From the NCBI GenBank assembly GCA_018000455.1, contig JAGNJW010000003.1, positions 1 through 64,000 of the forward strand: a stretch of 64,000 bases of DNA, read 5' to 3'. The notes under the pieces are model-generated. The model had not been told where the DNA came from. It made no database searches and saw nothing but the letters and a program-made list of their open reading frames with translations. Position 1 is the stretch's first letter. Each line of letters starts with the position of its first letter. Shown here piece by piece: positions 1 through 64,000 of the stretch. This DNA is from Acidobacteriota bacterium. Its GTDB lineage: Bacteria > Acidobacteriota > Vicinamibacteria > Vicinamibacterales > UBA2999. A program made the position numbers and the translations under genes.

Positions 1-1
1 G

Positions 2-106
2 CGCACGCTCGATCAGCGCGGCCTCGATCCCGCGGATGTCTTCACGCCGCTACTGCAAGCCCGTCGAGCCATCGTCGCGCCGGCCTTACAAACACCGTCG
101 ACGTAG
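2..106 (+). CDS. C-terminal end of an unidentified protein (cut by window edge)
   Basis: An open frame enters from the left edge and ends at TAG 104-106, giving about 34 residues. The peptide is rich in Arg, Leu and Ala and shows no motif I recognise. It could be the tail of a real upstream gene, but in DNA this GC-rich a short open frame can occur by chance. The decayed hydrolase gene begins only 25 bases after the stop. Confidence 0.3.
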   Translation, partial: RTLDQRGLDPADVFTPLLQARRAIVAPALQTPST

Positions 107-131
107 ACTGACCCGCTAAACAAAGACCTCG

Positions 132-1508
132 GTGATTGCCGACCTCGAGAAGGTGCCCGTGAACGCAGCGGGGAAGGTGGAGTTCTCGGCCGACGTCTAC
201 ATCCTGCGTCCGCTGGATGGCGCCAAGTCGAACGGTGTGGCCCTGGTGGACGTGTTGAACCGCGGCCGCAAGACCGTGCTGACCGGCTTCAACCGTGGCG
301 GCGCCAGCGCGGCAACCAGGTCACGCTCACCGGCGGCTTCGAAAAGGGCCGCACCTACGAACTGCTGTATCGCCCCACGGAGTGGCCTATCTCGGGACTC
401 GGCCTGGCCGCCTATCGTGACCTGACGGCCTGGGTGAAGCACGCGCCAGACGCCCCGGCGCACGCCGAGAAGGCCATTGGCTTCGGCTCGTCGCAGAGCG
501 GACGCTTCTTGCGCACGTTCTTCTACTACGGCTTCAACGCCGACGAGCAGGGCCGTCAGGTGCTCGACGGCGCCATGGTGCACATTGCCGGCGCGGCCCG
601 CCTGAGCATCAACGAGCGCGGCGCCCAGCCGACGGCGCTGTCGATGTACAGCGCCACGCAGTTCCCGTTTGCCACCACGGTGGAGCGCGACCCCATCACC
701 GGCCGGCGCGAAGGCCTGTTCGAGAACCCACGGGCGAGCACCACGCAGCCGAAGGTGATGTACACCAACACGTCGGTGGAGTACTGGGGCGGCGGGCGCG
801 GCGGCGCTCCTACACACCAGTGCCGACGGCAAGCGCGACCTCCAGCTTCCGCCGAATGTGCGCGCCTACTTCCTGACCGGGGCGCAGCACGGCCCGGCGC
901 CCTTCCCCGTACCGGCCGGCGGCATCGGGCAGCAACCCGCCAACCCGCTGGAATACTGGTGGACGATGCGCGCGCTGCTCGTGGCCATGACCGACTGGGT
1001 GAGGAAGGGCATCGAGCCGCCCGCGACGCAAGTGCCGACACTGTCCGACGGCACGCTCGTGCCCATCGCCAAGCTGAAGTGGCCGCAGATTCCGGGCCTG
1101 CCGAGTCCGGCCATCATGCAGGGGCCGCGCGACGACGGCAAGGACCTGCCGTTCCTGGTGCCGCAGGTGGATGCCGATGGCAATGAGCTGGCGGGGATTC
1201 GCACGGCGGAACAGCGCGTGCCGATGGCGACGTACACGGGATGGAACTTCCGCAGCCAGGCGATCGGCGGGACAAATCAACTCGTGAGTCTGTTGGGCAC
1301 GGCCGTGCCGCTTGCGAGAACCAAGGCCGAGCGCGAGAAGGCCGGCGACCCGCGCCTGTCGCTTGAGGAGCGCTACTTGTCGCGGGAGGTGTATCTGGCG
1401 AAGGCGTCGGCGGCGGCGGATGCGCTCGTCAAGGGCCGCTATCTGCTGGCGGGGGATGTGCCGGAGGCGATGGCGAGGATCGAAGCACAGTGGACGCATG
1501 AGCCGTGA
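132..1508 (+). pseudogene. Decayed alpha/beta-hydrolase-domain protein (Abhydrolase_10-like)
   Basis: Three blocks of one protein family lie in order but in different frames. Block 1 (from GTG 132 to about 300) carries the ADFYILRP-like N-terminal region, ending at FNRGG. Block 2 (about 310-800, shifted frame) carries GGFEKGRTYELLY and the nucleophile region GFGSSQSGRFLR. Block 3 (about 803-1508, original frame) carries ALLHTSADGK, TGAQHGPAPFP and the C-terminus. Intact relatives are secreted proteins of roughly 450-650 residues. Here the signal peptide is missing (in-frame TAA at 117-119), about 100 residues seem to be lost between blocks 1 and 2, and a net one-base shift separates blocks 2 and 3 near 795-805. 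The family assignment is from remembered conserved motifs. Real pseudogene or assembly error cannot be told apart here. Confidence 0.75.
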
Positions 1509-1692
1509 CGCCGTCGTCCGAGCTGATGACATGGGCCCGTCCGTCGCCGCATCGCGTGTCTGAGTAGGTTCTGCCACTCGTCACAGGCAGGTCTTGGCGG
1601 ATTCCGTGCTACGGAGCCCCAAAAACCGCTGATTCGCGCGGAATCTCGAGCGGCAAGCAGCTCGCATTGTTCCTTGTTGCAGTGGCCGGATG

Positions 1693-1698
1693 TAGACT
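1693..1698 (+). promoter_or_regulatory. -10-like hexamer, possibly leaderless
   Basis: TAGACT ends exactly 6 nt before the GTG start at 1705, and there is no Shine-Dalgarno sequence. A transcript starting about 7 nt after the hexamer would begin at the start codon. No convincing -35 is visible. Confidence 0.4.
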
Positions 1699-1704
1699 CC
1701 ATCC

Positions 1705-2961
1705 GTGGCCGGCACGCTGCATCGCATCCTGCGCCCGCTCATCCTGGCAGGTGCTCTCGCGTTCGTCCCGGTGGCCGCGCTTGCACAGAAGGTGCTCGTG
1801 AGCCAGGGAGACCTGCGGCTCTACGATCTGGAATCAGGAAGATTCGAGTGGAGCCAGCCTGGCCCTCAGGCACCGTGGACGGGGGCCGTCATCACGGCGG
1901 ACGGGCGCTACGCCGTTTCCACCTCGTTTGCCGCGGCGACTCCCGCGGTTCGGATCGTCGACCTCGCGGTCGGCTCATCGGTCGACGTCCCGTTGTCGTT
2001 CGATCCTCGCATCGCCCATCCTCGGGCCACGGCGGTCTTCGGACTCACCGGCGGGCCCCTCTCGTTCGGGTCGATGACCCGAGGCACGCTGGCCAGGCTC
2101 GACCCGGGCGGCCTGACGACCTATGGTGGTTGTGCCGCCGGCACCGTCACACGCGTTGACCTCTCGGGCGATGGCCGAGCCCTGTTCGCGCTCTGCGAAT
2201 CTGGCGACCTGGCGGTACTCGACGCCGATTCCGGCGCGGTCTTGCGCACGCTGCCGCTCGGCCAGGGCGTGACGTTCGCCGCGAGCTTCGATGGCACCGC
2301 GCTCGTCGCGGCGCGCCCGGCGGGCATTGAACTTCTGGACGCGACGACGGGCGCTGTCCTTGGCAGCACGGTCGTGCCAGGGCCCGTCGGCTGCCTTCCT
2401 GCCATGGGTCAGCGATCGCGCGACAGGACGACTCTGGTGGTCACGTGCCAGTTCATCGCCGCGCCGTCGGTGTCGTGGTCGAGCCACGTGCTCCAGGCGC
2501 CAGCGCTCACGTGGGGAGCCGCGCTGGGGCTCGAACGATCCGTGGTGAGCCTGAGTCCCGACAACCGGATGGCGTTCTCCACCTACGTCCATCGCACCGG
2601 CGTCTATGGGAACGTGCAGATTCACGATCTGGCCTCTGGCTCGGTCACGATCTCGGTGCCGATGATCGCGGGCATTCAAGTCAGCTACGCCCCACTTGCC
2701 CCGACCGCGAGTGCCACCGTCAGTCTCGGCCAGGTGGATGTGACATGGACGCTTCCGCCCGCCTCGCCCGCGGTGACCGGCTACCTCGTCGAGGTGGGCA
2801 GCGCCCCGGGCCTGTCGGACGTGGGCACCGCGGCGACCGGCATCCGGGCAACGCTCACGGTGCCGTCGGCCCCGGCCGGCCGCTACTACGTACGCGTGCG
2901 GGCCGAAAACGTCTCGGGCCGAAGCGCACCGTCTGACGAGATCGTCGTCGACGTGCCATAG
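1705..2961 (+). CDS. Secreted beta-propeller-like protein with C-terminal fibronectin type III domain
   Basis: The 418-residue protein starts at GTG. A Sec signal peptide covers about residues 1-27, with the hydrophobic core LILAGALAF and a likely cut after ALAQ. Residues 30-325 contain repeated short strands of the kind found in WD40/YVTN propellers (SQGDLRLYDL, DLAVLDADSG, GIELLDATTG). Residues about 332-418 form an FN3 domain (VDVTWTLPP, YLVEVGSAPG, GRYYVRVRAENVSG). The protein should act outside the cytoplasm, perhaps in binding; no catalytic motif is seen. It converges with the metallophosphatase gene 21 bases downstream. A specific role cannot be named. Confidence 0.75.
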   Translation: MAGTLHRILRPLILAGALAFVPVAALAQKVLVSQGDLRLYDLESGRFEWSQPGPQAPWTGAVITADGRYAVSTSFAAATPAVRIVDLAVGSSVDVPLSFDPRIAHPRATAVFGLTGGPLSFGSMTRGTLARLDPGGLTTYGGCAAGTVTRVDLSGDGRALFALCESGDLAVLDADSGAVLRTLPLGQGVTFAASFDGTALVAARPAGIELLDATTGAVLGSTVVPGPVGCLPAMGQRSRDRTTLVVTCQFIAAPSVSWSSHVLQAPALTWGAALGLERSVVSLSPDNRMAFSTYVHRTGVYGNVQIHDLASGSVTISVPMIAGIQVSYAPLAPTASATVSLGQVDVTWTLPPASPAVTGYLVEVGSAPGLSDVGTAATGIRATLTVPSAPAGRYYVRVRAENVSGRSAPSDEIVVDVP

Positions 2962-2982
2962 CTGATAGGCGATCCTGCGATC

Positions 2983-4152
2983 TCAGCGCGGGTCGAGGGG
3001 CAGGAACTCGCCCTCACCGATCGCGCCGTTGCGCACGCTGTAGAGCGTGACGCCAGAGATGGCGGCCACGACACCGTTACTGCCGCCGACGATGGCCGCC
3101 GCTTGCTCGAATCTCGTAACCAGCGGCGAGCCGAATCGCACCGACTCGCGCAGGTGGATGTGACCGCCGAGGGCCAGCGGCCACGGGTGCGGCGCGATGG
3201 CGACGGCCACTTCGTTCAGATTCGAGACCACGTGCCGGAACACGGTGCGGCCGTCCACGCGCAGGGTGGTCGGCGCGGCGCCGGCGTCGGTGTAGCCCTT
3301 CACGGCCTCCGACGCACTCGCAAACGGGATGTGGTCGAACGTCACGACCGGCATCGCACGCGGAATCGCTGCGAGATCGGCGCCGAGCCACGCCAGCTGC
3401 GCGGCGTCGACGTGCCCGTAGTACCACAGGTCGGCGATGTCCACCGTGTCGAGCCCCACGAAGTGGATGCCGCCGCGGGTGAACGAGTAGTAGTTCGGGC
3501 CGAGGCGCGCGCGGTACATGCCCTTGCCGTACAGGGGGTGCTTCGGGCTGACCAGCGACAGATGACGCTCGATGCCGAAGTTCTCGTGGTTGCCGGGCAC
3601 GCTCCACACCGGCACGGGGAAGCGCGCGATCTCGGCCTCGTACATCGCATAGTACCCAGCCGCCTCTGCCTCGCCCACGCGCAACGCGTCTTTCACGAGG
3701 TCGCCCGTCATCAGGACGAAGTCTGGCCGTCGCGCCTCGGCAATCGCACCTACCGCACGCAGCCGCGCCACGCTCTCGGCACTCGTATGCGGATCGGAGC
3801 CGTGGAGGAACGTGAATGTCGGCGGCGTGGACGCCCGCGTCAGTCCGAACGCCAGGCCGCGCCCCGCCGGCGCCCAGAACGACGTCGTCGTGCGATGATT
3901 GTCGGGCAGCGACACGAATGCCACGCCGGTGCCAGCCGACGTCAACTGGAACGCCCCTTCGATTCCAGTGACGACAACGTCGCGCTGGTTCGACACCACC
4001 ACGCCGGCCATGCCGGGTTCACCGGCGTCGCGCCTGCCGTTCGCGTTGGCGTCGAGGTAGACCACGCCGTCGACCGCCGGCGCCTGTGCCGTCGGGGCGG
4101 CCAGCGCCACGACACACAGGACGAGCAGGGCGACGCGTCGGAGGATGTCCAT
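2983..4152 (-). CDS. Exported calcineurin-like metallophosphoesterase
   Basis: The 389-residue protein has a signal peptide (about residues 1-24). An N-terminal beta-sandwich resembling MetallophosN follows (DANANGRRDAGEPGMAGV, residues 34-51), and then a calcineurin-like phosphoesterase domain. Metal-binding motifs are visible in order: D-x-H in HGSDPH (117-122), GD in MTGDLVKD (148-155), GNHE in VPGNHENF, a His in TFDHIP, and GHxH in LGGHIHL. The C-terminal part matches the MetallophosC arrangement. It should hydrolyse phosphoesters in the periplasm with two metal ions; the substrate is unknown. It is divergent from the SDR gene, with 113 bases between them. Confidence 0.85.
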   Translation of the reverse strand: MDILRRVALLVLCVVALAAPTAQAPAVDGVVYLDANANGRRDAGEPGMAGVVVSNQRDVVVTGIEGAFQLTSAGTGVAFVSLPDNHRTTTSFWAPAGRGLAFGLTRASTPPTFTFLHGSDPHTSAESVARLRAVGAIAEARRPDFVLMTGDLVKDALRVGEAEAAGYYAMYEAEIARFPVPVWSVPGNHENFGIERHLSLVSPKHPLYGKGMYRARLGPNYYSFTRGGIHFVGLDTVDIADLWYYGHVDAAQLAWLGADLAAIPRAMPVVTFDHIPFASASEAVKGYTDAGAAPTTLRVDGRTVFRHVVSNLNEVAVAIAPHPWPLALGGHIHLRESVRFGSPLVTRFEQAAAIVGGSNGVVAAISGVTLYSVRNGAIGEGEFLPLDPR

Positions 4153-4265
4153 GGATCACTGCGGCCGGGCAGACGCCGCGGACCCTACGATGGCACGGGT
4201 CGGCGGCGGTCGCAATCGCCACCCGGGGGCTGGGCGGGAGGTAGACTCCACTCGAGAGTCCACTC

Positions 4266-5156
4266 ATGATCACACCAGCCTTCGTGCTCGCCGCCCTGTC
4301 GCTTGGCCTCGCCACCGTCTGGGCACAGCCCGGCACGGGTGCCACGCCTTCAAAACCCACGGCCTCGCAGCGCATCGCGCTCGTCACCGGCTCCACCGAC
4401 GGACTGGGACGCGAGGTGGCACGCCGCCTCGCCGCCGAAGGCGCGCACGTCATCATCCACGGCCGCAATATCGAGCGTGGCAGGGCGGTCGTGGATGAGA
4501 TCACCGCCAGCGGCAAAGGGTCAGCCCGCTTCTATCGGGCCGACTTCGCATCGCTCGCCGAAGTGCGCCGTCTGGCCGACGAGATCGTTCGCGACTACGG
4601 CCGGCTCGATCTGCTCGTGAACAACGCCGGGATCATCGCGCAGGCGCGGCAGGTCAGCCAAGACGGTCACGAGCTGACCTTCGCCGTGAACTATCTCTCT
4701 GGCTACTTGCTCACCTACAGGCTGCTGCCCTTGCTCGAGAAGGGCCGCTCGCCGCGCGTCGTCAACGTGTCGTCGCTCGCCGCCTCGCCCATCGACTTCG
4801 CCGACGTGATGCTCGAGCGCGGCTACAGCTCCAACCGGGCCTACGGCCAGAGCAAGCTCGCGCAGGTGATGTTCACGATCGATCTAGCCGAGGAATTGAA
4901 GGGCAAGGGCATCGTGGTGCAGGCGCTGCATCCGGCCACCTACATGAACACCACCATGGTCACGTCGTCGGGCGGCACGCCACGGAGCACCGTGGATGAG
5001 GGCGCCGCAGCCGTCATGAATGCCATCGCGACAAGCGCGGCGAGCGGCAGCTACTTCGTGGGCCAGAAGGTGGGGACGCCGCACCGCCAGGCGGCCGACG
5101 CCGGCGCCAGGCGCCAGCTGCGCGAAGTGAGCCGCCAGCTGACGGGAATGCCGTAG
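4266..5156 (+). CDS. SDR-family oxidoreductase with N-terminal signal peptide
   Basis: This 296-residue short-chain dehydrogenase has a cofactor motif TGSTDGLG (near 40-47), NNAG (near 120), a catalytic Ser in VNVSSLA and the YGQSK (YxxxK) active site. It resembles the retinol-dehydrogenase-like SDR group and ends with LREVSRQLTG, typical of that group. Unusually, residues 1-21 form a clean Sec signal (FVLAALSLGLATVWAQ). A soluble NAD(P) enzyme in the periplasm would need a cofactor source, so the signal may instead be a membrane anchor. A -10-like TAGACT lies at 4242-4247. The gene's last codons form one arm of an imperfect inverted repeat. Confidence 0.85.
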   Translation: MITPAFVLAALSLGLATVWAQPGTGATPSKPTASQRIALVTGSTDGLGREVARRLAAEGAHVIIHGRNIERGRAVVDEITASGKGSARFYRADFASLAEVRRLADEIVRDYGRLDLLVNNAGIIAQARQVSQDGHELTFAVNYLSGYLLTYRLLPLLEKGRSPRVVNVSSLAASPIDFADVMLERGYSSNRAYGQSKLAQVMFTIDLAEELKGKGIVVQALHPATYMNTTMVTSSGGTPRSTVDEGAAAVMNAIATSAASGSYFVGQKVGTPHRQAADAGARRQLREVSRQLTGMP

Positions 5157-5225
5157 CGCCCCACGCGCGCCGCTTCGACCGCGTCGAGGGTCACGCGTAG
5201 GCGCTGCGGCATTCCGGCCAGCTGA
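5135..5225. repeat. Imperfect inverted repeat (fold-back) over the SDR stop codon
   Basis: Bases 5145-5160 and 5200-5215 are inverted copies matching at 15 of 16 positions. A weaker match continues outward through CAGCTG. The arms are separated by 39 bases. The left arm codes for the SDR C-terminus (QLTGMP). Read on the minus strand, the right arm gives a similar peptide (RELLHQLAGMP). It may be a terminator-like structure or the remnant of an inverted duplication. Confidence 0.55.
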
Positions 5226-5260
5226 TGCAGCAGCTCACGTAGCCTCGGCCGCCTCAGTCC

Positions 5261-5701
5261 TCAGTGCACCACGCGGTGCGGCACCAGCGCCTTGACTGCT
5301 TCGTAGACCGCGTCCGGTGACGCGTCCGCCAACGCCAGCACGGTGTCGGGATGGGCCGCCGGCGCCGTGGCGGCGCGGCACACGGCCTGGCGCAGCAGGC
5401 GCTTGTCGCGTTCGGCGGCCATCCAGCCGGCCGTCACGAAGCCAATCCAGAAGAAGGCCAGAGCTTCAGAGGTCGTCGTCCTGCCGATCATCCAGGCCGT
5501 GGCGGCAGCGGTGGCGGCGGCAATCGTGGCGGCCGTCCCGATGGCGCCCAGCCGCCCCATCAAGGCGGCCCGTCCGGTGCCCGGTCCGAGCCGCGAGAGG
5601 GCCAGCCGCGGGCCACGCTGACGCGCCAGCCAGGCGCTGACGGCGCCTCCCGCCCCGCCGAGGCAGGCCACCCAGATCCACGTCGAGACGGTCAGATTCA
5701 T
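5261..5701 (-). CDS. Small membrane protein of unknown function
   Basis: The 146-residue protein begins at ATG 5701. Residues 7-25 are hydrophobic (WIWVACLGGAGGAVSAWLA). Two more likely membrane helices span about 50-70 and 76-92 (AATIAAATAAATAWMIG, ALAFFWIGFVTAGWM). The C-terminal 45 residues are hydrophilic and probably cytoplasmic. I recognise no family. It is divergent from the sigma-factor gene and could share its control region, but nothing ties it to that system functionally. Confidence 0.6.
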   Translation of the reverse strand: MNLTVSTWIWVACLGGAGGAVSAWLARQRGPRLALSRLGPGTGRAALMGRLGAIGTAATIAAATAAATAWMIGRTTTSEALAFFWIGFVTAGWMAAERDKRLLRQAVCRAATAPAAHPDTVLALADASPDAVYEAVKALVPHRVVH

Positions 5702-5777
5702 GCAACTCGGTCCCCGTTTGCCGCCCGCGCCTGCCGCGCCGGCCGTGCCGGCATCCAGCCTTTGGTCACTACTACCA

Positions 5778-5806
5778 GGAATAACGCCGAGACGTCCCGA
5801 TTCGTA
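5778..5806 (+). promoter_or_regulatory. Candidate ECF-type promoter for the sigma/kinase operon
   Basis: GGAATAAC (5778-5785), a 17-base spacer and CGTA (5803-5806) resemble the GGAAC / CGT pattern recognised by many ECF sigma factors. It lies about 90 bases upstream of the sigma gene, which fits autoregulation. This is inferred from the pattern only. Confidence 0.35.
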
Positions 5807-5896
5807 CGGGCGAGACCCGGCGAGGGGCTTGCGCCCGCCGACTTACCGGGGCAGAATCCACGAGCGCGGATCTGCACGAAACGTATTCAGCCAGTC

Positions 5897-6499
5897 ATGG
5901 AACGGCATCCCTCCAGCGCACTACCGGGCGGCCCGCTGTCGAACCCGCCATCCGGGGAACTGTTGAACCGCGCGCGCGCCGGTGACGAGCGCGCGCTCGA
6001 CCGGCTGTTCGCCCGTTACGTGCCCCGCCTGCACCGCTGGGCCCACCGCCGCGTCCCGGTGTGGGCGAGAAGCGCCGCCGACACCGCCGACTACGTGCAG
6101 GAAACCGTGCTGCACACGCTGCGACACCTCGGTACGTTCGAACCGCAACGCGAAGGCGCGTTGCTCGGCTACCTCCGCCGTTCGCTCGTCAACCGCATGC
6201 GGGATCAGTTTCGCCATGCGGCACGCCATCCCGCCCCCGGCGAACTCAACGAGGGGATCGAAGACGGCGGCCGGTCGCCGCTCGATCAGGCCATTGGCGA
6301 GGAAGACCGCCAGCGCTACGAGGATGGTTTGAAGCGCCTGCGCAGCGCCGATCGCCGGGCGATCGTCGCCAGCATCGAGTTGGGGTACAGCTACGAGCAG
6401 ATTGCCCTGGTGCTCAACAAGCCATCCGCCGAGGCCGCGCGAGTGGCCGTGCGCCGGGCCTTGGTGCGACTCGGTGAGGAAATGAACCGTGGGTCGTAG
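5897..6499 (+). CDS. ECF-like RNA polymerase sigma factor
   Basis: The 200-residue protein starts at ATG 5897. Region 2 covers about residues 22-85 (RARAGDERALDRLFARYVPRL, then DYVQETVLHTLRHL, the core-binding helix). Region 4 covers about 140-197 (LRSADRRAIVASIELGYSYEQIA, a helix-turn-helix). The spacing fits a group IV sigma factor with only sigma-2 and sigma-4. Its stop overlaps the kinase start by 11 bases, so the two are translationally coupled. In several ECF groups of Acidobacteria and Planctomycetes the sigma factor is controlled by a co-encoded Ser/Thr kinase; the overlap suggests that arrangement here. No anti-sigma gene is seen. Confidence 0.88.
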   Translation: MERHPSSALPGGPLSNPPSGELLNRARAGDERALDRLFARYVPRLHRWAHRRVPVWARSAADTADYVQETVLHTLRHLGTFEPQREGALLGYLRRSLVNRMRDQFRHAARHPAPGELNEGIEDGGRSPLDQAIGEEDRQRYEDGLKRLRSADRRAIVASIELGYSYEQIALVLNKPSAEAARVAVRRALVRLGEEMNRGS

Positions 6500-9269
6500 C
6501 CGCAACGCGTTTCCCGACTCGCTCGCCACGGCGCTGGCCGACGGCGCCGCCATCGACTGGCGGGCCGCCGAAGCGGCGGCCGACGGGAGCCATGCCAACC
6601 TCGTGCGTCAATTGCGCGTGGTGGCCGCGATGCGCGAGCGGACGGGCGCGGCGCTTACCGCGCGGCAGCCCTGGCTGCGGCAGGTCGTGGTGGCCTCGTA
6701 CGGTGTGGCGGTGGCGCTGGCCGCAATCAAAGTCCTGATGGCGCTCGTGGCCGCGCCAGCCGTGCTCGGCCGCTTGACGGCGCCGTCGGCCGCCGTCCCG
6801 TTTGCGGTCAATGTGGCGATCTTCGGCGTCGGCGGCCTGCTGCTGCTGTGCGGCGGCGGCCGCGACCGGCGGCTGCAGTTGCTGGGGGGCCTCTATCTCA
6901 CCATCGCATCGGCGTTCGTCGGACCGTTTCTGACCCCGACGGCGGGTCAGGCTGGTGGGGTCGCCGGGGTGCTGGCCATGTGCCGGCCCGAGGCGTTTCT
7001 CGCCCTTGGGATGTGGCTCTTCGCCTGGGCCTTTCCCGGCGAGCCGGTCGGCCGGCGGGCACGAGGCGTCGCCCGGGTGATGATTGGAGTCGCCTGTGTC
7101 ACGGCCTGGCTGCTCTTCGTGGCCACGTTGGTGGGGGCGCAGCACGCCTGGCCGGTCGAGCACTCGCGAGCGCTCGCGGTGCTCGAGGCCTTCGATCGTC
7201 AGGCCCCGAGATCGATGTACTGGCCGGTGCTCCTGGCGACCATGCTGGCGGCCGTGCCGTTTCTGCTGGTGAAGGCCCGGGTCGAGACGGCCGAACGCCA
7301 GCGCAAGGTCTCGTGGTTCCTGGGCGCTCTGGCCGTGAGCCTCACGCCGATTCTCCTTGCCGCCATCGCGACGCCCTTCGTGCCCGCGCTGCGCGATCCG
7401 GCGGTGCGCCAGCGGGTCGGCCTCGGCCTGTATTTCATGCTCGCCTCGTTCGTGCCGATGACCGCCTACGCCGTGGGTGTGAATCGCGTGATGGACGTGC
7501 AGTTCGTCATCCGGGCCACGCTGCAATACGCCCTGGCGCGCTATGCGATCTGGGCCGCCATCCTGGGCCCGCTCACCTACCTGGCGTTGGACGTCTTCGT
7601 GAACCGCGGGCTCACGTTCCTCCAGTATCTCGACGCCCGGCAACCCACGGGTCTGCTCGCGCTCTCGGGGTTCGGCCTCGTGGCACTGACCTTCCGTCCG
7701 CACCTGGTCGGCGCCGTCGATCGCTGGTTCCTGCGCGAGCCGCTCGATTCCTCGCAGGCGCTGGCTCGCCTCGAGCACCGGTTCCGGGCCAGTGAGCACC
7801 TGCGCGACATCAGCGTCTCGCTGGCCGAGGAGCTGGCGCGCGCGCTGCACGCCGACGGCGTCAGGGTGCTGCTGCTGGCAGAGGACGGCGCCTCGCTCGT
7901 GGCGCCCGACGGGTCGGTGCCGGCCATCCCCAGAGACTCCGTGCTCCTCGACCTGCTGCAGTCGACGCGCAGCGAAATTCATCTCGACGCCCGCTCGGCG
8001 GTGGCGCGCCTGCTGCCGGAGTCGGATCAGGACTGGCTGGCCGACGCCGGCGCCGAGCTCCTGTCGCCGCTGATGGGATCGTCGGGCGCGCTGCTCGGGG
8101 TCGTGGCCATTGGGGCCGGGGCCAATCGCTTGCCCTACACGGAGAGCCACGTGTCGCTCGTGACCACCATGTGCGGTCACGCGGCACTGCAGCTCGAGAA
8201 CCGGTGGCTGCGGCAGTCACAGGAGGCCGCCGACCGCCGGCCGGTACATCGCGCCGATGGCGTGGCCTGGCAGGACGAACCGGCCGCCTGCTGTCCGAAT
8301 TGCTCCGAGGCCTGGAGCCCCGACACCCGGCGCTGCCGATGTGGCGGCATCACCAAGCCGGCCGTGCTGCCGCTCTTCGTGAACGCCAAGTTCCGCCTGC
8401 AGCGGTTTCTCGGCGCCGGCGGCGCCGGCGTCGTCTACCTCGCCACCGACCTGGCCCTCGACCGCAAGGTGGCGATCAAGACGCTGCCGCCCATGCGCCG
8501 GGAGTTTGCGACGCGCCTCAGGCGCGAAGCGCGGGCCATGGCCTCGGTGCGCCACCCGAACCTGGCGACGATCTGGGGCACCGAGGAGTGGCATGACACG
8601 CCGCTGCTCATCGTCGAGTATCTCGAGGGCGGCACGCTGCTCGACTGGCTCGAGCGCGGTCCGCTGGCGGTGGATGAGACCCTGGACCTCGGCATCATGC
8701 TGGCCGACGTGCTCGACCGCATACACGGATCTGGTGTGCTGCATCGCGACATCAAACCCAGCAATATCGGCTACACGGCCGATGGCGTGCCGAAGCTGCT
8801 CGACTTCGGGCTGGCGGCCATGCTCGACAGCTCCAAGGGGCCCGAGGCGGCTGCGGCGGTCATGCCGGTCGATCCAGTGGAGCTGGCGGCGCGCTTCCAG
8901 GGCGTGAGGGCCTCGTCGACGCTCACCATCACTCAACAGGTCGTGGGCACGCCGTTGTATCTTTCGCCCGAAGCGCTGGCGGGTTCGCCCCCGCAGGAGT
9001 CGTTCGACCTCTGGAGCCTGAACATGGTGCTCTACGAAGCGATCGCCGGGCGTCATCCGTTTGGCGGCCGCTCCGTGACCGAGGTCGTGGCGGCCGTGCA
9101 GAACACGTCCGTGCCGGATGTGCGGGATGCAAGGCCGGAGTGCCCGGCCGTGGTTGCCGCCCTCCTCAACGACGCGCTGTCGCTCGTGCCCACCAGGCGC
9201 CCGGCCACGGCGAGCGACCTGCGTACCCAGCTGCGGGGCCTCCGCGCCCGCCTCGATTCCGCCCGATAG
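6489..9269 (+). CDS. Membrane-bound Ser/Thr protein kinase with multi-TM sensor, GAF domain and zinc ribbon
   Basis: The 926-residue protein starts at GTG inside the sigma gene. Residues about 60-410 contain eight to ten hydrophobic helices. The GAF-like region (about 420-580) is preceded by the linker PHLVGAVDRWFLREPLDSSQ, which I know from Acidobacterial GAF histidine kinases and SpoIIE-type phosphatases. A zinc ribbon follows (CCPNC...CRCGG, about 600-620). The C-terminal kinase domain has a glycine loop LGAGGAGVVYLA (near 641), VAIK, HRDIKPSN (near 752) and DFGLA (near 772), so it looks catalytically complete. The kinase is at the C-terminus, behind a sensor module usually linked to other outputs. 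Likely role: phosphorylating the coupled sigma factor or a partner in response to a membrane or cytosolic signal. Confidence 0.9.
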   Translation: MGRSRNAFPDSLATALADGAAIDWRAAEAAADGSHANLVRQLRVVAAMRERTGAALTARQPWLRQVVVASYGVAVALAAIKVLMALVAAPAVLGRLTAPSAAVPFAVNVAIFGVGGLLLLCGGGRDRRLQLLGGLYLTIASAFVGPFLTPTAGQAGGVAGVLAMCRPEAFLALGMWLFAWAFPGEPVGRRARGVARVMIGVACVTAWLLFVATLVGAQHAWPVEHSRALAVLEAFDRQAPRSMYWPVLLATMLAAVPFLLVKARVETAERQRKVSWFLGALAVSLTPILLAAIATPFVPALRDPAVRQRVGLGLYFMLASFVPMTAYAVGVNRVMDVQFVIRATLQYALARYAIWAAILGPLTYLALDVFVNRGLTFLQYLDARQPTGLLALSGFGLVALTFRPHLVGAVDRWFLREPLDSSQALARLEHRFRASEHLRDISVSLAEELARALHADGVRVLLLAEDGASLVAPDGSVPAIPRDSVLLDLLQSTRSEIHLDARSAVARLLPESDQDWLADAGAELLSPLMGSSGALLGVVAIGAGANRLPYTESHVSLVTTMCGHAALQLENRWLRQSQEAADRRPVHRADGVAWQDEPAACCPNCSEAWSPDTRRCRCGGITKPAVLPLFVNAKFRLQRFLGAGGAGVVYLATDLALDRKVAIKTLPPMRREFATRLRREARAMASVRHPNLATIWGTEEWHDTPLLIVEYLEGGTLLDWLERGPLAVDETLDLGIMLADVLDRIHGSGVLHRDIKPSNIGYTADGVPKLLDFGLAAMLDSSKGPEAAAAVMPVDPVELAARFQGVRASSTLTITQQVVGTPLYLSPEALAGSPPQESFDLWSLNMVLYEAIAGRHPFGGRSVTEVVAAVQNTSVPDVRDARPECPAVVAALLNDALSLVPTRRPATASDLRTQLRGLRARLDSAR

Positions 9270-9352
9270 CCGCTCGGCTCGGGACTTCTGTACGAAATGG
9301 GACTCCCCGGCGTTCTCACCTGTAACGGCCTGCCCGTTTCCGAGGTGACTGA

Positions 9353-9703
9353 ATGCCGGTTGAGCACATCGACGCCATCCTGAACGACTGCCTGCTGGCG
9401 GCGGGCCAGGGCATCGGCACGGAGAAATCAGTGGATTTCGCCGTGGTGGCCTGGTGGCGCACCAGGTATCGCCGGTTCTTCCTGCACGCCATGACGGCGC
9501 ATGGCAACTCCTGGACAGCCGACCGGCACCGCGTCACGGCCGTAGGCCGCTACCTGGGCCAGCGCGCCCTGCACCATGCCGCCCAGTCGCCCTCGATCGA
9601 CCTGCACGCCGCGGAACTGGCATCGCACGACGTGGAAACCGGCTGCCAGATGAACGCCGTGCGCGAGGGCATCGGCCCCACCCTGCAGACCACCACCGCT
9701 TGA
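9353..9703 (+). CDS. Small protein of unknown function, tandem paralogue A
   Basis: The 116-residue protein has no signal peptide and I recognise no family. It is clearly homologous to the next gene: IDAILNDCLLAAGQGIG here matches VDAILDDCFLSIGQGIG there. Both continue with an aromatic/basic stretch (WWRTRYRRFFLHAMTAHGNSW against VRNNFRPKFLAAMRRFGNRW) and a shared TAVG...LG.RA segment. It follows the kinase by 83 bases and may belong to the same unit. The predicted fold is mostly helical. Two near-identical GGGACT hexamers 18 bases apart (9281 and 9299) lie upstream and could be promoter elements. Confidence 0.7.
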   Translation: MPVEHIDAILNDCLLAAGQGIGTEKSVDFAVVAWWRTRYRRFFLHAMTAHGNSWTADRHRVTAVGRYLGQRALHHAAQSPSIDLHAAELASHDVETGCQMNAVREGIGPTLQTTTA

Positions 9704-9726
9704 CGTTCGCACACACGGAGGTTTCG

Positions 9727-10218
9727 ATGACGACCGACACGACTCGCCAGCCCGTTCCGCCCGCTACGCTCGCCCACGGCTACGATGCTTCGTTCGCCGA
9801 TGCGCCCGATGAGACGTTGGCCCATGAGCAAGCCGTCGACGCCATCCTCGACGACTGCTTCCTGAGCATCGGCCAGGGAATTGGTCTCAGAGCCTCGCTC
9901 GACTACGACGCCGTTGTCCACGTGCGCAACAACTTCCGCCCCAAGTTCCTGGCGGCCATGCGGCGCTTCGGCAATCGGTGGCTCGAGGATCGCACGACGG
10001 TGACCGCGGTGGGGTGGATGCTCGGAGAGCGCGCGGTGCGCTACGCCGAGGGCGCGCCGTCGATCGGTCGCGACGCGATGATCAAGGCGTGTGCGGACGT
10101 CGAGCGCTACTGCCAGCTGCACGCCGCGCGGCGAAGCGGTGCCCGCGGGCGCCCAGCGACCGAAGCCGCGACGGCCATGATCGCGGGCTATTGGTGCACG
10201 TGGGAGCCGAAGGAGTAG
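9727..10218 (+). CDS. Small protein of unknown function, tandem paralogue B
   Basis: The 163-residue protein starts at ATG 9727 behind a good ribosome site (CGGAGG). It shares the DAIL.DC...GQGIG core and the TAVG...LG.RA segment with the preceding gene but carries an extra N-terminal tail of about 40 residues and a longer C-terminus (AMIAGYWCTWEPKE). It has no membrane segment. The pair is a tandem duplication between a sigma/kinase operon and a histidine kinase. A signalling role is possible, but nothing in the sequence shows the molecular function. Confidence 0.75.
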   Translation: MTTDTTRQPVPPATLAHGYDASFADAPDETLAHEQAVDAILDDCFLSIGQGIGLRASLDYDAVVHVRNNFRPKFLAAMRRFGNRWLEDRTTVTAVGWMLGERAVRYAEGAPSIGRDAMIKACADVERYCQLHAARRSGARGRPATEAATAMIAGYWCTWEPKE

Positions 10219-10227
10219 CCGGCGTGC

Positions 10228-10258
10228 GCGGGACGCCTCCTGCTGAGGGGCGTCCCGC
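10228..10258 (+). terminator. Strong hairpin after the tandem paralogues
   Basis: GCGGGACGCC (10228-10237) pairs perfectly with GGCGTCCCGC (10249-10258). It lies 9 bases after the stop of paralogue B. There is no clear T-run, only ATTT nearby, so it may act as an attenuating or 3'-end structure rather than a classical intrinsic terminator. Confidence 0.5.
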
Positions 10259-10296
10259 ATGCGTCATTTCCACCGAGTTCGCATTCCGGGGCGCTG

Positions 10297-11052
10297 GTGT
10301 TGCATAAGCACGAGGACACGGACACACGAGTCGAGTCTCTTCGCCAACTGGTGGCGGGCACGGCGCACGATCTCAACAATCTTCTCGTGTTGGTCAACGG
10401 GTGCGCCGAGCTGGCCCTGACGGACGAGGCGTTGAGCCCGCGTGCCCGTCAGCTGGTGAAGGAGACCCTCGACGCCGGCGAACGCGCCACGTCGCTGACG
10501 CGGCGGCTTCTGTCACTCGGCCGGCCGCCGGCGCTACGGCCCGCGCGCGTCGACGTTGCCGCCCTGCTCATGTCGTCGGCCAGCCTGCTCGGCCGGCTGA
10601 TTGGCGACGGCGTCCGCCTGAAACTCGATGCCAGCGCGGCGCCGTTGTGGGTGCTCGCCGATACCAGCCAACTCGAACAAGTCATCGTCAACCTCGTGCT
10701 CAACGCGCGCGACGCCATGTCGGCCGGCGGCACGCTGGCGATTTCAGCGCGAGCCGTGACGCTTCAGAACGCGGGCACGAGCGACGCCGGGCGCACCTGC
10801 GGATCAGAGCGCGCCGCCCGGCTGACCGTGACCGACAGCGGCCACGGCATCGATCCGGCGGTACGCGACCGCATGTACGAGCCCTACGTCACCACCAAGG
10901 CGAGCGACAAGCACTCGGGGCTCGGGCTCGCCGTGGTGCGGGGCATCGTCGAACAACTCGGCGGCTCGATCGACGTCACCTCGACGGCAGGCAGCGGCAC
11001 CACCTTCACGATCGATCTGCCGTTGACGCCCGCGCCTGGCGCGTCAAGCTAG
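10297..11052 (+). CDS. Soluble sensor histidine kinase without sensor domain
   Basis: The 251-residue protein starts at GTG 10297 (TTG 10300 is also possible). It begins almost directly with the dimerisation/phosphoacceptor helix: LVAGTAHDLNNLLVLV, where the H is the likely phosphorylation site. The HATPase domain follows, with an N-box NLVLNARDAM, a G1 box VTDSGHGID, PYVTTK and GLGLAVVRG. The HDLNN type H-box is that of NtrB-like kinases. There is no input domain, membrane helix or adjacent response regulator, so it is an orphan that must rely on a partner for sensing. Lying beside the sigma/kinase block it might feed into it, but this is inference. Confidence 0.85.
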   Translation: MLHKHEDTDTRVESLRQLVAGTAHDLNNLLVLVNGCAELALTDEALSPRARQLVKETLDAGERATSLTRRLLSLGRPPALRPARVDVAALLMSSASLLGRLIGDGVRLKLDASAAPLWVLADTSQLEQVIVNLVLNARDAMSAGGTLAISARAVTLQNAGTSDAGRTCGSERAARLTVTDSGHGIDPAVRDRMYEPYVTTKASDKHSGLGLAVVRGIVEQLGGSIDVTSTAGSGTTFTIDLPLTPAPGASS

Positions 11053-11134
11053 CCGTCCGCGGCCCTCCGCACGACGAATCCTGTGGGCGGCTACCACGAT
11101 CAGCAACTCAGCGCCGGTGTGTTCCACGAGTTCC

Positions 11135-11329
11135 TCAGGTGCAGTGAGCCTGGAGCGGCCCCACTTCACCAGTGCCCGCCGTCGCTGATTCAGCCGCTGC
11201 CGCTGCCAGTGCCGTCACCTTGCCGGCTGGCTCCGGCAGGCCCTGCGCCCCGGCCATGCTCGCCGCCGGCGCGCCCGCCCGCAACACCGCGAGCAGCACC
11301 CACGGCAGGGCCCCAGCTCCTGACGTCAT
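11135..11329 (-). CDS. Possible small protein translationally coupled to pepT
   Basis: An ATG overlaps the pepT stop as ATGA and opens a 64-codon frame ending at 11135. The product has a hydrophobic Ala/Leu-rich beginning (LPWVLLAVLRAGAPAASMAG) that could be a signal or membrane segment, and no known motif. The overlap geometry supports translation, but Ala-rich open frames are common in DNA of this composition. Confidence 0.25.
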   Translation of the reverse strand: MTSGAGALPWVLLAVLRAGAPAASMAGAQGLPEPAGKVTALAAAAAESATAGTGEVGPLQAHCT

Positions 11330-12564
11330 GCCCGCTCCTCCCAGACGCGCGCCAGTTCCACGATCACCTCGATGGCCTTCTCCATGTCTTGCACCGATAC
11401 CCATTCGAGGCGGGAGTGGAAGTTCTGCTCGCCGGCAAACAGGTTCGGCGTCGGCAGCCCCATGAACGACAGGCGCGATCCGTCGGTGCCGCCGCGAATG
11501 GCGCGTTCGCGCACCGAGAGTCCGGCCCGCGTGATGGCCTCCCGCGCCCGCTCGACGACGAGCGGGTGCTGGTCGATGACCTCGCGCATGTTGCGGTACT
11601 GTTCCTCGACGCGGATGTCGACCCCCGCGCCAGGCACGGCCGCCACCACCTCGTGGGCCAGCGCGGAAAGCCGCGCCGTCTTCTCGTGCAGGCCTGCGGT
11701 GTCGAAATCGCGCACGAGGAGCTTCACCGACGTGCGATCGACCGCGGCCTGCACCACATAGGGGTGCACGAAGCCCTCGCGGCCTTCGGTGGTTTCCGGC
11801 GACAGGCGATCGGAGGGCAAACGGTCGATGAAGCGCGCGGCCAGCTTGATGGCGTTCACCATGCGGCCCTTCGCGTAGCCCGGGTGGGTGTTGAAGCCGC
11901 GGAAGGTGACGGTGAGGGCATCCGCGGAGAAGCTCTCGAACTCCAGCTCGCCGCGCTGACCGCCGTCCATTGTGTAGGCGTAGCGGGCGCCGAAGCGGGC
12001 GACATCGAAGTGCTCGGCGCCGTGGCCCACTTCCTCGTCGGGCGTGAAGCCGATGCGGACAGGGCCGTGCGGAATCTCCGGATGCGCCATCAAGAACGAA
12101 GCCGCCGTCATGATCTCCGCCACGCCGCTCTTGTTGTCGGCGCCGAGCAGCGTCGTGCCGGAGGCCGTGACGATGTCGTGGCCGAGGCACTCGCCCAGGT
12201 AGGGGACGTCGGCGACGCGCAGCACGGCCTCGGGGTCGTCGGGCAGCACCAGGTCGCGGCCGTCGTAGGCCTTGTGGACGATCGGCGTCACGTTCGCGCC
12301 GCTCATCTCCGGCGACGTGTCGACGTGGGCGAGGAAGCCAATGACCGGCACATCCGCTTTGGTCGTCGTCGAGGGAATCGTGGCCATCACGTAGCCGTGC
12401 GCGTCCATCGTGGCATCGGCGATTCCCATCGCCGTCAGTTCCGCGACCAGGTCCTTCAGCAGCACCAGCTGCCCGGGCGTGCTGGGGTAGGCGTCGGCGT
12501 TCTCACGCGACTCGGTGTCGTAGCGGACGTAGCGCAGAAAGCGTTCGAGTACGGGGCTGGCCAT
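11326..12564 (-). CDS. pepT: Peptidase T (tripeptide aminopeptidase, M20 family)
   Basis: The 412-residue protein matches PepT in length and order. Zinc-ligand motifs are visible: LAHVDTSP (His/Asp), LGADNKSG (Asp), TPDEEVGHG (catalytic and ligand Glu), YTMDGG (Asp) and NFHSRLEW (final His). The PepT-specific GFNTHPGYAKGRMVNA and RGGTDGSRLSFMGLPTPN are also present. It removes N-terminal residues from tripeptides in the cytoplasm and has no signal peptide. It is followed by a possible overlapping 64-codon frame and lies convergent to the histidine-kinase gene. Confidence 0.95.
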   Translation of the reverse strand: MASPVLERFLRYVRYDTESRENADAYPSTPGQLVLLKDLVAELTAMGIADATMDAHGYVMATIPSTTTKADVPVIGFLAHVDTSPEMSGANVTPIVHKAYDGRDLVLPDDPEAVLRVADVPYLGECLGHDIVTASGTTLLGADNKSGVAEIMTAASFLMAHPEIPHGPVRIGFTPDEEVGHGAEHFDVARFGARYAYTMDGGQRGELEFESFSADALTVTFRGFNTHPGYAKGRMVNAIKLAARFIDRLPSDRLSPETTEGREGFVHPYVVQAAVDRTSVKLLVRDFDTAGLHEKTARLSALAHEVVAAVPGAGVDIRVEEQYRNMREVIDQHPLVVERAREAITRAGLSVRERAIRGGTDGSRLSFMGLPTPNLFAGEQNFHSRLEWVSVQDMEKAIEVIVELARVWEERA

Positions 12565-12679
12565 GGCGGCCCCATGATGCCATCAGCGCGGCCGCCACGC
12601 CGTGTGACCGTCGAGTGGCGTTTGGCGCTACCATCGCGCCACGACCTCGCCGAGCCGGTGGTCGCCAGTGGAGGGATTC

Positions 12680-13855
12680 ATGCCGTCACGCCGCGACTTC
12701 CTGCTGACTTCGGCTGCCGCCGCTGGCGGCGCCCTGACCCAGGGGGTGACGGGCTCCGCGCACGCCGCGCCGGCCGTGTCTGAATCGGGCCAGACGCCCG
12801 CCCCGCCCCGACGCAAGATCAAGCTGCTCGTGCTCGGCGGCACCGGCTTCATCGGTCCCTGGCAGGTGCGCTACGCGGTCGAGCGCGGCCACGAGGTCAC
12901 GATCTTCAACCGTGGCCGAAGCGCACCCGGGATGTTCTCTGGCGTCGAGGAACTCACCGGCGACCGCGCCGCCAATACCCTCGATGCCCTGAAGGGTCGC
13001 CGCTGGGACGCGGTCATCGACAACTCGGCCTCGCGCGCCGACGCGCCCGACTGGGTCCGGCATTCGGCGACGCTGCTGACGGCCGCGGCCGACCAGTACC
13101 TGTTCATCTCGACGCGGTCGGTCTTCGCCGACCTGAGCCAGGTGCCGGCAACCGTCGAGGCACCGCTCCTGCACCGCGAGAACACGCCGGGCTGGTCGCC
13201 CGGCAAGCCCTACCCCTACGGCCTCTCCAAGGCGCTGGCGGAAGGCGAGGCGAGGGCGGCCTTCGGGGCGCGGACCACGATTGTGCGGCCGGGGCTCATC
13301 GTCGGCCCCGAAGACGACACCGACCGCTTCACCTACTGGCCCGTGCGCATCGAGCGCGGTGGCGAGATTCTGGCGCCCGGCCATCCCGACGCCGACCGCG
13401 TGCAGGTCATCGACGTGCGCGATCTGTGCGAGTGGGCCGTGCGGTTGTGCGAGAACCAGACCTACGGCACTTTCATGGCGGTCGGTCCCGAGCACGGCCG
13501 CTCCATGGCCGAGTTCCTCTACGGCATCGCCGCCGTGACGACGACGCCGCTCTCGTGGACATGGGTGCCGCGCGAGTTCCTCGAGCAGCACCGGATTCGT
13601 CCCTACGTCGAGATGCCCGTGTGGCGACCGCCGACACCGGGCTTTGAAGGTTTCGCGCGCTTCGACCTGACGCGTGAGGTGGCGGCGGGGTTGACGTTTC
13701 GCTCGCTGGCCGACACGACCGCGGCCACGCTGGCGTTCCATCACGCGCGGCCCGCTGCCAGGAAGGTGCTCAAGGCAGGCGCCACCGCCGAGCAGGAGGC
13801 GGCGGTGCTCGAGGCGTGGCACGCGCGACCACGAGCCGGCCAGGAGGAAGGGTGA
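12680..13855 (+). CDS. Tat-exported NAD-dependent epimerase/dehydratase-family protein
   Basis: I choose ATG 12680 because GGAGGG ends 4 bases upstream; GTG 12668 would place that site inside the gene. The 391-residue product starts SRRDFLLTSAAAAGGA, a twin-arginine signal. An extended-SDR Rossmann fold follows: GGTGFIG, a Tyr-x-x-x-Lys in YPYGLSK, and VRPGLIVGP. Similar proteins (isoflavone-reductase or epimerase-like) act on nucleotide-bound or small carbonyl substrates. Tat export would allow the cofactor to be bound before secretion, which makes a periplasmic NAD(P) enzyme plausible. It starts a tight same-strand run to 17549. A TACCAT hexamer lies at 12629-12634. Confidence 0.85.
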   Translation: MPSRRDFLLTSAAAAGGALTQGVTGSAHAAPAVSESGQTPAPPRRKIKLLVLGGTGFIGPWQVRYAVERGHEVTIFNRGRSAPGMFSGVEELTGDRAANTLDALKGRRWDAVIDNSASRADAPDWVRHSATLLTAAADQYLFISTRSVFADLSQVPATVEAPLLHRENTPGWSPGKPYPYGLSKALAEGEARAAFGARTTIVRPGLIVGPEDDTDRFTYWPVRIERGGEILAPGHPDADRVQVIDVRDLCEWAVRLCENQTYGTFMAVGPEHGRSMAEFLYGIAAVTTTPLSWTWVPREFLEQHRIRPYVEMPVWRPPTPGFEGFARFDLTREVAAGLTFRSLADTTAATLAFHHARPAARKVLKAGATAEQEAAVLEAWHARPRAGQEEG

Positions 13856-13860
13856 GCCAC

Positions 13861-16035
13861 ATGCGCCCCCACACGACCGTCGCGCTCCTGCTCCTGGCGT
13901 TGGCCGCCACTCTGGCGGCGCAGCCCTCACAGAGCGGCCTGACGCGGCTGCTCGAGGCGGAGCTGGCGCGGTTTCCCGCCCGCACGGGCGTCTATGTGAA
14001 GCATCTCGTAAGCGGCGAGGAAGCGGAGGTGCGCGGCGACCAGTCGTTCAGCAGCGCCAGCGTCATCAAGATCCCGATCCTCATCCGCGCCTTCCAACTC
14101 GCCGATGCGCGCACGCTCGACTTGAGCGAGCGCGTCGAGATTCGCCGCGAGCACTTCCGCGATGGCAGCGGTATCTTCCAGTATCACGACGCCGGATCGC
14201 GGCCGACCTACCGCGACTTGCTCACCGAGATGGTGATCACGAGCGACAACACGGCCACCGACGTGATGGTGCAGAGAATCGGCGGCGTCGAGGCGCTGAA
14301 CGCCTGGCTCACGTCCACCGGGTTCACTCGCACCAGGATGTTGAACCGCGGTCACGAGTACCGCCAGAAGCTCCTGACGCGCCTTGACCCCTCGTTTGCC
14401 ACGCTCACGCCGGAGGAGACGACCGGATTGCAGTACGCCTCGCAGGGCAGTCCGCTCTTCGACCTCTATACCGACCTCTTCACCGGACCGCGCTCTGCAT
14501 GGGTCGACCTCGTGCGCGATCCCGCCAACCGCCGCCGGCTGGCCGAGCTTCGCAATCGGCTCACGGTGGAGGACCGCAACTACTGGCTGGGCGACATGAC
14601 GCCGCGCGAGACGGGCCGGCTGCTCGAGGCGATCGAGCGCGGCACGCTCACGTCGCCGGCGAGCGCTGCCGCGATGAAGACAATCCTGAGCCGTCAGCAG
14701 GCCGGCAGCCGGCGTCTTCCGCACTTTCTCGACGTCCCGGTGGCGCACAAGACCGGCGATAGCGGCGTCATCGCCAATGACGTGGGCCTGGTGTCGGCGC
14801 GCTCTGGCACCGTGGTCATCTCGTTCTTCGTGAACGGCGTGACCGGGCCATACGGGGAGGCGGAAGACCGCATCGGCCGGATCGCCCGCCAGATCGTCGA
14901 CTACTTCGACGGCACGCCTTCGCCGGCGCCCCCCGCCGCGCCCCTCGCCCAGGCCGCGCTGCCGCACTACGACCGGGCGGTGCTGCTCGAAGCCACCGCC
15001 GAGACCTCGGCCAACATCAGCATCGGTGACGTGAACGGCGACGGCCACGCCGACATCGTGCTGGCCAAGGGGCGTCACTGGCCGCTGGTCGACCGGGTGC
15101 TGCTCGGCGACGGCCGCGGGAAGTTCCCTTCGGCCCACGACCTCGGCTCCGCCTCCGACCGCTCGTACTCGGGCCACCTCGTCGATCTCGACGGCGACGG
15201 CGATCTCGACGTCGTCATCAGCAACGACAAGCCCGATCCGAAGCTCGTCTACCTGAACGACGGCACGGGCCACTTCCAGCCCGGCTCGGCCTACGGTCAG
15301 GCGGCATGGTCGACCAGAAACGCCACCATCGCCGACGTCAACGCCGACGGCCGGCCCGACATCGTGGTCGCCAACCGATCGGGCGCCCGGCCTGGCGCCA
15401 ACTACATCTGTCTCAACCAGGGGCGTGGGCGCTTCGACCAGGCGTGCCAGCAGTTCTCGACCGAGTCGGCGACGACCATCACCGCCACCGACGTCAACGG
15501 CGACGGTCTCGTCGATCTCGTGGTGCCGCACCGCGACGGCGGACAGAGTCATGTCTACCTCAACGACGGAGCGGGCCGCTTCCCGGTCGCGACCCGGGTG
15601 CTGTTCGGACCGGCCACCGCGAACATCCGCATGTCGGTGGCCGCCGATCTGAACTTAGACGGCCTGAACGATCTGGTCACCATCGACGAGCAAACGGGCG
15701 TGGCGGCCTACTTCGGCGAGGCGGGCGGCCGTCTGTCGCCGGCCGTCTCGATCGCATCGGGTGACGAGTCGCCCTACGCGCTCACCATGGGCGATCTCGA
15801 CGGCAACGGCACGACGGACATCGTCGTCGGCTACGTCGAGGCGCGACCGGCCGTCTACTTCAACGACGGCTCGGGCCGCCACTTCACGCCGGTGGCCTTC
15901 GGCGATGCCAGCGGGACGGCGTATGGCTTCGCGATTGGCGACCTCGACGAGGACGGCCAGCTCGATATTGCCGTCGCCAGGTCGGAGGCGCCCAATGTCG
16001 TCTACTTCGGCGCCGCCGCCAGACGTCGGCGCTGA
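13861..16035 (+). CDS. Class A beta-lactamase-fold serine hydrolase fused to FG-GAP/VCBS beta-propeller
   Basis: ATG 13861 follows AGGAGGAAG and lies 5 bases after the upstream stop. The 724-residue protein has a signal peptide (1-20). Its penicillin-recognition domain carries SVIK (Ser67, Lys70), SDN (128-130) and KTG (near 297). The class A Glu166 motif ExxLN is not obvious, so deacylation of beta-lactams is doubtful. Residues about 380-724 hold seven repeats with calcium-type DxNGDG loops (DVNGDGHADI, DLDGDGDLDV, DVNADGRPDI, DVNGDGLVDL, DLNLDGLNDL, DLDGNGTTDI, DLDEDGQLDI), consistent with a seven-bladed propeller. Likely a secreted peptidase or esterase with a binding propeller; I would not call it a resistance gene. 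Confidence 0.88.
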   Translation: MRPHTTVALLLLALAATLAAQPSQSGLTRLLEAELARFPARTGVYVKHLVSGEEAEVRGDQSFSSASVIKIPILIRAFQLADARTLDLSERVEIRREHFRDGSGIFQYHDAGSRPTYRDLLTEMVITSDNTATDVMVQRIGGVEALNAWLTSTGFTRTRMLNRGHEYRQKLLTRLDPSFATLTPEETTGLQYASQGSPLFDLYTDLFTGPRSAWVDLVRDPANRRRLAELRNRLTVEDRNYWLGDMTPRETGRLLEAIERGTLTSPASAAAMKTILSRQQAGSRRLPHFLDVPVAHKTGDSGVIANDVGLVSARSGTVVISFFVNGVTGPYGEAEDRIGRIARQIVDYFDGTPSPAPPAAPLAQAALPHYDRAVLLEATAETSANISIGDVNGDGHADIVLAKGRHWPLVDRVLLGDGRGKFPSAHDLGSASDRSYSGHLVDLDGDGDLDVVISNDKPDPKLVYLNDGTGHFQPGSAYGQAAWSTRNATIADVNADGRPDIVVANRSGARPGANYICLNQGRGRFDQACQQFSTESATTITATDVNGDGLVDLVVPHRDGGQSHVYLNDGAGRFPVATRVLFGPATANIRMSVAADLNLDGLNDLVTIDEQTGVAAYFGEAGGRLSPAVSIASGDESPYALTMGDLDGNGTTDIVVGYVEARPAVYFNDGSGRHFTPVAFGDASGTAYGFAIGDLDEDGQLDIAVARSEAPNVVYFGAAARRRR

Positions 16036-16073
16036 CAGCACTCATCGTTTGACAGGTGACTGGAGGAGGCAAC

Positions 16074-16577
16074 ATGCATACGTCTATGAGATCGACCCGC
16101 CCGCTCGGGCCCATGCTCGCGGTGACCGCGGCCCTGCTGGTCGGGGGCGCCGGGTTCGCCGTGGGCCAGCAGACGCGCGGTCCCGCGCCGGCCAGGCGCG
16201 TAATTCAGCCAGCCAGCTACAAGCCGACGCCGTCGCCGCTCGTGCCGGGCATTCTCGTGGGCGACACGTTGTACCTCTCGGGCAGCACGGGCGGCGATCC
16301 CGTGTCGGGCCAGCTCGTGCCCGGCGGCCTGGCGCCCGAGATGAAGCAGATCATGACCAACGTCCAGATGGTGCTGACGGCCGCCGACATGTCGCTTGCC
16401 GACGTCGTCGCCGTCACGACCTACCTGGCCGACATGGCCGACTTCGCCACCTACAACGAGATCTACCGATCGTACTTTCCAAACGGCGCTTATCCCACCC
16501 GGTCCACGGTGGCTGTCAAGGAGCTGGCGCGCGGCGCCCGTCTCGAAGTCACGATGACGGCCGTACGCAGCAAGTAG
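16074..16577 (+). CDS. Exported RidA/YjgF-family protein
   Basis: The start is ATG 16074, after GGAGGA. A signal peptide (about 1-35) precedes a typical RidA domain of about 125 residues: GDTLYLSGSTGGDP, MTNVQMVLTAADMS, VTTYLADMADF, and the signature TRSTVAVKELARGARLEV with the Arg needed for imine/enamine binding. Cytosolic RidA hydrolyses reactive enamines from PLP enzymes. An exported copy must have another substrate, or the family fold only. It lies 38 bases after the hydrolase-propeller gene and 36 before the creatininase gene, so probably in one operon. Confidence 0.9.
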   Translation: MHTSMRSTRPLGPMLAVTAALLVGGAGFAVGQQTRGPAPARRVIQPASYKPTPSPLVPGILVGDTLYLSGSTGGDPVSGQLVPGGLAPEMKQIMTNVQMVLTAADMSLADVVAVTTYLADMADFATYNEIYRSYFPNGAYPTRSTVAVKELARGARLEVTMTAVRSK

Positions 16578-16613
16578 GCGCGCCCCGTTCCCTTCCGAAG
16601 ATTGGAGTCCGTC

Positions 16614-17549
16614 ATGGTGCGAGTTCGAGTGGTCGTGGCGATGGCGCTGTGGGTGGCGGTGGCCTCAACGTCGTTCGCGCAGGCGCCGACAGCGGCCAAC
16701 CCGCTGTGGCACGAGCAGAAGGTCAAGAACTACCTGCCGCACATGACCTGGCCGGACGTGCGCGACCTGCTCACGCGTACCGACATGGTGATTCTGCCGG
16801 TGGCTTCGCTCGAACAGCACGGCCTGCAAGGGCCGATCGGCACCGACTTCCTGAACGGACTCGAGCGCGCGAAGCTCATCGCCCAGCAGACTGACGTACT
16901 GGTGGCGCCCATCCTCTTCCCCGGCAACTCGCCTTATCACTCGGCCTTTCCCGGCACGATCTCCCTGCCGGTGGAGACGATCCAGCTCGTCTACTTCCAG
17001 GCGGCGCAGAGTCTCCTGGCTCAGGGCTTCAAGCGCTTCCTCATCCTGAACAGCCACGCCGGCAACGCGGCCACGTCGCGCTACATCGCCGATCGCATCA
17101 ACCACGAGACCGCCGGCATCGCCGTGGAGCTCGACGAGGCCGCCGCGCCGTTCCTGACCCGCTCGACCCCGGCGGGGCCGCGGGCGTTCGACCGTCACGG
17201 GGGCGTCAGCGAGACATCGCGATCGCTCTATCTGACGCCGACCCTGGTCGACATGAGCGTGGCCCGCACCGCGCCGCTGACGCTGCGTCCGCACCTCGAG
17301 AAGATGCTGCCCGAGGTCGTGGCCGGTGACGCGACCGCGACCCGCGTCTTCCTCGCCGAAGCGCTCAAGGATGAGTCCACCGGGAAAGGTACGTCCACCA
17401 GGGAGATGACCGAGACGGGCGTGTGGAGCGCACTCGACGTCAAGGCGGCCACTGCCGAGCGCGGGCGCGCCGAGACCGAGGCGTCGGTCGCGGCCGCCGT
17501 GGCGTTCATCGAGCGGTGGAAGGAACTGAGGCCGCTCGGGACCAAGTGA
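16614..17549 (+). CDS. Exported creatininase-family amidohydrolase
   Basis: The 311-residue protein starts at ATG 16614, with GGAG 8 bases upstream. Residues 1-23 are a signal peptide (VVVAMALWVAVASTSFAQ). The creatininase fold is shown by VILPVASLEQHGLQGPIGTDF (metal-binding Glu, His and Asp), GNSPYHSAFPGTISL, LNSHAGNAATSRY and the later RHGGVSETS (Glu ligand). Family members hydrolyse cyclic amides such as creatinine or act in cofactor biosynthesis. An exported version probably acts on an environmental amide. It clusters with the RidA and beta-lactamase-fold genes, all exported. Confidence 0.88.
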   Translation: MVRVRVVVAMALWVAVASTSFAQAPTAANPLWHEQKVKNYLPHMTWPDVRDLLTRTDMVILPVASLEQHGLQGPIGTDFLNGLERAKLIAQQTDVLVAPILFPGNSPYHSAFPGTISLPVETIQLVYFQAAQSLLAQGFKRFLILNSHAGNAATSRYIADRINHETAGIAVELDEAAAPFLTRSTPAGPRAFDRHGGVSETSRSLYLTPTLVDMSVARTAPLTLRPHLEKMLPEVVAGDATATRVFLAEALKDESTGKGTSTREMTETGVWSALDVKAATAERGRAETEASVAAAVAFIERWKELRPLGTK

Positions 17550-17628
17550 ACGCGGCGGTGGTGCGGTATGCTCCCGGTCTGTCGCTGCTCCACGCCCAGT
17601 CCGGCCCGCTCCATCGGAGGCTCGTTCC

Positions 17629-19002
17629 ATGACACGTACTCCAGCCGCGCTCTTGCTTCTGCTGCCGTTTGCCGCCCTTGGCGGATGTGCCGGCGGTGGG
17701 TCCGGCGCGGCGCCACCCCACGCCTACGAGTTGGGAACCATCGGCGGGTTCGCTGAACTCGTCCACTCGGGCGTGAAGACGCTCGCGCTGAGCGAGGTGC
17801 TGGCACCGGCCGAGATGGACGCCATGCTGCCCGAGGCCGAAAAGGTGGTGGCCCGCAACAACGTCAAGCTCTACCGCGAGAACAGCCTGCTCGTGACCGA
17901 CCTGTTTCCCGCCGACGTGGCCAGCGACAAGGACGTGCTGCTCATCTACCAGGGCACGACCCTCGACGACTACCTCGCGCTCAAGGCCGATGCTCAGGCT
18001 CTCGAAACGGCCGGGCAGTACGCTGGCAAGGCGCGCCAGGACGTCGCGCGCCGTTTCGGGCGTCTGTTGAGCTATCCCGCCTGGCGAATCAACGAGCTGC
18101 TGGCCGAGCAAACGTCGTTCCGCACCATGCGAGACTTCGGCGTGCGGGCCAGCAACGTGTTCCTCTACTACCGCGATCTCGATCGCGCCACCGCGTTCTA
18201 CCGCGACACGCTCGGCCTCGAAGTGGTGGCCGACTACGACATGGCACGCATCTTCCGTGTGGCTGAAGAGTCGTACCTGATTCTCGTCGACGCCACCAAG
18301 GGCATGCACTCGGCCGATGAACCGAAGTCGGTGGCGCTGGCGCTTCTGACCGACCAGCTCGAGGAGTGGGCGGCCTACCTGGCGTCGAAGGGCCTGGCCC
18401 CGGGTCGCCCGTTCGCCAAGCGGCCCGGCAGCGCGCACGACGGCTTCGTCATCAAGGACCCCGAGGGCTATCTGCTCGAGTTCGAGTGGTTCAACCAGCA
18501 TCCCGAGAACGAGCGCTTCGTGCCGCTGCTCAACACCAATCGCAACGTGCGCGCACCGACGAGTACGCTGCCGGACGGCCTGGGCTTCAAGGCCACCATC
18601 ACCTGGCTCTACTACCAGGACCTGCCGTCGATGCAGACCTTCTACGAGGAGGTGCTCGGCCTCAAGCAGGTGGTCGATCAGGGCTGGGCCAAGATCTACC
18701 AGGGATCGAAGACCGGTCACGTCGGGCTGGTGGACGAGCGCCGCGGCATGAACAAGTGGAGCGAGAAGAAGGCGGTCAACGTCTCGTTCCTCATCGACGA
18801 CATCGATGGCTGGTTCAAGGCGGTGCAGGACGGGGCGCTCTTCCCGCTGCGCGGCACGGCCGTGTCGGATGATGAGGCGGGCCGCTATCGGGCCTTCGTC
18901 GGCTACGACCCCCAGGGCTACTACATGGAGTTCGACCTGTTCAAGACGCACCCGAAGAACACCGCGCTCATGCCGTATCTCGCAGCGCCGGCGGCGAAGT
19001 AG
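17629..19002 (+). CDS. Lipoprotein with two VOC (glyoxalase/dioxygenase) domains
   Basis: The 457-residue protein begins with a lipoprotein signal whose lipobox LGGC puts Cys20 at the mature end. Residues 30-165 are of unknown fold. VOC domain 1 covers about 172-305 (VFLYYRDLDRATAFYRDTLGLE ... GYLLEFEWF). VOC domain 2 covers about 315-450 (WLYYQDLPSMQTFYEEVLGLKQV ... GYYMEFDLF). In each the final Glu (LLEFE, YMEFD) is the usual metal ligand. It should be a membrane-anchored periplasmic metalloenzyme or binding protein; the substrate is unknown. A TATGCT -10-like element lies at 17577-17582. Confidence 0.85.
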   Translation: MTRTPAALLLLLPFAALGGCAGGGSGAAPPHAYELGTIGGFAELVHSGVKTLALSEVLAPAEMDAMLPEAEKVVARNNVKLYRENSLLVTDLFPADVASDKDVLLIYQGTTLDDYLALKADAQALETAGQYAGKARQDVARRFGRLLSYPAWRINELLAEQTSFRTMRDFGVRASNVFLYYRDLDRATAFYRDTLGLEVVADYDMARIFRVAEESYLILVDATKGMHSADEPKSVALALLTDQLEEWAAYLASKGLAPGRPFAKRPGSAHDGFVIKDPEGYLLEFEWFNQHPENERFVPLLNTNRNVRAPTSTLPDGLGFKATITWLYYQDLPSMQTFYEEVLGLKQVVDQGWAKIYQGSKTGHVGLVDERRGMNKWSEKKAVNVSFLIDDIDGWFKAVQDGALFPLRGTAVSDDEAGRYRAFVGYDPQGYYMEFDLFKTHPKNTALMPYLAAPAAK

Positions 19003-19009
19003 CGATCCG

Positions 19010-19035
19010 CTAGTGTCCTGGTTCCAGGACACTAG
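19010..19035. terminator. Perfect 12-bp inverted repeat between convergent genes
   Basis: CTAGTGTCCTGG (19010-19021) and CCAGGACACTAG (19024-19035) are exact inverted copies separated by TT. It sits 7 bases after the VOC lipoprotein stop and before the end of the convergent NTF2-like gene, so it could terminate both. No T-run follows. It could also be a dispersed palindrome, since no second copy was noticed in this window. Confidence 0.55.
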
Positions 19036-19046
19036 GCCCACGCCAT

Positions 19047-19359
19047 CTATCGGAGGCTGTGGCCGTCGTTCCAGCTCTTCGTCATGTGGCCGATCTTGTC
19101 GCCGGTGAAGTCCATGACGCAGACATGGTCGGCCTCGACCGGTTGCCGGCACCGGGCCGTCGACGGTGTGGGTGCCGCGGAACAGGCCCTTCATCCAGTC
19201 GGTGTACGCCTCGAGCGCCGTCACGCCCGCGAGGGCGTCCGCCTGGGCCGAAAAGGTGGCGCCGTCCTGGCAGTGCCGCGCGCAGCCCGCCCATCCCTTG
19301 CCGGTTTCGCAGGCGTCTAAGAACTGCGCGGCCGTGTCCTTGAGTGCAGCCATGTCCAT
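19047..19359 (-). pseudogene. NTF2/SnoaL-like protein, frameshifted
   Basis: On the minus strand, ATG 19357-19359 follows AGGGGGG and encodes MDMAALKDTAAQFLDACETG through WMKGLFRGTHTVDGPVPAT. After about position 19141 the family continues in another frame: VEADHVCVMDFTGDKIGHMTKSWNDGHSLR, then TAG 19047-19049. Together they make a complete NTF2-like polypeptide of about 104 residues, the usual length. One short indel between PVPAT and VEADH breaks it. Such proteins are often small isomerases or limonene-epoxide-hydrolase relatives. A sequencing error is a real alternative, because the rest of the frame is intact. Confidence 0.75.
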
Positions 19360-19396
19360 CCCCCCTGATAGGCACTGGCCGCGCGCGCCGTAGGGA

Positions 19397-20575
19397 CTAG
19401 TTGAGCAGCGGGCGCTCCGCCGAGAGCGCCGCCAGCACGGCGTCGACGTCGGCGGCGTTGTTGTAGGCATGGAACGACACCCGCAGCCCCGTGCCGCGGG
19501 CCGAGGCGATGATGCCCCGGGCGGCCAGCCTTTGCACGAGCGCCTGTGGATCCCTGGCCCGAAGCACGACCAGCGGTCCTCGGCGCGAGGCGTCAAGAGG
19601 CGTCAAGACGTCCAGCCCGAGATCGACCGCGCCGCTGACCATGCGCTCGACCACGTGTGAGATCTGCAGGCCCGCGCGCTCGGTGCCCAAGCGTTGCAGC
19701 AGCGCCAGGCCGGCCCTCGCGCCGTAGATCGTCGGCACGGCCGGCGATCCGGTTTCAAAGCGGCGGGCGGTGGGTGCCCAGTCGAGCGGGGTGAGCGTGA
19801 ACGCGAACGGATCGGCCCGCCCGAACCAGCCGGTCACGAGCGGTTCGAGTTGCTCGATGAGCGACCGGCGGACGTAGAGCAGCGCGATCCCGGGCGGCCC
19901 CAGCAAGTACTTGAGCGTGCCCGTCACCAGGATGTCGACGCCGAGCGCGCCGACGTCGAGAGGTGCCGTACCGGTGTGCTGGTAGTCGTCGAGCATCACG
20001 AGCGCGCCGGCCTCGTGCGTGCGTGCGACCAGCCGCGGGATGTCGAGCCGGTAGCCGTTCCTGAAGCACACGTGCGCCACCGGCACGATGCACGTCTGGT
20101 CGCCCATGTGCGGCTCGAAGGCCTCGATCGGCGGTTGCGCGTCTTCGTGGCTGCCCGCCCACACGATCTCGGCGCCGCGCCGCGCCTGCGCCTGCCAGAG
20201 ATGCGCCATGGTGGGGAACTCGGCGCCGCTCAACACCACCTGGCGACGGGCCCCGTCGAAGGGCAGCGCCGTGGCGATGGCCGCCGCGGCGGTCGTGGCG
20301 TTGGGCATGATCGCGATCTCGTCGGCATCGGCGCCAATAGTGGCGGCAAACGCGGTCCGCAGGCGTTCGAGTTCGCCCACCCACTGGTCCCACGGTGAGC
20401 CGCCGGTGTGCCACGACTCGGTGAACGCGCCGAGCGCATCGTCGACGTCGGTCGAGAGGGCGCCCTGCGAGCAGCTGTTCACGTAGATGCGGCGGCCAAG
20501 GATGGGGAAGCGAGACCGGAAGTCGTCGAGCGTCGTGGAAGCCACGCGTGTGTATCCCCTACCGGCTCCGCGCAT
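19397..20575 (-). CDS. Class V aminotransferase-family PLP enzyme
   Basis: The 392-residue protein shows the class V fold: an N-terminal INSCSQG-like entry (YVNSCSQGALS), a cofactor region with MPNATTAAAAIA, the Asp/His pair VMLDDYQHTG and the PLP lysine in TGTLKYLLGPPG. Relatives include cysteine desulfurases, kynureninases and isopenicillin-N-epimerase-like enzymes, and the sequence does not decide between them. A GTG at 20545 with AGGGGA about 10 bases upstream may be the true start, giving a product 10 residues shorter. It is divergent from the amino-acid permease gene, which hints at amino-acid or amine metabolism. Confidence 0.85.
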   Translation of the reverse strand: MRGAGRGYTRVASTTLDDFRSRFPILGRRIYVNSCSQGALSTDVDDALGAFTESWHTGGSPWDQWVGELERLRTAFAATIGADADEIAIMPNATTAAAAIATALPFDGARRQVVLSGAEFPTMAHLWQAQARRGAEIVWAGSHEDAQPPIEAFEPHMGDQTCIVPVAHVCFRNGYRLDIPRLVARTHEAGALVMLDDYQHTGTAPLDVGALGVDILVTGTLKYLLGPPGIALLYVRRSLIEQLEPLVTGWFGRADPFAFTLTPLDWAPTARRFETGSPAVPTIYGARAGLALLQRLGTERAGLQISHVVERMVSGAVDLGLDVLTPLDASRRGPLVVLRARDPQALVQRLAARGIIASARGTGLRVSFHAYNNAADVDAVLAALSAERPLLN

Positions 20576-20592
20576 GTCAAGCAGGCGCGAGG

Positions 20593-20598
20593 TACACT
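20593..20598 (+). promoter_or_regulatory. -10-like hexamer before the permease gene
   Basis: TACACT ends 9 bases before ATG 20608, with no Shine-Dalgarno sequence between. This suggests a transcript with a leader of only a few bases. Confidence 0.35.
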
Positions 20599-20607
20599 CG
20601 CGCCGGC

Positions 20608-21966
20608 ATGACGACCCAGGCGCCTTCCGACATTCCCAACGAAGACGGTCTCGCGCGTCAGTTGTCGGCCACCCAGCAGGCCACGATGGCGCTCGGGGGC
20701 GCCATTGGCACCGGCCTCTTCCTGGCCAGCGGGCTCTCCGTGAACGTCGCCGGGCCGGCTATCCTGCTGTCGTATCTCATCGTGGCCGGCGTGTCGCTTC
20801 TGCTCACGCGTGCCCTCACCGATATGGCTGTGGCGCACCCGACGGCAGGTGCCTTCGGCGTCTACGCCGGGATCTACGTGTCGCCGTTTGCCGGCTATGC
20901 GGTGCGCGTCAGCTACTGGTTGATGCAGGTCATCGCCACCGGCGGACAGCTCGTGGCCTCGTCGATCTACATGGCCTACTGGTTTCCGGAAGTGACCGGC
21001 GCCGTGTGGGTGCTGGCATTCGCGGTGGCGCTGCTCTATCTGAACTCACGTGCCGTCGGGCGGCTCGGCACGATCGAGTACTGGCTCGTGATGATCAAGG
21101 TCGTGGCCGTGCTGGTCTTCATCGTGCTGGCGGTGCTGGTGCTCGCCGGCGCCACCGGCGCGCCGGCCGTCGGGCTGCAGCACCTGACCGCCCACGGCGG
21201 CTTCATGCCCTTCGGTCTCTCGGGCGTGTGGCTCGGGTGCTGCTTCGTCATCTACTCCTTCATCGGCGTCGAGATCGTGGCCGTGACCTCCGGCGAAGCC
21301 TCGGATCCAGCGCGCACCATTCCCGTGGCGATGCGCCGCATGGTGTTCGGGTTGTCGGCCATCTACGTCGTGACGATCACGCTGCTCGTGGCGCTCACGC
21401 CGTGGAACCAACTCGGCGTCGGCGAGAGTCCCTTCGTAAGGGTGCTCGGCGGCCTGGGTATTCCGGGCGCTGCCGGCCTCATGAACTTCGTCGTGCTGAG
21501 CGCGGCGCTGTCGAGCTCGAACGCCAATCTCTACCTCATCGCCCGCACGCTGTTCTCGCTTGCCCGTGCCGGCTTCGCGCCGCCTGGTCTCGGCGCCGTG
21601 TCCGGGGCCGCCGCGCCCGTGAACGCGCTGCTCGTCTCGAGCTTGGGCCTGGGGGCGGCGGTGCTCGTGCGTGCACTCTGGCCCGACTCGGCCTACGTGT
21701 GGTTCTTCGGGGTGGCGCTCTTCGGCGCCCTCTTCGTGTGGTTGATGATCTTCGTCACGCACATCGCCTTCTGCCGCGTCCGCCGCCGGCGCGGCGAGAG
21801 CACATCCGCGCCGGTGGCCTCGTGGTTGGGCGCCGCGGCGATTGCGGCCGTGCTGCTCTCCACGTGGTGGGTGCCGGGGCTCGAGTCGACGCTCGTGGCG
21901 GGCGGGCCGTGGCTGGCCCTGCTCGGCCTCGGCTACCGGCTATCCGGGCGAAGGGCCACAGCGTAG
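20608..21966 (+). CDS. APC-family amino acid permease
   Basis: The 452-residue integral membrane protein has twelve predicted helices. The first contains the APC signature ALGGAIGTGLFLASG, and GVEIVAVTSGEASDPARTIP is the classical helix 6-7 motif of amino-acid permeases (AAT/LAT type). It should import an amino acid by proton symport across the inner membrane. Length and motif order are normal for the family. The specificity is not readable. A short-leader promoter lies upstream. Confidence 0.92.
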   Translation: MTTQAPSDIPNEDGLARQLSATQQATMALGGAIGTGLFLASGLSVNVAGPAILLSYLIVAGVSLLLTRALTDMAVAHPTAGAFGVYAGIYVSPFAGYAVRVSYWLMQVIATGGQLVASSIYMAYWFPEVTGAVWVLAFAVALLYLNSRAVGRLGTIEYWLVMIKVVAVLVFIVLAVLVLAGATGAPAVGLQHLTAHGGFMPFGLSGVWLGCCFVIYSFIGVEIVAVTSGEASDPARTIPVAMRRMVFGLSAIYVVTITLLVALTPWNQLGVGESPFVRVLGGLGIPGAAGLMNFVVLSAALSSSNANLYLIARTLFSLARAGFAPPGLGAVSGAAAPVNALLVSSLGLGAAVLVRALWPDSAYVWFFGVALFGALFVWLMIFVTHIAFCRVRRRRGESTSAPVASWLGAAAIAAVLLSTWWVPGLESTLVAGGPWLALLGLGYRLSGRRATA

Positions 21967-22220
21967 TCTTCCCGCGCGCGCCGTCGGCGGCTTGTCCAGC
22001 CGGAAGTCCTCGGGCGGACAGGATTTGTTCCCCGGGTCAGGCCCCCTCCTGACACGGCCTGTCGCCGCTTGCTCGCTCACCTCACGCCGATGGCCTGGAT
22101 TCGGTACGGTTCGTTGGCATCGTCGTTGCTGAGACCGGTGCAGGAGCAGGGTCGGGGAGAGAAGGCTGCGGCGGCGTCTGTCCGTCCCCAGTCGGTCTCT
22201 CCTCGCCCGCTCCGGCCAAC
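21967..22220. other. Intergenic region between convergent permease and cyanophycinase genes
   Basis: The 254 bases contain no convincing gene. A small hairpin (GTCAGG 22036-22041 with CCTGAC 22048-22053, loop of six) could help end the permease transcript. A 10-base inverted pair with one mismatch lies at 22153-22162 and 22196-22205. Confidence 0.4.
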
Positions 22221-23153
22221 TCAGGCGCCCGGCCGACCCGCTGGCGTCGTGCCGTTACCGCGCGCTTCGATCCGCCGCGTCTTCATGTTGTAGACATCGC
22301 CCGCGTCGAGCACATCGTACGGCTTCCGCCACGGCGGGTAGGCGCGCGTGCTGTCGTGCACCGTGACCTTCCAGCGGCCGATGACCTCGAAGCGATCGCC
22401 GGTGACGACGATGGCCGTGTCTTCCGACAGGCCGATACCGAGAAGCTGCGGGAACTTCCTGACCACCGGAATCAGGTCATCCCAGCGGTTGCGCGCATTG
22501 ATGTGCTGGTCGATGGCCGACCGCTTGAGAAACCCGAACCCATGCTGGTGGGTGGCCTCGTCGGTCATCATCACATCGGGACCGGAGGTGTCACCGCGCA
22601 CGAGGTAGTCGCCCTGAATCGTCGCCCCGGCCGAGGTGCCGCCGATGACGCCGCCGCGGTCGAGGACCTTGCGAAACGCCGCGAGCGTGCGGGTGTTCAT
22701 GTAGGAGTCGACCATGTTCCACTGGCGGCCGCCATCGAACCACACGGCGTCGGCGTCGACCAGGGGCTGCACGAAGGCGTCGGTGTCGGCCACTTTCGGA
22801 TCCCAGGTGTGGAGCATCACCGCGCTCGTGAGTCCGCGCCGCTTCCAGGCGGCGAGGACGGACGCGTCCTGATAGACCTTCAGCGTGCCATCGGCGTTCC
22901 TGTTGCCGCCATTGGTCGGCACGATGACGAATTTCTTCGTCGGGCCGCCGGCCAACTCGATGAACTTCTTCGGCACCCCGAAGTTGTCGCTCATGTTGCC
23001 GCCCACGATGAGCAGCGTGCCTGTTGCCGGGCCGTATTCCGGCGCCGAGGTCGCGACAGGAGGAGCGGGCTGGGGCGCCACGGCCTGCGGCGCCAGCGAC
23101 GCGGTGAATCCGAACGTCAGCGCGAGGAACGCGTGGAGGAGACGTCTGTGCAT
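22221..23153 (-). CDS. Exported cyanophycinase-like serine peptidase (S51)
   Basis: The 310-residue protein has a signal peptide (about 1-24). The S51 core is clear: LLIVGGNMSD, IVPTNGGN, AVWFDGGRQWNMVDSY and the nucleophile GGTSAGATIQG. LGIGLSEDTAIVV supplies the later catalytic region. Cyanophycinases cut beta-linked Asp-Arg dipeptides from cyanophycin; S51 relatives also include alpha-aspartyl dipeptidase. Export suggests scavenging of external peptide polymer. No cyanophycin synthetase is seen in the window. The C-terminal extension (YDVLDAGDVYNMKTRRIEA) resembles amidohydrolase-linked tails of secreted cyanophycinases. Confidence 0.88.
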   Translation of the reverse strand: MHRRLLHAFLALTFGFTASLAPQAVAPQPAPPVATSAPEYGPATGTLLIVGGNMSDNFGVPKKFIELAGGPTKKFVIVPTNGGNRNADGTLKVYQDASVLAAWKRRGLTSAVMLHTWDPKVADTDAFVQPLVDADAVWFDGGRQWNMVDSYMNTRTLAAFRKVLDRGGVIGGTSAGATIQGDYLVRGDTSGPDVMMTDEATHQHGFGFLKRSAIDQHINARNRWDDLIPVVRKFPQLLGIGLSEDTAIVVTGDRFEVIGRWKVTVHDSTRAYPPWRKPYDVLDAGDVYNMKTRRIEARGNGTTPAGRPGA

Positions 23154-23234
23154 CGGCGGATTCTACGGGATCTCGCCCCTGCGGCTCACGACCCTGACCC
23201 GAGTCGTGCCGCGAGGCCCGCGGCCACCCGACAT

Positions 23235-24365
23235 CTACCCGAGTGACACGTCTGAATGCGTCGTTGTCTCGAACGTGCCCGGCAGCGACACTTCGAGCAG
23301 GCGCAGGTCTTTGGAGGCGCCAGACAGCGCGGTTCTCAGGTGCGGCGGTACCACGAACGCGTCGCCTTCGCCGATCGCGTGCACGCCCTGGCCGTCGGCG
23401 TGCAGCGTGACCGACCCCGACAGCACGAACGTGAAGAGGATGTCTGACGCGTGGCTGGTGACCTGGCCCTTGACAGCGCCGGCCGGACGCGCCACCTGCA
23501 CCGACGCCACGCCGCGGGTGGCGGCGTTGATACCGGTCTCGCGCCCCTCGAACCCCGGGATGCGCCACGGCGTCCACCTGGCCGCTGCCGCCTCACTCCG
23601 ACAGAAGGCCGTGCCGGCGAACGAGCGCGTCGGCCGCACCCTGGAGGTCGGCAGCGTCAACTCGTGATCGACGGTGGTGATGTGCTCGGCCGGCACGCCG
23701 ATCTCAATCACCTGCAGGTTCTCGGACGATTCGAGCACGCGGTGCCGGATTTCGGGCGGCTGGATGACGCAGTCGTTGGCCGCCAGGACGAACGGCGGGC
23801 CTTGGTCCTCGTAGACCAGGCGCACCCACCCCGTGTAGCAGTAGATGAGCTGAAAGCCCACCGTGTGGTAGTGCACCATGTCGGGCACCGGTCCGGCGTC
23901 GGGAATCCGGATGTGCGAGGCGATGATGCTGCCGCCCAGGCGCCCTGGAATCAGATCGCGGTAACGCATGCCGGCGCGGCCGACCACCCACGGAGCGCCG
24001 TCGACGAGATGCCGGACCATGAACGCGTGGTCGGTTGGTGGCGTCACCGTCACCGGCACGGCCTCGGCGACTTCGACTCGCGTGCCGCCGGGGGTCGTGA
24101 GGCTGCCAGCGCCGCCGGTCACCTCGCTCCGGGTGTCGCAGAGCAGGCGGATGACGCCCGGAGCGTGGGTGGCCGATCGATCGAGCCGCACGCGCAACCC
24201 GTGCCCCGACAAGGTGGCCACGGCCGGGTCGTCGGCCGGAAAGATGGTGTCGAGCCGGAAGCCCAGCGTGCCGGTGAAGAAGGCCAGGTCGGCCGAGAGG
24301 TCACGCGAGGGCAGCACCACATCGGCGGCGCGGATGGCCGGCATCCGGACGTCGGAATCGCTCAT
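23235..24365 (-). CDS. VOC domain fused to a bicupin
   Basis: The start is ATG 24365. The 376-residue protein opens with a VOC-like half domain (ADVVLPSRDLSADLAFFTGTLGFRL, residues about 12-38). From about 130 two cupin domains follow: one with DMVHYHTVGFQLIYCYTGWVRLVYEDQG and PPEIRHRV (His ligands), and one with TSHASDILFTFVLSGSVTLH and GDAFVVPPHL. The first cupin has a good metal-site His pattern; the second is weaker. It is probably a cytosolic metal-dependent oxygenase or isomerase acting on an aromatic or keto compound. No signal peptide is seen. The domain fusion is unusual. Confidence 0.75.
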   Translation of the reverse strand: MSDSDVRMPAIRAADVVLPSRDLSADLAFFTGTLGFRLDTIFPADDPAVATLSGHGLRVRLDRSATHAPGVIRLLCDTRSEVTGGAGSLTTPGGTRVEVAEAVPVTVTPPTDHAFMVRHLVDGAPWVVGRAGMRYRDLIPGRLGGSIIASHIRIPDAGPVPDMVHYHTVGFQLIYCYTGWVRLVYEDQGPPFVLAANDCVIQPPEIRHRVLESSENLQVIEIGVPAEHITTVDHELTLPTSRVRPTRSFAGTAFCRSEAAAARWTPWRIPGFEGRETGINAATRGVASVQVARPAGAVKGQVTSHASDILFTFVLSGSVTLHADGQGVHAIGEGDAFVVPPHLRTALSGASKDLRLLEVSLPGTFETTTHSDVSLG

Positions 24366-24502
24366 GGTCGCCGCCGACACTACCACCATTTCCGGCGGCG
24401 CGGTGCCGGGCAGCCGCCCGTGGAAGGGGCTCCAACGAGCCCACTCCCCCGTCCCGCCCGCGCCCCGCCCCGCCACCCCGACTGGTGTAAACTGAAGCAC
24501 TC

Positions 24503-24823
24503 TTGCCAGTGGATTCTGCCCGTCGACGCGCGATCGTCCGGCTCAAACGCTTCCAGTGCGCCCGCTGGCGACGCGCCGTGTCGGTGGCCTGCATGCTTCT
24601 GCTCTGTGGCGCGGCCGCCAACGCGAGGGCTGCCGAACCGACGGCCGAGACCACTGAGATCTCCGTCGAATGGGTCGGCGAGCAGGCCCTCACGCCCCGG
24701 GCGCCCCTGCAACTGGCGGGACCGCCGCCTGCTGCGCGACATAGTTGGGCGAGCGGGTCGGCAGACCGCCGGATCGAGAGTCCCGATCTCGACGTGGCCG
24801 AGCGGCCGCCCGAGCGGCGCTGA
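24503..24823 (+). CDS. Possible small secreted protein
   Basis: A 106-codon frame begins at TTG 24503 (GTG 24509 is equally possible). It has a basic N-terminus followed by a hydrophobic core and a plausible signal cleavage (VSVACMLLLCGAAANARA). The mature part is about 60 residues, polar and without known motif. TAAACT at 24488-24493 could be its -10. It precedes the SulP gene by 169 bases on the same strand. The later half has the low-information look of chance coding, so it may be a remnant. Confidence 0.35.
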   Translation: MPVDSARRRAIVRLKRFQCARWRRAVSVACMLLLCGAAANARAAEPTAETTEISVEWVGEQALTPRAPLQLAGPPPAARHSWASGSADRRIESPDLDVAERPPERR

Positions 24824-24992
24824 CCCTTCTGTCGCCGTCACGCGTTTGATCGCATCCGCGGCGTGTCTGCCCGCGGTTCGGCGTGTGCCGCGACGGTGCG
24901 TCCGACCTGTTTCGATTTGAGGTGTCGCCGGCGCGGTGCCCCTTGGGTGACGGGCCCAGGAACGTTGTTTCTAACTTCTGGTGAGAGCGCCT

Positions 24993-26645
24993 ATGACCCG
25001 ATTGTACAAGTTCGACTGGAGCAATCTCCGCGGCGATCTGTTCGGAGGCGTGACGGCGGCCGTGGTCGCCTTGCCGCTGGCCTTGGCCTTCGGCGTGCAA
25101 AGCGGCCTCGGCGCGGCCGCCGGCATCTACGGCGCGATGGCGATTGGCTTCTTCGCCTCCTATCTGGGCGGCACTCCGTCCCAGGTGAGCGGTCCCACTG
25201 GCCCGATGACCGTCGTGAGCGCGGCGGTGGCGGCCAGCGTGGCCGCGGCGGCGGCCGGCACCGGCAGCGAGTTCGCCGCCGTCACCGCCACGTTCCTGCT
25301 CGCCGGCGTGCTGCAGGTCGGGCTCGGGTTGATGCGCGTCGGGAAGTACATCCGCTACGTGCCGTATCCGGTGATCTCGGGCTTCATGACCGGCATCGGC
25401 ACGATCATCATCCTGCTGCAGATCTTCCCGATGCTCGGGCAACGCTCGCCGAGCGCGGTGCTCGACGTCGTGCTGACCGTCGGCACGGCGCTGTCGGCGA
25501 TCAACTGGGCGGCGCTCGCGCTCGCGGTGCTGACCTACGCCATCATCGTCGTGACGCCGAAGCTCACGACGGCCGTACCGGCCACGCTGGTTGCGCTGCT
25601 CTCGATGACGGTGCTCTCGATCGTGCTCGGTTGGGACGTGCCCCGCATCGGCGAGATTCCGCAGGGCCTGCCGGCGCTCAGGCTCGACGGCCTCTTCGGC
25701 ATCGACGCCCATCTGTGGAGCAGCATCATCAGTGACGGCGTGGCGCTGGCCGCGCTCGGCGCCATCGACTCGCTGCTGACCTCGCTCGTCGCCGATAGCT
25801 TGACCCGCACGCGCCACGACAGCGAGCAGGAGCTCATCGGGCAGGGCGTCGGCAACATGGTGGCGGCGGCCATCGGCGGCATTCCCGGCGCCGGCGCCAC
25901 GATGCGCACGGTGGTCAACATCCGGGCCGGCGGGCGCACCCGCCTGAGCGGCATGGTGCACGGGCTGGTGCTGCTGGGCGTGCTGCTCGGGCTGGGCTCC
26001 TTCGCTGCTTACGTACCGCACTCGGTGCTGGCCGGCATCCTCATCTCGGTCGGTCTCGCCATCATGGACGTGCGCGGCGTCAAGCAACTGTGGCACGTGC
26101 CGCGAGCCGATGCCGTCGTGCTGGCGATGGTGCTGGTCGTCACCGTGTTCTTCGATCTGATCCAGGCGGTGGCGCTCGGCGTGGCCCTCTCCTCGATGCT
26201 GTTCATGAAGCGGATGGGCGATGAAGGCGCACTGCGCAGCAAGGTCGGCGCCTTCGGCGACTTCGTCGGCGAACCCGCGCACCCGGAAGAGGCGGCCCTC
26301 TTCGGCCGGCTCGCCAAGAAGGTGATGGTCAAGCACTTCCACGGACCGTTGCACTTCGGTTTCACGAGTTCGCTGCAGGACATGGCGGTGAAGCTCAGGT
26401 TCACGCCCTATGTCGTCATCCGCATGGTCGACGTGCCGTTTGTCGACCAGAGCGGCCTCAACGCACTCGTGGAACTCGTGACCGACCTCCAGGGTCGCGG
26501 CTCCGCCGTCTTCATCACCGAGCTGCAGGAGCAGCCCCGCCAGGTGCTCGCCGGCGCCGCCCCGGGTCTGCTCCCCGCGGCTCAGGTGCTGGCGGAGTTC
26601 CCCGACGTACTCACCCATATTTCGGCGCGTGAGAGCGCCGCCTGA
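24993..26645 (+). CDS. SulP-family anion transporter with STAS domain (candidate bicarbonate transporter)
   Basis: The start is ATG 24993 (GTG 24981 would add four residues). The 550-residue protein has the SulP membrane core of 12-14 helices, with GGVTAAVVALPLALAFGVQSGLG at the start and YPVISGFMTGIGTIIIL. It ends with a STAS domain (about 445-545: VVIRMVDVPFVDQSGLNALVELV). SulP proteins carry sulfate, bicarbonate or dicarboxylates. The beta-carbonic anhydrase 10 bases downstream makes bicarbonate or carbonate the best guess, as in known SulP-carbonic anhydrase pairs. It acts in the inner membrane. The DQSGL motif may be a regulatory site. Confidence 0.9.
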   Translation: MTRLYKFDWSNLRGDLFGGVTAAVVALPLALAFGVQSGLGAAAGIYGAMAIGFFASYLGGTPSQVSGPTGPMTVVSAAVAASVAAAAAGTGSEFAAVTATFLLAGVLQVGLGLMRVGKYIRYVPYPVISGFMTGIGTIIILLQIFPMLGQRSPSAVLDVVLTVGTALSAINWAALALAVLTYAIIVVTPKLTTAVPATLVALLSMTVLSIVLGWDVPRIGEIPQGLPALRLDGLFGIDAHLWSSIISDGVALAALGAIDSLLTSLVADSLTRTRHDSEQELIGQGVGNMVAAAIGGIPGAGATMRTVVNIRAGGRTRLSGMVHGLVLLGVLLGLGSFAAYVPHSVLAGILISVGLAIMDVRGVKQLWHVPRADAVVLAMVLVVTVFFDLIQAVALGVALSSMLFMKRMGDEGALRSKVGAFGDFVGEPAHPEEAALFGRLAKKVMVKHFHGPLHFGFTSSLQDMAVKLRFTPYVVIRMVDVPFVDQSGLNALVELVTDLQGRGSAVFITELQEQPRQVLAGAAPGLLPAAQVLAEFPDVLTHISARESAA

Positions 26646-26655
26646 GGAATTCGCC

Positions 26656-27372
26656 ATGCTGCACACGCCGCTCACGACCAACGAACGCGACCGCGATCTG
26701 CGCACCACCCTGCTGGCCCGCAACAAGGAGTGGAGCCGGCAGATGCACGAGCAGAATCCGGAACTGTTCACCGAGCTCGCCAAGCACCAGCAGCCGTTCT
26801 GCATCTGGATCGGCTGCAGCGACAGCCGCGTGCCGCCGGACCTCATCACCGGCACGATGCCGGGCGACATGTTCATCCACCGCAACGTGGCCAACATGGT
26901 CGTGCACACGGACATGAACCTGATGAGCGTGCTCGACTTCGGCGTGAGCGTGCTGAAGATCAACAACATCATCGTGTGCGGCCACTACGGCTGCGGTGGC
27001 GTCAAGGCCGCCATGGGCCCGGAGCTCGGTGGACTGGCCGGCACCTGGGTGCGTCACATCCGCGATGTCATCCGGCTCCACCGGGATGAGCTGGACGAGC
27101 TCGGCGACGACGCCACCCGCGGCGACCGCCTCGTCGAGTTGAACGTGATGGAGCAGGTCTTCGACCTGAGCCGCACCGTGGTCGTCCGCGACGCCTGGGC
27201 CAGCGGCCGCCCCGTGAAGCTGCACGGCTGGGTGTATCGACTGACCGACGGGCTCATCACCGACCTGGGCACCACGATCGAGGCACCGATCGAAGACACG
27301 ACGCGGGTGTCGACGGTGGAGACACTGCGGCGCCTGCTGAATGGCGGCCATGAGGCCGCTCAGCGTTCCTAG
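26656..27372 (+). CDS. Beta-class carbonic anhydrase
   Basis: The start is ATG 26656 after GAGGAA. The 238-residue protein has the beta-class zinc site: Cys54 and the Asp56/Arg58 dyad in CSDSRVP, and His110 and Cys113 in GHYGCGGV. MPGDMFIHRNVANMV and the C-terminal LHGWVYRLTDGLI complete the family pattern. It interconverts CO2 and bicarbonate in the cytoplasm. The direct coupling to a SulP transporter suggests it equilibrates bicarbonate crossing the membrane, for carboxylation or pH control. A strong hairpin follows the stop. Confidence 0.95.
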   Translation: MLHTPLTTNERDRDLRTTLLARNKEWSRQMHEQNPELFTELAKHQQPFCIWIGCSDSRVPPDLITGTMPGDMFIHRNVANMVVHTDMNLMSVLDFGVSVLKINNIIVCGHYGCGGVKAAMGPELGGLAGTWVRHIRDVIRLHRDELDELGDDATRGDRLVELNVMEQVFDLSRTVVVRDAWASGRPVKLHGWVYRLTDGLITDLGTTIEAPIEDTTRVSTVETLRRLLNGGHEAAQRS

Positions 27373-27383
27373 ATAGTCACCTC

Positions 27384-27407
27384 GGCGGCGCGTGCCTACG
27401 CGCCGCC
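27384..27407. terminator. Bidirectional hairpin after carbonic anhydrase
   Basis: GGCGGCGCGT (27384-27393) pairs perfectly with ACGCGCCGCC (27398-27407) around a 4-base loop. It lies between the convergent carbonic anhydrase and aminopeptidase genes and could serve both. There is no U-tract. Confidence 0.6.
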
Positions 27408-27412
27408 TGGCG

Positions 27413-28582
27413 CTACTTGGCCACCAGTCGCCCGTCGCGCACCCACACCTCGCCGTCGAAGGTCACGGTGGCGTCGGTGAAGAAATTCCATCGCACGTAG
27501 CCGCCGCCTGTGGTGCCGCCGAGCTCGGTGTCGTCGCCGAGCGACAGCCGCACCACGCCGCCGCCGTAGCCGTAGTAAGGAATCCACGGGTTCTCTGCCG
27601 GGACGGCGAGCAGCGGATTCAGTCCCAGCGCGAACTCCCGGAAGTGCCGGCCGGCCGCCGGCACGCGTGCCATCTCGGCCTCGGCCGCGGCCACGCCCGA
27701 CGTGGCCGTGACACTCACGGCCTGACCCGCTGCGAAGCGGATTCTCAGGCCCTCCACCGCCTTGCCATCCCACTGTGATGGCCCAAACGCGATCGTGCCC
27801 TCGACCGACTCCGACACCGGCGCGACCCGCACGACGCCAGCCGGCAGCTCCACCTCGCGATCGATCAGGATGACGCCCTGGCCGGTGCGCGCCGCCGACG
27901 CATCGCCGTCCTGCCGGTTCACCGGTCGTGGCCCGACACGGAACTGCAGGTTCGTGCCGAGTGGCGTCGTCACCCGCACGATGCCGCCGCGCATGGCCAC
28001 CTCGGCGCGGCGGGCCATCGCCTCGAGCGCCGGGTAGTCGGTGTCGAGCACGGCACGTTGATAGGTGGCGTCGATAAGGTGCCGCGGCGGCAGGGGCTGG
28101 CCGGGCAGGGGATAGGCGCTGCCGTTCTCCACCCAGTGAAAGTGCACCGTGCGTCCCTGGCCCTCACGCAGCCGGTCCTGCATCGCGGCGTAGACCGGGT
28201 GTGCCGGAAGGGCGCCCGGCATCATGATGGCCGCGTCCACGCCGCGCAGCATGTCTCTATAGGCAGCACGCGATGCCGCGGCGCCCCGCTGCAGCAGCGC
28301 CACGTCGAAGCCCGCCGGCACCGGCTCGCGCAGCACATCGACGACCCCGAGGTCCACGCCGCCGGCCTTCATCACGGCCTGGCGCAAGTGCGGCACCAGG
28401 TCTTCGAAGGTGCCGGGCATGGCCACGAGGAGCACCGTCTCGCCAGGTTGCAGTCGCAATTGCTGTACGAGGCGGCCAGCGATGGCCGGGTAGTCGAACG
28501 AGAACTGTGCCGGCTGGGCCGCCAGCGTCCCCGAAACCACGGCGGCCATTGCCAAGCCGCGCCACCACGACGTCGTTCGCAT
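27413..28582 (-). CDS. Exported aminopeptidase T-like protein (M29-related)
   Basis: I take ATG 28582, which follows GAGGGGCG and opens a signal peptide (WWRGLAMAAVVSGTLAAQ). The 389-residue product resembles the COG2309 leucyl aminopeptidase/aminopeptidase T group: LVQQLRLQPGETVLLVAMPG near the start, TTPLGTNLQFRVGPRP in the middle and the C-terminal FALGLNP ... GGGYVRWNF pattern. M29 enzymes are usually cytosolic metallo-aminopeptidases. Export is unusual, and not all metal ligands can be checked by eye. It may therefore be an inactive or specialised relative. Confidence 0.75.
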   Translation of the reverse strand: MRTTSWWRGLAMAAVVSGTLAAQPAQFSFDYPAIAGRLVQQLRLQPGETVLLVAMPGTFEDLVPHLRQAVMKAGGVDLGVVDVLREPVPAGFDVALLQRGAAASRAAYRDMLRGVDAAIMMPGALPAHPVYAAMQDRLREGQGRTVHFHWVENGSAYPLPGQPLPPRHLIDATYQRAVLDTDYPALEAMARRAEVAMRGGIVRVTTPLGTNLQFRVGPRPVNRQDGDASAARTGQGVILIDREVELPAGVVRVAPVSESVEGTIAFGPSQWDGKAVEGLRIRFAAGQAVSVTATSGVAAAEAEMARVPAAGRHFREFALGLNPLLAVPAENPWIPYYGYGGGVVRLSLGDDTELGGTTGGGYVRWNFFTDATVTFDGEVWVRDGRLVAK

Positions 28583-28621
28583 CGCCCCTCCGGCTGGCAG
28601 TGTAAGCCAGCGCCTCGCCGT

Positions 28622-28744
28622 GCGGGCGACCATCAGAACTGCGCGCTGGTCTTCGCCCTCGACGAGCTGCCCATCCCCCTGGTCGAGGCGGCCGAGCGCT
28701 TTGAAGGTGTGCATCGCCTGATCGAACGGATGCGCGTGAATTGA
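28622..28744 (+). pseudogene. Orphan C-terminal fragment of an unknown gene
   Basis: Forty codons ending at TGA 28742-28744 read AGDHQNCALVFALDELPIP then LVEAAERFEGVHRLIERMRV. The composition and codon choice look like a genuine soluble protein C-terminus, unlike the Arg/Ala-rich chance frames around it. No start or N-terminal part is nearby, because the preceding DNA belongs to the opposite-strand aminopeptidase. It may be the scar of a deletion. Confidence 0.3.
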
Positions 28745-28854
28745 CTGGCGCCTGGCAGGCCGTCTGGTTGGTTCCGGCACGGCCCCACCTGCACTACACT
28801 TCGCCCGGTCCGGCGGCGCGTAGGCGCGGCCGCTGGTCGGGGGGAACCGAGAGC

Positions 28855-29430
28855 ATGTGGGTGTGGGCCGGCGTCTTCGGCGCGGCGCTCGTCGGCGCCT
28901 ACGCGTGGTACGTCTCGCTCATCGCGCGCCGCAACAAAGTGCGCGAGGCGATGAGCTCGGTGGACGTGCACCTCACGCAGCGCCACCATCTCATCCCGAA
29001 CCTCGTCGCCCTGGCCGGCCAGTACATGCAGCACGAGCGCGGGCTGCTGGTCGAGGTGACGCGCCTGCGCGAGACCGCGAGCGAGGCGGCCGGTGCCTTC
29101 CCTGGCGATCTGGGCCGACGCTTCGACGTGGAAGGCCAGTTGAGCCAGCGGGTGGGCCAGCTGTTCTTGCGCCTCGAAGCGTATCCTGAGCTGAAAGCCG
29201 CCGGTCCGCTCATGGAGGCGCAAGCGGCGTGGGTAGAGGCCGAAGCGCAGATCACAGCGGCGCGGCGCTTCTACAACGCCGCCGTGAACCAATTGAACAA
29301 CGCCGTGCAGACGTTCCCCGGGTCGCTCATCGCTGCCGCCGTGGGCGTGCAGGCCATGCCGTTTTTCGAAGCGCCCGCGGCGGCTCGTGAGGTGCCCGAC
29401 GCCGGCGGCCTGTCCGGCCGGCAGCCGTGA
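28855..29430 (+). CDS. LemA-family membrane protein
   Basis: The start is ATG 28855, giving 191 residues, typical of LemA. One N-terminal membrane helix (VWAGVFGAALVGAYAWYVSLIA) precedes a helical domain with the family sequence RNKVREAMSSVDVHLTQRHHLIPNL and RRFYNAAVNQLNNAVQTFP. LemA proteins are of uncertain role, with links to envelope stress and regulation. The stop overlaps the next start (TGATG), and LemA with a DUF3137 partner is a recurrent pair. A TACACT -10-like element is at 28795-28800. Confidence 0.9.
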   Translation: MWVWAGVFGAALVGAYAWYVSLIARRNKVREAMSSVDVHLTQRHHLIPNLVALAGQYMQHERGLLVEVTRLRETASEAAGAFPGDLGRRFDVEGQLSQRVGQLFLRLEAYPELKAAGPLMEAQAAWVEAEAQITAARRFYNAAVNQLNNAVQTFPGSLIAAAVGVQAMPFFEAPAAAREVPDAGGLSGRQP

Positions 29431-30707
29431 TGGCCGCCTCGCCGGCGCCTACCGTCCCCGACCTCGATGCGCTCGAGCGCCGCCGCCGCCTCACCCTTCG
29501 CTTCGCCGCCGGAGCGCTCGTCACCGCACTGGTCGCCATACCGACGGGGATGGCGATCGGAGAGATGCCGCGATCCGAAACGACCGACACGTTCGCCGGC
29601 GTGTGTCTGCTGGCCGGGCCCGTTGGTCTCATCGCCGCTGCGTGGATCGTGCGTGCCTGGCAGGCCTTCATGCGCCGCCACATGGTGGCGGCCGCGGTGG
29701 CGCATCGCACCGACATCCGGCACATCGACAGCGAGCTCGACCTGCGCGGCACCGAGGCCGTGCTCTCGTCTGACGCCTTTGCACTGGGCGCGTTTCGCGA
29801 CAGTGGCCTCGCCGAGGCGTTCGAGTCGGCCTCCGTGCAGCACGTGCTCACGGGTGATGCCGCCGGCGTACCGTTCGCGGTGGCCGAGCTCACTTTGCAC
29901 GACGGCAAACAGTACCGTATGTTCGGCGGGGTGCTGGCCAGCTTCCGCCTGGCACGGCCCCGGCCCGGACTGACGGTGGTGACGCGCGACCGCGGCCTGC
30001 TCGGCAACCTCCTGGCCCGGACCGGCGGGGCGGTTGAGCCGATCGCGCTCGAGGATCCGGAGTTCGAGGGCGTGTTCGAGGTCTACGGCGACGACCAAGT
30101 GGGGGGGCGCGTCATCCTCACGACGACCATGCTGCAGCGCTTGAAGGCGCTCGACGACCTCGGACACGCGCGCGGCTTCGCGTGCGCCTTCCGCGGCCAC
30201 CATCTGCTCGTGGCCTTCGACGGCATGGACTGGCGGTGTCCGGCCTGGCGCATCCTCGTTCCCCTGGACGCCTGGCTGGCTGGCTACGGCGCCTGGCTGA
30301 CGGGCCTCGTGGATCTCCCGCTGGACATCGTGCAGACGCTGAACCTCGTCGCGCCGCCACCCCATCGGCCCCCGGCAGTGGCCGTCGCGCCGGAGCCGGT
30401 CGCAGCCGTCGCCATCCACGCCGGGACGCCAGAGGTGTTCTCGTCGAGCCTGGCGCGGCTGGTCGGCGAAGGCGGCATGGCGGCGGTCTACATCATGTCG
30501 GGTACGGTGTTCGGCGGGCTCGCCGTCGTCGCCGCAAAGTACGGTTGGACCGAGGGGTTTCCCGCCTCCGCATTCTGGTACTGGTGGGGGATGACCGGTC
30601 TTGGCCTCGCCTACGGCGGCTACGCGGCGTCGATTGGACTGCGCCAGCTGGCGCAGTTGGCCTGGAAGTGGAAGTCGCCGCTTCGTACCATGAAGCGGCG
30701 TCGGTGA
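29430..30707 (+). CDS. DUF3137 membrane protein, LemA partner
   Basis: The 425-residue protein starts at ATG 29430, overlapping the lemA stop. Two helices lie near the N-terminus (about 25-75: FAAGALVTALVAIPTGMAIG, GVCLLAGPVGLIAAAWIVR). A soluble DUF3137-type domain covers about 95-290 (GVPFAVAELTLHDGK, FRLARPRPGLTVVTRDRG, EGVFEVYGDDQVGGRVILTTTM). Two more hydrophobic segments lie near the C-terminus (350-410). Function is unknown in the family. The tight overlap supports a complex or shared pathway with LemA. Confidence 0.85.
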   Translation: MAASPAPTVPDLDALERRRRLTLRFAAGALVTALVAIPTGMAIGEMPRSETTDTFAGVCLLAGPVGLIAAAWIVRAWQAFMRRHMVAAAVAHRTDIRHIDSELDLRGTEAVLSSDAFALGAFRDSGLAEAFESASVQHVLTGDAAGVPFAVAELTLHDGKQYRMFGGVLASFRLARPRPGLTVVTRDRGLLGNLLARTGGAVEPIALEDPEFEGVFEVYGDDQVGGRVILTTTMLQRLKALDDLGHARGFACAFRGHHLLVAFDGMDWRCPAWRILVPLDAWLAGYGAWLTGLVDLPLDIVQTLNLVAPPPHRPPAVAVAPEPVAAVAIHAGTPEVFSSSLARLVGEGGMAAVYIMSGTVFGGLAVVAAKYGWTEGFPASAFWYWWGMTGLGLAYGGYAASIGLRQLAQLAWKWKSPLRTMKRRR

Positions 30708-30815
30708 TCCCCAGCCGCAGGTCGCCGCGCCTGGCTGCCAGATGGCGCCCGCCCGGCCGTTGCGAGCGGCAGGGGCAGGCCGCGTGCCCTATGCTTGCGG
30801 CAACGGAGGGCAGGA

Positions 30816-32240
30816 ATGACGGACGCGATCTGGCGCTGGGACGCCACGCGGATGGCGCGGGCAATCGCGCAGCGGGAGATCTCGTCGCTCGAGGCCGTGG
30901 AAGCCTGTCTCGGACGGATGGCCGAGGTGAACCCGCAGTTGAATGCCGTCACCGTCGATCTTGCGGCGTCGGCGCGCGCGGCTGCCGATCTCGCGGATGC
31001 TGCCGTGGCCCGCGGCGACGGGCTGGGGCCGCTGCACGGCGTGCCGGTGACCGTGAAGGAGAACATCGATCAGGCGGGCTGCGCCACCACCAACGGCACC
31101 GTGGCGTATCGCGATGTGATCGCAAGCGACGACAGTCCGGTCGTGGCGAACTGGAAGGCCGCCGGTGCCGTCATCCTCGGCCGCACCAACACGCCCGGCT
31201 TCAGCTTCCGGCTCGACACCGACAACGAGCTGCGCGGTCCGACCTTCAATCCCTGGTCCCAGGCGCACGTGCCCGGTGGGTCGAGCGGGGGCGCCGCGTC
31301 CTCGGTGGCGGCCGGCATCACTCCGCTGTCGCACGGCAACGACATCGCCGGGTCGATCCGCTATCCCGCCTACGCCTGCGGGCTTACCGGGCTGCGCCCG
31401 TCGTTCGGCCGCGTGCCGGCGTTCAATCCGAGCGCCACCGCCGAACGAGCGCTGTCGGCGCAGATCCTGTCGGTGCAGGGGCCGCTCGCGCGAACGGTGC
31501 GGGACATTCGTCTGGGTCTCTCGGCGATGGCCGTTCGTGATGCGCGCGATCCGTGGTGGGTGCCGGCGCCGCTCGAGGGGCCGCCGCTCGCTGCGCCGCG
31601 GCGGGTGGCGGTCGTGACCGATGCGGCCGCGCTCGGCGGCGAGCGTCTGCACCCGACGGTCGCCCAGGCCCTGCATCAGGCCGCCATCTGGCTGGCCGAG
31701 GCCGGCTACGAGATTGTGGACCTGCCCACGCCAGGCTTCACGCGCGCGATGGAGCTCTGGTTCGCGCTGCAGATGCCGGAGATTCGTGTGTTCATGTGGC
31801 CGGCCATCGAGCGCCACGGCGATGCCGGCATCAGGCGCGCGATGGGGCTGATGCTCGAGGCCCACCCCGCCGACCCGGGCATTCCCTACATGCAGGCGCT
31901 GGCCGAGCGCGCACGCGTCGTGCGCGAATGGCAGCGCTTCCTCGAGCGTGTCTCCCTGGTGCTCGCGCCCGTGTCTACGCAGCCGGTCTACCGGCGCGGC
32001 TTCGACCTCGAGAGCACGGCGCGCACGGCGGAGTTCTGGCGCGAGTGCTGCACGCTCACGGCCGTGCCGGTGCTGGGTGTTCCGGCGCTGGCCGTCCCCA
32101 CTGGCGTCGTGGATGGTCTGCCAACGGGCATCACGGTGATCGCCTCACGCTTCCGCGAGGACCTGTGCCTGGCGGCCGGCGAGGCCATCGAAGCGCGGGC
32201 CGACGTGGCCGCCCGACTGCCCATCGACGTCGCCTGGTAG
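30816..32240 (+). CDS. Amidase-signature family hydrolase
   Basis: ATG 30816 follows GGAGGGCAGGA. The 474-residue protein has the amidase-signature catalytic Lys in VPVTVKENID, the Gly/Ser-rich block PGGSSGGAASSVAAGI with the cis-Ser, and the nucleophile region HGNDIAGSIRYPA. The classical block usually reads GTDxGGSIRxPA; the ND-for-TD change is a small deviation. It should hydrolyse an amide in the cytoplasm; the substrate is not determined. A TATGCT -10-like element lies at 30790-30795. Confidence 0.9.
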   Translation: MTDAIWRWDATRMARAIAQREISSLEAVEACLGRMAEVNPQLNAVTVDLAASARAAADLADAAVARGDGLGPLHGVPVTVKENIDQAGCATTNGTVAYRDVIASDDSPVVANWKAAGAVILGRTNTPGFSFRLDTDNELRGPTFNPWSQAHVPGGSSGGAASSVAAGITPLSHGNDIAGSIRYPAYACGLTGLRPSFGRVPAFNPSATAERALSAQILSVQGPLARTVRDIRLGLSAMAVRDARDPWWVPAPLEGPPLAAPRRVAVVTDAAALGGERLHPTVAQALHQAAIWLAEAGYEIVDLPTPGFTRAMELWFALQMPEIRVFMWPAIERHGDAGIRRAMGLMLEAHPADPGIPYMQALAERARVVREWQRFLERVSLVLAPVSTQPVYRRGFDLESTARTAEFWRECCTLTAVPVLGVPALAVPTGVVDGLPTGITVIASRFREDLCLAAGEAIEARADVAARLPIDVAW

Positions 32241-32272
32241 GCCGCGAGGCGAGGGCTTTGGGCCGCTGGTCC

Positions 32273-32617
32273 TCAGGCCACGAGCGCGTCGAGCTTGGCC
32301 GCGCAGATGAAATCGTTGTCCGACAGCCCGCCGATCTCGTGCGTCGTGTAGGTGATGGTGCAGTAGCCCCAGCCAAACGCCACATCCGGGTGATGGCCCT
32401 GCTTGTCGCCGTGCCAGGCGGCGAGATTGGCCATCTGCACGGCCTTGGCGAAGCCCTTGAACTCGAAGCGGCGGCTGATCGCCTGTGAGGCCGCGTCGAG
32501 TCGCCACTCGGCGTGCAGGTCGCCCATGAACCGCGTGCAGGCGCCGGCGTCGAGCGGCGGCGTGCCGCCCTGGCAGGGCTGGCACGTGCGGTCACGGAGA
32601 TCGCAGACCTCGCTCAT
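32273..32617 (-). CDS. phhB: 4a-hydroxytetrahydrobiopterin dehydratase
   Basis: The 114-residue protein matches pterin-4a-carbinolamine dehydratase, with FEFKGFAKAVQMANLAAWHGDKQGHHPDVAFGWG and the family C-terminus HEIGGLSDNDFICAAKLD. It recycles the 4a-hydroxypterin made by phenylalanine hydroxylase. ATG 32617 overlaps the phhA stop as ATGA, so the two are translated together. The catalytic H-H-P motif (GHHPDV) is intact. An N-terminal Cys-rich stretch (CDLRDRTCQPCQGG) is common in bacterial members. Confidence 0.93.
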   Translation of the reverse strand: MSEVCDLRDRTCQPCQGGTPPLDAGACTRFMGDLHAEWRLDAASQAISRRFEFKGFAKAVQMANLAAWHGDKQGHHPDVAFGWGYCTITYTTHEIGGLSDNDFICAAKLDALVA

Positions 32618-33426
32618 GACTTCACCGCCGTGACGAGCTCTTCCTTGGGCGGGAACTTCGGCTCGTGCAGGCCGAGTGACCTGGCGTGCGCGATGTCGGC
32701 CATCAGGTCGCGCCGGGCGGCGGCGAACAGATCGTCGAGGCGCTCGATCACGAAGTAGACGGGTTGATGGATGTCGATCCGGTAGGGCGTGCGCAGGATG
32801 TCGATGACGTCGAAGGGCCGACGTTCCGGGCCGTTCGCGCCGACCGACCATGGCAACTCGGTCGGCGAGGAAGCCAGGCCCGATCCGAGCGCCTTGATCT
32901 CGCCGTGCTCGATCGTGAGACCGAACTCAATCGAGAACCAGTAGAGGCGGATGAGCCACGAGTAGTCTTCCTTCGCCGCCCGCAGTCCGGCCTGGCCGAT
33001 GGCGTGCGAGAAGCCCGCAAAGCGCGGATCGGCGAGCAGCGGCGTGTGTCCGAAGATCTCGTGGAAGATGTCGGGCTCTTCGATGTAGTTGAAGTCCTTG
33101 CGCGAGCGGATGAAGGAGGCGGCCGGGAACTGCCGGTTGGCGAGCATCCCGAAGAAGCGCTTGAAGCCGATGAGCGCCGGCACCGGCACCACCTCCCAGC
33201 CGGTGCGGGGGCGGAGCACCGCGGAAACATCCGGGCACTGCGGCACGCGATCGAGCGGCAGGTTCACGGCCGCCAGGCCATCCAGGTAGGCCTTGGATGC
33301 GTGCTGGCGCACGTTGGGGATCTGCTGGGCGCACAGGTCGCGCCAGACCAGATCCTCTTCGGGCGTGTAGACGATGCGTCCGGACGCGTCAGGAATCTTG
33401 GCTTCGTAGGCGGTGCTCTTGGGCAT
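32614..33426 (-). CDS. phhA: Phenylalanine 4-monooxygenase
   Basis: I choose ATG 33426, with GGGGAG about 10 bases upstream; an upstream in-frame start would add 17 atypical residues. The 270-residue protein is a single-domain aromatic amino acid hydroxylase with the iron ligands His122 and His127 in HEIFGHTPLL and Glu167 in WFSIEFGL. It converts phenylalanine to tyrosine using O2 and tetrahydropterin. phhB follows in the same operon and the divergent Lrp-type gene is the likely regulator, as in other phhA systems. Confidence 0.95.
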   Translation of the reverse strand: MPKSTAYEAKIPDASGRIVYTPEEDLVWRDLCAQQIPNVRQHASKAYLDGLAAVNLPLDRVPQCPDVSAVLRPRTGWEVVPVPALIGFKRFFGMLANRQFPAASFIRSRKDFNYIEEPDIFHEIFGHTPLLADPRFAGFSHAIGQAGLRAAKEDYSWLIRLYWFSIEFGLTIEHGEIKALGSGLASSPTELPWSVGANGPERRPFDVIDILRTPYRIDIHQPVYFVIERLDDLFAAARRDLMADIAHARSLGLHEPKFPPKEELVTAVKS

Positions 33427-33519
33427 GGGCAGCGGCTCCCCAGGAATATTGACTGAGACAATGATCGCCCAGAACATCCGGAATCATTTCGCTTCGAAGG
33501 CCAAGATCGCCGCCGATTA

Positions 33520-33535
33520 GGAGAATAACTTCTCC
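33520..33535. promoter_or_regulatory. Candidate operator dyad in the phhA-lrp intergenic region
   Basis: GGAGAA (33520-33525) and TTCTCC (33530-33535) form a perfect dyad around TAAC, in a locally AT-richer stretch 29 bases before the regulator's ATG. It is a plausible autoregulatory or shared operator for the Lrp-family protein. Confidence 0.4.
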
Positions 33536-33564
33536 AGGCTGCTGTTGTGGGGTATTTCATACCA

Positions 33565-34029
33565 ATGCAACCTCCCGACGAATTCGACAAGTCACTGCTT
33601 CGCCAGCTCCAGCACGACGCCCGGCTCAGCACCCAGCAGCTGGCCGACCGCGCCGGCCTGTCGGTGTCGCCCGCCTGGCGGCGGATCCGGCGGCTCGAAC
33701 AGGACGGCATCATCCGCACGCGCGTGGCGATGCTCGATCCGCGCAAGCTCGGCCTGCATGCGGTCGCCTACGTGCATGTCTCGCTGCTCGACCATGCCGA
33801 AGCCACCATCGGACGCTTCGACGCCTTCGTGCAGGCACAGGATCAGGTGGTCGAGTGCGCGTCGATCACCGGGTCGAACGACTACCTGCTGAAGGTGTTC
33901 GCCCGCGACCCCGAGGACCTGGAGAACTTCATCATGCGCAAGCTGCTGGCGCTCGGCATCGTGCGATCGTCGACGACCAACTTCGTGTTGCGCCAGACCA
34001 AGTACACGACCGAGCTGCCGATTGCCTGA
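33565..34029 (+). CDS. Lrp/AsnC-family transcriptional regulator
   Basis: From ATG 33565 the product is 154 residues (GTG 33547 would add six). An N-terminal winged helix (FDKSLLRQLQHDARLSTQQLADRAGLS ... RRIRRLEQDGII, about 5-55) is followed by an RAM ligand-binding domain (about 70-145, with ECASITGSNDYLLKVFARD). Lrp proteins respond to amino acids. The divergent position to phhAB strongly suggests control by phenylalanine or tyrosine. Its stop lies 9 bases from the end of the convergent ABC permease gene. Confidence 0.92.
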   Translation: MQPPDEFDKSLLRQLQHDARLSTQQLADRAGLSVSPAWRRIRRLEQDGIIRTRVAMLDPRKLGLHAVAYVHVSLLDHAEATIGRFDAFVQAQDQVVECASITGSNDYLLKVFARDPEDLENFIMRKLLALGIVRSSTTNFVLRQTKYTTELPIA

Positions 34030-34038
34030 CCACCGCCC

Positions 34039-36600
34039 TCACTCCGTCCGCAGTGCCTTCATGGGTGCGATCGCCGCCGCGCGCGCTGCCGGCACGAGCG
34101 AGGCGACGAACGCGGCCAGGCCGAGCGACGCGATCGCCACGAGCAGCGCCACCGGATCCCAGAACGCCACTCCGTAGAGCTGCGCCGATAGCAGGTAGCC
34201 GGCGCCGACCGCCAGCGGCAGTCCCAGCGCCAGGCCCAGTCCCACCCGCCAGAACGCGCTGCCCAGCACCAGGCTCATGACGCGCCCGCGATCGGCGCCG
34301 AGCGCCATGCGTACGCCGATCTCTCCGGTGCGGCGGGCCACCGAGTAGGCCGTCACGCCGTAGAGGCCGATGGCGGCCAGGACGAGGGCGACGATACCGA
34401 AGAGGCCGGCCAGGCTCGCCACCGCGCGTGGCTGGTCGAACGTGCGCTCGACCTGCTCGCGCAGGGTGCGGACGCCGAGCACCGTGAGGTTCGGATCGGC
34501 CGCCGACAGCACCCGCGCCACCTGCGACTCGAGCTGGCCGGGCGGCGCGGCCGTCACGAGCAGGATGCCGCCCACGTAGTGCGAGGCGGTCTCGACCCGC
34601 TTCATCATCGGGTTGGCGTAGTCGACCGTCTGGGCGAGCGGCACGAAGAACATCGCCCGCATCGGGCGATCGAGCTGGAAGCCGGCAAATCGTGCATCCT
34701 TGACGACGCCAACGATCCGGAACGTGTTGGCGTTCTCGGGCAGGTTCAAACCGAAGTGCTGGTCGAGCGGATCCTCCCCGTCCTTGAAGAAGCGCTTCAC
34801 GAACGCTTCGTTGACGACGGCCACGTTCTCGGTCGTGGCGGTGTCGGCGGCGCTGAAGTGGCGCCCCCGCACCAGCTTCACGCCGAGGTGCTGCAGGTAG
34901 TTGGCGCTGACCCGGTCCCAGGAGGCGCCGGTCTGCTCGCCCGGGGCGACCGGGGGCTTGCCGGCGATGATGACGCCTTCGCCCCAGTTGTCGGTCAGGG
35001 GGTTGTAGAGCGCCAGGCTCGCGCCCTGCACGCCGGGAATGGCGCTGAGACGCTCCTCGAGGTTCCGGTAGAGCGCGCTCAGCCGCTCGCCGGCGAATGT
35101 CGGTGACGGCCGGCCCACCGAGACGAGCACGCGCCCGTCCCGCTCGAAGGCGAAGTCCTGCCCCTCGAGATTGCCGAGACTGCGGCCGAGCATCGTCGAG
35201 CCGGCCACGAGCACGACCGACAGCGCCGCCTGCACGACCAGCAGCGCCGTGCGTGCGAACGACGAGCGGTCGCCCGCCGTGCGGCCGGCGCCGCGGAGCG
35301 CTTCGATGGGGTCGGTGCGGGTGGCCAGCCAGGCCGGCGCCGCGCCGAACAGCACGCCGGTCACGAGCGCGAGCCCGGTCGCGAAGGCGAGTACGAGCGG
35401 CGAGGGCGTGGTGTCGATCGGCAGCATCGTGGCGCCGGCAAAGGCGAGCGACAGCAGCAGCCGCGCCGCCCCGGCGGCCACGAGCAGCCCAGCCAGCGCG
35501 CCGCCCACGGCGAGCAGCACGCTTTCGACCAGGGCCTCGGTGACGATCTCCCGCCGAGACGCGCCCATCGCGAGTCGCACCGCCGTCTGACCGCGACGGG
35601 CGACGGCTCTCGCCAGCAGGAGGTTGGCGACGTTGGCGCAGGCGATGAGCAGCACCAGCCCGCAGACCGCCAGCAGGATCTGCAGGCTGCGGCCGTATTG
35701 CTCCTTCATCACGCCCACGCCGGCCCCGGCCGGCACGACGGCAATGACCTGCTGCGGCAGCACCCGTTCGACGGTTGCCATCCAGTTCGGCGGGTAGCCC
35801 GCTTCGTGCTGCATCCACTGGCGGAGCAGGCCCGTGAGCCGCGCTTCCATGCCCTCGGTGGTGGCGCCCGGGTGCAGGCGTCCGATGACGCGCAGCCAGG
35901 CCGAGATGGGCTGGCGCAGGAGGGAGGTGACGGCGCCGCTCAGGAGGGGTTCCTGCTGCACCGGCACCCACACGTCGGGCGGATTGGCCTTCAGCGTCTC
36001 GCCGTAGAAGCCCGGCGGGCCGATGCCGGCCACCGTGAAGGCCTGGCTCTCGATGATGAGGGTGGCGCCGACGATCGACGGGTCGCCGCCGTACAGCCCC
36101 TGCCAGGCGTGGTAGGCCAGCACCACGACTGGCGGCGAGGCCGGGGTGTCGTCGGCGGCGGTGAAGACGCGGCCCGCGAAGGCGTTGATCCCCAAGGTGT
36201 CGAAGTAGTTGCCCGTGACGTAGGTCGAGCGATGCGGCCGTGGCGCGTCGTTCGAGCCTTCCCGGCGCACGCTCATGCGGCCGCTGCCGGCCTGGAAGGC
36301 GGTCAGCGACTCGAACTCCGGCACGTCGGCCGCAATCCGCTCGAAGAGGGGAAACGAGAACATGCCCCAGCGATCCTGGGGACCGCCCTGCACGCAGCAG
36401 TTGTCGCCGTCGCCAATCCGGTAGAGCCGGGAGGGGTCGCCAACCGGCAGTGACTTCAGCATCACGGCGTGAATCAGCGTGAAGATGGCGGTCGTGCCGC
36501 CGATGCCGAGGGCCAGGGTCAGCACGGCCGTGGCCGTGAAGACGCGCGCGGAGCGGAACTTGCGAAGGGCGTAGCCGAGATCGCGAACCAGAGTGCTCAC
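34039..36600 (-). CDS. MacB-like ABC transporter permease (Acidobacterial ADOP type)
   Basis: The 853-residue protein starts at GTG 36600 with LVRDLGYALRKFRSARVFTATAVLTLALGIGGTTAIF, the hallmark opening of the long Acidobacterial permeases. It has a MacB-type periplasmic domain (FGM..FPLFERI, GNYFDTLGI, VVVLAYHAWQ), an FtsX-like three-helix block (about 300-420), a second periplasmic domain (about 480-690) and a final FtsX block (about 700-853) ending APMKALRTE. No ATPase gene is adjacent, as is usual for these orphan permeases. Substrate unknown; possibly peptide or drug efflux or lipoprotein handling. Confidence 0.92.
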   Translation of the reverse strand: MSTLVRDLGYALRKFRSARVFTATAVLTLALGIGGTTAIFTLIHAVMLKSLPVGDPSRLYRIGDGDNCCVQGGPQDRWGMFSFPLFERIAADVPEFESLTAFQAGSGRMSVRREGSNDAPRPHRSTYVTGNYFDTLGINAFAGRVFTAADDTPASPPVVVLAYHAWQGLYGGDPSIVGATLIIESQAFTVAGIGPPGFYGETLKANPPDVWVPVQQEPLLSGAVTSLLRQPISAWLRVIGRLHPGATTEGMEARLTGLLRQWMQHEAGYPPNWMATVERVLPQQVIAVVPAGAGVGVMKEQYGRSLQILLAVCGLVLLIACANVANLLLARAVARRGQTAVRLAMGASRREIVTEALVESVLLAVGGALAGLLVAAGAARLLLSLAFAGATMLPIDTTPSPLVLAFATGLALVTGVLFGAAPAWLATRTDPIEALRGAGRTAGDRSSFARTALLVVQAALSVVLVAGSTMLGRSLGNLEGQDFAFERDGRVLVSVGRPSPTFAGERLSALYRNLEERLSAIPGVQGASLALYNPLTDNWGEGVIIAGKPPVAPGEQTGASWDRVSANYLQHLGVKLVRGRHFSAADTATTENVAVVNEAFVKRFFKDGEDPLDQHFGLNLPENANTFRIVGVVKDARFAGFQLDRPMRAMFFVPLAQTVDYANPMMKRVETASHYVGGILLVTAAPPGQLESQVARVLSAADPNLTVLGVRTLREQVERTFDQPRAVASLAGLFGIVALVLAAIGLYGVTAYSVARRTGEIGVRMALGADRGRVMSLVLGSAFWRVGLGLALGLPLAVGAGYLLSAQLYGVAFWDPVALLVAIASLGLAAFVASLVPAARAAAIAPMKALRTE

Positions 36601-36718
36601 GAACGCGTTAGACGGGAGCGGAGGGGAAATCGTTGTGTCGGGCTGACGGGGCGGGGAACCGGGCGAAGGACGAGCGCGGCGCGAGGCGGGCGGATGGCTC
36701 CGCCCCGCGCCACGGAGC

Positions 36719-37864
36719 TTACTGCTTGCGGTAGGAACTCACCGGCGGCAGCCGCGAACCGGTGCCCGACGGCGGCGCGGCTTCGCCCACGACATTCAAC
36801 GTGATCGAGCCGATGCCGTCGATGGCCGCCGTCATCTTCTCGCCCGGCTTCAGGAAGCGCTCGGCACCGCGGTAGGCCTGGCCCATGCCGGTGCCGCCCG
36901 AGGTGCCGTTGTTGACGACGTCGCCCGGGTAGAGGGTGATGATCGACGACCCGTACTCGATGAGCTCGTAGATCGAGTGGATCATGTCGGAGGCGCCGGC
37001 CTCCTGCATGACCTTGCCGTCGACCGTCAGCGTCTGGCGCAGGCGCTTCATGGGATCGCCGTAGAACTCCTTCGGCACGATCCACGGGCCCATCGGTGCA
37101 AAGGTGTCGTGACCCTTGCCGACCAGCCAGTCGGAGCCGGGCCGCGAGTCGGGCGGCCGTCCGCCGCGGTCTGAGACGTCCACCGTGACCATGTAGCCGA
37201 AGATGTGCTCGGCGGCCTTGTCGGCCGACACGTACTTCGCCGTGCGGCCCATCACGATGCCGAGCTCCACCTCCCAGTCCACGCGGTCGCGGCCGTAGGG
37301 GATGATCACGTTGTCGCCGTCGCCGACCACGGCGCCGCGCGTCGGCTTGATGAAGAGATACGGCACACCGCGCTTGGCGCGCCGCTCGGCTTCGGCCTTC
37401 TTCTGTTCCTCGGCCGTGCCCGTCTCACCCACATGGGTATAGAAATTCACGGCGGCGTTCAGCATCTTGCCGGGCATGAGCGGCGCCAGGATGTCCACGC
37501 TCTTGACGTCGTGGACGTAGGCCGGCCGCTGCGCGCCGGTGAGGCGATTGCTGCGCACGAGGTGGTTGACGATCTCGTAGAGCCGCGTCTTCATCCCGTA
37601 CTCGTAGCGGCCGATGAGCGCCACCATGTCGGCCGGCACCGGCACGGCCGGATACGCCGGGTCGCGCTGCAGGGCGCGATTGGCAGCCACCAGATCAACG
37701 ACCAGCGTATCGCGCAGCACGATGCCGATGCGCGGCTCGCCTGCGATCTCGAACGTGCCGAGCTTGAACGGCTCGGCGCTGCTGATGGAAGGGTCACCCT
37801 GCGCCGCTGTCAGCGCCGGACTGCTCAGGACGACGAGCGCCGTCAGGAACGCGATCGATTTCAT
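36719..37864 (-). CDS. Exported fumarylacetoacetate hydrolase-family protein
   Basis: ATG 37864 follows an ideal AAGGAGG. The 381-residue product has a signal peptide (about 1-21) and an FAH catalytic domain: LNAAVNFYTHVGE, KPTRGAVVGDGD, metal ligands in DWEVELGIVMG, then SDWLVGKGHDTFAPMGPWIV and GDVVNNGTSGGTGMG. FAH enzymes cleave C-C bonds or isomerise ring-cleavage products in the cytosol. An exported member implies periplasmic aromatic or ketoacid processing. Its promoter faces one of the two TGTCT arrays and it is divergent from a TonB-receptor gene start, so the two may be co-regulated. Confidence 0.9.
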   Translation of the reverse strand: MKSIAFLTALVVLSSPALTAAQGDPSISSAEPFKLGTFEIAGEPRIGIVLRDTLVVDLVAANRALQRDPAYPAVPVPADMVALIGRYEYGMKTRLYEIVNHLVRSNRLTGAQRPAYVHDVKSVDILAPLMPGKMLNAAVNFYTHVGETGTAEEQKKAEAERRAKRGVPYLFIKPTRGAVVGDGDNVIIPYGRDRVDWEVELGIVMGRTAKYVSADKAAEHIFGYMVTVDVSDRGGRPPDSRPGSDWLVGKGHDTFAPMGPWIVPKEFYGDPMKRLRQTLTVDGKVMQEAGASDMIHSIYELIEYGSSIITLYPGDVVNNGTSGGTGMGQAYRGAERFLKPGEKMTAAIDGIGSITLNVVGEAAPPSGTGSRLPPVSSYRKQ

Positions 37865-37928
37865 GGAATTCCTCCTTGATTGCCGTTCATTGTGTATCAG
37901 CCATCCTGGGCCGCCGCCGGTAAAACGA

Positions 37929-38021
37929 TGTCTCGGAAATGTCTGCGACTTGTCTCGATCGCCGATCGCCGATCGCCCGGCCTTCGTCCAGCAGAGACAA
38001 CTTGCAGACAAACCCTAGACA
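37929..38021. promoter_or_regulatory. Two inverted triplets of TGTCT with 11-bp phasing in a divergent promoter
   Basis: TGTCT occurs at 37929, 37940 and 37951, and its complement AGACA at 37995, 38006 and 38017. Each triplet is spaced at exactly 11 bp. Direct repeats on one helical face are the binding pattern of OmpR/PhoB-family regulators. The AGACA array ends 4 bases before a perfect -35 (TTGACA, 38026). The TGTCT array lies the same distance from TTTACC on the other strand, facing the FAH-family gene. Confidence 0.7.
37956..37976. repeat. Three tandem copies of CGATCGC
   Basis: A perfect 7-bp unit is repeated three times directly after the TGTCT array. It fills most of the spacer between the two arrays. 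It could be chance in GC-rich DNA or a spacing element. Confidence 0.6.
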
Positions 38022-38025
38022 TGGT

Positions 38026-38031
38026 TTGACA
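38026..38031 (+). promoter_or_regulatory. Consensus -35 of the TonB-receptor promoter
   Basis: TTGACA lies immediately after the AGACA triplet. A weak -10 (ACATTA or CATTAC, 38049-38055) is at 17-18 bp. This is the usual position for an activator touching sigma at the -35. Confidence 0.5.
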
Positions 38032-38094
38032 TCGCGCGCCCCGTCGAAACATTACGCTCCCAGTCATCGACGGTCTCCGAAAGGAAGGATTTCC

Positions 38095-38691
38095 ATGATG
38101 CCAGCCGCACGGCTCCTGTCGCTCATTCTTGGCGTGTTCCTGGCGTCGTCCCCGGCGTTGGCGCAGCAGCGCGGATCGATTGCCGGAAAGGTGCTCGATC
38201 CCGACGGCCTCGCCCTGCCAGGCGCCACGGTCGTCATCACCAATGCGGGCACCGGCTTCACGCGGGAAGCCGTCACGGCGGAGACCGGTGCCTACTCCAT
38301 CCCGAACCTGGAGCCCGGCACCTACGACGTGGTCGTGACGATGGCCGGATTCGGCAACGCCACCCGCACGGGGATGGTGCTGGCGCCTGGTTCCACCGTC
38401 ACGCTCGAACTGAAACTCACGGTCGCCGGCGTGCAAGAGAACCTCGTCGTCACTGGAGAGGCGCCCCTCGTCGAGCGCACGAGCAACCAGATCGGCGGCA
38501 CCCTGTCGCGGCGTGAGATCGAGGAGGTGCCGTCGAACTTCCGCAACTTCACCGGCCTCACCCAGCTCATTCCGGGGATGACTCAAAACCCGGCGACCTC
38601 CACCTTCGAAGGCGGCCAGGTCGTGGCCAGCGGATCGCCGTCGCAGCAGAACGTCTACCTGATTGACGGGATGTATAACAACGACGACCCG
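38095..38691 (+). pseudogene. TonB-dependent receptor, 5' part only (truncated)
   Basis: ATG 38095 follows GGAAGGA. About 199 residues remain: a signal peptide (LLSLILGVFLASSPALAQ), a carboxypeptidase-regulatory-like domain (GSIAGKVLDPDGLALPGATVV ... GAYSIPNLEPGTYDVVV, about 28-110) and the start of the plug (GEAPLVERTSNQIGGTLSRR, QNVYLIDGMYNNDDP). The rest of the plug and the whole barrel, normally 700 or more residues, are missing. At about 38691 the sequence changes to a response-regulator tail in another frame. No TonB receptor could form. The promoter and start look fully functional, so truncation is recent or is an assembly artefact. Confidence 0.85.
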
Positions 38692-38692
38692 C

Positions 38693-39037
38693 GGACTCGA
38701 CCCCGGCGCCGACGACTTCGTGAGCAAGCCGTTCAGCGGCGAGTTCACGCTCGGCGACGTGGTCGTGAAGCCGCGCCAGCGCCTGGTGCTCAGGAAGGGC
38801 CACCGCGTGCCCCTCTCCGCCCGCGAGTTCGAGCTCCTGCGCTATCTCTTCGCGCATCGCAACGAAGTCGTCAGCCGCGAGCAGTTGCTCCGCGACGTCT
38901 GGGGCTACAGCCAGCTCTCGGTCACGCGCACGGTCGACAACTACGTCGCCAAGCTGCGCACGCACATCGAGCCGCGGCCGCACGAGCCGCGCTACTTCAT
39001 CACGGTGCACGGCTCCGGCTACCAGCTCCTGGCGTGA
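38693..39037 (+). pseudogene. OmpR-family response regulator, 3' part only (truncated)
   Basis: In a frame different from the receptor fragment, the DNA encodes the end of a receiver domain (GLDPGADDFVSKPFS, with the conserved Lys). A complete winged-helix output domain of the OmpR/PhoB type follows (FTLGDVVVKPRQRLVLRKG, LSAREFELLRYLFAHRNEVVSREQLLRDVWG, TRTVDNYVAKLRTHIE). The first 80 or so receiver residues are absent. About 25 residues that normally link KPFS to the output domain are also gone, in frame. It has no start of its own. The intact gene would be a good candidate for a regulator binding phased repeats like those upstream. Confidence 0.82.
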
Positions 39038-39074
39038 CTACGGGTGCGAGCGCACGGTCCGGCCGGCCAGCGCG

Positions 39075-41567
39075 TCAGCGCGCGGGGGTTGACGACGGCA
39101 GCGCCGCGCGCAGCGTGCCGAGCAGCGTGGCAGCCGTGAACGGCTTGGCCAGGAACGCCGTCACCTGCGGCCCGGCCGTGCGCACGAGCGCTTCGTTGGC
39201 GGCGATACCGCTCACGGCGATGATCCGGACCGCGGAGTTCAGTGCCACCAGGTTCCGCACGAGGTCCTCACCGCCGAGGACCGGCATCATCATGTCGGTG
39301 ATGACGACGGCAATCTCCGACTGGTGCTGCTGGTAGCGCGCGAAGCCCTCGGCGCCGTCGGCCGCGAGGAGCACGTGGTAGCCCACCGACTCGAGCACCT
39401 GCCGGACGATCGCCAGGATCTCGGGCTCGTCGTCGATGACGAGGATCGTCTCCCCGTGGCCTCGCGGCGGCGGCGGCTCGGCGGTGGGCGGCGCGCTCGA
39501 CGGCGGGTGCGCGTGCGCCGGCAGGTAGACGCGGAAGCGTGTGCCGCGCCCGGGCTCGCTGGCGACGTGAATCTGGCCGCCATGGTTTCGTACGATCGTG
39601 AGCGATGTCGACAGGCCCAACCCCGTGCCTTTGCCCGCCGCCTTGGTCGTGAAGAACGGATCGAAAATCCGGTCGAGGACGTCCGGCGCGATGCCCAGGC
39701 CCGTGTCATCCACCTGCAGCACCACGTAGGTGCCCGCCGGCGCGTCGCGGAGCAGGGGCTCGCCCTCGGCCGGCAGTGTCACCGCATCGGCCGAGATCCC
39801 CAGGCGGCCGCCATCGGGCATGGCGTCGCGGGCGTTCACGCACAGGTTCACGAGCACCTGGTGGAACTGCGTGGCATCGCCGACGAGGGCCGGCACCGAG
39901 CGGGCGACGGTAGCGACGATCTCGATGTTCTTCGGTAAGGTGTCGCGCGCGATTCTCGCCACGTCGTCCACGAGCGGCTGTACGGCGACCTCGGCGCACC
40001 GTCCCCCCTGGCCGCGCGTGAACGACAGCACCCGGCCCACCATCTCAGCGCCGCGCTGAGCGCTGTCGCTGATCTGCTGCAGCAGCTCCCTGGTGTCGTC
40101 GTCGCTGGCGCGTTCGCGCAGGATCTCGCCGGCCAGCATGATCGGCGTGAGCACGTTGTTGAGGTCGTGGGCGATGCCGCCAGCCAGCGTGCCGATGCTC
40201 TCGAGACGCTGCGTCCGGTAGAACTGTTGCTCGAGCTGCCGTCGCTCGGTCACGTCGGTGTCGATGGTCAGGATGCTGAGGGGAGCGCCGCCGGCGTCGC
40301 GAACCAGCGTCCACCGGCTCTGCGTCACGACGCGGCGTCCGTCCTTGGCTACGGGTTGCAGCTCGCCCAGCCACGTCCCGGTGTCCTCGACGGCGGCAAA
40401 TGCCGCGTCGCTCGCCGCGCGGTTATCGCTGTAGAGCAGGTCGGCCACGCTGCGCCCCAACACCTCGGCGGCCGGCCAGCCGAACAACCGCTCGGCACTC
40501 CGGTTCCAGTAGGTGATGCGGTAGTCGACGTCGCTCACGAGGATGGCATCCTGCGCTTCGTCGAGCAATGACGCCTGCTCGACGAGCCGGCGGTTCACGC
40601 GTTGTTGACGGGTCAACAGCGCGACGCCGGCACTGCACACCAGTCCGATCGCCAGGCTGACGAGCGTGGCCACGAAATAGTAGGTGCCAGCCCGGCGGTT
40701 CGCCGGCGCCAGGGCGGCAGCCTCAGACGTGCCGACGGCGGCAATCACGGGATAGTCGGCGAGCTTGCGGTAGCTGAACACCCGCACATGCCCGTCGATG
40801 GCGCCGGGGCCGATGTAGTTGCCGACCTCGTGTCGGGCGGACTCCGTCATCAGCTGCGCCTGTGCGAGGTCCTCGCCGAAAGAAGTCGTGTCGCCGCGGC
40901 GGCGCGCCAGCGTGACGCCGTTCTCGAGCACCTGCGACATGACGTCCACCGGACCGAGCGCCGTCTTTTCGAACAGGGACGTGAAGTAGCTCGGCTCAAC
41001 GGAGATGACGACGATGCCGCCAAACGAGCCATCAGGCTTGTCGACGCGGCGGGTCAGTGTGATGACCCGCTTGCCGCTGATGCGGCCAAGCCCCGGCGCG
41101 CCCAGCATGAGCTCCCGGCTGTCGTTCTGCTGGTGCCCCAGGAACGCCGGCCGGTCTGCCGCATTGGACATCGCCGGGATGATCAAGTGGTCCAGTGTGT
41201 CGCCGCGGTCGTCGATGGCCGCGATGAGCGCGATGCCGGTGGTGTCGATCAATCCCGGGGCCACGAGTTCCGACAGCGGCACGCGCGGCGGCGCATGCTC
41301 GTACTGGTGACGCATCAGCAGCAGGAAGTGGTCGATGTTGCGAATCCGCTGGTTGGTCTGCACCTCGAGCGCCAGTACCAGATTGGCGTTCTTGCTGATC
41401 TCGCTGTCGAGCGCTTCCTTGCGCTCGGTGCGCACCCGTTCGAAGACCGTCAGCCAGATGCCGGCGATGAGCAGCGCCCCGAACACCGCCAGGGCGATGG
41501 CGCCGCCCGGCACGATTCGGGTGCGTCGGCGGGTGGCCCGTGAGGCGTGCGGAGGTTCAACGGTCAT
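39075..41567 (-). CDS. Hybrid sensor histidine kinase with periplasmic dCache-like and PAS domains
   Basis: From ATG 41567 the product is 830 residues (an in-frame ATG at 41639 would add 24). Two membrane helices (about 20-40 and 300-320) flank a dCache-like periplasmic domain. A PAS domain follows (about 345-450: LLDEAQDAILVSDVDYRITYWN, AERLFGW). The phosphoacceptor helix is IGTLAGGIAHDLNNVLTPI, and the HATPase has NLCVNARDAMPDGG, DDTGLGI and GTGLGLST. The C-terminal receiver has phosphoacceptor Asp in VITDMMMP and a Lys in FLAKPF. The pathway is multi-step phosphorelay-like. Its output partner is not visible; the nearby regulator fragment is broken. Confidence 0.9.
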   Translation of the reverse strand: MTVEPPHASRATRRRTRIVPGGAIALAVFGALLIAGIWLTVFERVRTERKEALDSEISKNANLVLALEVQTNQRIRNIDHFLLLMRHQYEHAPPRVPLSELVAPGLIDTTGIALIAAIDDRGDTLDHLIIPAMSNAADRPAFLGHQQNDSRELMLGAPGLGRISGKRVITLTRRVDKPDGSFGGIVVISVEPSYFTSLFEKTALGPVDVMSQVLENGVTLARRRGDTTSFGEDLAQAQLMTESARHEVGNYIGPGAIDGHVRVFSYRKLADYPVIAAVGTSEAAALAPANRRAGTYYFVATLVSLAIGLVCSAGVALLTRQQRVNRRLVEQASLLDEAQDAILVSDVDYRITYWNRSAERLFGWPAAEVLGRSVADLLYSDNRAASDAAFAAVEDTGTWLGELQPVAKDGRRVVTQSRWTLVRDAGGAPLSILTIDTDVTERRQLEQQFYRTQRLESIGTLAGGIAHDLNNVLTPIMLAGEILRERASDDDTRELLQQISDSAQRGAEMVGRVLSFTRGQGGRCAEVAVQPLVDDVARIARDTLPKNIEIVATVARSVPALVGDATQFHQVLVNLCVNARDAMPDGGRLGISADAVTLPAEGEPLLRDAPAGTYVVLQVDDTGLGIAPDVLDRIFDPFFTTKAAGKGTGLGLSTSLTIVRNHGGQIHVASEPGRGTRFRVYLPAHAHPPSSAPPTAEPPPPRGHGETILVIDDEPEILAIVRQVLESVGYHVLLAADGAEGFARYQQHQSEIAVVITDMMMPVLGGEDLVRNLVALNSAVRIIAVSGIAANEALVRTAGPQVTAFLAKPFTAATLLGTLRAALPSSTPAR

Positions 41568-41664
41568 CAAACGGTGTTCGCCGGGGGGCGGGCTGCCGAC
41601 TCCAGCCCGCAGACTAGCAGGATCGAGGCCCGTTCGCATCGCCGCTGACGCCCCTCGACCCCCA

Positions 41665-41670
41665 TATAAT
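41665..41670 (+). promoter_or_regulatory. Consensus -10 of the S1-domain gene
   Basis: A perfect TATAAT lies 29 bases before GTG 41700, with an SD (GGGAGGAG) in between. No -35 is obvious at 16-18 bp. It is the best -10 match noted in the window and suggests strong expression. Confidence 0.6.
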
Positions 41671-41699
41671 CGAGGCGTCCCTACCGGGAGGAGTCCGCA

Positions 41700-43133
41700 G
41701 TGAGCGAGCAGGAAGAAGATTTCGCCGCGTTGTTCGAGGCATCGGTCAAGACGGCGAAGCGGTTCGAGCGAGGTCAGATGGTCGAAGGCACCATCGTCGC
41801 GCTTGGCCCGAAAGTAGCGCTCGTCAACTTTGGCGGCAAGAGCGAAGCCGAGATCGACCTCATCGAGCTGAAGGACGACGACGGCGACGTGGAAGTGTCG
41901 GTGGGCGACCGTCTGCAGGCGATGGTGGTATCGACTGCCGGCCGCATCCAGCTTTCGCGCAAAGGCGTGCGCAACGCCGCCACCCAGCGGGAGCTCGAAG
42001 ATGCCTTCCAGGCTGGTCTGGCCGTGGAAGGCCGGGTCGAGAAGGCGGTGAAGGGCGGCTACGAGGTGCGCATCGCCCGCGAGCGCGCTTTTTGCCCGTT
42101 CTCACAGATCGACATCGTGCGCACGACCGACCCCGCCGTCCACGAGGGCAAGACCTACGCCTTCCGCATCATCGAGTACAAGGACGGCGGCAAGAACGTC
42201 GTCGTCTCCAGACGCCAGCAGCTCGAGGAGGAGCAGCGGGCAAGTGCCGACGCCGTGCGCGCCTCGATCGTGGCCGGCGCCGTGCTGCCCGGTCGCGTGA
42301 CCTCGGTGCTCGATTTCGGCGCGTTCGTGGACCTGGGCGGCGGCATCCAGGGCTTGCTGCACGTCTCGGAGATGGGCTGGTCGCGGGTGTCGGCCAACGA
42401 GGTGACCGCACCGGGCGACCAGATCACGGTGAAGGTGCTGCGGGTGGACGAGGCCACCGGCAAGATCGCCCTGGGCCTCAAGCAACTGCAGAACGACCCA
42501 TGGGTGCAGGTGGCCGAAGGCTACGCCGTCGGGCAGGTGCGCAGCGGGAAGGTGACAAGGGTGGCCGAGTTCGGCGCCTTCGTCGAGCTCGAGCCGGGTA
42601 TCGAAGGGCTGGCGCACGCCTCCACATTCGCGCCCACGGGCCGGGCCGGCGGCTGGACCAAGTCCGTGGCGCCCGGTACCACCGGCGCCTTCGAGATCCT
42701 GAGCATCGACGTGCCGCAGAAGCGCATCGGCATTGCCATGGTCGAGGAAGGGTCGTCGCGCGCGGCCGGCGCTATCTCGACGCAGAGCGGCATCGTGCCA
42801 GGCGCGATCGTCACGGGCAAGGTCGACAAGCACGAGAAGTTCGGCGTGTTCGTCTTCCTCGCCCCCGGAAAGACCGGACTCATCCCGTTTGCAGAAACCG
42901 GCGTCGATCGCGACGAGGACCTGCTCAAGGCGTTTCCGCCAGGTGGCGACGTGGAGGTGGTGGTACTCGAGGTCGATCCGGCCGGCCGCCGCATCCGCCT
43001 CAGCAGGAAGGCCGTTGCCGAGCAGCGCGAGCGGGCCGAACTGCGCGAGTACGCCGAGCGTGCGGACGCCACACCATCCGCCTCGCTCGGCTCACTGGCC
43101 GACAAGCTGCGCGGCGCCCTGGGTGGACGCTGA
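41700..43133 (+). CDS. S1 RNA-binding-domain protein (ribosomal protein S1-like)
   Basis: The 477-residue protein starts at GTG after GGGAGGAG. Five S1-type OB folds can be marked at about 22-88, 106-172, 195-262, 278-345 and 368-437. The third (PGRVTSVLDFGAFVDLGGGIQGLLHVSEM) is the most canonical. Bacterial S1 usually has four to six such domains. Here the fourth and fifth are more divergent, and a few chromosomes carry a second S1-like protein, so I do not assign rpsA. It should bind mRNA in translation or RNA metabolism. Confidence 0.88.
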   Translation: MSEQEEDFAALFEASVKTAKRFERGQMVEGTIVALGPKVALVNFGGKSEAEIDLIELKDDDGDVEVSVGDRLQAMVVSTAGRIQLSRKGVRNAATQRELEDAFQAGLAVEGRVEKAVKGGYEVRIARERAFCPFSQIDIVRTTDPAVHEGKTYAFRIIEYKDGGKNVVVSRRQQLEEEQRASADAVRASIVAGAVLPGRVTSVLDFGAFVDLGGGIQGLLHVSEMGWSRVSANEVTAPGDQITVKVLRVDEATGKIALGLKQLQNDPWVQVAEGYAVGQVRSGKVTRVAEFGAFVELEPGIEGLAHASTFAPTGRAGGWTKSVAPGTTGAFEILSIDVPQKRIGIAMVEEGSSRAAGAISTQSGIVPGAIVTGKVDKHEKFGVFVFLAPGKTGLIPFAETGVDRDEDLLKAFPPGGDVEVVVLEVDPAGRRIRLSRKAVAEQRERAELREYAERADATPSASLGSLADKLRGALGGR

Positions 43134-43151
43134 GCGCCGGTTGAGCGGCGG

Positions 43152-43805
43152 CTACTTCGTGCTGCCGACCGCCAGACCCACGGTGGCTACCGTCGTGTCC
43201 CACGCGACCTGAAGCGTGGCGCTCGTCGCGGTGACGTTGACGAAGCTGAGCGTGAGCTGGTCGACCGACGTGTCGGTCTGACGCACGGTCATCGGCGCCC
43301 GCAGCACGTCGAACTTGCTGTCGTAGTTGTAGGCGCCGAACAGCTTCACTTTCTCGTTCGGGTCGTACTTCTCCTGCCGCACTTGCGTGTTGAGCACCAA
43401 CGTCCAGGCGCCGGGCTTCAGATCCGCGAACACGTTGTAGACGCCGGGCGGCACGGTGGTCGTGCCAATGCGCAGTGGCGCCTCGGTCGTGAGGACCGTC
43501 GTGTCGTTGGCGCCGACGCGCCAGATCGTGGCGTCGCCATTGACGAACGTTCCGTAGTCGGCGCCGCTGCCGAAGATGTTGGTGCGCCCGCGCAGCAGCG
43601 GACGGCTGTAGTCGACGACGATCCACTTGCCGTCGACGTAGCGCTGACCGCCGGTCGAGGTCTTCTCCCAGCGGCCACCGAGCTGCACGGCCGACTGCCC
43701 GAGGGGGGAAGCCGGCAGCTTCACGGCGGGAACCGTCTGCGCGAACGACGCGGCGCCGAGCGCGCTCACGAGGGCAATAGCGGGGATCAATCGGGCAACG
43801 CGCAT
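43152..43805 (-). CDS. Exported DUF2911 protein
   Basis: ATG 43805 follows AAAGGAG. The 217-residue product has a signal peptide (about 1-22). The DUF2911 pattern follows: VDYSRPLLRGRTNIFG, GTFVNGDATIWRVGANDTTVL, PPGVYNVFADLKPGAWTLVLN and a C-terminal beta-rich part. The family is common in Bacteroidetes and Acidobacteria, with unknown function. TACAAT at 43830-43835 on this strand is a good -10. It converges with the S1-like gene. Confidence 0.88.
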   Translation of the reverse strand: MRVARLIPAIALVSALGAASFAQTVPAVKLPASPLGQSAVQLGGRWEKTSTGGQRYVDGKWIVVDYSRPLLRGRTNIFGSGADYGTFVNGDATIWRVGANDTTVLTTEAPLRIGTTTVPPGVYNVFADLKPGAWTLVLNTQVRQEKYDPNEKVKLFGAYNYDSKFDVLRAPMTVRQTDTSVDQLTLSFVNVTATSATLQVAWDTTVATVGLAVGSTK

Positions 43806-43893
43806 GGCAGGCTCCTTTGGCAACGTCCGATTGTAGCGCTGCCGGGCTACCGACGTGTGAAGGTCGCCCGGCGTCTGCGTGCGCGCTCCGGTC

Positions 43894-44337
43894 TTACGCC
43901 TCGACCGACTTCTTCATGTCGCCGAGGTCCTTCGTGAGCGCCTCCTTGACCTTGCCGGCGATGGCCCAGCTCACCGGTGAGAGCAGGCCCGGTGGCATGC
44001 CATGGTTCTCGAGCGCGAACGTGATGCCAACGGCCGTGCCCTCGCCGTCGGGCGCAAACGTGAACACCGTGTCGATCTTCGCGCCGCCCTTGTGGTGCGT
44101 GATGGTGTAACCGCGGTCCTTCTCGAACGCCGTCACCTCCATCTCCGCGTCGTCGAGCCGCCCCATCACCTCGCGGGTCTCGCGCCACCGCGTGCCGCGG
44201 CAGAATTCCCCGGTCGTGAGGAGTTCGACGCCCTTGATTCCCGACACACGCCCGGCGTTGTGCTCGATGTCGATGAAGGCCGCAAACACCTGATCCACCG
44301 GCGCTTCCAGCTTGTTGGTTACCGTGACTGCCGTCAT
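43894..44337 (-). CDS. SRPBCC/polyketide-cyclase-like protein
   Basis: The 147-residue protein has the START-like fold pattern: VTNKLEAPVDQVFAAFIDIEH at the start, GTRWRETREVMG in the middle and the long C-terminal helix VKEALTKDLGDMKKSVE. Such proteins bind small hydrophobic ligands. GAGAGG precedes ATG 44337. There is no signal peptide. Function is not determined. Confidence 0.85.
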   Translation of the reverse strand: MTAVTVTNKLEAPVDQVFAAFIDIEHNAGRVSGIKGVELLTTGEFCRGTRWRETREVMGRLDDAEMEVTAFEKDRGYTITHHKGGAKIDTVFTFAPDGEGTAVGITFALENHGMPPGLLSPVSWAIAGKVKEALTKDLGDMKKSVEA

Positions 44338-44506
44338 CGCTTACCTCTCAGGGGCCAGGTTCGGCCCGGAAATCACGCCTCCGCGCGACTCACTCACGCG
44401 TGGCACACCCATTCGCTGGGGAGGAATGCAAAGCGGGTGCCTCGCGCGATCCGGCGGTGAGGCCCGGTTTAGCTGGCGAATGTGAAGGCCCCGCGCCGAA
44501 CCGCTA

Positions 44507-44535
44507 GAGGATCCCCCGTCGGGCGGGGAATCCTC
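44507..44535 (-). terminator. GC-rich hairpin downstream of the binding-protein gene
   Basis: GAGGATCCCCCG (44507-44518) pairs with CGGGGAATCCTC (44524-44535) with one mismatch. It lies about 40 bases past the stop of the minus-strand gene ending at 44577 and could form its 3' end. No U-run is seen. Confidence 0.45.
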
Positions 44536-44576
44536 GCGTCAGGTCGCGCGCTCGAGCTGACCACCGCGACCGACCA

Positions 44577-45410
44577 CTAGCGGGCGATGGTCAGGCCGTC
44601 GGCCTTGTGCTCGGCGATGAGGCGGGCGAGGAGGCCCGAGGTCCGGATGTCGCGCGCGAACGCCGTCAGGTAGGCGGCCGCCGCCGTCCGTTCCTTGCGC
44701 ACCCCGATCGACTGCTGCACGGCGGTGAAGCGTCCCGGCAGAAGGCGGGTGCCGGGCAGGCGCTGCACGTCCTCCCGCAGGCGGGGCGTAAGCCCGGCGA
44801 GCGCGTCGTAGTCGCCGCCCGCGAAGAGGGCCGCGGCGCCCGCGATGCCGTCGGCCTCGACGATCGTGGCCCGCCGGATCGTGCGCTCCAGGAACAGCGT
44901 GTAGGCGGCCCGTGCGGTCGAGACGATCCGCACGCTCTCGTGGTCCACGTCGGCGATCGACCGGATCGTCGAGTGCTCCGGCACGAGATACGTCGCCTCG
45001 ATCTCGACGTAGGCTGGCGTGAAGGTGATGAGGTCGGCTCGGGCCGGCTCGGCGCCGATGAACGCCACGTCCCAGGCCTGGCTCTTGGCGCCGTCGGCGG
45101 CGAGGCCGGCATTGTCGTAGCCCACGAACTCGACGACCGCGCCGGCCCGTCGTGCCAGCTCCCGCGCCAGGTCGGGAGCGACGCCTGTGTGCTCTGGTGT
45201 GCGGGTCGATACCAACAGGAAGTTGCTGTAGTTGAGCGCCGCGCGCAGGCGGCCGTTCGGGGCCAGCTCGGCCTTGAGAGCATCCGGCATGGAGGTCATG
45301 GTTTGCGTTGCCGCCGGCGCCCCGTGTACGGCCGGCCGCCAGGCGACAGCCAACACGGCCACGCTCGCCACGAGCAACCAGGGCGGAATTCGTGTCGTCG
45401 ATGAGGGCAT
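44577..45410 (-). CDS. Periplasmic solute-binding protein (SBP family 3)
   Basis: The start is ATG 45410. The 277-residue protein has a signal peptide (WLLVASVAVLAVAWRPAVHG). The family 3 binding domain shows LRAALNYSNFLLV, GVAPDLARELARRAGAVVEFV, AWDVAFIGAEPARADLITFTPAYVEIEATYLV and QSIGVRKER. Such proteins deliver amino acids to ABC importers, but no permease or ATPase is adjacent. It follows a flavoprotein gene by 38 bases, so the two may be one unit. It could be a stand-alone sensor or scavenger protein. Confidence 0.82.
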   Translation of the reverse strand: MPSSTTRIPPWLLVASVAVLAVAWRPAVHGAPAATQTMTSMPDALKAELAPNGRLRAALNYSNFLLVSTRTPEHTGVAPDLARELARRAGAVVEFVGYDNAGLAADGAKSQAWDVAFIGAEPARADLITFTPAYVEIEATYLVPEHSTIRSIADVDHESVRIVSTARAAYTLFLERTIRRATIVEADGIAGAAALFAGGDYDALAGLTPRLREDVQRLPGTRLLPGRFTAVQQSIGVRKERTAAAAYLTAFARDIRTSGLLARLIAEHKADGLTIAR

Positions 45411-45448
45411 GGGCGCATCAGCAGGGGGCGAGTCGATGATACCGCCAG

Positions 45449-46522
45449 CTACTTCTCGCGCGGCGGGTGCAGACCGGCGCTCGGCGATTCGTAGGCGCCC
45501 GTGCGTATGCGGCGCGTCATGGTCGCGAGGCTGAGCGCCGCGTGCTCGATCTGTGTGAACAGGTCGGTGTCGGCGTCGAGATCCTCGTGACTCGTCGCAT
45601 ACGGCTTGTACCAGCCGATCCAGGTGTCGAGCGCCGCCGCCGGGCCCGCCTGCATCATGCCGATGTCGGTCAGCCAGTCGACCAGCATGCGGCGCAGGTT
45701 CTCGGGACCGGCCGCATCGCCGTGCGCCACCACGGCGAAGGCGCGTCCGGCCAGGTGCTTGGGGTAAGGCCAGCCGGCCAGTTCCAGCGCTTTGGCGCGG
45801 GCCGGATCCTTGCCGCCGGTCGTGGTCGGATCGGGATTGCCGCCATCGGCGCACACCAGCCGGTCGATCATCAGCTTGAGGCTGGCCGGCGCTTGATACC
45901 AGTGCACCGGACACAGCAGGAAGACGCCGTGCGCCGCCACCCAGCGCGGGTAGATGTCGGCCATCCAGTCGTTCGTCTGTCCGAGCGCGTGGTTCGGATA
46001 GCACGAGCACGGCCAGTGACAGAGAGGCTGCGCCGTCGACACGCACGCCTTGCACGGGTAGATCACCTTGAGCGGCTCGTCGGCCAGCGCCGAGACGTCC
46101 AGCACGTCGACTTCGTGGCCGGGCAGGGCGGAAATCGTCGCCCGTGCGCGTTCGACGAGCCGGTGGGTCTTGGAGATCTCGCCTGGGCAGGTGTGCTGAC
46201 TGCGCGTCGAGCCGTTCACGATGAGGATACGCGTGGGTGCGTCGGCGCCCTCGTGTCGCACCTGAGCCGCCTCGATCGCGGCCCGCGTGGCGAGCCACTC
46301 GATCGAGAGCTTCTGCGCCGGATCGGCGAAGCCCGGGCCGGCCGGCGTCGTGCGCGGCGACTTGCGGTAGGCGTGGTAGCCGTCCCACGCCTTCTCGAAG
46401 ACCTGTTCGAGCTCCGGCGCTACGTCGGCGAAGACCGGATCGTAGAAGCGCGCCATGAAGCGCTCGCGGAACTGCGCCTTGGTCAACGGCGCCCACTCGG
46501 CATCGCGTCGCACATCGGTCAT
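45449..46522 (-). CDS. NAD(P)H-dependent FMN reductase-like flavoprotein with Cys-rich insert
   Basis: The 357-residue protein has an N-terminal 95-residue extension. A flavodoxin-like domain follows with an FMN phosphate loop (ILIVNGSTRSQHTCPGE), FLLCPVHWYQAPASLKLMIDRL and VVAHGDAAGPENLRRMLVDWL. An insert rich in cysteine (YPCKACVSTAQPLCHWPCSC, about 154-173) suggests a metal or iron-sulfur site, as in iron-sulfur flavoproteins. It is cytosolic. The electron donor and acceptor are unknown. The pairing with a solute-binding protein is unusual. Confidence 0.85.
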   Translation of the reverse strand: MTDVRRDAEWAPLTKAQFRERFMARFYDPVFADVAPELEQVFEKAWDGYHAYRKSPRTTPAGPGFADPAQKLSIEWLATRAAIEAAQVRHEGADAPTRILIVNGSTRSQHTCPGEISKTHRLVERARATISALPGHEVDVLDVSALADEPLKVIYPCKACVSTAQPLCHWPCSCYPNHALGQTNDWMADIYPRWVAAHGVFLLCPVHWYQAPASLKLMIDRLVCADGGNPDPTTTGGKDPARAKALELAGWPYPKHLAGRAFAVVAHGDAAGPENLRRMLVDWLTDIGMMQAGPAAALDTWIGWYKPYATSHEDLDADTDLFTQIEHAALSLATMTRRIRTGAYESPSAGLHPPREK

Positions 46523-46716
46523 GGTGTGACCCTCACGCTGCCAGGTGTATCACGCCGGCGCGGCCGCTACCGCACGGTTCGGAAGAACGCCCGCACGTCG
46601 TCGACGAGCAGCTCTCCTCATCGTGTGCGCCGGCCTCATCATCCTGCGCCGCCCGCGGCCCGATCCTTGCGCCCGCCGAGGGCGTCGAGGCCGATGTAGC
46701 ATGTGACACCCGAACG

Positions 46717-47676
46717 ATGACCGTGACGCCCCCGCCCACTTCGGTGCGCGCCGCCGTAGTGCAGGCCGCCGCCATTCCCTTCGACAGCGACGCGTGCGTC
46801 GAGAAGGCCGTCGAACTCATCGGCCGGGCCGCGGCTACCGGCGCCCGGGTGGTCGTCTTTCCCGAAGCCTTCATCGGCGGCTACCCCAAGGGTCTCAACT
46901 ACGGACTCGTCATCGGTGCGCGCGATGCGGCCGGCCGCGAGGAGTTCCGTCGTCATCTCGACAGCGCCATCACGGTACCGGGGCCGCACACCGAGCGGCT
47001 CGGCCAGGCCGCCGCGGCCTGTGGCTGCCACGTCGTGATGGGCGTCATCGAGCGCGAGGGCGGCACCTGCTACTGCACGGTTGTCTTCTTCGGCCCCGAC
47101 GGGGCGCTGCTCGGCAAGCATCGCAAGCTGATGCCGACGGCGCTCGAGCGCATGATCTGGGGCTTCGGCGACGGCTCGACCTTGACGGCCATCGACAGTG
47201 CGTACGGCCGGATCGGCGCCGTCATCTGTTGGGAGAACTACATGCCCATGTTGCGCATGGCGATGTACGCAAAGCAGGTGGCGCTCTACTGCGCGCCGAC
47301 CGCCGACGATCGCGAGACCTGGCTGCCGTCGATGCGCCACATCGCGCTCGAAGGCCGCTGCTTCGTGCTCACCGCCTGCCAGGTGCTGCGCAAGGACGCC
47401 TTTCCTGCCGATGTGCGCGTGTCGCTCGGCGACACGCCCGACGCTCTGCTGATGCGCGGCGGCAGCGCCATCATCAGCCCGCTCGGCGTCGTGCTGGCCG
47501 GCCCACACTTCGGCGACGAGACGATTCTCACGGCCGATCTCGACCTGCACGACATCGGACGCGGCAAGTTCGACTTCGATGCCGTGGGACACTACGCCCG
47601 GCCCGATGTCTTCCAGCTCACCGTCAACGAAGCGCCCGCGGCACCTGTGACGGTGAAGGTCGAGCCACCGCAGTAG
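46717..47676 (+). CDS. Nitrilase-family carbon-nitrogen hydrolase
   Basis: The 319-residue protein has the complete catalytic set: Glu50 in FPEAFIGGYP, Lys137 in GKHRKLMPTALER and Cys171 in VICWENYMP. The context (GGYPKGL, ERMIWGFGDG) matches true nitrilases that convert nitriles to acids, rather than amidases. It is cytosolic. A -10-like TAGCAT (46697-46702) lies 14 bases before ATG. The 194-base gap upstream includes a short minus-strand peptide frame (LLVDDVRAFFRTVR) that may be a gene remnant; I do not list it separately. Confidence 0.92.
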   Translation: MTVTPPPTSVRAAVVQAAAIPFDSDACVEKAVELIGRAAATGARVVVFPEAFIGGYPKGLNYGLVIGARDAAGREEFRRHLDSAITVPGPHTERLGQAAAACGCHVVMGVIEREGGTCYCTVVFFGPDGALLGKHRKLMPTALERMIWGFGDGSTLTAIDSAYGRIGAVICWENYMPMLRMAMYAKQVALYCAPTADDRETWLPSMRHIALEGRCFVLTACQVLRKDAFPADVRVSLGDTPDALLMRGGSAIISPLGVVLAGPHFGDETILTADLDLHDIGRGKFDFDAVGHYARPDVFQLTVNEAPAAPVTVKVEPPQ

Positions 47677-47692
47677 GCGAATCGGACCAGCG

Positions 47693-48349
47693 GTGCACGA
47701 AAGTCATCTCCGGCCGTGGCGTCTGGCCGCGCTCGCGGCCCTCGTCGCGGCCGCCGCTCTCGTCGTCGAGTCTGACGCACTCCACGGCCGCCTGGCCGAC
47801 CTTGTCGCCTGGGCCGAGGGGCTCGTCGCCCGCGCCCCGGTCGCCGGCATGGCCGTGTTCGTGGTGCTGTCGGCCTTCTCGGCGGTGTTCGCCTTCTTCT
47901 CGAGCAGTGTGCTCTCGCCGGTGGCCGTGGCGGCGTGGGGCACGCCCGGTGCCTTCGGCCTGCTGTGGCTCGGCTGGCTGCTCGGCGGCGCATTGACCTA
48001 CGGCGTCGGCCGCTTCATCGGCCGGTCGGCGGCAGGGCTGTTCGTGGACCAGCAGACCCTTGCCGCGTGGGAGTCGCGCTTCAGCAGCCGCGCGCATGTG
48101 GCGCATGTGCTGCTCTTTCAGATGGCGATGCCGTCGGAGGTCCTCGGCTACGTCCTCGGCCTGGTGCGCTATTCGTTCCGCACCTACATCGCCGTGCTCG
48201 CCGTCACCGAGATTCCCTACGCGCTGGCCGTCGTCTATCTTGGCGAGTCGTTCCTGGCCGGCAACGCCGAAGCGTTCCTGCTCGTGGGCGCGGCGGTGGT
48301 CGCAACCAGCGCCGGCCTCTACTGGCTGGTGCGCCGCGCGGCCGCGTGA
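47693..48349 (+). CDS. VTT-domain membrane protein (DedA/TMEM64-like)
   Basis: The 218-residue protein starts at GTG 47693, 16 bases after the nitrilase stop, so probably in its operon. Five or six membrane helices are seen. The central block ALTYGVGRFIGRSAAG and FSSRAHVAHVLLFQMAMPSEVLGYVLGLV matches the VTT (SNARE-associated) domain. Such proteins include DedA and scramblase-like proteins. It acts in the inner membrane; the transported lipid is unknown. Confidence 0.82.
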   Translation: MHESHLRPWRLAALAALVAAAALVVESDALHGRLADLVAWAEGLVARAPVAGMAVFVVLSAFSAVFAFFSSSVLSPVAVAAWGTPGAFGLLWLGWLLGGALTYGVGRFIGRSAAGLFVDQQTLAAWESRFSSRAHVAHVLLFQMAMPSEVLGYVLGLVRYSFRTYIAVLAVTEIPYALAVVYLGESFLAGNAEAFLLVGAAVVATSAGLYWLVRRAAA

Positions 48350-48370
48350 CGGCCCCAGGGCGAACCTGCG

Positions 48371-48376
48371 TATCAT
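48371..48376 (+). promoter_or_regulatory. -10-like hexamer, possibly leaderless
   Basis: TATCAT ends exactly 6 nt before ATG 48383, with no Shine-Dalgarno sequence. The spacing equals that at 1693, 53141 and 56610. Confidence 0.45.
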
Positions 48377-48382
48377 GCGGAC

Positions 48383-48943
48383 ATGCCGCGACGTCTTCGC
48401 TACCAGGTCGCCGTCAGCGTCGACGGCTTCATCGCCGGTCCGCGTGGCGAGTACGACTGGATCGTGATGGATCCGGCCATCGACTTCGCCGCCATGTTCC
48501 GTGAGTTCGACACCGCGGTCATGGGTCGCAAGACCTACGAGGTCGTGACGCGCGACGGCCACATGGGGATGATGAGCGGCATCGACTGCGTGGTGTTCTC
48601 GAGAACCCTGCCGCCGTCGTCGGCCAAGGGTCTCACGGTCGCCGCCGACGAGCCGGCCGAGGTCGTCGGCGCCCTCAAGGGGCAGCCGGGCAAGGACATC
48701 TGGCTCTACGGCGGCGGCGCGCTCTTTGGCGCGCTGCTGGCGGCCGGGCTCGTCGATACGGTGGAACTGGCCGTCATCCCCGTGCTTCTCGGCGACGGCG
48801 TGCCTCTGATGCCTCCGGGGGCGGCAACGAAGCTTGAGCTGACTGCCCACAAAGTGCTTCCGGAGAGCGGAATCGTGGCGCTGGCGTATGCCGTCCCCGG
48901 GGGCGTCGGACCGGCCCCGGCCATCAACTACGTCAGGGAGTGA
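48383..48943 (+). CDS. Dihydrofolate reductase / RibD C-terminal-like protein
   Basis: The 186-residue protein shows the DHFR-like fold of the RibD C-terminal family: YQVAVSVDGFIAGPRGEYDWI at the start, AVMGRKTYE, KDIWLYGGGALFGALL and the LVDTVELAVIPVLLGDG segment. These proteins reduce pteridine or related substrates with NADPH, and many are of unknown role. It is cytosolic. A leaderless-type promoter lies directly upstream. Confidence 0.9.
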   Translation: MPRRLRYQVAVSVDGFIAGPRGEYDWIVMDPAIDFAAMFREFDTAVMGRKTYEVVTRDGHMGMMSGIDCVVFSRTLPPSSAKGLTVAADEPAEVVGALKGQPGKDIWLYGGGALFGALLAAGLVDTVELAVIPVLLGDGVPLMPPGAATKLELTAHKVLPESGIVALAYAVPGGVGPAPAINYVRE

Positions 48944-49019
48944 GGTCGCCACGGCGGCGCCGATTCGCTTCTTGACCGCAGCCATCGACTGGAAAACACT
49001 ACTGAGTTCCGGTATCTCC

Positions 49020-49880
49020 ATGTCCTTAGCCTGCCGTTTCGCCCTCGCGGTGACCGCCTGTGGTCTGACCGCGCCCGGCGTCGCGCTCCTTGCGCAGACG
49101 TCGTCGCCCTCGTCGCAGGTGCTGCCGCTCGACCCGGCGCGTGAACGCGGCTCCAGCATCACGCCTGCCTTCGAGGGCTGGTACCAGAACGCGGATGGCA
49201 GCTACAGCCTGCTCGTCGGCTACTTCAACCGCAACAAGAGCGAGACCCTCGACATCCCCGTCGGCCCGAACAACAAGCTCGAGCCGGGGCCGGTCGACCA
49301 GGGGCAGCCCACCTACTTCCAGACCGGGCGTCAGTGGGGCGTGTTCGTGGTGAAGGTGCCGAAGGACTTCGGCGCCAAGGCCATCACCTGGACCATCACG
49401 GCGAACGGCGAGACGCAGTCGATTCCCCTGACGTTGAACCGGAACTATCCAATCGAGCCGTTCGAAGAGAAGGGTATGGGCAACCAGCCGCCCGTGCTCA
49501 CCGTCGGCGGCAGCGAGTTCACCGGTCCGCCCACCTCAGTGGCGGCTTCGTTCACCGGCGCCGTGAACCAACCCGTGGCGCTCACGTTCGGGGTGAGCGA
49601 TCCCAAACAGACCAAGCAGGGCTCCGACGCCCGCGCCGCGCGCGGCGCCGGCACCGTGGCCACCGTATCGTTCCACAAGTTTCGAGGCCCCGGCGGCGTG
49701 ACGTTCGAACCGGCCCGCATCGGCACCAAGGCGCAGGGCGAGATGGTGACGACCAGCGCCACCTTCAGCCTGCCCGGCGAGTACCTGGTGCGCGTGCAGG
49801 GCAACGACGAATCCGGCGAAGGCGGGGCGGGGTTTCAATGCTGCTGGACCAACACCTACGTGAAGGTCACGGTGAAGTGA
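49020..49880 (+). CDS. Exported protein of unknown function, partner of the haem/copper oxygenase
   Basis: ATG 49020 opens a signal peptide (about 1-26). The 286-residue product has a conserved-looking N-terminal block (AFEGWYQNADGSYSLLVGYFNRN), typical of exported beta-sandwich proteins from this phylum. The C-terminal beta-rich half ends with GEYLVRVQGNDESGEGGAGFQCC. Its stop overlaps or closely precedes the next gene, which has haem and copper-site motifs, so it is probably part of the same function. No catalytic motif is seen. I recognise similar proteins next to cytochrome genes, but no named family. Confidence 0.75.
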   Translation: MSLACRFALAVTACGLTAPGVALLAQTSSPSSQVLPLDPARERGSSITPAFEGWYQNADGSYSLLVGYFNRNKSETLDIPVGPNNKLEPGPVDQGQPTYFQTGRQWGVFVVKVPKDFGAKAITWTITANGETQSIPLTLNRNYPIEPFEEKGMGNQPPVLTVGGSEFTGPPTSVAASFTGAVNQPVALTFGVSDPKQTKQGSDARAARGAGTVATVSFHKFRGPGGVTFEPARIGTKAQGEMVTTSATFSLPGEYLVRVQGNDESGEGGAGFQCCWTNTYVKVTVK

Positions 49881-49894
49881 TGACGAGGAGCGCG

Positions 49895-51220
49895 ATGATG
49901 ATGCGTGACACGCTCGGGCAGGTGAGTGGAGCGGCCGGCCTCGTGTTGCTGGCCGCGACGTTGGGTGGTGCCTCGACGGCGTCGGCGCAGACCGCGCCCA
50001 CGTTCACCAGGGATGTGGCCCCGATTCTCCAGAAGAAGTGCGAAGCGTGCCACCGGCCCGACTCGATCGCGCCGATGTCGCTCATGACCTGGCAGCAGGC
50101 CCGGCCGTGGGCCCGGGCGATCAAGGCGCGCGTCACCGAGCACTCGATGCCGCCCTTCCAGATCGACCGTACGGTGGGCGTGACCAAGTTCAAGAACGAC
50201 GAGTCGCTGACGCCGGCCGAACTCGAGACGGTGGTCAAGTGGGTGGACGGCGGGGCGCCGCAGGGCGACCCGCAGGACATGCCGCCGCCGGTGGCGTGGC
50301 CCGACGGCGAAACCTGGAATTTCGCCAACATCTTCGGCCAGGCCGAGCCCGATCTCATCATCAACTCGTATCCGTTCACGATGCCGGCCGCGGCGCAGGA
50401 CGCGTGGGACGAGCGCGTGACCCCGTCGGGCATCACCGAGCCGCGCTGGGTGCGGGCCATCGAGATTCGCCCGAGCAACCTCAAGGGCCGCAAGATCACG
50501 CACCACGCCATCGCCTATCTCGAGCAGGACGACCCCGGCGCCACCCGCAGCCTGCTGCCGGTGCCGTTCATGGAGTGGGCCGTCGGCAAGCAGGGCGAGC
50601 TGATGCGTCCCGACACCGGCAAGCTGCTCCTGCCCGGCTCGAAGTTCCGCTGGGACATCCACTACTCGCAGGCGGGTGAGGAGATCACCAGCAACGTCGA
50701 GATGGGCATCTACTTCTACCCCAAGGGAGAAGTGCCGAAGTATCGCAACAACCTCTCGCTGGTGCCGGCGGCGCTCGGCACGCTCGACATCCGCCCGAAC
50801 ACCATCGCCGTCAACGAAGGCTTCTTCCCGCTGCGCGACAACGCCCGCATCGAAAGTTTCCAGCCGCACATGCACCTGCGCGGCAAGGCCATGATGGTCG
50901 AGGCCGTGTTGCCGAGCGGTCAGCGGCAGGTCATCAGCCACGTCGACAACTTCAACTTCCAGTGGATGACGACCTTCGTCTACGCCGACGACGTGGCGCC
51001 GCTCCTGCCCAAGGGCACCCTGCTCAAGGTCACCTCGTGGCACGACAACACGGTGGCCAAGAAGAGTAACCCCGATCCGAACCAGTGGGTCGGCTGGGGC
51101 GATCGCACCGTCGACGAGATGGCGCATGCCTGGATCAACATCGTCTACATGAACGACGACGAGTACAAGGCCGAACTCGCGAAGCGCAAGACCGCCTCGT
51201 CGACGACCTCGCAGCGGTAG
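49895..51220 (+). CDS. Haem c-motif protein with copper type II monooxygenase-like domain
   Basis: I choose ATG 49895 because GAGGAG lies 4 bases before it; ATG 49880 would overlap the upstream stop. The 441-residue exported protein has a c-type haem motif (CEACH, Cys49-Cys52-His53) in a planctomycete-like cytochrome segment (FTRDVAPILQKKCEACHRP). The C-terminal part resembles copper type II ascorbate-dependent monooxygenases such as PHM/DBH: KITHHAIAYL, QPHMHLRGKAM and WINIVYMN provide His, His-x-His and Met of the usual copper sites. The likely task is periplasmic hydroxylation of an organic substrate with electrons entering by the haem. Assignment of the copper ligands is by eye. Confidence 0.85.
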   Translation: MMMRDTLGQVSGAAGLVLLAATLGGASTASAQTAPTFTRDVAPILQKKCEACHRPDSIAPMSLMTWQQARPWARAIKARVTEHSMPPFQIDRTVGVTKFKNDESLTPAELETVVKWVDGGAPQGDPQDMPPPVAWPDGETWNFANIFGQAEPDLIINSYPFTMPAAAQDAWDERVTPSGITEPRWVRAIEIRPSNLKGRKITHHAIAYLEQDDPGATRSLLPVPFMEWAVGKQGELMRPDTGKLLLPGSKFRWDIHYSQAGEEITSNVEMGIYFYPKGEVPKYRNNLSLVPAALGTLDIRPNTIAVNEGFFPLRDNARIESFQPHMHLRGKAMMVEAVLPSGQRQVISHVDNFNFQWMTTFVYADDVAPLLPKGTLLKVTSWHDNTVAKKSNPDPNQWVGWGDRTVDEMAHAWINIVYMNDDEYKAELAKRKTASSTTSQR

Positions 51221-51230
51221 TCCGCGCCCT

Positions 51231-52085
51231 GTGGTGAGGCGCACCCCGGCGGGCGCGCCTCGCTCGTTGACCGACGTGACCGAATCCTACGTTCACGGCT
51301 ACGACCCTGAGGAGCAGCAACGGCTCCAGGATCAGGCCGCCACCCTCGCCGAGCTCCTGCACCACGACACCGCGTATCCAGACGGCAGCACCGTGCTCGA
51401 AGCCGGCTGCGGCGTCGGGGCGCAGACCGTGATCCTGGCCGCCACGAGTCCGCGGGCGCACATCACGTCGATCGACATTTCGCCCGTCTCGCTCGCCCAG
51501 GCGCGCGCGGCGGTGGCCGTCACGGGCGCCGCCAACGTCACCTTCGAGCCGGCCGACATCTTCGCCCTGCCCTTTGCGCCGGCGTCGTTCGACCACGTGT
51601 TCGTGTGCTTCGTGCTCGAGCACCTTGCGCAGCCGGTGGTGGCGCTGCGCCACCTGGCGCGGGTGTTGAAGCCGGGCGGCACGATCACGGTCATCGAGGG
51701 CGACCACGGCTCCACTTACTTCCATCCAGACAGCCCGTTCGCGCGCCGTGCCGTGCAATGCCTCGTCGACCTGCAGGCTCGGGCGCACGGCAACGCGCTC
51801 ATCGGCCGCGAGCTCCATCCGCGGCTTCTCGAGGCCGGCTTCGACGGCGTCGCCGTGTCGCCGCGCATGGTCTACGTGGACGGGAGCCGCCCGCGTCTCG
51901 TCGACGGCTTCACGAAGAAGACGTTCACGGCGATGGTCGCGGGCGTGCGCGAGCCGGCCATCGCCACCGGCCTGATGAGCGCCGAGGACTTCGACCGTGG
52001 CATCGCCGACCTGGTCCGCGCAGCCGAGCCCGACGGCGTCTTCTGCTACACGTTCTTCAAAGGCCGCGGAGTCAAGCGCGCCTGA
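51231..52085 (+). CDS. Class I SAM-dependent methyltransferase
   Basis: The 284-residue protein starts at GTG 51231, 10 bases after the oxygenase stop. The SAM site is VLEAGCGVGAQT with ITSIDISP. A YVHGYDPEEQQRLQDQA N-terminal motif and the VLEHLAQPVVALRHLARVLKPGG core follow. It is a paralogue of the gene at 62545-63360, which has the same N-terminal motif (YLHGYSDSERERLHRQA). The substrate is unknown. Confidence 0.9.
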   Translation: MVRRTPAGAPRSLTDVTESYVHGYDPEEQQRLQDQAATLAELLHHDTAYPDGSTVLEAGCGVGAQTVILAATSPRAHITSIDISPVSLAQARAAVAVTGAANVTFEPADIFALPFAPASFDHVFVCFVLEHLAQPVVALRHLARVLKPGGTITVIEGDHGSTYFHPDSPFARRAVQCLVDLQARAHGNALIGRELHPRLLEAGFDGVAVSPRMVYVDGSRPRLVDGFTKKTFTAMVAGVREPAIATGLMSAEDFDRGIADLVRAAEPDGVFCYTFFKGRGVKRA

Positions 52086-52091
52086 CGGACG

Positions 52092-53075
52092 TCAGGCCGC
52101 CAGCACGGCGGCTGCGATCTCGTAGGAGCGCAACCGCGCCTGGTGATCGTAGATATGCGACGTGACGATGATTTCGTCGGCGCCCGTGCGGGCCACGAAC
52201 TCGTCCATCTGCGCGTGCACCGTGCGGGCACTGCCGACGAAGGAGACGCGCGTGCGTTGCAGGGGGTCGGCCGGCTCGTTCGGATCGCGCATCCACTCCC
52301 GCGACGGCGGTGGCAGCTGGATGGGGCGCCCGGCACGCAGCGCCGCCACACTCTCGCGCCCCGACGAGGCGAGGAGCTGTGCCTCGTCGTCGGTCTCGGC
52401 GGCGATGACATTGACGCCCAGCATCACGTAGGGCGCGGCCAACTGCGCCGAAGGCTGGAAGCGCTCGCGATAGATCCCGGTGGCCTCGAAGAGCATCGCC
52501 GGGGCGAAGTGGGAGGCGAAGGCGAAGGGCAGGCCGAGGGCCGCAGCCACCTGCGCGCCGAAGGTGCTCGAGCCGAGAATCCAGACCGGCACTCGCAGCC
52601 CGGCGCCCGGCGTCGCCACGACTGGCTGCCCCTGCCGCGCCTCGTCGAGCAGCGCCATCACCTCCACGACGTCATTCGGGAAGCCTTCGGGATCGCTGTG
52701 CCGAGTGCGGCGGAGCGCGCGCGCGGCGGCCGGGTCGGTGCCCGGAGCCCGGCCCAGGCCCAGATCGACGCGTCCGGGGAAGAGCGACGCCAGCGTGCCG
52801 AACTGCTCGGCCACCTGCAGCGGCGCGTGGTTCGGCAGCATGATGCCGCCCGAGCCGATGCGGATGGTCGACGTGCCACTGCCGACGTGCGCCAGCAGCA
52901 CGGCCGTGGCCGCGCTGGCGATGCCCGGCATGTTGTGGTGCTCGGCGAGCCAGAAGCGCGTGTAGCCGAAGCGTTCGGCGTGCTGCGCCAGCTCGCGCGT
53001 GCGGCGGAAGGCATCGGCGGCGGTGCCGCCCTTGAGGATCGGGGAGAGGTCGAGCACCGAGAGCGGCACGGGCAT
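52092..53075 (-). CDS. Luciferase-like flavin-dependent oxidoreductase (LLM class)
   Basis: ATG 53075 follows TAGGAG. The 327-residue TIM-barrel protein shows [71 protein letters not shown], which matches the MsnO8-like group. It uses reduced FMN and O2 on an unknown substrate. It is cytosolic. TATCGT at 53085-53090 on this strand is a probable -10. It converges closely with the methyltransferase gene. Confidence 0.92.
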
Positions 53076-53140
53076 CACGCTCCTACGATACATGCTCGGT
53101 CCTACCGGTGGCCGCCCGCCGCGCCGTCGCCGCCGTCGTC

Positions 53141-53146
53141 TACGAT
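53141..53146 (+). promoter_or_regulatory. -10-like hexamer, 6 nt before a start codon
   Basis: TACGAT ends 6 nt before ATG 53153. GGAG falls between the two, so this gene may be either leaderless or read from a short SD. Confidence 0.35.
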
Positions 53147-53152
53147 GGAGCG

Positions 53153-53539
53153 ATGCCGGTTCCCGAGTTGAAAGGTGTTCGTAGCGAGGGTTGGCTTTAC
53201 GCGTCGGGCCTCGGTGCGGGGCTGGGCATTGCGGCCGTTGATGCCTGGGCCCTCGGCGGGCCCATCAACCCGGTCGTGATCGTGGCGTTGCTGCTCGCTT
53301 CGAGCGGCGCGATCGGCGCGGTCTGGGGCTGGCGCGGCTGGCCCGGGACGCTCGCCGCGGCGGCGCCCATGCCCCTCATGCACATGGCGAAGCACCTCCT
53401 GGGCCTGCCCGACACGATCCAGCCGAACACGCTCGACGCCATCGTGATGATGGCGCTCTTCGCGCTGGCCGTGGCCGGCGCGGGGCTGGCGGGTGGCGCG
53501 CTGCTGGGTGAGGTGGTGGCCAGCGAGAGCGGCGACTAA
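53153..53539 (+). CDS. Small membrane protein of unknown function
   Basis: The 128-residue protein has three or four hydrophobic helices ([67 protein letters not shown]). The N-terminal part ([12 protein letters not shown]) is short and polar. I recognise no family. It converges with an MFS gene. Confidence 0.65.
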
Positions 53540-53540
53540 G

Positions 53541-53569
53541 GCGCAGTCGAGGTGGGTTCTACCCTGCGC
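53541..53569. terminator. Hairpin between convergent genes
   Basis: GCGCAG (53541-53546) pairs with CTGCGC (53564-53569), with an inner GGT/ACC pairing. It overlaps the last codons of the minus-strand MFS gene. It is short, so only a weak call. Confidence 0.35.
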
Positions 53570-54860
53570 GCGCGACGCGTTCGCCCTCCTCGACGTCGAC
53601 CAGCGAAAGCAGCCAGCCGCCGGCCACGAAGAACACGATCATGCCGAGCACGGCCGAACGGGACGAACCGGTGAGCATGCCGCTCAGCGTGAAGACGAGC
53701 GGGCCGAGCACGGTGGCAAATCGCTCCACGACCGCGTAGAAGCCGAAGTACTCCGACGTCTTGGCCGGCGGAATCAGGCGCGCGAAGAGCGAGCGACTGA
53801 GCGCCTGGGCGCCGCCCTGCACCGTGGCGACCAGCGCCGCCAGGATGAAGAAGTGTGTGGCGTTGGTCATGAAGTAGCCGAGCGTGGCCGCCACGGCGTA
53901 GACCCCGAGCGCCAGGAAGATCGCGCGCTTGGTGCCGATTCGCGCGCCGAGGCTGCCGAACATGAACGCAAACGGCACGCCGACGAACTGCACCATCGCG
54001 AAGGCCGCAATCTGCTGCGACTGGCCGACGCCGACCTCCGCGCCGTAGATGCCGGCAAAGCGGATGATCGTCTGGATGCCGTCCTGGTAGACGAGCATCG
54101 CCAGCAGCGCCAGGAACGCCTGGCGATACTGGCGGATGTCACGGAACGTGCGGCCGAGCCGCGAGAAGGTCGCACGTATCGGCGACGTGGCGGGCGTCTC
54201 GCCGGGTTCGACGAGCCGCGGCGGCTCCGGCACGCGCCGGAGCAGCGGCAGCATGAAGACGAACCACCACACGCCCACGCTGGCGAACGACAGCTTCGTC
54301 GCAGCCACCGTGCTCGGCAGCCCGAACGTGCCGGGGCTCAGGATCCACGCCAGGTTGACGACCAGCAGGACGCCGCCGCCGAGGTAGCCGAGCGCGTAGC
54401 CCGCCGACGACACCCGGTCGGTCTCATCGGCCTTCGCCACGCTCGGCAGCATCGAGTCGTAGAAAACCAGCGACCCCGACACGCCGAGATTGCCGAGAAC
54501 GAAGATCGCGGCGGCCCACCGCCAGCCGCCTTCGCTGATCGTCGTGAGGAGAAACGTGGCGAGGATGCCGAGGCTCGCAAAGAGCACCAGCAGCTGCTTT
54601 CGCCGGGCCGTGAAATCGCCGTAGGCGCCGAGTATCGGCGAGAGCACGGCCACCAGCGCCATGGCCACCGTGGTGATGATGCCGTAGCGCGTGGTCGCCT
54701 CGCCCGGCGACATGCCGGCCGCCGCGTAACTGGCGAAGAAGGCAGGGAAGACCGCCGTGATGACGGTCGTGAAATAGGCGGAGTTGCCGCAGTCGTACCA
54801 CGCCCATGCCCGCTGCTCTGGGGTGACGAGGCCCACGCGGGCAAGAAGTCGGGCCAGCAC
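53559..54860 (-). CDS. MFS transporter, UMF1/Atg22-like
   Basis: The 433-residue protein has twelve predicted membrane helices. The signature AWAWYDCGNSAYFTTVITAVFPAFF and GSLVFYDSMLPSVA identify the UMF1 group, related to yeast vacuolar Atg22. FFGFYAVVERFATVLGPLVF-like sequence is also present near the C-terminus. The substrate is unknown, possibly amino acids or peptides. It acts in the inner membrane. Confidence 0.9.
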   Translation of the reverse strand: MLARLLARVGLVTPEQRAWAWYDCGNSAYFTTVITAVFPAFFASYAAAGMSPGEATTRYGIITTVAMALVAVLSPILGAYGDFTARRKQLLVLFASLGILATFLLTTISEGGWRWAAAIFVLGNLGVSGSLVFYDSMLPSVAKADETDRVSSAGYALGYLGGGVLLVVNLAWILSPGTFGLPSTVAATKLSFASVGVWWFVFMLPLLRRVPEPPRLVEPGETPATSPIRATFSRLGRTFRDIRQYRQAFLALLAMLVYQDGIQTIIRFAGIYGAEVGVGQSQQIAAFAMVQFVGVPFAFMFGSLGARIGTKRAIFLALGVYAVAATLGYFMTNATHFFILAALVATVQGGAQALSRSLFARLIPPAKTSEYFGFYAVVERFATVLGPLVFTLSGMLTGSSRSAVLGMIVFFVAGGWLLSLVDVEEGERVARAG

Positions 54861-54978
54861 GCCCCGAGAGCATAGCGCACGGGCTGGCGTCGACGCCGGC
54901 CAGCACGAGCTCGTCGACGGCCGGCCAAGCTGGTCGAGACCACCCGCCGCGTCGTACGATGCTCCGGACGGGGGCGAG

Positions 54979-55251
54979 ATGCTGGCACGAAACGAGAAGC
55001 GGCAGGACCGGTCGCGCGCCGACCTGGGGATTGGCTACGTGGTGCAGGCGACGCGGAGAGGCAGTCCCTTGAGTGTCGACGACTGGATGGCCACGCCGGT
55101 GGCGTTCTATCGGCTGTCGGCCCCGAACATCGACATCAGGCCCCTGCCCGAGGTCGGCGAATGGTACGGCACTTCTGCTGACGATGCGATCGAGCAGGCC
55201 ATCAGCGGCACCGACCTGTGGCTCGACGAGTTCGCAGCGTCGATGAGTTAG
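54979..55251 (+). CDS. Small protein of unknown function
   Basis: Ninety residues from ATG 54979, with a weak SD (GGGGGCGAG) and a -10-like TACGAT at 54955-54960. It is soluble and acidic at the C-terminus (DDAIEQAISGTDLWLDEFAASM). I recognise no motif. It directly precedes the haem-motif protein gene on the same strand. Confidence 0.55.
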   Translation: MLARNEKRQDRSRADLGIGYVVQATRRGSPLSVDDWMATPVAFYRLSAPNIDIRPLPEVGEWYGTSADDAIEQAISGTDLWLDEFAASMS

Positions 55252-55265
55252 GCGCGCGCAAAGAA

Positions 55266-56579
55266 GTGTCGACTTCTACCCGCAGCGCCCGTGTCCTGCC
55301 GGCCGTCGTGGCCCTGGCCGTCGCCGGTGGTGCCGTCGCCGCACCGGCCGGCGTGCAGCGTGACAGCAAGGGCAGGTGGATGGGCGTGCTCGACGAGCAC
55401 CCGGCCATCGCCTACGGCACGCGACCCACCGACGACCCGATCGCCACGCTCAATCGGAAGCTCGAGACGGGTAACGTCACCCTGACCTTCGAGCCCGGCA
55501 GCGGCTATCTGCGCTCGGTGCTCGGCGCGCTCGATGTCCCGGTGGCCTCGCAGATGCTCGTGCTGTCGCGCTCGGGCGTGCAGCGGACGGTGACGAATCC
55601 AGCCAACCCGCGCGCGCTCTTCTACAACGAGCAGGTAGCGGTGGGATTCATCCGCCGCGCTCCGTTCCTCGAGTTTATCGCGCACGACGCCGTCCAGGGC
55701 GCCGTGTTCTACACGCTCGACCAGCGGCCTGCCGATCGGCCGGCATTCTCGCGGCAGAGTGGATGCATTTCCTGTCACGTGGCGTCGGCAACTCTCGAGG
55801 TGCCGGGCTTCATGACGCGCAGCCTGGCCGCTGGGCCCGATGGCACGCTGAAGCTCCGGCTCGGCAGCCAGGACATCGTCGAGCACCGCACGCCGTTCGA
55901 GCGGCGCTGGGGCGGCTGGTTCGTGACCGGCAGCCACGGCCGGTCGACCCACCTCGGCAACACCGTGGTCGAGGCCGGCGACGTGCGCCGCTCACTCGTG
56001 CCGGCCGGCGCCCAGAACGCCGCGTCGCTTGCTGGCGCGGTCGATCTGGTCGACTATCCCGCGGCCACGAGCGATGTGGTGGCGCTTGCGGTCTTCGATC
56101 ATCAGACGCGGGCGTTGAACCTGTTGACGCGCCTCGGGTGGGAGGCGCGCGTGGCCGCCCACGAGGGCGGCACACCGCTGGCGACGCCGGCGGTCACGAC
56201 TACGCTCGCCGATCTCGTGGACTACCTGCTCTTCGTCGACGAAGCGTCGATGCCGGGCGGACTCGGCGGGTCGTCAGGGTTCACCGAGTGGTTCTCGGCC
56301 CGCGGGCCAACGGATCGGAAGGGCCGCACGCTGCATGCGCTCGACCTCACGACGCGGCTGTTGCGGTATCCGCTCAGCTACACGATCGACAGCCCGGCGT
56401 TCGGCGCCTTGGCTGACGACCTCCGGGCCGAGGTCTACAAGGGCCTTGCGCGCGTGCTCGTGGACGGTGATGCCTCGGCCAAGGACGGGCACCTATCGGC
56501 GGCCGACCGCCGTGCGATCGTCGAGATCCTGTGCGACACGAAGCCGGATGCCCGGCCGTTCTTCCCGGCGTCGCGATAG
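55266..56579 (+). CDS. Exported protein with a single c-type haem motif
   Basis: I favour GTG 55266, which starts just before the signal peptide (LPAVVALAVAGGAVAAPAG). A start at 55218 would overlap the upstream gene. The 437-residue product contains CISCH near residue 166, the haem c site, followed by VPGFMTRSLAAGPDG. Most of the chain lacks other recognisable domains; relatives are annotated only as hypothetical or cytochrome-like. It should be periplasmic and redox-active. The role is unknown. Confidence 0.72.
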   Translation: MSTSTRSARVLPAVVALAVAGGAVAAPAGVQRDSKGRWMGVLDEHPAIAYGTRPTDDPIATLNRKLETGNVTLTFEPGSGYLRSVLGALDVPVASQMLVLSRSGVQRTVTNPANPRALFYNEQVAVGFIRRAPFLEFIAHDAVQGAVFYTLDQRPADRPAFSRQSGCISCHVASATLEVPGFMTRSLAAGPDGTLKLRLGSQDIVEHRTPFERRWGGWFVTGSHGRSTHLGNTVVEAGDVRRSLVPAGAQNAASLAGAVDLVDYPAATSDVVALAVFDHQTRALNLLTRLGWEARVAAHEGGTPLATPAVTTTLADLVDYLLFVDEASMPGGLGGSSGFTEWFSARGPTDRKGRTLHALDLTTRLLRYPLSYTIDSPAFGALADDLRAEVYKGLARVLVDGDASAKDGHLSAADRRAIVEILCDTKPDARPFFPASR

Positions 56580-56609
56580 GCCGGTAGCTCCGGCCGGCAC
56601 CGCGCGTAG

Positions 56610-56615
56610 TAGGCT
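56610..56615 (+). promoter_or_regulatory. -10-like hexamer, possibly leaderless
   Basis: TAGGCT ends 6 nt before ATG 56622, without a Shine-Dalgarno sequence. The same spacing occurs at three other genes in the window. Confidence 0.4.
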
Positions 56616-56621
56616 CAGACC

Positions 56622-57260
56622 ATGCGATTCGCCGCACCCTGTCTCCTCGCTCGCGTGGTCCTGGCGCCCCTCTTCGTCGCGCTCCAGGCCGTGCCTGCGC
56701 TGGCACAGTCGGCGTCGGGCGGGCCGCAGACCACGCGCGGCAGTTTCCTCGTTGGCCTGAACGGCGGAGTGGGGTGGGCCGATGCGACGAGCGACGATCC
56801 GCAGGACACGCTCGAGACGGAGCTCGGCGGCACGGGCCACGTGCGAGCCGGCTGGCGCGTGACGCGACACGTGGTGCTCGGCGGCGACCTCAGCTTCTGG
56901 ACGCGCAAGCGTAACCTGCTCGGTGACGACGTCTGGTTCACCATGTACAACGCCTCGGCGGTCGTCTCGGTCTATCCTGCGCCGAGCGGCACGGGCTTCT
57001 TCGTCACGGCGGGCGGCGGCGTGGCCTACGCCGATGCCGACGTCAAACGACGGTCGTCGCGCGTCACGGTGGAGCTCGGCAGCGGACCCGGACTGATCGT
57101 CGGCGCCGGCTACGAACACGGACGCGGCCGTCTCGCCTTCTCCCCCGCTGTCACGTGGTGGCACGGGTGGATCGGCGATCGTCGCTCCCGCGGCGGCGCC
57201 GTGGCGTCGAACTGGCGCCAGTCGGTCGTGGATGTCTCGGTGGGCGTGACGTTCCGCTGA
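56622..57260 (+). CDS. Outer-membrane beta-barrel protein (OmpW/OmpA-like)
   Basis: The 212-residue protein has a signal peptide (about 1-29: LLARVVLAPLFVALQAVPALAQ). The remainder alternates polar and hydrophobic residues in strands typical of an eight-stranded barrel (GSFLVGLNGGVGWA, HVRAGWRVTRHVVLGGDLSFWT, NASAVVSVYPA, GFFVTAGGGVAYAD) and ends in an aromatic/Arg C-terminus (VSVGVTFR). The function is unknown. Confidence 0.8.
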   Translation: MRFAAPCLLARVVLAPLFVALQAVPALAQSASGGPQTTRGSFLVGLNGGVGWADATSDDPQDTLETELGGTGHVRAGWRVTRHVVLGGDLSFWTRKRNLLGDDVWFTMYNASAVVSVYPAPSGTGFFVTAGGGVAYADADVKRRSSRVTVELGSGPGLIVGAGYEHGRGRLAFSPAVTWWHGWIGDRRSRGGAVASNWRQSVVDVSVGVTFR

Positions 57261-57351
57261 TCCCCCCGGCGGCACTGGAACGTCCCGCGCTGTTGCCGGC
57301 TGGTCTGCGGGCGTCGCGGCATTTCCCGAGAATACAGGCGTCGAGTGGCCG

Positions 57352-58881
57352 CTAGTGCAGCGGCGGCGGCACGGGCAGGCTGGTGGGCGTCGCGTGGTCG
57401 CAGGTGAAGTAGGCGAGGAAGCGCGCCGGTGCGGTGTCGCTGGCATTGGCCGATACGGTGTGCACGTCGGCGGGGGATTCGTAGAAGCTCTCGCCGACCC
57501 GCACGATGCGTTCCGGCTGTCCTGCCAGCTGCATGCGCAGCGCGCCCTCGAGCACGTAGCCAACGACCGGGCACGGATGGCGATGCGCAGTGGAGGTGCC
57601 GCCGGGTCCATAGGTGACTTCCACGAGCCGCGCGTCGAGCATCGCCCCATTGAGGGCCGGCAGGCGCTCGGTCAGCAGCGGCCGCGACGTTGCTCCGGAT
57701 GCCGGCGTCGCTGCTTGCGCGGCCGCCACGCGATAGATGAAGCCCTTGTTGTCGTCCGAGATGTAGAGGGCGCCGTCGGCGCCGGTGACGAGGCCGGCCG
57801 GTCGTCCCGAGACCGCATCGCCCGACAGCCAGCCGGTCACGAAGTCCTCGCTCTTGACCGGGCGTCCGTCCTGCATCACGATTCGCGCCACCGAGTAGCC
57901 GATCTTTGACGACCGCTGCGACGAGCCGTGGATGGCGACGTAGATCGACGGGCGATATGCCGGCGGGAACGCGGTGCCGCGATAGAAGGTGAGACCGAGC
58001 GGCGAGGCGTGGGCAGGCAGTTCGAACGCCGGTGCCACCACATCGGCCGCGGTCAGCGTGCGGGGCACGCCCGCCAGTTCCGGCACGGTGCTGGCTACGC
58101 TCTTCCCGTGAAAGAACGGGAAGCCGTAGTGCCGGCCGTCCTCGATCAGGTTGATCTCGTCGGGCGGATAGTCGTCGCCGAGCTGCTCCTGGCCGGTGTC
58201 GGCTGACCACAAGCGTCCGGTGGCCGGGTCCCAGTCGAAGCCGACGGCGTTGTGAAGACCAGCAGCGAACGTGCGGCCGGTGCTGCCCGGGCCGTCGTAG
58301 ACCTGGATGGTCGTGCGGCGGGCATCCGTTTCGACGCAGACGTTGCACGACGAGCCGATGCCGACGTAGAGCCGGCCGTCGGTCCCGAAGGCGATCGAGC
58401 GGGATGTGTGCAGCGCGGGCGTGGACGAGGGCAGGGTCACGTAGGTCTCGACGGGACCGGCAACGGCACCCGCGGCCCACTTCGCCCGCAGGACGGCGGC
58501 CGTCGTCCCGATGTAGAGAAAGCCGTCTTTGAAGGCGACGCTGTGCGCGTAGCCGAGACCGTCGACGAGCACCGTGGGCTCGGCGGTGCCGTCGCCGTTG
58601 GCGTCGGGCAGCGCCACCACCTCCGTGCGCCTGGCCACCACGACGATGCCTTCGGGACTCACCGCCATCAGCCGTGCCCCGGGCAGGCCCGAGGCGAAGA
58701 CCGAGACCGAGAAGCCGGGCGGGACCTTCAAGGAGGCCGGTTGGGGCGATGGCGCCGCTGGTGCGGGTTGCCCGCCGGATGCGGCGAGGGGCGCCGGGCC
58801 GGATAGCGAGAGCGTCGGCACGGTGAGCAGCGCCACGAGGGCAGCCGCGGCAGACAGTGAAACGGGACGTGGCGTGGCCAT
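57352..58881 (-). CDS. Sorbosone/glucose dehydrogenase-like propeller fused to a cupin
   Basis: ATG 58881 opens a signal peptide. The 509-residue product carries a soluble PQQ-type glucose/sorbosone dehydrogenase propeller (about 60-395: VPPGFSVSVFASGLPGARLMAV, AFGTDGRLYVGIGSSCNVC, HNAVGFDWDPATGRLW, INLIEDGRHYGFPFFHG). A cupin follows (about 410-505: TAHRHPCPVVGYVLEGALRMQ, GESFYESPADVHTVSA). The propeller could oxidise sugars in the periplasm. The His-rich cupin may bind metal, substrate or act as a sensor. The fusion is not the usual architecture. Whether PQQ is bound cannot be told by eye. Confidence 0.85.
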   Translation of the reverse strand: MATPRPVSLSAAAALVALLTVPTLSLSGPAPLAASGGQPAPAAPSPQPASLKVPPGFSVSVFASGLPGARLMAVSPEGIVVVARRTEVVALPDANGDGTAEPTVLVDGLGYAHSVAFKDGFLYIGTTAAVLRAKWAAGAVAGPVETYVTLPSSTPALHTSRSIAFGTDGRLYVGIGSSCNVCVETDARRTTIQVYDGPGSTGRTFAAGLHNAVGFDWDPATGRLWSADTGQEQLGDDYPPDEINLIEDGRHYGFPFFHGKSVASTVPELAGVPRTLTAADVVAPAFELPAHASPLGLTFYRGTAFPPAYRPSIYVAIHGSSQRSSKIGYSVARIVMQDGRPVKSEDFVTGWLSGDAVSGRPAGLVTGADGALYISDDNKGFIYRVAAAQAATPASGATSRPLLTERLPALNGAMLDARLVEVTYGPGGTSTAHRHPCPVVGYVLEGALRMQLAGQPERIVRVGESFYESPADVHTVSANASDTAPARFLAYFTCDHATPTSLPVPPPLH

Positions 58882-58936
58882 GACGTCGTTCCTATGTAAG
58901 TGGATCACTAACAAAGTTGACAGGAATGATGAGCGT

Positions 58937-59419
58937 TCAATGAGCCGATCCCTGATTCGATCGGTCCGGCGCCGGCTGATATCCGCCGGGTGGCAGGCGG
59001 GTGGCGATCGACAGTCGATTCCAGGCGTTGATGGTCGCCACCGCCAGCGTGAGGTCGGCCAGCTCCTTTTCGGTGAACTCGTGGCGGACCTCGTCGTAGA
59101 CCGCGTCTGGCACGTGGCCGTCGGCCACGAAGGTCACCGCCTCGGTCCAGGCGAGTGCGGCCCGCTCGCGCGGCGTGTAAAACGGGCACTCGCGCCACGC
59201 GTCGAGCGAGTAGAGCCGCTGCTCCGTGTCGCCGAGCGCTCGCAGATCCTTCCAGTGCATGTCGAGGCAGTAGGCGCAGCCATTTCGCTGCGAGGCGCGC
59301 AGCTTGATGAGGTGGATCAGGGCCGGCTCGAGACCGCAGCCGTGCAGGTAGCGCTCGAGCGCGTCCATGGCGCTGTGGATGCCGGGAGCCGTCCGTCCGA
59401 TGTCGAGACGTGCCGTCAT
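58937..59419 (-). CDS. AhpD-like carboxymuconolactone-decarboxylase-family protein
   Basis: ATG 59419 follows AAGGAG. The 160-residue helical protein has the CxxC-x3-H motif of AhpD-type peroxidases (NGCAYCLDMHWKDL) plus the family RLYSLDAWRE. It is probably a cytosolic thiol antioxidant. The divergent MocR-type gene shares its intergenic region, a common pair where the regulator controls the AhpD-like gene. Confidence 0.92.
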   Translation of the reverse strand: MTARLDIGRTAPGIHSAMDALERYLHGCGLEPALIHLIKLRASQRNGCAYCLDMHWKDLRALGDTEQRLYSLDAWRECPFYTPRERAALAWTEAVTFVADGHVPDAVYDEVRHEFTEKELADLTLAVATINAWNRLSIATRLPPGGYQPAPDRSNQGSAH

Positions 59420-59471
59420 GTCGCGATCTCCTTGGGAGCACTCTAACCGTCTGAATGGACCATCAGAAGAG

Positions 59472-59494
59472 CCAATATTGACAAGTACTATTGG
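59472..59494. promoter_or_regulatory. Candidate MocR operator (CCAATA dyad)
   Basis: CCAATA (59472-59477) and TATTGG (59489-59494) form a perfect dyad separated by 11 bases, in the gap between the divergent AhpD-like and MocR genes. A perfect TTGACA (59478-59483) lies inside it. The dyad overlaps a possible TTG start (59491), so the true start is probably downstream. Confidence 0.5.
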
Positions 59495-59514
59495 GCCAAT
59501 GCACAGTGCGTCCC

Positions 59515-60954
59515 GTGGACGTGCACGTGCATCTGGGCGGCCGGGGCCAACTGTCTGAGCAGATTTTCCGCCAGCTCTTCGAGGCGATTCTCGACGGCCG
59601 CCTGCCGCCTGGCTCGCGCCTGCCGCCGACGCGCGAGCTGGCGGCGCGCCTCGCCGTGTCGCGCAATACCGTTGGCGTGGCCTACGAGCGCCTTCTCGCC
59701 GAAGGCGTGACCGAGGGCCGTGTCGGCGCCGGCACGTTCGTCGTGTCAGCGTCGGCGCCCTGGCCGCAGGGCCTCGCGCGGCGGGCGCCCGCCGGCGCCG
59801 TGCATCCTCGAGACGTGTGGCGCACGACGCCCGTGCTACCCCCGCGCCGGCGAGGCGACGTGGCCTTCGACTTCACTCCAGGCACGCCGGACGACACCCT
59901 GTTTCCGCTCACCGCCTGGCGGCGGCTCGTAGCCGGCGAGTTCCGGACCTCGGCCGCCCCGTACAGCACCTACGGTCACCCAGCCGGACACGAGGCGCTG
60001 CGGGTGGCCATTGCGCGTCACGTCGGTGTATCGCGCGCGGTGCGGGCGGAGGCCGATGATGTCGTGGTCACGCAGGGCGCGCAGCAGGCGTTCGACCTCG
60101 TCGGGCGGGTGCTCATCGCCCCAGGCGCTGTGGTGGCGGTGGAAGACCCGGGCTACTCGCGCGTGCGGATGCTGTATCGCAGTCTGGGCGCCCGGGTGGC
60201 GGGCGTGCCCGTCGACGACGAGGGGCTGGTGGTGGACGCGATCCCGCGGCGTGCGCGGCTCGTCTATGTGACCCCCTCGCACCAGTTTCCGCTGGGCACG
60301 ACGATGTCGCTAGGGCGGCGCGCGGCGCTGCTGGCCTGGGCGGATCGTTGCGACGGCGCGATCGTGGAGGACGACTACGACACCGAGTTCCGCTTCGGAG
60401 GCCGTCCGCTCGATCCGCTGCAGAGCCTCGACCGCGCGGGCCGCGTCATCTACGTGGGCTCCTTTTCCAAGGTGCTGCTGCCGGCCTTGCGCGTCGGCTT
60501 CCTCGTGGCGCCCCTCTCGCTGCAGTCGGCCCTGCACGCCGCCAAGCAACTGACCGACTGGCACGGCGATCTGGCCACCCAGGCCGCGCTGGCGCGCTTC
60601 ATCGACACTGGCCTGCTGGCACGGCATATCCGCGCGGTTACGCGGGAATACGCCGACCGCTATGCGCGACTCGCCGAGGGACTCGAACGGCGGCTGGCGC
60701 CGTGGCTGCGCGTGGTACCGTCGGCCGCTGGCATGCATCTGACTGCCACCGTGGCGCCCGACGCCACGGTGGACATCGCGCATGTGGTGGCCCGGGCCGG
60801 CGCGCGCGGCGTGGCCGTGCGCCGGCTCGCCGATTTCTACGTGGACGCGCCAGCGGTCGATGGCCTGGTGATGGGGTACGGCGGTATCGCAGCGTCGCGG
60901 ATCGACGACGGCCTGGCGCGGTTGGCCGAGGCGTTCACGGCCGTGACCCGCTAG
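59515..60954 (+). CDS. MocR/PdxR-family regulator (GntR winged helix plus aminotransferase-like domain)
   Basis: The 479-residue product from GTG 59515 has a GntR-type HTH (about 10-75: LSEQIFRQLFEAILDGRLPPGSRLP ... AVSRNTVGVAYERLLAEG) and a class I aminotransferase-like domain with PLP lysine in VGSFSKVLLPALRVGF. Starts at 59491 (TTG) and 59506 (GTG) are possible; the first lies in the operator dyad. MocR proteins use PLP or amino-acid ligands to control vitamin B6, taurine or GABA genes. The likely target here is the divergent AhpD-like gene. Confidence 0.9.
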   Translation: MDVHVHLGGRGQLSEQIFRQLFEAILDGRLPPGSRLPPTRELAARLAVSRNTVGVAYERLLAEGVTEGRVGAGTFVVSASAPWPQGLARRAPAGAVHPRDVWRTTPVLPPRRRGDVAFDFTPGTPDDTLFPLTAWRRLVAGEFRTSAAPYSTYGHPAGHEALRVAIARHVGVSRAVRAEADDVVVTQGAQQAFDLVGRVLIAPGAVVAVEDPGYSRVRMLYRSLGARVAGVPVDDEGLVVDAIPRRARLVYVTPSHQFPLGTTMSLGRRAALLAWADRCDGAIVEDDYDTEFRFGGRPLDPLQSLDRAGRVIYVGSFSKVLLPALRVGFLVAPLSLQSALHAAKQLTDWHGDLATQAALARFIDTGLLARHIRAVTREYADRYARLAEGLERRLAPWLRVVPSAAGMHLTATVAPDATVDIAHVVARAGARGVAVRRLADFYVDAPAVDGLVMGYGGIAASRIDDGLARLAEAFTAVTR

Positions 60955-60992
60955 CGCTCGTTACTCGCGCACCAGCGCTCGTTACTCGCGCA
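60953..60992. repeat. 21-bp tandem duplication at the regulator and DUF4097 stop codons
   Basis: AGCGCTCGTTACTCGCGCA occurs at 60953-60971 and again at 60974-60992, giving a 21-bp period. The first copy contains the MocR stop region; the second contains the stop of the convergent DUF4097 gene. It looks like a recent slippage duplication. Confidence 0.75.
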
Positions 60993-61683
60993 GAGTCGCG
61001 TCGCCCGAAAACGTCTTCAGGCGCACGTGACCGGAGCCGCCACCATTCAGCGCGCCCCTGACGTCGCGCCGGCCTCGAGCGCTCGAGAGGGTCAGCGGCA
61101 AGTCGGTCGTCAGATCGCCGCTGAAGGTGTTGAACGCGAAGTCGCCGCGGGCGCCGCTCGGCAGCCGCAGTTCGATGTCGCCGCTGAAGGTGTTGACGTC
61201 GAGGTCTTGGCCGTCGGGCCACGTCCCGGCGTCGACGACGACCTTCCCGCTGAAGGTGTCGAGCTCCGACGGGCCCTCCACCCCACGCACCGTGACCGGC
61301 GCGCTGAAGGACTTGACGTCGAGCCGGGTCTGCATCGGCACCAGAATCTCGATGTCGGTCTCGACCACGTTGTCGTTCTTTTTGCGCCCGTCGTTCTCAT
61401 TGGCGTTGATGGTGATCGTGCCGTCGGCGCTCTGGATGTCGAAACGGATGTTGCGCAACTGGTCGGGCGTGGCGCGGCGCACGGCGTGGATGACCATCTC
61501 ACTGCCGCTGGTGCCGCGAATTTCGACTTTGCCCGAGAAGGTCTTCAGGCGCAGCGTGCCGCCCGGCTGGAAGGGGATGGTGCGGTCGACCCGCTCCTCC
61601 ACCTGCTGCGCCGAGGCGGGCTGGGCAGGGAGCGCGGTAAGGCCGGCGAGCCACAGAGTGGTGGCGAGTCGTGTCGCGAGCAT
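60982..61683 (-). CDS. Exported DUF4097 beta-helix-like protein
   Basis: The 233-residue protein from ATG 61683 (GTG 61692 is an alternative) has a signal peptide (about 1-23). Six copies of a TFSG/SFSA strand repeat (LKTFSGKVEIRG, VKSFSAPVTV, LDTFSGKVVVD, VNTFSGDIELRL, FNTFSGDLTTDL, LKTFSGDATLRE) indicate the DUF4097 repeated-strand fold. Such proteins are common downstream of anti-sigma or stress genes; here no such partner is seen. The function is unknown. Confidence 0.88.
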   Translation of the reverse strand: MLATRLATTLWLAGLTALPAQPASAQQVEERVDRTIPFQPGGTLRLKTFSGKVEIRGTSGSEMVIHAVRRATPDQLRNIRFDIQSADGTITINANENDGRKKNDNVVETDIEILVPMQTRLDVKSFSAPVTVRGVEGPSELDTFSGKVVVDAGTWPDGQDLDVNTFSGDIELRLPSGARGDFAFNTFSGDLTTDLPLTLSSARGRRDVRGALNGGGSGHVRLKTFSGDATLRE

Positions 61684-61799
61684 CGGAGTCACCTCGATCC
61701 GAGTAGACGGAGCCGGCCTCGAAAGGGTTGCCGTCTGATAGGCTGACCCGGCCGCGATCGGCCGCCACCAGCGGTCAGGTGCGCGGGAATGGAGACAGC

Positions 61800-62573
61800 A
61801 TGGCTCAGCCAGTGGCGGTGATTACAGGCGCCAGCAGCGGGATCGGGGCGGCGGTGGCCGAACGCCTCGCCGCCGGCGGGATGTCGGTGGCTCTGGTGGC
61901 TCGCAGGGCCGATGCCCTCGCGGTCGTGGCGGCGCGCTGCGGCGCGGCGGCCCTGCCCGTCGTGGCCGACATGACCGTGCGCGCCGACGCGGAGCGCGCA
62001 GTCAGTGAGACGCTCGCGCGGTTCGGCCGCCTCGACGTGTGGATCAACAACGTCGGCCGCGGCATCACGCGGCCGGCCTCCGAGCTGACCGACGACGACA
62101 TCGACGACATGATGAAGGTGAACGTGAAGTCGGCGCTCTACGGCATGCAGGCCGTGCTGCCGCACTTCAAGACCGAAGGGGGCGGACACATCATCAACGT
62201 CTCGTCGGTGCTCGGGCGGATGCCGATGGCGCCCTTCCGCTCGGCCTACAACGGTGCCAAGCACTTCCTCAATGCGCTCACGGCGAACGTACGGGATGAC
62301 CTGGCCCAGTATCCAGGCATTGCGGTGTCGCTCGTGTCACCGGGCATTGTGCGTACGGAGTTCGGCGTCAATGCCGTGCACGGCGGCCCCGATTCACGCA
62401 CGCTGCCCAACTCTCAGAGCGCCGATGAGGTGGCCGAGGTGATCGCCGGCGTCATCCGGTCGCGCCAGCGCGACGTCTACACCCGGCCCGGCGTTCGACA
62501 AGCCGTGCTCGACTATCTCGGCGCGCTCGGGCAAGACGTCGTGTCTACCACGCCCGCGCCCGCGCCTGAATGA
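61800..62573 (+). CDS. Cytosolic SDR-family oxidoreductase
   Basis: The 257-residue protein from ATG 61800 (after GGAGA) is a classical SDR: ITGASSGIGAAVAERLA, WINNVGRG, INVSSVLG and YNGAK. There is no signal peptide, in contrast to the exported SDR at 4266. TAGGCT at 61739-61744 is a -10-like site. Its 3' end overlaps the convergent methyltransferase gene by 29 bases. The substrate is unknown. Confidence 0.9.
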   Translation: MAQPVAVITGASSGIGAAVAERLAAGGMSVALVARRADALAVVAARCGAAALPVVADMTVRADAERAVSETLARFGRLDVWINNVGRGITRPASELTDDDIDDMMKVNVKSALYGMQAVLPHFKTEGGGHIINVSSVLGRMPMAPFRSAYNGAKHFLNALTANVRDDLAQYPGIAVSLVSPGIVRTEFGVNAVHGGPDSRTLPNSQSADEVAEVIAGVIRSRQRDVYTRPGVRQAVLDYLGALGQDVVSTTPAPAPE

Positions 62574-63360
62574 AGGCGTAGAAGAACACGCTGTTCGGAT
62601 CGCGCCCGACGCGAGCCAGCTCCTCGCGCATGCCCTCGACGACGTCGCTCGAGACCTGATCGGCCTCGAGGAGTGCCGGCGCTCCCGAGAGCAGCACGTC
62701 GGTCCAGAAGGCCAGGAACTCGGCCCGCTCGCCCGGGGCCCGATTGTCGAGATGGAAACTGCGCACCTCGGTCTGCACATCGCGAAAGCCGACCGACTGC
62801 AGCAGGTTGCCCAGCTTGGCCCCCACGAACGGGTCGCCGCCAAGCGCGAGCTGGTGGTCGTTGTAGGCCATCCAGAAGCGAAGCGTGTTGGGACTGTACG
62901 GATCGAGGAACAAGGTCGCGTTCAGCACCTCGTTGCACACGATCGGAGCGCCAGGCGCGAGCACTCGCCGCACTTCGCCGAGCACGCGCGCCGGATCGGC
63001 TACGTGTTCGAGCACCCAGCACAGGAATGCGCTGTCGAAGCGCTCGGCCTCGAAGTCGAGCTGGGCGGCGTCGCCCTGCACGATGTCGTAGCGTCCTGTC
63101 GCCCACGGCACCGTGGCCAGGAAGCGCTTCGCTTCGGCGATCTGGCTGTCGTTGCGCTCGACGCCCGTCACGTGCAGCTCGGGAAAGTGGCGCAGCAGGA
63201 TCTCCGTTTGCGCGCCCACGCCCGCGCCCACCTCGATGAGCCGCCGGCGACGACGGAACGGCAGGCGGTCGTGCACAGCAGGCTCCAGGAAGCGTGCCTG
63301 CCGGTGCAGGCGTTCCCGCTCCGAGTCGCTGTAGCCGTGCAGATAGCCGGTTGGCGCCAC
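62545..63360 (-). CDS. Class I SAM-dependent methyltransferase, paralogue of 51231
   Basis: The 271-residue protein starts at GTG 63360. The SAM site is IEVGAGVGAQTEILLR with VTGVERND. The N-terminal YLHGYSDSERERLHRQA motif and the WVLEHVADPARVLGEVRRVLAPG core match the gene at 51231-52085. Its C-terminal FFYAFIQARA is like the FCYTFFKGRG ending of the paralogue. The substrate is unknown. Confidence 0.88.
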   Translation of the reverse strand: MAPTGYLHGYSDSERERLHRQARFLEPAVHDRLPFRRRRRLIEVGAGVGAQTEILLRHFPELHVTGVERNDSQIAEAKRFLATVPWATGRYDIVQGDAAQLDFEAERFDSAFLCWVLEHVADPARVLGEVRRVLAPGAPIVCNEVLNATLFLDPYSPNTLRFWMAYNDHQLALGGDPFVGAKLGNLLQSVGFRDVQTEVRSFHLDNRAPGERAEFLAFWTDVLLSGAPALLEADQVSSDVVEGMREELARVGRDPNSVFFYAFIQARARAW

Positions 63361-63437
63361 TGAGGCGAGTGTGGCGCAAGGTTCCGGCCATCCCGCCGCG
63401 TGCCGGCCAGCACGACGGATTCAGCAGTGACAGGTCA

Positions 63438-64000
63438 CTAGCTGTCGCGCAGCGCCACCATCGGATCGGTGCGCGTCGAGCCGCGCGCCGGCAGATAGCA
63501 GGCGACGAGCGAGGCGGCAAGCAGCGCCCCGCCCGCCGCGACGAAGACCAGCGGGTCGTAGGCCCCCACGCCGTACAGCTGACTCTGGAGGAAGCGCGTG
63601 AGCGCGACCGCGCTGACGAGCCCCAGCGCGACGCCGGCGATGGCCGTGCGGAAACCCTGCCGCAGCACCATGCGTACGATGGTCTGGCCATCGGCGCCGA
63701 GCGCCTGCCGGATGCCGAACTCGCGCACGCGCTGGGTCACGCCGTAGGCCACGACACCGTAGATGCCGATGCCCGAGAGCAGCAGCGCCACGGCCCCGAA
63801 CAATCCGAGCAGCAGCGTCGGTGCGCGCCTGGTCGAGAGCGACCGCCCGATCCACTGATCCATGCTTCGCACGTCGGCCATCGGCTGGCCGGGGTCGATT
63901 GTCTGCACGGCGGTCCGCACCTGCGCGACGAGCGATTCAGGGTCGAGCGTGGACTTGACGACCAGGGCCATGCTCGGCAGCGGGGCCTGCGTCACCGGGT
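63438..64000 (-). CDS. MacB-like ABC permease, C-terminal part (cut by window edge)
   Basis: Only the last 187 codons are inside the window. They contain the end of a periplasmic segment (SLVAQVRTAVQTIDPGQPMADVRSMDQ) and the final FtsX block (LGLFGAVALLLSGIGIYGVVAYGVTQRVREFGIRQALGA ... ACYLPARGSTRTDPMVALRDS). The ending is that of the Acidobacterial long permeases, as at 34039. The gene continues to the right of the window. No ATPase is seen. Confidence 0.9.
   Translation of the reverse strand, partial: PVTQAPLPSMALVVKSTLDPESLVAQVRTAVQTIDPGQPMADVRSMDQWIGRSLSTRRAPTLLLGLFGAVALLLSGIGIYGVVAYGVTQRVREFGIRQALGADGQTIVRMVLRQGFRTAIAGVALGLVSAVALTRFLQSQLYGVGAYDPLVFVAAGGALLAASLVACYLPARGSTRTDPMVALRDS

Follow-up and report, generated by a model that had tools for sequence, protein, structure and literature searches.

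The small genes SP1 and SP2 are real, diverged tandem paralogues of a conserved unnamed family, not an artefact. We tentatively favor a reading in which a self-contained ECF sigma factor/Ser-Thr kinase cassette has them as its inducible output and in which they act as adaptor or feedback proteins on their own kinase. The window, that is, the whole 64,000-nucleotide stretch that was analyzed, contains the pair and its neighbors in the following arrangement.

5261..5701, − strand: TM, 146 aa, divergent from SIG and kept in relatives; membrane-like by eye
5897..6499, + strand: SIG, ECF sigma factor, 200 aa from the ATG at 5897; Sigma70_r2 E 3e-11, DTAD in region 2.2
6489..9269, + strand: KIN, membrane Ser/Thr kinase, 926 aa; Pkinase E 3e-39, GAF_3 E 8e-7, membrane part by hydropathy
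9353..9703, + strand: SP1, ORF of 116 aa, paralogue without the tail; 12 tandem orthologues, window included
9727..10218, + strand: SP2, ORF of 163 aa with a conserved C-terminal tail; AlphaFold2 mean pLDDT 81, core >90
10297..11052, + strand: HK, histidine kinase, the next gene after SP2; HATPase_c E 3e-23, HisKA E 4e-8

The paralogous pair, its tail and its predicted fold

SP1 and SP2 are separated by 23 nt and share 47% identity over about 103 residues (E 6e-23), and the tandem recurs in relatives. The preliminary description had presented them as tandem duplicated paralogues of 116 and 163 residues, which was borne out, and the shared segments it quoted, DAIL.DC...GQGIG and TAVG...LG.RA, were correct. 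Its proposal of selection on the common core also held: with L018 as reference, dN/dS was about 0.24 for SP1 (0.17/0.70) and about 0.24 for SP2 (0.22/0.90), and codon position 3 was the most variable. Both genes are under purifying selection relative to same-genus relatives. They were the sole copies found in their own 5.19-Mb genome, where a single-sequence search returned no third one, and hydropathy analysis revealed no strongly hydrophobic segment in either protein.

Profile searches placed SP in no well-known family. Matches were scattered in Pfam (E>0.02), NCBIfam (best E 0.016) and PHROGs (best E 0.02), the sole PADLOC matches were to the kinase domain of KIN, and a plasmid collection gave no match. 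The label of an unknown family is thus right as regards profiles, but the genes are not orphans, being preceded by SIG and KIN. The only PDB sequence match, to 7ue2_A RPB_PLP3_R6 (E 3.6e-6), presumably a designed repeat protein judging by its name, had no single stretch that passed and was taken as composition. No description of the SP family was found in the literature searched; sigma-kinase pairing is of a known kind, and the small-protein branch appears undescribed in that literature.

Conserved residues center on glycines and cysteines, and two features mark the C-terminal part of SP2.

10111..10113, + strand: SP2 Cys129, the first of the two paired Cys, where helix 4 ends; invariant in alignment A1, nearly so in A2
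10183..10197, + strand: SP2 tail motif A-G-Y-W-C, residues 153-157; AG[YT]WC in 12/12 SP2

Among 16 members, C129, G49, G53 and G82 of SP2 were invariant and C44 nearly so. The ends had been said to differ, which is true between SP1 and SP2, but the C-terminal end of SP2 is itself kept. The pattern Cys...G-x-aromatic-Cys closes SP2 and most distant SPs and is missing from SP1. An aromatic-Cys pair lay within the last 30 residues in 12/12 SP2, 0/12 SP1 and 10/12 KIN-linked diverged SPs, the last count covering 12 of 15 such proteins; in the three left out (L092 and both of L174) the pair is also there by eye. In the remaining two of the 12, L094 and L095, it precedes an added tail. By eye, the first Cys stood at or just past the end of helix 4 in 12/12 SP2 and in 10/12 diverged SPs, being absent from L051 and L172. 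Such paired Cys in a soluble protein suggest a metal, redox or docking site.

Structure prediction, which had been proposed as a check for a common fold, gave the same topology for SP2 and for the SP of L094, 22% identical to it in the alignment. The AlphaFold2 model of SP2 (27-row alignment) has helices at 26-52, 60-81, 85-107 and 115-138 and strands at 57-58 and 112-113. The AlphaFold model of the L094 SP (mean pLDDT 86) has helices at 5-27, 42-58, 69-93 and 103-118 and strands at 37-38 and 100-101. Both follow the order alpha-beta-alpha, hinge, alpha-beta-alpha in a single chain, with strands of two residues each; since the L094 alignment holds three SP2-type rows and one SP1 row among its 23, the models are not fully independent of each other. 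Foldseek against the PDB returned nothing at E<=0.001 for either model, and a viral fold library gave nothing significant for the SP model. VIA comparison, confined to Foldseek candidates (201 for the SP2 model, 322 for the L094 model), ranked the Methanopyrus kandleri histone 1f1e first for SP2 (Z 6.7, rmsd 3.3, 91 aligned), followed by AAA+ C-domains, and proteasomal Rpt C-domains first for L094 (Z 6.7 at best), H2A.Z-H2B pairs ranking lower; these Z values, up to 6.7, are below the line under which the tool urges caution with helical bundles and may reflect a common helical arrangement. In a search for internal duplication at the sequence level, the two SP halves, aligned against each other with hhalign, gave P 0.055 over 9 columns.

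The AAA+ C-domain is described as four helices forming two successive helix-strand-helix units with a hinge (PMC1847821). The SP models share this order with the helical lid, and small residues are conserved in the second unit (SP2 G100, A103, A121); unlike the AAA+ C-domain, SP is free-standing, has no ATPase domain and shows no sequence match to it. The SP fold is predicted to be AAA+ C-domain-like in topology, and no descent is claimed.

It is very improbable that SPs are bacterial histones or nucleoid proteins, even though 1f1e heads the VIA rows of the SP2 model. The double histone fold proteins 1F1E, 1WWI and 1R4V carry paired helix-strand-helix units in one chain, the role of the bacterial ones being described as unclear (PMC13088155), and the SP chain also contains paired units. 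However, SP is one unit of four helices arranged in C-domain order rather than two interleaved three-helix histones, both proteins are slightly acidic (pI 6.7 for SP1 and 6.1 for SP2), AAA+ C-domain rows lie within 1 Z, and no histone-family match was obtained. Histone family PF00808 was absent from the genome of the window, and the control search detected it in 3/14 control genomes.

The sigma factor-kinase cassette and its probable promoter element

An ECF sigma factor is encoded together with a Hanks-type kinase here and in relatives. Beyond a long, hydrophobic N-terminal half, KIN carries a GAF domain, what by eye is a Cys4 ribbon (CPNC...CRCG), and a Ser/Thr kinase domain. Region 2.2 of SIG and its relatives reads D-T-x-D in 27/28 rows and ETAD in one, with one locus counted twice among the 28 (L093, L171). 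For TM, no Pfam match was obtained, and no segment was picked out by hydropathy at a cut-off of 1.6. HK follows SP2 in 5/12 tandem loci.

The adjacency of SIG and the transmembrane kinase gene KIN resembles the ECF43 pairs EcfP-PknT of Vibrio parahaemolyticus and EcfK-PknS of Xanthomonas citri, whose sigma and transmembrane Ser/Thr kinase genes also adjoin; in the parts of these descriptions available, the acidic DxxD of region 2.2 is replaced there (QTTA/STTA), with a phosphorylatable Thr in third place, and SP-like proteins are not mentioned (PMC8999054, PMC13147305). In contrast, SIG and its relatives retain D-T-x-D, so the ECF43 model, with phosphorylation supplying a missing charge, does not simply apply, and an ECF43 phospho-switch for SIG was rejected on this motif. 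KIN also differs from the ECF43 kinases by its long hydrophobic N-terminal part, GAF domain and Cys4 ribbon.

Two copies of a promoter-like element were located in the window.

9289..9314, + strand: ECF-type element TGTAC-N17-CGTT before SP1; 12/12 loci, single strict match in the genome
5783..5808, − strand: second copy, directed at the divergent TM gene; zero-mismatch match in the looser genome search

In form, TGTAC/CGTT with 17 nt spacing corresponds to an ECF promoter. Every KIN-SP1 gap among the 12 loci contained [TC]GTAC-N17-CGTT (0.003 expected from shuffled gaps), with 36-46 nt between the end of CGTT and the SP1 ATG (38 nt in six loci, 39 in three). A spacer of 17 gave 29 matches in 610 kb, and the other spacers from 10 to 29 gave 1 to 22. 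The strict form YGTACSRR-N14-CGTTYT matched once in the genome of the window, at SP1 (backward control, 1), and 29 times in 12 relatives (backward control, 1). This locus accounts for 22 of the 29, one of which sits on a separate G034 contig bearing the start of KIN. A form with other ends, allowing <=1 mismatch, gave 12 matches in the genome of the window compared to 4 in the control. Its three exact matches were those at SP1 and TM and one inside a short ORF on contig C4, the last probably by chance. The element upstream of SIG that faces TM was found in 7/11 SIG-containing loci (window, L018-L021, L024, L088), and a further copy stands before SP2 in 4/12 (L021, L022, L052, L053).

Because the element is present in 12/12 loci and has its sole strict genome match here, SP1-SP2 look like SIG output; the co-occurrence of SIG and the element suggests that SIG may bind and use TGTAC-N17-CGTT. 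The earlier view that the function finds no explanation in the sequence was incomplete, since the neighboring SIG and KIN, the upstream sigma-type element and the SP2 tail motif can all be read from it and together narrow the function of SP considerably.

Two of the seven off-locus strict matches look real by extended match, at 1482 of L221 (G003:C178) and at 1784, reversed, of L222 (G004:C68). The L221 element stands ahead of a short ORF similar to sigma region 2, whose Pfam E of 0.03 misses the cut-off.

Distribution of the family and the genes around it

SP was found at one locus in a contig search among close relatives only, in 8/59 genomes (its own included) by single-sequence search, and in 14/162 genomes of the order by profile search with alignment A1. 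Twelve of these 14, from four families (f1, f8, f11, f12), carry tandem SP1-SP2 behind KIN, and the other two (G495, G496) have a single diverged SP after KIN. SIG was present at every locus where the retrieved stretch extends that far; in G007 and G034, KIN is truncated by a contig end. In the tree, the 12 SP1 formed one clade (support 0.85) and the 12 SP2 another (0.82), and these two monophyletic groups point to one old duplication that predates the split of the four families.

The same-genus genome G003 carries a natural deletion of SP1-SP2 (L088, G003:C100), in which SIG, KIN and the TM-gene element are kept while the pair and the middle of HK are gone and KIN runs nearly into the HK remnant. 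Another SP lies beside a second KIN-like gene in this genome. The cassette can therefore persist without a local SP1-SP2 pair, which also counts against SPs being anti-sigma or partner-switch factors that hold SIG and release it upon KIN phosphorylation. Small soluble helical proteins beside an ECF sigma factor and a Ser/Thr kinase would suit such a role, but SP matched no anti-sigma family in Pfam or NCBIfam and a separate promoter element for the pair lies behind KIN, and we judge this role unlikely.

The first 417 residues of KIN matched in 34/162 order genomes and 45/396 phylum genomes, some genomes being counted in both sets. Diverged SPs lie upstream of KIN in G246, G408 and G059, and downstream in G005, G427, G255, G495, G496 and the second copies of G001, G509 and G510. 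In G433, SP is convergent with KIN, and G113 has two SP copies, one of which adjoins KIN on the opposite strand. Dismissal of an antisense-looking match in L092 as an artefact was rejected, the match being a real SP convergent with KIN. Among KINs with an N-terminal match at E<=1e-12, 25/28 had SP within about 0.3 kb (a hand count, with the cut-off picked after the data were seen); the three others were G003, where it is missing, G405, with the nearest SP several kb off, and G058. Weaker KIN-like loci had SP in 0/11 of the stretches retrieved.

Profile A3, built from 15 members, detected SP in 26/162 order genomes. One or more copies are KIN-linked in 18 of these, and the remaining eight include an SP-like subgroup without adjacent KIN (L163-L168, L170, L171) with the signature RLPDIAL.EC..ELRAACRLPI. 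The next gene is TonB-dependent receptor-like in several of these loci, and that of L163, the only one searched against Pfam, matched Plug, beta-barrel and CarboxypepD_reg; in L170, an ECF-sigma-like ORF follows by eye. This lineage away from KIN implies that the SP domain can work without it. The whole-genome surveys covered Acidobacteriota genomes, and a plasmid collection was searched in addition.

Two loci showed unusual SP contexts. In L169 (G036:C70, 2117-2935), a single frame fuses a piece of the KIN membrane part with an SP-like domain whose end reads GLWCESA, as would result from deletion of the kinase part. In L172 (G408:C66, 3284-4027), upstream of KIN, the SP domain follows an N-terminal stretch of ~125 residues that is beta-rich by eye.

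Genes downstream of SP differ between species and include cysteine peptidases, a radical SAM operon and a lipase-like gene. In L024 (G055:C40, 10119-15408, reversed), four radical SAM genes in a row, two HxsC-like and two SPASM-type, directly follow SP2 behind a copy of TGTAC-N17-CGTT. A papain-family peptidase gene follows SP in L094 (6036-6969, Pfam E 1e-14), a weak C39-like gene below the Pfam cut-off in L090 (5417-6661), and a relative of the latter in L091 (4961-5500, reversed; E about 1e-7). The corresponding gene in L162 is C39-like by eye, with no Pfam match and a non-significant similarity to L090 (E 0.11). In L053 (4905-9557, reversed), SP2 is directly followed by a gene for an apparently membrane-spanning protein of 1550 aa with no Pfam or NCBIfam match.

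These neighbors bear on whether SP2 is a peptide precursor, with the 100-aa domain as leader and the C...GYWC tail as a core that is modified and cut. The persistence of the tail in very diverged members, the L024 radical SAM genes under the same element, and the peptidase genes after SP in L094 and, more weakly, L090 and L091 would fit. However, radical SAM genes follow SP2 in only 1/12 tandem loci, no modifying enzyme adjoins the window pair, the same short motif recurs everywhere, unlike variable cores, and SP1 has no tail. We give this possibility little weight, slightly less than the anti-sigma role.

The variable neighbors also bear on whether SP1-SP2 are themselves payload, that is, an end-product of the sigma regulon (e.g., stress-protective or client-binding) without feedback on KIN, with the cysteine peptidases, radical SAM operon and lipase-like gene as further payload. 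A dedicated SIG-type promoter is as compatible with payload as with a feedback protein, and SP-like proteins without KIN ahead of TonB receptor-like genes point the same way. On the other hand, the tight SP-KIN adjacency, with SP sometimes ahead of KIN and once on the other strand, argues against it. We consider a payload role somewhat doubtful in itself and nearly as likely as the adaptor/feedback role, which we favor because SP stays by KIN while the downstream genes change.

Proposed circuit

In the adaptor/feedback reading, the membrane kinase KIN would sense a signal and activate SIG. SIG-RNA polymerase would then transcribe SP1-SP2, as well as TM in the divergent direction, from TGTAC-N17-CGTT, a step that is well supported though not proven, and these genes may make up nearly the whole SIG regulon. 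As supported by the two models, SP1 and SP2 are each predicted to fold into one small, soluble domain in which two helix-strand-helix units take up the AAA+ C-domain/histone-pair arrangement, where pairing of the strands can create a binding site. The most likely role of SP2-type proteins would be to bind KIN, or else SIG, and adjust its activity as adaptors or feedback partners, the paired-Cys tail being a putative docking, metal or redox site. SP1 would be an old tail-less duplicate that may pair with SP2.

More broadly, and rather speculatively, a broad family of AAA-lid/histone-like proteins, free-standing and equipped with a paired-Cys tail, could be the dedicated third partner of sigma/membrane-kinase switches across Acidobacteriota, induced by the sigma factor and feeding back to the kinase through metal or redox chemistry of the tail. 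If true, ECF sigma factors would here be controlled in a new way that differs both from anti-sigma factors and from direct phosphorylation of sigma alone. To our knowledge, a regulon or feedback partner is known for few of the ECF sigma factors linked to a kinase. With a probable promoter, regulon and co-inherited small-protein family legible from the genome, an orphan kinase-sigma pair becomes a testable circuit, and a family of hypothetical proteins gains a place, a predicted fold and a tail motif to mutate.

KIN residues 8-56 (window 6510-6656; ADG..IDW..AE...L.RQLRV) alone matched other acidobacterial kinases, several of them encoded behind a sigma gene, and this segment is perhaps a sigma-contacting tail.

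Follow-up and report, generated by a model that had tools for sequence, protein, structure and literature searches.

The 64,000-nucleotide stretch of an Acidobacteriota genome analyzed here (the window; contig JAGNJW010000003.1, assembly GCA_018000455.1) contains a divergent promoter with a hydrolase gene on its left and a receptor gene on its right. The leftward gene (36719–37864, minus strand) encodes a 381-aa FAH-family protein (FAA_hydrolase, PF01557; Pfam E 4.8e-52) with an apparent signal peptide; it has orthologs in relatives. On the right, the N-terminal ~200 aa of a truncated CarboxypepD_reg/TonB-dependent receptor (38095–38689, plus strand; Pfam CarboxypepD_reg 5e-22) are followed by a C-terminal fragment (Trans_reg_C) of an OmpR/PhoB-family response regulator (RR; 38689–39037, plus strand), identified by sequence comparison.

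Between these genes, TGTCT occurs three times in 11-bp steps (starts at 37929, 37940, and 37951) and AGACA three times in the same steps (starts at 37995, 38006, and 38017), exactly where an earlier reading of this DNA (hereafter the original prediction) had placed them. The genome-wide search proposed with that prediction, performed as mismatch searches for the array pattern, yielded two exact matches in the 5.19-Mb genome, both at this divergent promoter: the TGTCT-N6 triplet at 37929–37955 and the inverted one at 37995–38021. Base composition predicts 0.0009 exact arrays in 5.19 Mb and about 1e-5 per window. With up to two mismatches, these two arrays were the only matches in the window (0.05 expected from shuffles), and the whole genome added one weak, two-mismatch match. 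Additionally, no other 11-bp-phased triplet of any 5-mer, whatever its sequence, was found within the window.

Read outward, each array has the form 5'-AGACAA-N5-AGACA-N6-AGACATsGTTTkAC, with a TA-rich -10 about 21 nt further on; a ribosome-binding site and the start codon come next. The FAH-side operator consists of three AGACA half-sites with an 11-bp period (37929–37955, minus strand; coding strand AGACAAGTCGCAGACATTTCCGAGACA), followed by TTTTAC at the position of the fourth element (37920–37925, minus strand; TTTkAC in the family logo) and a probable -10 region (37890–37899, minus strand; coding TGATACACAA, TGCTACAAA in relatives); it is kept in the FAH promoters of genomes G005, G011, G012, and G041. 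The TonB-side operator likewise has three AGACA half-sites with an 11-bp period (37995–38021, plus strand) and is kept at TonB promoters of, for example, G001, G005, G007, G011, G012, and G041. Its probable -10, TACGCT, lies at 38053–38058 (plus strand); relatives have TAAGCT, TAGGCT, TACGCT, or TACCCT. Because the FAH-side and TonB-side copies are near-identical, the double array amounts to a single promoter module present in two adjacent copies, each facing outward.

In a logo of 22 sites, the GACA boxes at 0, 11, and 22 were nearly invariant, T-T-T-k-A-C occupied positions 29–34, and a weak T-A was seen at 57–58; across the 22 GACA-type promoters and the CACA variant of G050, boxes stand at 0, 11, 22, and 32. 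The TTGACA at 38026–38031 (plus strand; logo positions 29–34) does lie four bases past the second array, as originally described, but its label as a consensus -35 probably does not hold. As a canonical sigma70 -35 it was rejected, since the 21 nt to TACGCT (conserved TAnnnT) are too far. It is more probably a fourth half-site that coincides with part of the -35 region, because its GACA lies 10 bp past box 3 and G050, in which every box has become CACA, switches the same position to CACA.

Conservation and linkage to a response regulator

Such promoters numbered 22 in Vicinamibacterales (Acidobacteriota), in addition to the one CACA variant. The divergent arrangement was found in four genomes of two genera (G000, which is the window genome; G005; G011; and G012) with nearly invariant boxes, while the DNA between the arrays measures 39, 16, 31, and 31 nt, respectively, and hardly aligns. 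In G041, the FAH and TonB genes stand in tandem with an array before each, and single-array promoters occur in G001, G007, G034, G035, G039, G090, and G091. AGACA lies on the coding strand in all of these single-array promoters, which fixes the orientation of the half-site. The pair as one palindromic or symmetric element was therefore rejected, and the "symmetric double array" of the original prediction resolves into two separate outward operators. Inter-box spacers differ and are less conserved than the boxes, and the position of the arrays upstream of start codons is fixed.

Within the order, 14 of the 162 genomes carried the extended motif GACA-N7-GACA-N7-GACA-N3-TTTNAC (up to one mismatch), compared with 2 for a reversed control pattern; the match in G072, which has one mismatch and is in a genome with no RR, is apparently due to chance. 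These counts contradict the possibility that such arrays are equally common in coding DNA. The other concern, that the repeats might not be conserved in relatives, is contradicted by their retention at orthologous and other promoters. A contig search by FAH homology (80 loci) found no arrays beyond the genomes already in the set. Three public MAG records with close homologues of this acidobacterial locus (L116, L120, and L187) are titled as Cyanobacteria or Acidimicrobiia, apparently by misassignment.

In relatives, the operon runs in the order array, TonB receptor, NHL-repeat protein(s), dCache-like histidine kinase, and RR. An ortholog of this RR (E<=1e-85) was identified in 16 of the 162 genomes, and none was found outside the order among 396 genomes sampled phylum-wide. 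Thirteen genomes have a convincing array: 12 with an RR ortholog, and the window genome, which has the C-terminal part of the RR only. Four RR genomes gave no strict motif match. The contigs of two (G003 and G013) stop short of the promoter; upstream of TonB, the array of G093 is degenerate, and that of G050 consists of CACA boxes in the same 11/11/10 phase. Counting these last two, all 14 RR genomes with the promoter region assembled have an array. The overlap of motif and RR (12 genomes) gives p ~1e-13 in Fisher's exact test, uncorrected for shared ancestry, and this co-occurrence is confounded by common descent because the array sits inside the same gene cluster as the RR. The distance from array to RR gene is 18–82 bp in six genomes and at most 15.2 kb in seven others in which both share one contig. 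FAH orthologs in genomes without the RR have no arrays. For example, G010, of the same genus as the window genome, lacks both the RR and the array; the -10 (TGCTACAAAATG) of its FAH gene persists, and the DNA upstream has been replaced by an ABC-transporter gene.

Some of these operons have further features. Those of G001:C77 (L076) and G007:C139 (L077) are enlarged to ~15 kb between array and regulator, and hold two TonB receptors, a TPR plus substrate-binding-like protein, and several beta-propeller proteins. In G005:C12 (L062:1061-5783), an apparent CRISPR array with Cas-like ORFs adjoins the two-component operon, and its repeat shows in translation as 'GPLISQRNN'/'FNGAADFSAEQ'.

The apparently truncated operon of the window genome

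The rightward gene was originally called a TonB receptor start, which is literally true, but the gene is truncated: receptor homology ends at 38689 and the frame runs out of phase into the RR fragment. Past this point the sequence aligns with the RR, starting near codon 94, and the TonB and RR pieces are out of frame with each other. A deletion of ~8 kb (about 7.8 kb relative to G012) thus joins the start of the TonB gene directly to the RR tail in the assembly. A second lesion of ~66 nt lies inside the RR and removes receiver alpha5/linker. The closest intact RR in the window genome is a 52% paralog (G000:C6:226952-227620). It belongs to a sister two-component system (L231, G000:C6:225289-227620) whose kinase sensor is 26% and whose RR is 52% identical.

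The TonB/RR fusion might be an assembly artefact, with the real genome carrying an intact operon and regulator. The assembly is a draft in 54 contigs, and the RR is kept in three of the four other genomes of the genus. Against this, the missing TonB body, kinase sensor, and close NHL copies left no trace elsewhere in an assembly scored 100% complete, and the two separate lesions together with the independent loss in G010, of the same genus, favour real decay. We consider an artefact possible but somewhat doubtful; it would bear on the deletion alone and does not conflict with the arrays being operators of the linked RR. The operators are intact, and their own regulator is broken if the deletion is real, or else was lost in assembly. 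With a real deletion, the arrays would be orphaned operators whose conservation reflects either a recent loss or use by another RR, for which the sister RR, with nearly the same recognition helix, is the first candidate.

Candidate regulator, proposed mechanism, and predicted regulon

The linked RR has a complete receiver (Response_reg) and a Trans_reg_C winged helix-turn-helix domain (Pfam). Its best NCBIfam model is PhoB (TIGR02154), at 216.1 bits and below the cut-off of 296.2, and its top matches among named models and solved structures are PhoB, MtrA, and RegX3. The kinase (L061:4229-5902) combines HisKA/HATPase_c with a periplasmic domain that has no Pfam match. Compared with PDB structures, an AF2 model of this sensor (pLDDT 82) is dCache-like (best E 1e-7), with modest TM-scores of 0.3–0.5. 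The matches include the pyruvate-bound KinD sensor, a resemblance that can be taken as a hint of the fold, not as a ligand assignment.

The recognition helix of the RR reads TRT(V/I)DN(Y/F)V, and its N is kept in every array-linked RR except that of G050 (TRTVDTF). This N-to-T change is paired with the switch from GACA to CACA in G050 alone among array-linked RRs; as one event, the pairing is suggestive of a link between helix and half-site. The residue aligns with Ser216 of M. tuberculosis PhoP. Ser216 sits in the major groove next to the switched base pair, but it contacts the neighbouring base and not the switched base itself, a point against this link.

Taken together, the two triplets are very probably two copies of one operator for the PhoB/OmpR-family RR encoded next door. 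The original prediction of phased direct repeats for an OmpR/PhoB-type regulator receives strong support from comparative genomics, as the motif is conserved, co-occurs with, and is linked to one such RR gene. In the mechanism that we propose, the RR, once phosphorylated, would occupy the AGACA half-sites in their 11-bp phase cooperatively, as dimers arranged in tandem and head-to-tail, on boxes at 0, 11, and 22 and on a degenerate fourth GACA at 32 that overlaps the -35 region. Acting as an activator rather than a repressor, the bound RR would recruit RNA polymerase to promoters without a properly spaced -35. One copy would drive leftward transcription of the exported FAH-type hydrolase, and the other, in relatives, the rightward operon of TonB receptor, NHL beta-propellers, dCache-like kinase, and RR, so that uptake and breakdown of one substrate would be autoregulated. 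In the window genome, this operon would have collapsed by deletion to the TonB-start/RR-tail remnant. Coordinated control of the exported FAH enzyme and the TonB receptor, as originally suggested, is likewise strongly supported by comparative genomics, but present-day control should not be assumed at this locus, where both the TonB and regulator genes are broken.

A different regulator might instead bind the arrays, such as the sister OmpR-family RR (G000:C6:226952-227620), with the linked RR as a passenger. The sister RR has nearly the same recognition helix (TRTIDNFVAKLR vs TRTVDNYVAKLR), is the closest intact RR in the window genome, and is encoded beside a kinase with a 26% similar sensor. 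It nevertheless occurs in many genomes without any array, no phased triplet was found near its own genes, and the arrays appear and vanish together with the linked RR, which makes this reading very unlikely. Cross-talk from the sister RR in the window genome is possible; a takeover, in which both operators survived the loss of their own regulator and today answer to the sister two-component system, is unlikely. There is a negligible chance that the arrays are functionless, arising by accident or as a low-complexity 11-bp satellite. True 11-bp repeats of the ACACAGATTAG type do fit a loose pattern in G003, G005, and G008, but in the arrays the spacers vary and the boxes are nearly invariant across genera, at a fixed position upstream of start codons and with a shared TTTkAC and -10. 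Satellite-like tandem repeats of 11 bp (ACACAGATTAG / AGACACCGATT) were noted at L035, L038, L048, L049, L055, L057, L058, and L060 in these three genomes, and need to be excluded from any motif scan.

The array-linked genes encode TonB/CarboxypepD_reg receptors, exported FAH-family hydrolases, and NHL proteins, and in some genomes also an FAH paralog (G027) and a CstA transporter (G091 and G093). A dCache-like sensor kinase is tied to FAH-type hydrolases, secreted beta-propellers, and uptake through TonB receptors, and in G091 and G093 to the pyruvate-type transporter CstA, a gene set suggestive of one shared carbon substrate. Pyruvate is often a product of FAH-family enzymes and is carried by CstA relatives; for this reason, a beta-diketo/acylpyruvate-like compound or a sugar acid would be a reasonable guess for the substrate.

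The results define a two-component regulon, with operator, RR, kinase, and targets, by sequence alone in uncultured Vicinamibacterales, in which regulators are hardly characterised. They also offer a sharply testable operator, a natural half-site variant (G050), and an apparent natural regulator-loss mutant (the window genome). If the sister RR does read the arrays, regulatory rewiring would have been caught mid-course, and the order would offer a natural series in which the system is intact, altered (the switch from GACA to CACA together with the helix change), decayed, or lost.

Comparison with known systems

No description of this motif or regulon was found in the open-access literature. 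The regulon is apparently undescribed, and its manner of operation would be like that of known tandem-repeat operators of the PhoB or M. tuberculosis PhoP type.

In the pho box of E. coli PhoB, as generally known, TGTCA repeats lie on the coding strand with an 11-bp period and about 10 bp from the -10. The present system shares the RR family, 11-bp phased repeats, and sites at or overlapping the -35. In contrast, TGTCT/AGACA has the reverse polarity with respect to the promoter, the -10 is further away (~25 nt from where box 4 starts), the RR scores below the PhoB cut-off, and no phosphate genes are linked. With half-sites on the opposite strand and a more distant -10, the activation geometry cannot simply be that of PhoB. 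B. subtilis PhoP uses four TTAACA-like tandem half-sites, read as two dimers; four phased half-sites are thus common to both systems, whereas half-site sequence and regulon differ.

The original prediction named no obvious counterpart, but M. tuberculosis PhoP binds TCACAGC-N4-TCACAGC direct repeats of 11-bp period as a tandem dimer, and more tightly with three or four motifs in a row (PMC4832192). It is a direct precedent for arrays of three to four boxes. Both systems have an OmpR/PhoB-family RR and 11-bp direct repeats, and tandem head-to-tail binding is predicted here. The (T)CACA core of the PhoP half-site resembles AGACA, and especially the TCACA of G050. The PhoP motif TCACAGC has a strict 4-bp spacer; the period is the same here, with the core AGACAA, or TCACAA in G050. 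Unlike in M. tuberculosis, three 11-bp boxes are followed, 10 bp further on, by a fourth box within the -35 region, the core is GACA instead of CACA, and the linked genes are of the TonB, NHL, and FAH types in another phylum.
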